Assembly: GCA_016199325.1 (NCBI GenBank) | Contig: JACQGW010000380.1 | Span: forward strand, 1 to 7,865 | DNA: 7,865 bases | Direction: 5' to 3' | Source: Chloroflexota bacterium | GTDB lineage: Bacteria > Chloroflexota > Dehalococcoidia > JACQGW01 | Shown here: piece after piece, positions 1 through 7,865 of the stretch | How the letters are laid out: each line of letters starts with the position of its first letter | Position numbering within the stretch: position 1 is the stretch's first letter | The notes under the pieces: generated by a model | Seen by the model: only the letters and a program-made list of their open reading frames with translations | Told to the model about the DNA's origin: nothing | The model's database searches: none | Position numbers and translations under genes: made by a program

Positions 1-1891
1 CCAGGGCCCGCAGACCGTGGGCGTGACCCCACCCCCGGCCCCTCCCCGCTGCGGGGAGGGGAGGCGGAAGACCCCACCCCCGGCCCCTCCCCGCAGCGGG
101 GAGGGGAGGCGGCAGACCCCACCCCCGGCCCCTCCCCGCTGCGGGGAGGGGAGGCGACAGGGAAGTCCCTGACTCCGGCAGGACTCCCCCTTCCCGCCGC
201 GGGAAGGGGGCCGGGGGATTAGGTCTGTGCCATCGAAGCACTGCCAGCCACAGGCCCAGCAGCGGCCACAGCACAAAACCGGCCCAGTCGTTCCATAACA
301 TGCTCTCGCCATACTGCTGGATCAGGAATGCGGCGAGCCCCCCGGCAGCGCCGAGGGCTGGGCCCTGGAGCGCGGGCGGAAGAGGGGACGTCTGGATCAC
401 GAAAGCCGCGAAACGACGCGAAAAGGCACGAACCGAAGGCTTGTCGTCGACCTGCTCGGCGCTCTCCCTTTCGCGTCCTTCGCGCCATTTCGCGCCCATT
501 CGTGCTCCAAACGTCTCCCCTCGCCCGCCACGCGGGAGAGTGACCGGTGACGAGGGCCAGCCTCCGGCGCGCCACACCGATGTTGCCACCGCGGCGACGA
601 GCCAGATGAGCCCAATAACGCCCATCAGTCCCAGGTCGGCCCAGGTCTGGAGCAGACCATTGTGGGCGTGATCGATCAGGATCCGGTCCTGGTAGAACGT
701 GAAGGCGTCGCCTCCGCCACCGAGGAAATATGGGCGCGCAAACGGGATCGCCAGGGGGAGGTGGTCGAGACCAACGCCGGTCAACGGGTAGAGCAGCAGG
801 AGATCGGCGACTCGCTCCCACAGCGGCCAGCGATTCGTCAGGTAAGCGGTCCAGGGGGCCATCGGCGACGCCCGAAACAGCAGGCCGGCGACGGCGATCA
901 GCGCAGCCCAGAGGGCGGCGACGACAAGCCACGGGAGGCGAAGCAAGCCGACGACGGTGAGCCCCACCAGCAGCGACACCATCGCGTTCCGCGCCTGCGT
1001 CAGGAGCAGGCCGAACGCCATCGCCAGGCCGGCGCCAAGGAGCAGGAACCGAACAGCGGTTGGCGTATTCGCCAGGTCCATGCCAGATCGGCGATCTCTC
1101 CGATTGTCATGCTGAGCTCTCCGATTGTCATGCTGAGCCGCAGCGAAGCATCTCCGTGACGGTGCCGGTTCAGAACGAGGAGATGCTTCGCTGCGGCTCA
1201 GCATGACAGATGAGGAGGCACCAGGATCACCAACGGACTCGCTGCGGTTCAGCATGACAGATGAGGAGGCGCCAAGATCACCAGCGGACTCGCCGGATGC
1301 ACCAGCAACGGGTTTCTGTTTGCCGGTCTCTGGTCTCTGGTTGGGAAAGCGTCGATGCTGGAGCCAGGACCAGAAACCATGGACCACGGACCTGAAACCC
1401 ACCGTCGACCGTGGCTCAGGGCTGATACCTGGCGCGACCAGCACGCCGACGGTGAAGGCCAGGAGCACGGCCAGGGCGCCGCCCACGCTGTTGGCGCGGA
1501 GCGGCGTTTCCGTCAGAAGCGGGAACGAGCGATAGAGCTCCGGCCAGAGGAAGTACTTGCCGGGGCCGACGCCCTCCCACTTGACCAGGAACGGCGAGGC
1601 TACGGCGACGCCGACGCCCGTGAGGACGACGAGCCCGGTCATGAGCTGCATCCGGAGAACCGTGCGGGCGCCGCACGCGGTCAGATAGACAACCGCGACG
1701 CCGGCGGCGAGCCAGAGCGAGCTCCGGAGCGCCCGCGGCACCTCCACCGCCACCGCGAGCCCGACGGCCGCGCCGAGCAGGAGCAGGCCCAGCGGACCCG
1801 CGAGGGGAAGCCCGGTGCCGCGGCGGCGTCGGCCGACGAACAACAGGCCGAGCGCGCCGGCCAGGAGCGCCAGCGCAACAACCGTCGGCAT
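1..1891 (-). CDS. O-antigen ligase/polymerase family membrane protein (OAL-2), 3' end off the left edge, with in-frame repeat insertions
   Basis: A frame open from ATG at 1891 to the left edge gives 630 codons with no stop; I checked every triplet. The core matches the Wzy_C/O-antigen ligase family (PF04932 type), polytopic inner-membrane proteins that polymerise or transfer lipid-linked glycans. Visible signatures are R132-A-N-S-V-G-G, T298-Q-A-R-N at the start of a membrane helix (family form T-x-S-R-G), R354-W...P369-L-T-G-V-G374, and H408-A-H-N411 followed by LLQTWADLGLMGVIGL, the family hallmark. Three low-complexity blocks interrupt it: residues about 153-270, 446-497 and 558 onward. 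All are repeat-derived and hydrophilic. Removing them leaves about 387 residues, near the usual family size. The ATG follows the kinase stop by 3 bases with no Shine-Dalgarno of its own, so translation is probably coupled. Whether it acts as ligase or polymerase cannot be decided. The true C-terminus may be near residue 557, with the rest read-through. Confidence 0.87.
   Translation of the reverse strand, partial: MPTVVALALLAGALGLLFVGRRRRGTGLPLAGPLGLLLLGAAVGLAVAVEVPRALRSSLWLAAGVAVVYLTACGARTVLRMQLMTGLVVLTGVGVAVASPFLVKWEGVGPGKYFLWPELYRSFPLLTETPLRANSVGGALAVLLAFTVGVLVAPGISPEPRSTVGFRSVVHGFWSWLQHRRFPNQRPETGKQKPVAGASGESAGDLGASSSVMLNRSESVGDPGASSSVMLSRSEASPRSEPAPSRRCFAAAQHDNRRAQHDNRRDRRSGMDLANTPTAVRFLLLGAGLAMAFGLLLTQARNAMVSLLVGLTVVGLLRLPWLVVAALWAALIAVAGLLFRASPMAPWTAYLTNRWPLWERVADLLLLYPLTGVGLDHLPLAIPFARPYFLGGGGDAFTFYQDRILIDHAHNGLLQTWADLGLMGVIGLIWLVAAVATSVWRAGGWPSSPVTLPRGGRGETFGARMGAKWREGRERESAEQVDDKPSVRAFSRRFAAFVIQTSPLPPALQGPALGAAGGLAAFLIQQYGESMLWNDWAGFVLWPLLGLWLAVLRWHRPNPPAPFPRREGGVLPESGTSLSPPLPAAGRGRGWGLPPPLPAAGRGRGWGLPPPLPAAGRGRGWGHAHGLRAL
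26..160. repeat. Three tandem 45-bp GC-rich units with internal palindromes
   Basis: Units start at 26, 71 and 116 and differ at only a few bases. Each holds a palindrome of 11+1+11 bases (for example 39-61, arm cccctccccgc), able to form a strong hairpin in RNA or single-stranded DNA. The period is 15 codons. In the OAL-2 frame each unit reads L-(P/S)-P-P-L-P-A-A-G-R-G-R-G-W-G. An 18-base stretch at 30-47 recurs at 7721-7738 in the GT-A gene, so both arrays belong to one element family. Confidence 0.95.
186..210. repeat. Perfect 12+1+12 palindrome, related to the 45-bp units
   Basis: The arm cccccttcccgc is followed by one base and its exact complement. It sits just after the last recognisable OAL-2 membrane segment (ending near codon 557). 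It could act as a 3' hairpin if the gene once stopped there, but there is no U-tract on the minus-strand side, so I do not call a terminator. The adjacent ccgggggatt at 211-220 resembles the ccgggggt edge of the neighbouring units. Confidence 0.9.
383..520. repeat. Imperfect inverted-repeat element with cgcgaa-rich arms, inside OAL-2
   Basis: The left arm (about 383-437) carries agggg-acgtctgga-cacgaa followed by spaced cgcgaa words. The right arm (about 466-520), read as its complement, carries aggggagacgtttgga-cacgaa followed by similarly spaced cgcgaa words. The arms align with a few substitutions and small gaps around a centre near 438-465. The element falls between two membrane segments of OAL-2, encodes residues about 453-503, which are rich in R, E, K and A, and keeps the frame open. 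It looks like a small non-autonomous palindromic element. Confidence 0.7.
514..539. repeat. Degenerate GC-rich palindromic token
   Basis: Stem tctccc/gggaga (514-519 with 534-539) around a 14-base loop. Its composition resembles the tctcccg...cgggaga stems of the right-hand array, so it is probably an older copy of the same family abutting the inverted-repeat element. In the OAL-2 frame it contributes a T-L-P-R-G-G-R-G-E segment around residue 452. Confidence 0.5.
1097..1138. repeat. 21-bp direct duplication
   Basis: Bases 1097-1117 and 1118-1138 are identical copies of a 21-base unit containing gattgtcatgctgagc. The second copy runs into the left arm of the 30-bp inverted repeat, so the first is a partial duplicate of that arm's end. 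In the OAL-2 frame it gives two A-Q-H-D-N-R-R heptads. Confidence 0.95.
1126..1208. repeat. 30-bp perfect inverted repeat with 23-base spacer (REPIN-like)
   Basis: The left arm 1126-1155 (starts tgtcatgctgagccgcagcg) is the exact reverse complement of 1179-1208, with 1156-1178 between. Two identical inverted arms around a short spacer is the layout of REPIN or MITE-like elements. Both orientations are translated in OAL-2: the right arm gives S-V-M-L-S-R-S-E-A-S and the left arm gives R-R-C-F-A-A-A-Q-H-D. In the mRNA it would form a very stable hairpin inside the coding region. Confidence 0.95.
1200..1293. repeat. 51-bp direct repeat, two copies, overlapping the inverted-repeat arm
   Basis: Copy one spans 1200-1250 and copy two starts at 1251 and fades after about 1293, with a few substitutions. 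Each begins with the agcatgaca end of the 30-bp arm, so the pair looks like duplication or decay of the same element. The period is 17 codons. In the OAL-2 frame the copies read G-D-(P/L)-G-A-S-S-S-V-M-L followed by N-R-S-E or S-R-S-E. Confidence 0.9.
1310..1400. repeat. ggtctctgg / ccagaaacc word cluster, weak inverted pair
   Basis: The left half has gggtttctg (1310-1318) and a doubled ggtctctgg (1325-1340). The right half has ccaggaccagaaacc (1364-1378) and ggacctgaaaccc (1388-1400), which are complementary words. It is a different family from the other repeats. It forms the N-terminal part of the first insertion block of OAL-2, directly after a membrane helix ending near residue 152. Confidence 0.6.
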
Positions 1892-1894
1892 GGG

Positions 1895-2914
1895 CTAGCT
1901 GAGCGGCAACGCGAAGGAAAACGCCGTGCGTTTCCCTGGCTCGCTCTCAACCCAGATCCGTCCGCCATGCGCCTCGACCAGGCCCTTGGCGATGTAGAGC
2001 CCCAGGCCCAGCCCCGGCACCTTCTCCTCCCGGGCCAGTCGGGTGCGATGGAACCGCGTGAAGACCGCTTGCCTGTCCTCCGCCCCCAGGCCAGGGCCAA
2101 GATTGGCGACTGAGACCACCACCTCCCCTGGTCGAGGCTCGACGTCAACGAGAATCGGTGAATCCGGATACGAGTACTTGCCGGCGTTGGAGAGCAGGTT
2201 GGTCAGAACCTGCTCGAATCGATCGGCGTCGACCTCCAGCGGGGGGACCGCGCCGCGCACGCCGACCTCGACCGGGTGCCCCTTCGTCAGCTCCTCGGAT
2301 CGCAGGACGATCTCCCGCACCAGAGCGGGGAGATCCCTCAGTTTCTTGTCGATCGTCAATCGGTGGGCCTCGATGCGCGACACGTCCAGGAGGTCTTCGA
2401 TCATCCTGTCCAATCGCCGGCTGTTCGCCACGATGGCCGTCAGCGCTCGCTCCATCCCGTCGGGCAGCGATTCTCTCGTCGCCAGCCGCACCAGGTAATC
2501 GGAATACCCCCTGATCGGCGTCAATGCCCCGCGCAGATCATGGGCGACCACCGAGATGAACTCCTCTCGCCGTTGCCGCTCGACTTCCAACTCCCGGATT
2601 AGTTGCTCGCGCTCCGCCTCCACTCGCTTCCGCTCGGCGATTTCGAGCGCCAGCGGGCGGAGGACCGCCAGGTACAAGACGGGATACAAGGCCATGACCA
2701 CCAGCAGGCTGTCCAGGACTGCCGCCGGCACCTCTTGGAGACCCGGCAGGACGGACGGGAGGGCGAGAGCGATGATGAAATCGATGAGTACGACCGTGGT
2801 CATCAACGCCAGGAGGAGCCGGATGGCGACGTGCGGGCGCTCATCCGCCCGGTCCACCGTCGCCCGGCCCGGTGCCTCCGATGGCCGGGGCTTTCCGTTC
2901 AGTTGGTCGACCAT
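1895..2914 (-). CDS. Two-helix membrane sensor histidine kinase
   Basis: 339 residues. A soluble N-terminus (1-29) precedes two predicted membrane helices (about 30-52 and 63-87) joined by only about 10 residues. A helical, charged, probably coiled-coil linker (about 90-118) leads to a HisKA dimerisation domain with H-box V-V-A-H-D-L-R-G-A-L-T-P and phospho-acceptor H125. The HATPase_c domain follows: N-box N243 in NLLSNAGKYS, G1 box N271-L-G-P-G, F-box near F285/F288, and G2 box G301-L-G-L-G-L. The usual G1 Asp is Asn here, a change tolerated in some kinases. There is no HAMP, PAS or periplasmic sensor domain and no response regulator nearby, so stimulus and partner are unknown. The start is supported by ggagg at 2922-2926, 7 bases upstream. 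It stands between the glycosyltransferase operon and OAL-2, which it precedes by 3 bases. Confidence 0.95.
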   Translation of the reverse strand: MVDQLNGKPRPSEAPGRATVDRADERPHVAIRLLLALMTTVVLIDFIIALALPSVLPGLQEVPAAVLDSLLVVMALYPVLYLAVLRPLALEIAERKRVEAEREQLIRELEVERQRREEFISVVAHDLRGALTPIRGYSDYLVRLATRESLPDGMERALTAIVANSRRLDRMIEDLLDVSRIEAHRLTIDKKLRDLPALVREIVLRSEELTKGHPVEVGVRGAVPPLEVDADRFEQVLTNLLSNAGKYSYPDSPILVDVEPRPGEVVVSVANLGPGLGAEDRQAVFTRFHRTRLAREEKVPGLGLGLYIAKGLVEAHGGRIWVESEPGKRTAFSFALPLS

Positions 2915-2934
2915 TCTGCATCCTCCCAGACTTC

Positions 2935-2963
2935 ATTGCAGTCGAGGCGGTCGAGGGGGTCAA
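2935..2963 (-). promoter_or_regulatory. Possible sigma-70-type promoter for the kinase
   Basis: On the minus strand, TTGACC (2958-2963) is followed after 17 bases by TGCAAT (2935-2940). This is 5/6 and 4/6 agreement with consensus at ideal spacing, ending 20 bases before the kinase ATG. It lies in the only real intergenic gap (2915-3012) of the window. It would leave a very short leader containing the ribosome-binding site. In GC-rich DNA such matches can arise by chance. Confidence 0.3.
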
Positions 2964-3012
2964 GGCGATCAGGAACAGCAACCCGGCATGGGGTGTGCCA
3001 CCGGAATCGGGC

Positions 3013-4074
3013 TCAGTTGCCGGCCGCGGGCGCACGAGCCACCAGCGACTGGTAGATCGCCTCGTACCGGGGGACGACCCGATCCCAGCCGAAACGCTGA
3101 ACGCGCGCGTGTCCACGGTCTGCCAACTCCCGCCGTTGCGAGGGGTCGGCGAGCAGACCGACGAGCGCCTCTCCTAGCGCCCGGTCCCCGCAGATGCGGC
3201 CGAACGCGCCCCCGTCGAGCACCTCCCGCGCCCCGGCGTTCGGCGTCGCCACAACCGGCGTTCCGCTGGCCATCGCCTCGACGTAGGGGACGCCGAACCC
3301 CTCGTAGGAGCTTGGCAGGCAGAAGACCCAGGCCCGCCGATAGAGGTCGACCAGCAGATCCTGGGGGACGCGCGAGTAGGAGACGACGTGCGGCCCCTCC
3401 GCTCGCTCGGGACAGACCATCCACAGCTCGGCGTCGGGCATCGCCGGCAAAACGGTCTCCAGAAAGGCCCGGCGCAGCAGATCGCCGCGCTTGCGGCCCT
3501 GGAGTGAGCCGACGAACAGGATCGACGGATACCTTGACCGGTCGGATTCCGCGCCGGGCCGAAACCGCTCCAGGTTCACGCCGCAGGGAATGACCTCCCG
3601 GATGAACGGGAGCGCCCGCCGGGTGGCCTCCGAGATGCCGACCGTCCAATCGGCCGCCCAGCCGCCGATCCATTCCAGGGGGTACTGGACGCACTGGGAA
3701 AGGGACCGGCGCACGGTCGCGCTCGATCGCGCCTCGTCCAGCGCCGAGCCGTAAAACGTCCGCACCATCGGCGCCGGCCGGTGCAGACACAGGTAGTTGT
3801 CGCCATGAGCGTGGACGACGTCGAACGGGGAGAGGTCCTGACGCGCAAAGAGAAAGGCGACGACGAACGGCAGCAGCCCTTTGCGCCGGCGCAGGTAGGC
3901 CGGCAGCCGGAGCTGCTCCACCCGGTATCGGGCCTCCGGGCAGGAGGGGCTGAGGGTGAACATCGTCACAGAGTGGCCGCGGCCGACGAGCTCGTCGGCG
4001 AGCTGGTGAACCTGGTTCGCCACACCGCCGGTAGACTCCCAGGGCAGATCGATGTGCATCATGGCTATGCGCAC
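3013..4074 (-). CDS. GT4-family glycosyltransferase (GT-C)
   Basis: 353 residues, a normal length for a GT-B-fold retaining glycosyltransferase of family 4, which transfers a sugar from a nucleotide donor to a growing glycan at the cytoplasmic face. The N-terminal acceptor domain starts with a beta-strand and the glycine loop S-T-G-G-V-A-N (14-20) and has H-A-H-G at 88-91. The linker V-I-P-C-G-V-N-L-E-R-F-R-P (161-173) leads to a donor domain beginning I-L-F-V-G-S. The E-x7-E motif is intact: E258-GFGVPYV-E266, followed by A-S-G-T-P-V-V-A-T. The start is GTG at 4074, preceded by GAGGAG in the upstream gene. ATGs at 4062 and 4059 would cut into the first strand. It overlaps the GT-B stop by 10 bases, so translation is coupled. 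The exact sugar and linkage cannot be read from sequence. Confidence 0.95.
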   Translation of the reverse strand: MRIAMMHIDLPWESTGGVANQVHQLADELVGRGHSVTMFTLSPSCPEARYRVEQLRLPAYLRRRKGLLPFVVAFLFARQDLSPFDVVHAHGDNYLCLHRPAPMVRTFYGSALDEARSSATVRRSLSQCVQYPLEWIGGWAADWTVGISEATRRALPFIREVIPCGVNLERFRPGAESDRSRYPSILFVGSLQGRKRGDLLRRAFLETVLPAMPDAELWMVCPERAEGPHVVSYSRVPQDLLVDLYRRAWVFCLPSSYEGFGVPYVEAMASGTPVVATPNAGAREVLDGGAFGRICGDRALGEALVGLLADPSQRRELADRGHARVQRFGWDRVVPRYEAIYQSLVARAPAAGN

Positions 4075-5207
4075 GGGGGATGCTCCTCGTCACCGCGAAA
4101 CGACGCTGGCGACAGCGCCAGGCGGATCGTCGCGTCCACGCGCTCAGCCAGCACGCGATAATCGAAGAGCGATCGAGCCAGGCCAACCCGTTCGTCGGCC
4201 GCGGCGCGCCAGGAAGAGTCGACCAGCAGCTCGCGGATGCGCGCCGCCAGCCGCTCGGGATGCTCGTCGTCACGCACGCCCTGGTACGGGAGCCGCATCT
4301 GTTCCGGCAGGATCGCCTGCGCCTCGCCGACGTCCGTCGCCAGCACGAACCGTCCGCACGCCAGATACTCGGGGAGTTTCGCCGTCGTCCGCCCGGCGCC
4401 CACGGCGTCGTTGGATTGGGTCGATAGGCAGACGTCCATCGCGTTGACGAGGGCGGGGACGCGCTCGTGGGGCACGCGGCCGACGAAGGCAACTCGGTTG
4501 GCGACGCCGAGCTCGACCGCCCGCCGGCGCAGGTGGTCCAGACCGGAGCCACCTCCGACGACGAGCCCCTTCACCGGAAGGTCGCGCAGCTTCGCCAGCG
4601 ACTCGATCAGATCCCAGCCGTAGCAGACGCGATAGCGGGGACTCCAGTTGATCGAGCCGACGACGCCCACGACCAGCGCGTCGCCAAGGTCGAGATGCTC
4701 GCGAAGATGGCGCGCGTCCTGCGGCCGAAAGACGTCGGTGTCGACGCCATCCGGCAGGAACACGACGCGACGGGCGCCCCGAGCCCGGACGAAGGGGTCG
4801 AGATGCCGGCCACGGACGACCACGAGGTCGGCAACCCTGGGAACCAGCCAGTCGCCGAACCGGGCCATCTGGCAGGTGAGGGGGTGGCGACCGGCGCCCC
4901 GCAGCAGCTCAAAGGCAGGATCGCCGATCTCGACGACGAGCTTGAACCCGAGCAGCGGGCGCAGCCCCAGCACCACCGGGCTCGTCGCCAGTCCGACGTC
5001 GATCCAGTAGACCAGCGACGGCCGCAACTGCGCCAGCGGGAGGGCGTACCGCGCGACGCTCTCAAGTCGCCCCCCTGACCGGTACAGAATCGCCGAGCGA
5101 TAGCGATGGTCTAGGCGGCCGAAGATCTCCCGTGCCCGCCGGGCCTGGATGCTGTCCGCCCCGCCGTTGACGACCACGGCGAGCGCGGGCTTGCCGGCAG
5201 CGATCAT
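4065..5207 (-). CDS. GT4-like glycosyltransferase (GT-B)
   Basis: 380 residues from ATG 5207. I chose this start because it makes an ATGA overlap with the upstream stop (5204-5206) and places the first beta-strand P-A-L-A-V-V-V-N-G-G (7-16) at the N-terminus; the frame stays open upstream only as antisense-type noise. The linker L-P-D-G-V-D-T-D-V-F-R-P (151-162) and V-V-G-S-I-N-W (182-188) open the donor domain; V-V-G-G-G-S-G at 216-222 is a typical GT-B strand-loop. The usual E-x7-E is replaced by T-T-A-K-L-P-E-Y-L-A-C-G-R (275-286), where K277 and E280 occupy the donor-binding region, as in a recognised subset of GT4 enzymes. It probably adds one sugar of the same glycan as its neighbours. 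Substrate unknown. Confidence 0.93.
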   Translation of the reverse strand: MIAAGKPALAVVVNGGADSIQARRAREIFGRLDHRYRSAILYRSGGRLESVARYALPLAQLRPSLVYWIDVGLATSPVVLGLRPLLGFKLVVEIGDPAFELLRGAGRHPLTCQMARFGDWLVPRVADLVVVRGRHLDPFVRARGARRVVFLPDGVDTDVFRPQDARHLREHLDLGDALVVGVVGSINWSPRYRVCYGWDLIESLAKLRDLPVKGLVVGGGSGLDHLRRRAVELGVANRVAFVGRVPHERVPALVNAMDVCLSTQSNDAVGAGRTTAKLPEYLACGRFVLATDVGEAQAILPEQMRLPYQGVRDDEHPERLAARIRELLVDSSWRAAADERVGLARSLFDYRVLAERVDATIRLALSPASFRGDEEHPPCA

Positions 5208-6676
5208 CTCGACGGTTTCCCGATCAGCGTGTGGATGCGCTCGACCATCCCGACGCCGATCCAGAAGTACACCGCCGTCGGGAAGGTGTAGAGCGGCGCA
5301 TACGAGAAGCTCAGCACGAACACCGCCAGGAAGTAGCAGCCAAGCACAGCGGCAAGCCAGGCAAGGTCGTCGTCGACCCGCGACCGTGCCACCGTGAAGG
5401 CTCGCCAGATGGCGACCACGAACACGAGGACCATCAGGACAAGCCCGAGCGCGCCCAACTGGAAGGTCACGCCGACCAGGAAGCTCTCGGCCCACAGCAA
5501 CGGCTCGCTGGACGTCGTCAGGTGGCGCGCGGAGGCCAGCGTCAGCCCGATCCCGCGACCAAAGGGCGCCACCGACGTCGCCGTCTCAAGTGCAAGGGTA
5601 AGTCCCGGCAGCATCGACTGGAGCACGGGCGTCTGGCGCCCGCCGATCTGGCCGCTCACCGTGAGCGATTCGAAGCGGGCTTCGAGGAACGGACCGCCGA
5701 GGGTGAAGGCAAACGCAAGACCGCCAAGCACCGGCAGGGCGACCTGCGGGATGCTCCGGAAGCTGACCCCCCGGAGAACGCCGAGCATCGGTACGCTGAC
5801 CATCAGCAGGACCCAGTTGGAGCGCTGTCCCCCAATCGCCGTGCCGAGGACGCTGGCGATCAGCGCCGTCCAGGCCAGATACTTCGGCCCAAGCCCCAGC
5901 GACGGCAGATTGACGACCCCCAGAGTCATCAGCACCGTGAAGAGCTGAAAGCCGCCGTACTGGCCGGGGGCCGCAAAGGTCGAGGACGGACGGAAATAGC
6001 GCAGCGAGCCGTCCGGGCCGACCTCGAACTCGATGGGCTTGAGGCCGAGCTGTTGCTCGTACACGCGGGGCCCCAGCGAAAACTGGTAGACGCCGTAGAG
6101 CTCGACCGGCAGCGCGACGAGGGTAATGAACAACGCCACCCGGACGAGCTGTTCCCTGGTCTCGCAGATCGCGTGGACCAGGTAGGCCGCCGTAATATAG
6201 ATGAAGAGCGATCGCAGGCCCAGCGCGGCGACCAGCGGCCCTCCGCCGGCCGGATTCACCGCCTGGATGAGCCCGAGCACCAGCAGCCCGACGAGCACCG
6301 GGTTCAGCGGCGAGCGGAAAAGCAGCCGGTTGCGGCGGAACAGCGACTCCGCGAGCATGCCGAAGAACATGGCCGCCAGGAACACGTCCTTGACCAGGTA
6401 GATCTGCGGGTTGTCATTCAGGACGACCAGCAGCCCCTCAATAGACAGCAGCAGCAGGACGGGGAGGATGCCGAGTCGCCAGCGGAACGCGAAGAACAGG
6501 ACGACCGGACCGAGCACGAACGGAGCGATCTCCAGGCCGAACTGGAGGGTGCCCTGCACGTAGCGACTGACGATCCAGAACGAGAGATAGAGCGAGCCGG
6601 CGATGATCCCGATCTTGGCGAGGGGAATCCACACCTGCGGTCCGGGCACGAAGCCCCGCCGGCTACGGAAGGACAT
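5204..6676 (-). CDS. O-antigen polymerase/ligase-type polytopic membrane protein (Wzy-1)
   Basis: 490 residues with roughly 11-13 hydrophobic segments, including 20-40, 50-65, 68-86, 95-112, 126-140, 150-170, 177-196, 240-258, 266-281, 287-300, 309-327, 395-425 and 438-460. The largest hydrophilic loops lie at about 200-235 and 328-395. Family-type signatures are F-R-P-S-S-T-F-A-A-P-G-Q-Y-G-G (228-242), I-G-G-Q-R-S-N-W (281-288, position of the usual S-R-G motif at a helix start), and P-F-G-R-G-I-G-L (371-378) before the last helices. It resembles Wzy/ExoQ-like polymerases of exopolysaccharide clusters and is the likelier polymerase of the two here because it sits inside the GT operon. ATG 6676 has AAGGAG about 8 bases upstream and overlaps GT-A by 14 bases; its stop overlaps the GT-B start. 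Unlike OAL-2 it carries no repeat insertion. Confidence 0.9.
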   Translation of the reverse strand: MSFRSRRGFVPGPQVWIPLAKIGIIAGSLYLSFWIVSRYVQGTLQFGLEIAPFVLGPVVLFFAFRWRLGILPVLLLLSIEGLLVVLNDNPQIYLVKDVFLAAMFFGMLAESLFRRNRLLFRSPLNPVLVGLLVLGLIQAVNPAGGGPLVAALGLRSLFIYITAAYLVHAICETREQLVRVALFITLVALPVELYGVYQFSLGPRVYEQQLGLKPIEFEVGPDGSLRYFRPSSTFAAPGQYGGFQLFTVLMTLGVVNLPSLGLGPKYLAWTALIASVLGTAIGGQRSNWVLLMVSVPMLGVLRGVSFRSIPQVALPVLGGLAFAFTLGGPFLEARFESLTVSGQIGGRQTPVLQSMLPGLTLALETATSVAPFGRGIGLTLASARHLTTSSEPLLWAESFLVGVTFQLGALGLVLMVLVFVVAIWRAFTVARSRVDDDLAWLAAVLGCYFLAVFVLSFSYAPLYTFPTAVYFWIGVGMVERIHTLIGKPSR

Positions 6677-7865
6677 GCGGCACGCTCCTTGGCGACGGGC
6701 GCCGGGGCGGTTCCAGGACAGCCAGCAGACGACGGGCGACCTCGGGCCAGGCGAACTCGGCCTCGAAATGCCGCCGCGCGTGACGCCCGAACGCGGCGCG
6801 CCGGGCGGGGTCGGCGGCCAGCTCGCCGACGACCGCCCGGAATTCGTCCGGCCGGTCGAGCGGCACGAGCACGGCCGAGCCGGCAGCGATCAGGTCGTCC
6901 CCGGTATTGTACCCCCGCGTCGAGACCGTCGCCAGCCCATGCGCGAGGCCGGCGATAAGCGTGGTTCGTCGCGTCGAGGCGCCGTCGGCGAACGGGATCA
7001 GGTAAAGGTCGGACGCCGTCAGGAGGCGTCCGACCTCGCCAGCGGGCAGATGTCCCGTCCACATGATTATGTCGAGTGACGGCCGGCGGGACGCGTCGCA
7101 CCGGTCGAGCAGCGCGCGCACCTCGGCCTCCGTCGCGGCGATGCAGACGAGACGCGCCGGCCGGACGCGCGCCACGCAGGCAAGCGATTCCAGCACGAGC
7201 ACGCCGAGCTTGCTCGGGTCGCCGGGGTTCATGGTCGACAGCAGCGTCGTCCCCTCGGCGGCACCCCACCGTCGCCGAACGTCCGCCCGCGCCGCTGCCG
7301 GGAGATCGACGACGGGTATGTTCGATCCGACCGGGATCAGCCTCACACTGTCCCGCCGGGACGGGAACCACCGCCGCAGCCACGCCAACCGCTCGAAGCT
7401 CGGCACGACCAGCGCATGGCTCCCCACGATCAACAGTGCGACAATCGCCCGCTGCATCGCGCTACGGCCCAGGGCAACCGGCGCCGGCCGCCAGGGGACG
7501 AACATCTCGTGCAGCACGGTCACGACCCGGACCCCGGCGCGGCGCAGGCGCAGGGGCAACAGCCCCATCGCAACAGGCACGCCGCGATGGTCATACATGA
7601 AGGGCGAGTACTGGAGCAGGACCGTGTCGGCCTTCGCGCGGTTCGCAAGCTCCACGGCGGCGTCGACCGCTCGCAGCCCCCAGGCGGGAGGCAGCCGGAG
7701 GACCTCGACGGGGAGGCCCTCACCCCCGGCCCCTCCCCCGCGCGACGGGAGAGGGGGGACGGCGGGAGGCTCGCCCTCACCCCCGGCCCCTCTCCCGCGC
7801 GACGGGAGAGGGGGGACGGCGGGGGACGGGCCCTCACCCCCGACCCCTCTCCAGCGCGACGGGAG
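6663..7865 (-). CDS. GT4-like glycosyltransferase (GT-A), 5' end off the right edge, with in-frame repeat array
   Basis: Open from the right edge to the TAG at 6663-6665, giving 400 residues without a native start. A GTG at 7655 could begin a shorter protein, but the upstream V-E-V-L-R-L-P-P-A-W-G-L-R-A-V-D segment (about 52-67) reads like the middle of a GT N-terminal domain, so the gene should start beyond the window. Residues 1 to about 50 are encoded by the 57-bp repeat array. Next come L-L-Q-Y-S-P-F-M-Y-D-H and V-T-V-L-H-E-M-F (acceptor domain), L-I-P-V-G-S-N-I-P (linker), and a donor domain with D-L-Y-L-I-P-F-A-D-G-A-S-T-R-R-T-T-L and A-H-G-L-A-T-V-S-T, which stands in for the classical E-x7-E region. 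It overlaps Wzy-1 by 14 bases as the first visible gene of the operon. Donor and acceptor unknown. Confidence 0.9.
   Translation of the reverse strand, partial: LPSRWRGVGGEGPSPAVPPLPSRGRGAGGEGEPPAVPPLPSRGGGAGGEGLPVEVLRLPPAWGLRAVDAAVELANRAKADTVLLQYSPFMYDHRGVPVAMGLLPLRLRRAGVRVVTVLHEMFVPWRPAPVALGRSAMQRAIVALLIVGSHALVVPSFERLAWLRRWFPSRRDSVRLIPVGSNIPVVDLPAAARADVRRRWGAAEGTTLLSTMNPGDPSKLGVLVLESLACVARVRPARLVCIAATEAEVRALLDRCDASRRPSLDIIMWTGHLPAGEVGRLLTASDLYLIPFADGASTRRTTLIAGLAHGLATVSTRGYNTGDDLIAAGSAVLVPLDRPDEFRAVVGELAADPARRAAFGRHARRHFEAEFAWPEVARRLLAVLEPPRRPSPRSVPHVLP
7716..7865. repeat. 57-bp tandem GC-rich array (2.6 copies, continues off the edge)
   Basis: Units start at 7716, 7773 and 7830, each opening with gccctcacccccg. 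Unit two contains a hairpin with 11-bp perfect stem and 5-base loop (7787-7813, arm cccctctcccg); unit one has a mismatched version. The period is 19 codons, translated in GT-A as V-P-P-L-P-S-R-G-(R/G)-G-A-G-G-E-G and variants. It shares an 18-mer (7721-7738) with the left-edge array but is translated in a different frame there. Confidence 0.95.

Follow-up and report, generated by a model that had tools for sequence, protein, structure and literature searches.

In-frame repeats of several types in loop- and tail-coding parts of a putative Wzy_C-family gene from Chloroflexota

Introduction

Small dispersed repeats can become part of bacterial proteins. Rickettsia palindromic elements are palindromic inserts that are read in frame within protein genes (PMC10969869). 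REPs tagged GTAG or CGTC are small palindromes that are mostly intergenic and sometimes lie in genes, and coding clusters of them span 43-82 residues in both Thauera and R. conorii (PMC3733652). Fusions between MITEs and genes have been described in Coxiella (PMC5896051) and in enterobacteria (PMC2759123). Judged from the accessible parts of these papers, in-frame capture of palindromic repeats is on record for Rickettsia and other, mostly proteobacterial, species (PMC10969869, PMC3733652, PMC5896051, PMC2759123).

Here we analyze a 7,865-nucleotide stretch, contig JACQGW010000380.1 of a Chloroflexota bacterium (assembly GCA_016199325.1), which we call the window. A sequence-only reading of it had likened repeats within a membrane polymerase or ligase gene to Rickettsia palindromic elements. 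As a way of working the likeness appears sound: as in the accessible account of those elements, several palindromic families occur in frame within unrelated protein genes and elsewhere in genomes. The comparison does not extend to sequence, and here the phylum is another, families are mixed in one loop, one block reaches about 120 residues, and the other proteins that carry the repeat we call type B are multi-pass membrane glycosyltransferases. The emphasis for intragenic REPs, in the available part of that report, is instead on genes for DNA synthesis and repair (PMC3733652). As in the MITE fusions of Coxiella and enterobacteria, small mobile repeats would extend or enter reading frames, but those are single families as far as the parts of the papers at hand describe them, whereas the window has mosaics of several types with tandem growth. 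The host gene product resembles the Wzy_C/WaaL family (PF04932) in its Pfam match, ten invariant residues and helix order; what sets it apart is that repeats code for two long loops and for the tail.

Results

The window holds six minus-strand genes of an exopolysaccharide gene cluster (Table 1). One of them encodes a histidine kinase, which thus sits within a polysaccharide gene cluster, and another a second polytopic protein with some likeness to the polysaccharide protein HpsL. The ATG of the gene under study lies three bases past the histidine kinase stop codon, in this same-strand cluster.

Table 1. Features of the window (strand given where assigned; residues are those of the 2-1891 product)
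Feature	Positions	Strand	Remarks
Putative Wzy_C-type polymerase/ligase gene	2-1891	-	630 codons; runs open off the contig edge
Block 3, C-terminal tail after the last helix	2-223	-	residues 557-630; repeats to about residue 622
Type A tandem array	25-156		45-nt units, 2.9 copies; in block 3
Further A-like palindromic copy	188-206		84% to reference copy
Block 2, between two membrane helices	377-559	-	residues 445-505 (about); excess vs relatives
Type C repeat	385-500		in block 2; hairpin z -3.0 (395-500)
A-like stretch	512-568		81% complementary to 7762-7818; overlaps end of block 2
Predicted catalytic core	560-1066	-	residues 276-444; Pfam match and 9/10 invariant residues
Block 1, between two membrane helices	1067-1435	-	residues 153-275 (about); excess vs relatives; coding frame alone open; flat codon-position GC
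Tandem units of the other B arm end	1096-1138		21-nt units; in block 1
Type B palindrome	1126-1208		arms 1126-1155 and 1179-1208, 30 nt, 100% complementary
Tandem units holding one B arm	1188-1293		51-nt units; in block 1
Type D stretch, non-palindromic	1300-1420		21-nt tandem at 1359-1399; in block 1
Histidine kinase gene	1895-2914	-	directly before the polymerase gene
Glycosyltransferase gene	3013-4074	-	
Glycosyltransferase gene	4065-5207	-	
Polytopic protein gene	5204-6676	-	no Pfam match; weakly HpsL-like, far below model cut-off
Cut GT4-like glycosyltransferase gene	6663-7865	-	upstream part off contig
Type A tandem array	7716-7865		2.6 copies of a 57-nt unit; read in frame within the cut glycosyltransferase gene 6663-7865(-)

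The frame at 2-1891(-) had been described as open for 630 codons, with all conserved motifs outside the repeats, and both statements hold. It has no stop up to the contig edge, so the true C-terminus lies off the contig. Residues 289-428 match Pfam Wzy_C (PF04932) at E = 2.8e-10, with 40.6 bits against a curated cut-off of 31.7. All ten invariant residues (R354, W358, P369, G372, G374, H410, N411, G421, G424 and W542) are present, each outside the blocks. By family membership, the product is predicted to be a Wzy_C-family glycan polymerase or ligase. Its identity to 15 aligned relatives is 19-24%. A PDB search by sequence returned no match. The predicted model of the product is poor overall (mean pLDDT 51), with pLDDT below 50 across residues 123-276 and 568-630. 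Both splicing and ribosome bypass of the blocks were weighed as explanations and set aside as unnecessary, given that the reading frame is never interrupted.

Relatives have short loops where the two internal blocks lie. In an alignment, G424 and W542 are 117 residues apart in the window and 55-61 apart in 15 of 15 relatives, which gives block 2 an excess of 56-62 residues over every one of them. Block 1 was measured by the distance between motifs because the aligner paired this block with other helices; for the same reason the anchor distance 142-301 (158 in the window vs 134-158) was uninformative as a measure and was set aside. The two anchors were the helix motif, which reads RANSVGGALAVLL in the window and NAREVGGTMAMLL, RSNFLGSYLVMAI or HPNxLALYLER among the relatives, and the core motif, which reads LTQARN in the window and LTFSRG in many relatives. 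They stand 164 residues apart in the window, compared with 40-47 in all 13 relatives caught by the motif search, which missed L086 and L090. The excess for block 1 is thus 117-124 residues (13/13), and the relatives' loop at this site is short and often arginine-rich. These distances bear out the claim that the frame resumes after each internal block. The third block, at the C-terminus, is of another kind. It is a tail that runs to the contig edge, nothing known resumes after it, and the last eight residues before the edge (window bases 1-24) are non-repeat sequence outside the array at 25-156. Together the three blocks occupy roughly 40% of the visible frame. No relative whose loops are just as long but free of repeats, which would have spoken for ancestral loops, appeared among those examined.

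Closer comparisons were sought in several collections. The core (residues 270-445) returned only itself among 7995 scored candidates from 5.8 billion proteins, and was found in 0 of 400 Chloroflexota genomes at E 1e-8. In the order of genome G001 it matched in 10 of 61 genomes at E 1e-4 (best 1.4e-8), and in the order of genome G004 in 3 of 5. For the neighbouring 490-residue protein, 25 pattern matches in genome contigs yielded 0 confirmed cases. Neither a close orthologue nor a DNA-level empty site, and hence no target-site duplication, was found in the 5.8 billion proteins, the 400 Chloroflexota genomes or the order of G001.

The blocks are built from four repeat types, A, B, C and D, in agreement with the earlier count of at least four. 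Three of them are palindromic as had been claimed, folding into hairpins better than shuffled sequences do (z -10.4 for B, -5.8 for A and -3.0 for C). Type D, which occurs once in the window, is not significantly so (z -0.55). MITE-like terminal inverted repeats are seen in type B only, and Rfam gave no match. Compared with CGTC-tagged REPs, B has no consistent CGTC tag: the base before GTCATSCTGAGC at the B arm end is C in 29 and T in 57 of 95 contexts outside the window, and T in 3 of 3 within it.

Base composition sets the blocks apart. In the host segments, GC content by codon position (1/2/3) is.78/.51/.92,.72/.49/.83 and.70/.50/.76; it is nearly level in blocks 1, 2 and 3 (.63/.61/.56,.70/.62/.68 and.84/.78/.77). 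The blocks thus lack the codon-position GC pattern of the host gene, and their composition is foreign to it. In the B region (residues 200-268) each of the five other frames has 2-5 stops and the coding frame none, and across the whole of block 1 each non-coding frame has 2-6. Only B's open frame carries weight, because block 2 is open in three of six frames, block 3 in two and type D alone in five.

The tandem periods in the window (45, 21, 51, 21 and 57) are all divisible by three, compared with 6 of 17 periods of outside arrays found by TRF in the fetched loci (Fisher p 0.018), a small control sample whose arrays are not each proven non-coding. For this count nine rows with period 12 or 14 were dropped, one period was taken per overlapping array, L196 and L197 were excluded because they duplicate L193, and L118 was merged with L067; an alternative choice of periods likewise gave 6 of 17. 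A pattern-based spacing search gave two outside spacings, 43 and 128.

The HxHN loop of Wzy_C-family proteins is periplasmic. Hydropathy and this family layout place loop 340-420 in the periplasm and the two internal blocks at the cytoplasmic face, and the loops on the block side hold 16 Lys/Arg residues compared with 8. The hydropathy plot missed the last two helices, and the side assigned to the tail rests on relatives. We infer that the blocks are cytoplasmic. This speaks against the suggestion that they may form new surface loop domains. Nor do folded domains of any kind find support in the pLDDT values below 50, which come from a poor model.

The same kind of insert occurs in other membrane enzymes. 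A search with the B peptide (residues 198-268; proteins of about 346-1102 residues; 107 candidates; E 0.01) returned the window protein and four others, all multi-pass membrane glycosyltransferases named Chloroflexi. Unrelated genes thus share one reading frame of B: one Wzy_C, three GT39 (PMT_2) and one YfhO. A protein search detects only in-frame copies, and so it gives no rate of in-frame insertion. By eye, P0002 has type A inside and a D fragment besides B; P0003 has five tandem B half-peptides, D and a piece of A; P0005 has D besides B; and P0004 has B only, so that A and/or D accompany B in three of the four. P0003 has 141-148 extra residues between paired matches relative to YfhO relatives in six genomes, and 174 extra relative to L157. 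Counted on an alignment, P0004 has about 90 residues where its three relatives have 26, 26 and 33. P0002 and P0005 are weaker cases because B lies near their C-terminal end; their PMT_2 matches end at residue 159, where the A block starts, and at residue 213, within the D stretch. With short loops in relatives and block composition foreign to the host, this recurrence in four other membrane enzymes upholds the proposal of repeated insertion into tolerant loops. A search with the type A peptide returned only itself among 7984 scored candidates and is taken as uninformative, since low-complexity candidates probably took up the list.

Outside these genes, 22 of 400 Chloroflexota genomes contain B DNA, no more than two candidates having been scored per genome, and C was found at 11 places in six of the 400, three of which (G196, G305 and G310) also carry B. 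In the genome set a 26-base B probe hit 26 stretches. Chloroflexota titles account for 25 of them, with 16 coming from a single Thermomicrobiales bin, and the remaining one is on an Acidimicrobiaceae contig. The latter, L077, is a 3192-base bin contig with type B at its edge, and is either from another phylum or a mis-binned Chloroflexota contig.

Fifty-six loci (L055-L080 and L096-L125) gave 59 B rows, of which at least three are duplicates (L096 = L080, L118 = L067, L120 = L097); L103, L107 and L122 gave none. Five of these rows, at four places (L066, L070, L080/L096 and L123), have a frame that extends at least 100 codons to either side, and Pfam found no match to the frames at those four places. 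Ten B frames in all were tested with Pfam, and the one match was L124, a PrsW frame with the element about 37 codons from its upstream end. The frame at L080 is arginine-rich, had no NCBIfam match and was read as a shadow frame. B therefore looks intergenic in these reference genomes, which come from lineages other than the window's own. As a peptide, B matched in 24 of the 400 Chloroflexota genomes, the one frame of more than 300 codons being the L080 place, in 2 of 61 genomes in the order of G001 and in 0 of 1 in that of G003.

Plasmids gave no match to C or D. A stretch with B and D gave one weak match, in which Hymenobacter plasmid NZ_CP095062.1:164280-164378 matches the B region at 77%, with no annotated gene beneath; this hints that such repeats cross phyla. 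In viral contigs the exact C pattern and the exact 28-base B pattern had no match, and a looser B pattern had one. A type A 23-mer occurs in 54 stretches (L001-L054) of IMG/VR contigs, which are viral carriers of the repeat or in some cases bacterial.

Both contig ends are close to repeats. The high end is inside a type A array, and 24 bases separate the low end from a second such array. The in-frame array at the high end comes just before the part of the cut glycosyltransferase to which relatives could be aligned (12 of the 15 loci). It sits where relatives have a loop of the glycosyltransferase N-terminal domain.

Discussion

We consider it likely that dispersed repeats were inserted several times at loop- and tail-coding sites of this gene, that in-frame, stop-free versions were kept, and that these then grew in tandem by whole codons while the core stayed intact. 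On this account, REP/MITE-like repeats (A, B and C, together with the non-palindromic D), presumably of mobile origin, would land in DNA. Within genes, the copies that survive would be ones whose orientation and frame are open and whose site codes for a flexible cytoplasmic loop or the tail. Half-elements would then duplicate in tandem, with selection keeping whole-codon versions, and the catalytic part, on the opposite side of the membrane, would be spared. The blocks would be translated into protein, and the enzyme that carries them would still work.

The loops could instead be adaptive, the repeat-coded segments being kept for a function such as partner binding or tuning of polymer length rather than merely tolerated. 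Whole-codon expansions, and the presence of the B peptide in a total of five membrane enzymes, are what such a role might produce. However, block peptides differ from one protein to the next in their length and order, the base composition of the blocks is still that of non-coding DNA, and no folded structure is predicted for them in what is a poor model, so we regard an adaptive role as unlikely. We give somewhat less credence to a young pseudogene, in which selection has relaxed, repeats have piled in, and a stop or frameshift has yet to fall. Blocks that occupy so much of the visible frame would suit such a gene, but a decaying gene would not be expected to retain all ten invariant residues, a strong third-position GC in the host segments and a frame that resumes past both internal blocks.

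An assembly artefact, with short reads misjoined at repeats to give a chimera or wrong repeat counts, is more improbable still. The contig is metagenome-like and ends in one repeat array and 24 bases from another, and repeat copy numbers in the assembly may be wrong. A chimera is nevertheless hard to reconcile with block flanks that follow one another, in frame, just as they do within a single protein family, or with similar inserts in the separately recorded P0003 and P0004. That the loops are old, native segments of a subfamily that resemble repeats by chance is scarcely credible: no close orthologue was found to date them, but all measurable relatives have short loops, the inverted repeat is perfect over 30 nt, and DNA copies of B and C are dispersed in other genomes.

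Repeated insertion followed by in-frame tandem growth thus remains our preferred reading. Capture of repeats in frame is itself known. What is new here is, most likely, the mixing of several repeat families in membrane glycan-assembly enzymes, and in another phylum; a literature search, thin in subscription journals, turned up no account of inserts like these in membrane glycosyltransferases from Chloroflexota. The finding yields a testable rule: a cytoplasmic loop tolerates repeats when their length is a whole number of codons. There is also a warning for annotation, since a peptide like SEASP..RCFAAAQHD within a protein may stem from repeat DNA and need not be a domain. A broader idea, which we put forward tentatively and think doubtful, is that in one Chloroflexota lineage several repeat families at once have a standing sink in the membrane glycan-assembly enzymes. 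Repeats would enter cytoplasmic loops in frame and then expand by tandem duplication of whole codons, and loops in polymerases and glycosyltransferases would thus shift in length with the repeat dynamics. If true, this would amount to repeat-driven diversification of the surface polysaccharide machinery.
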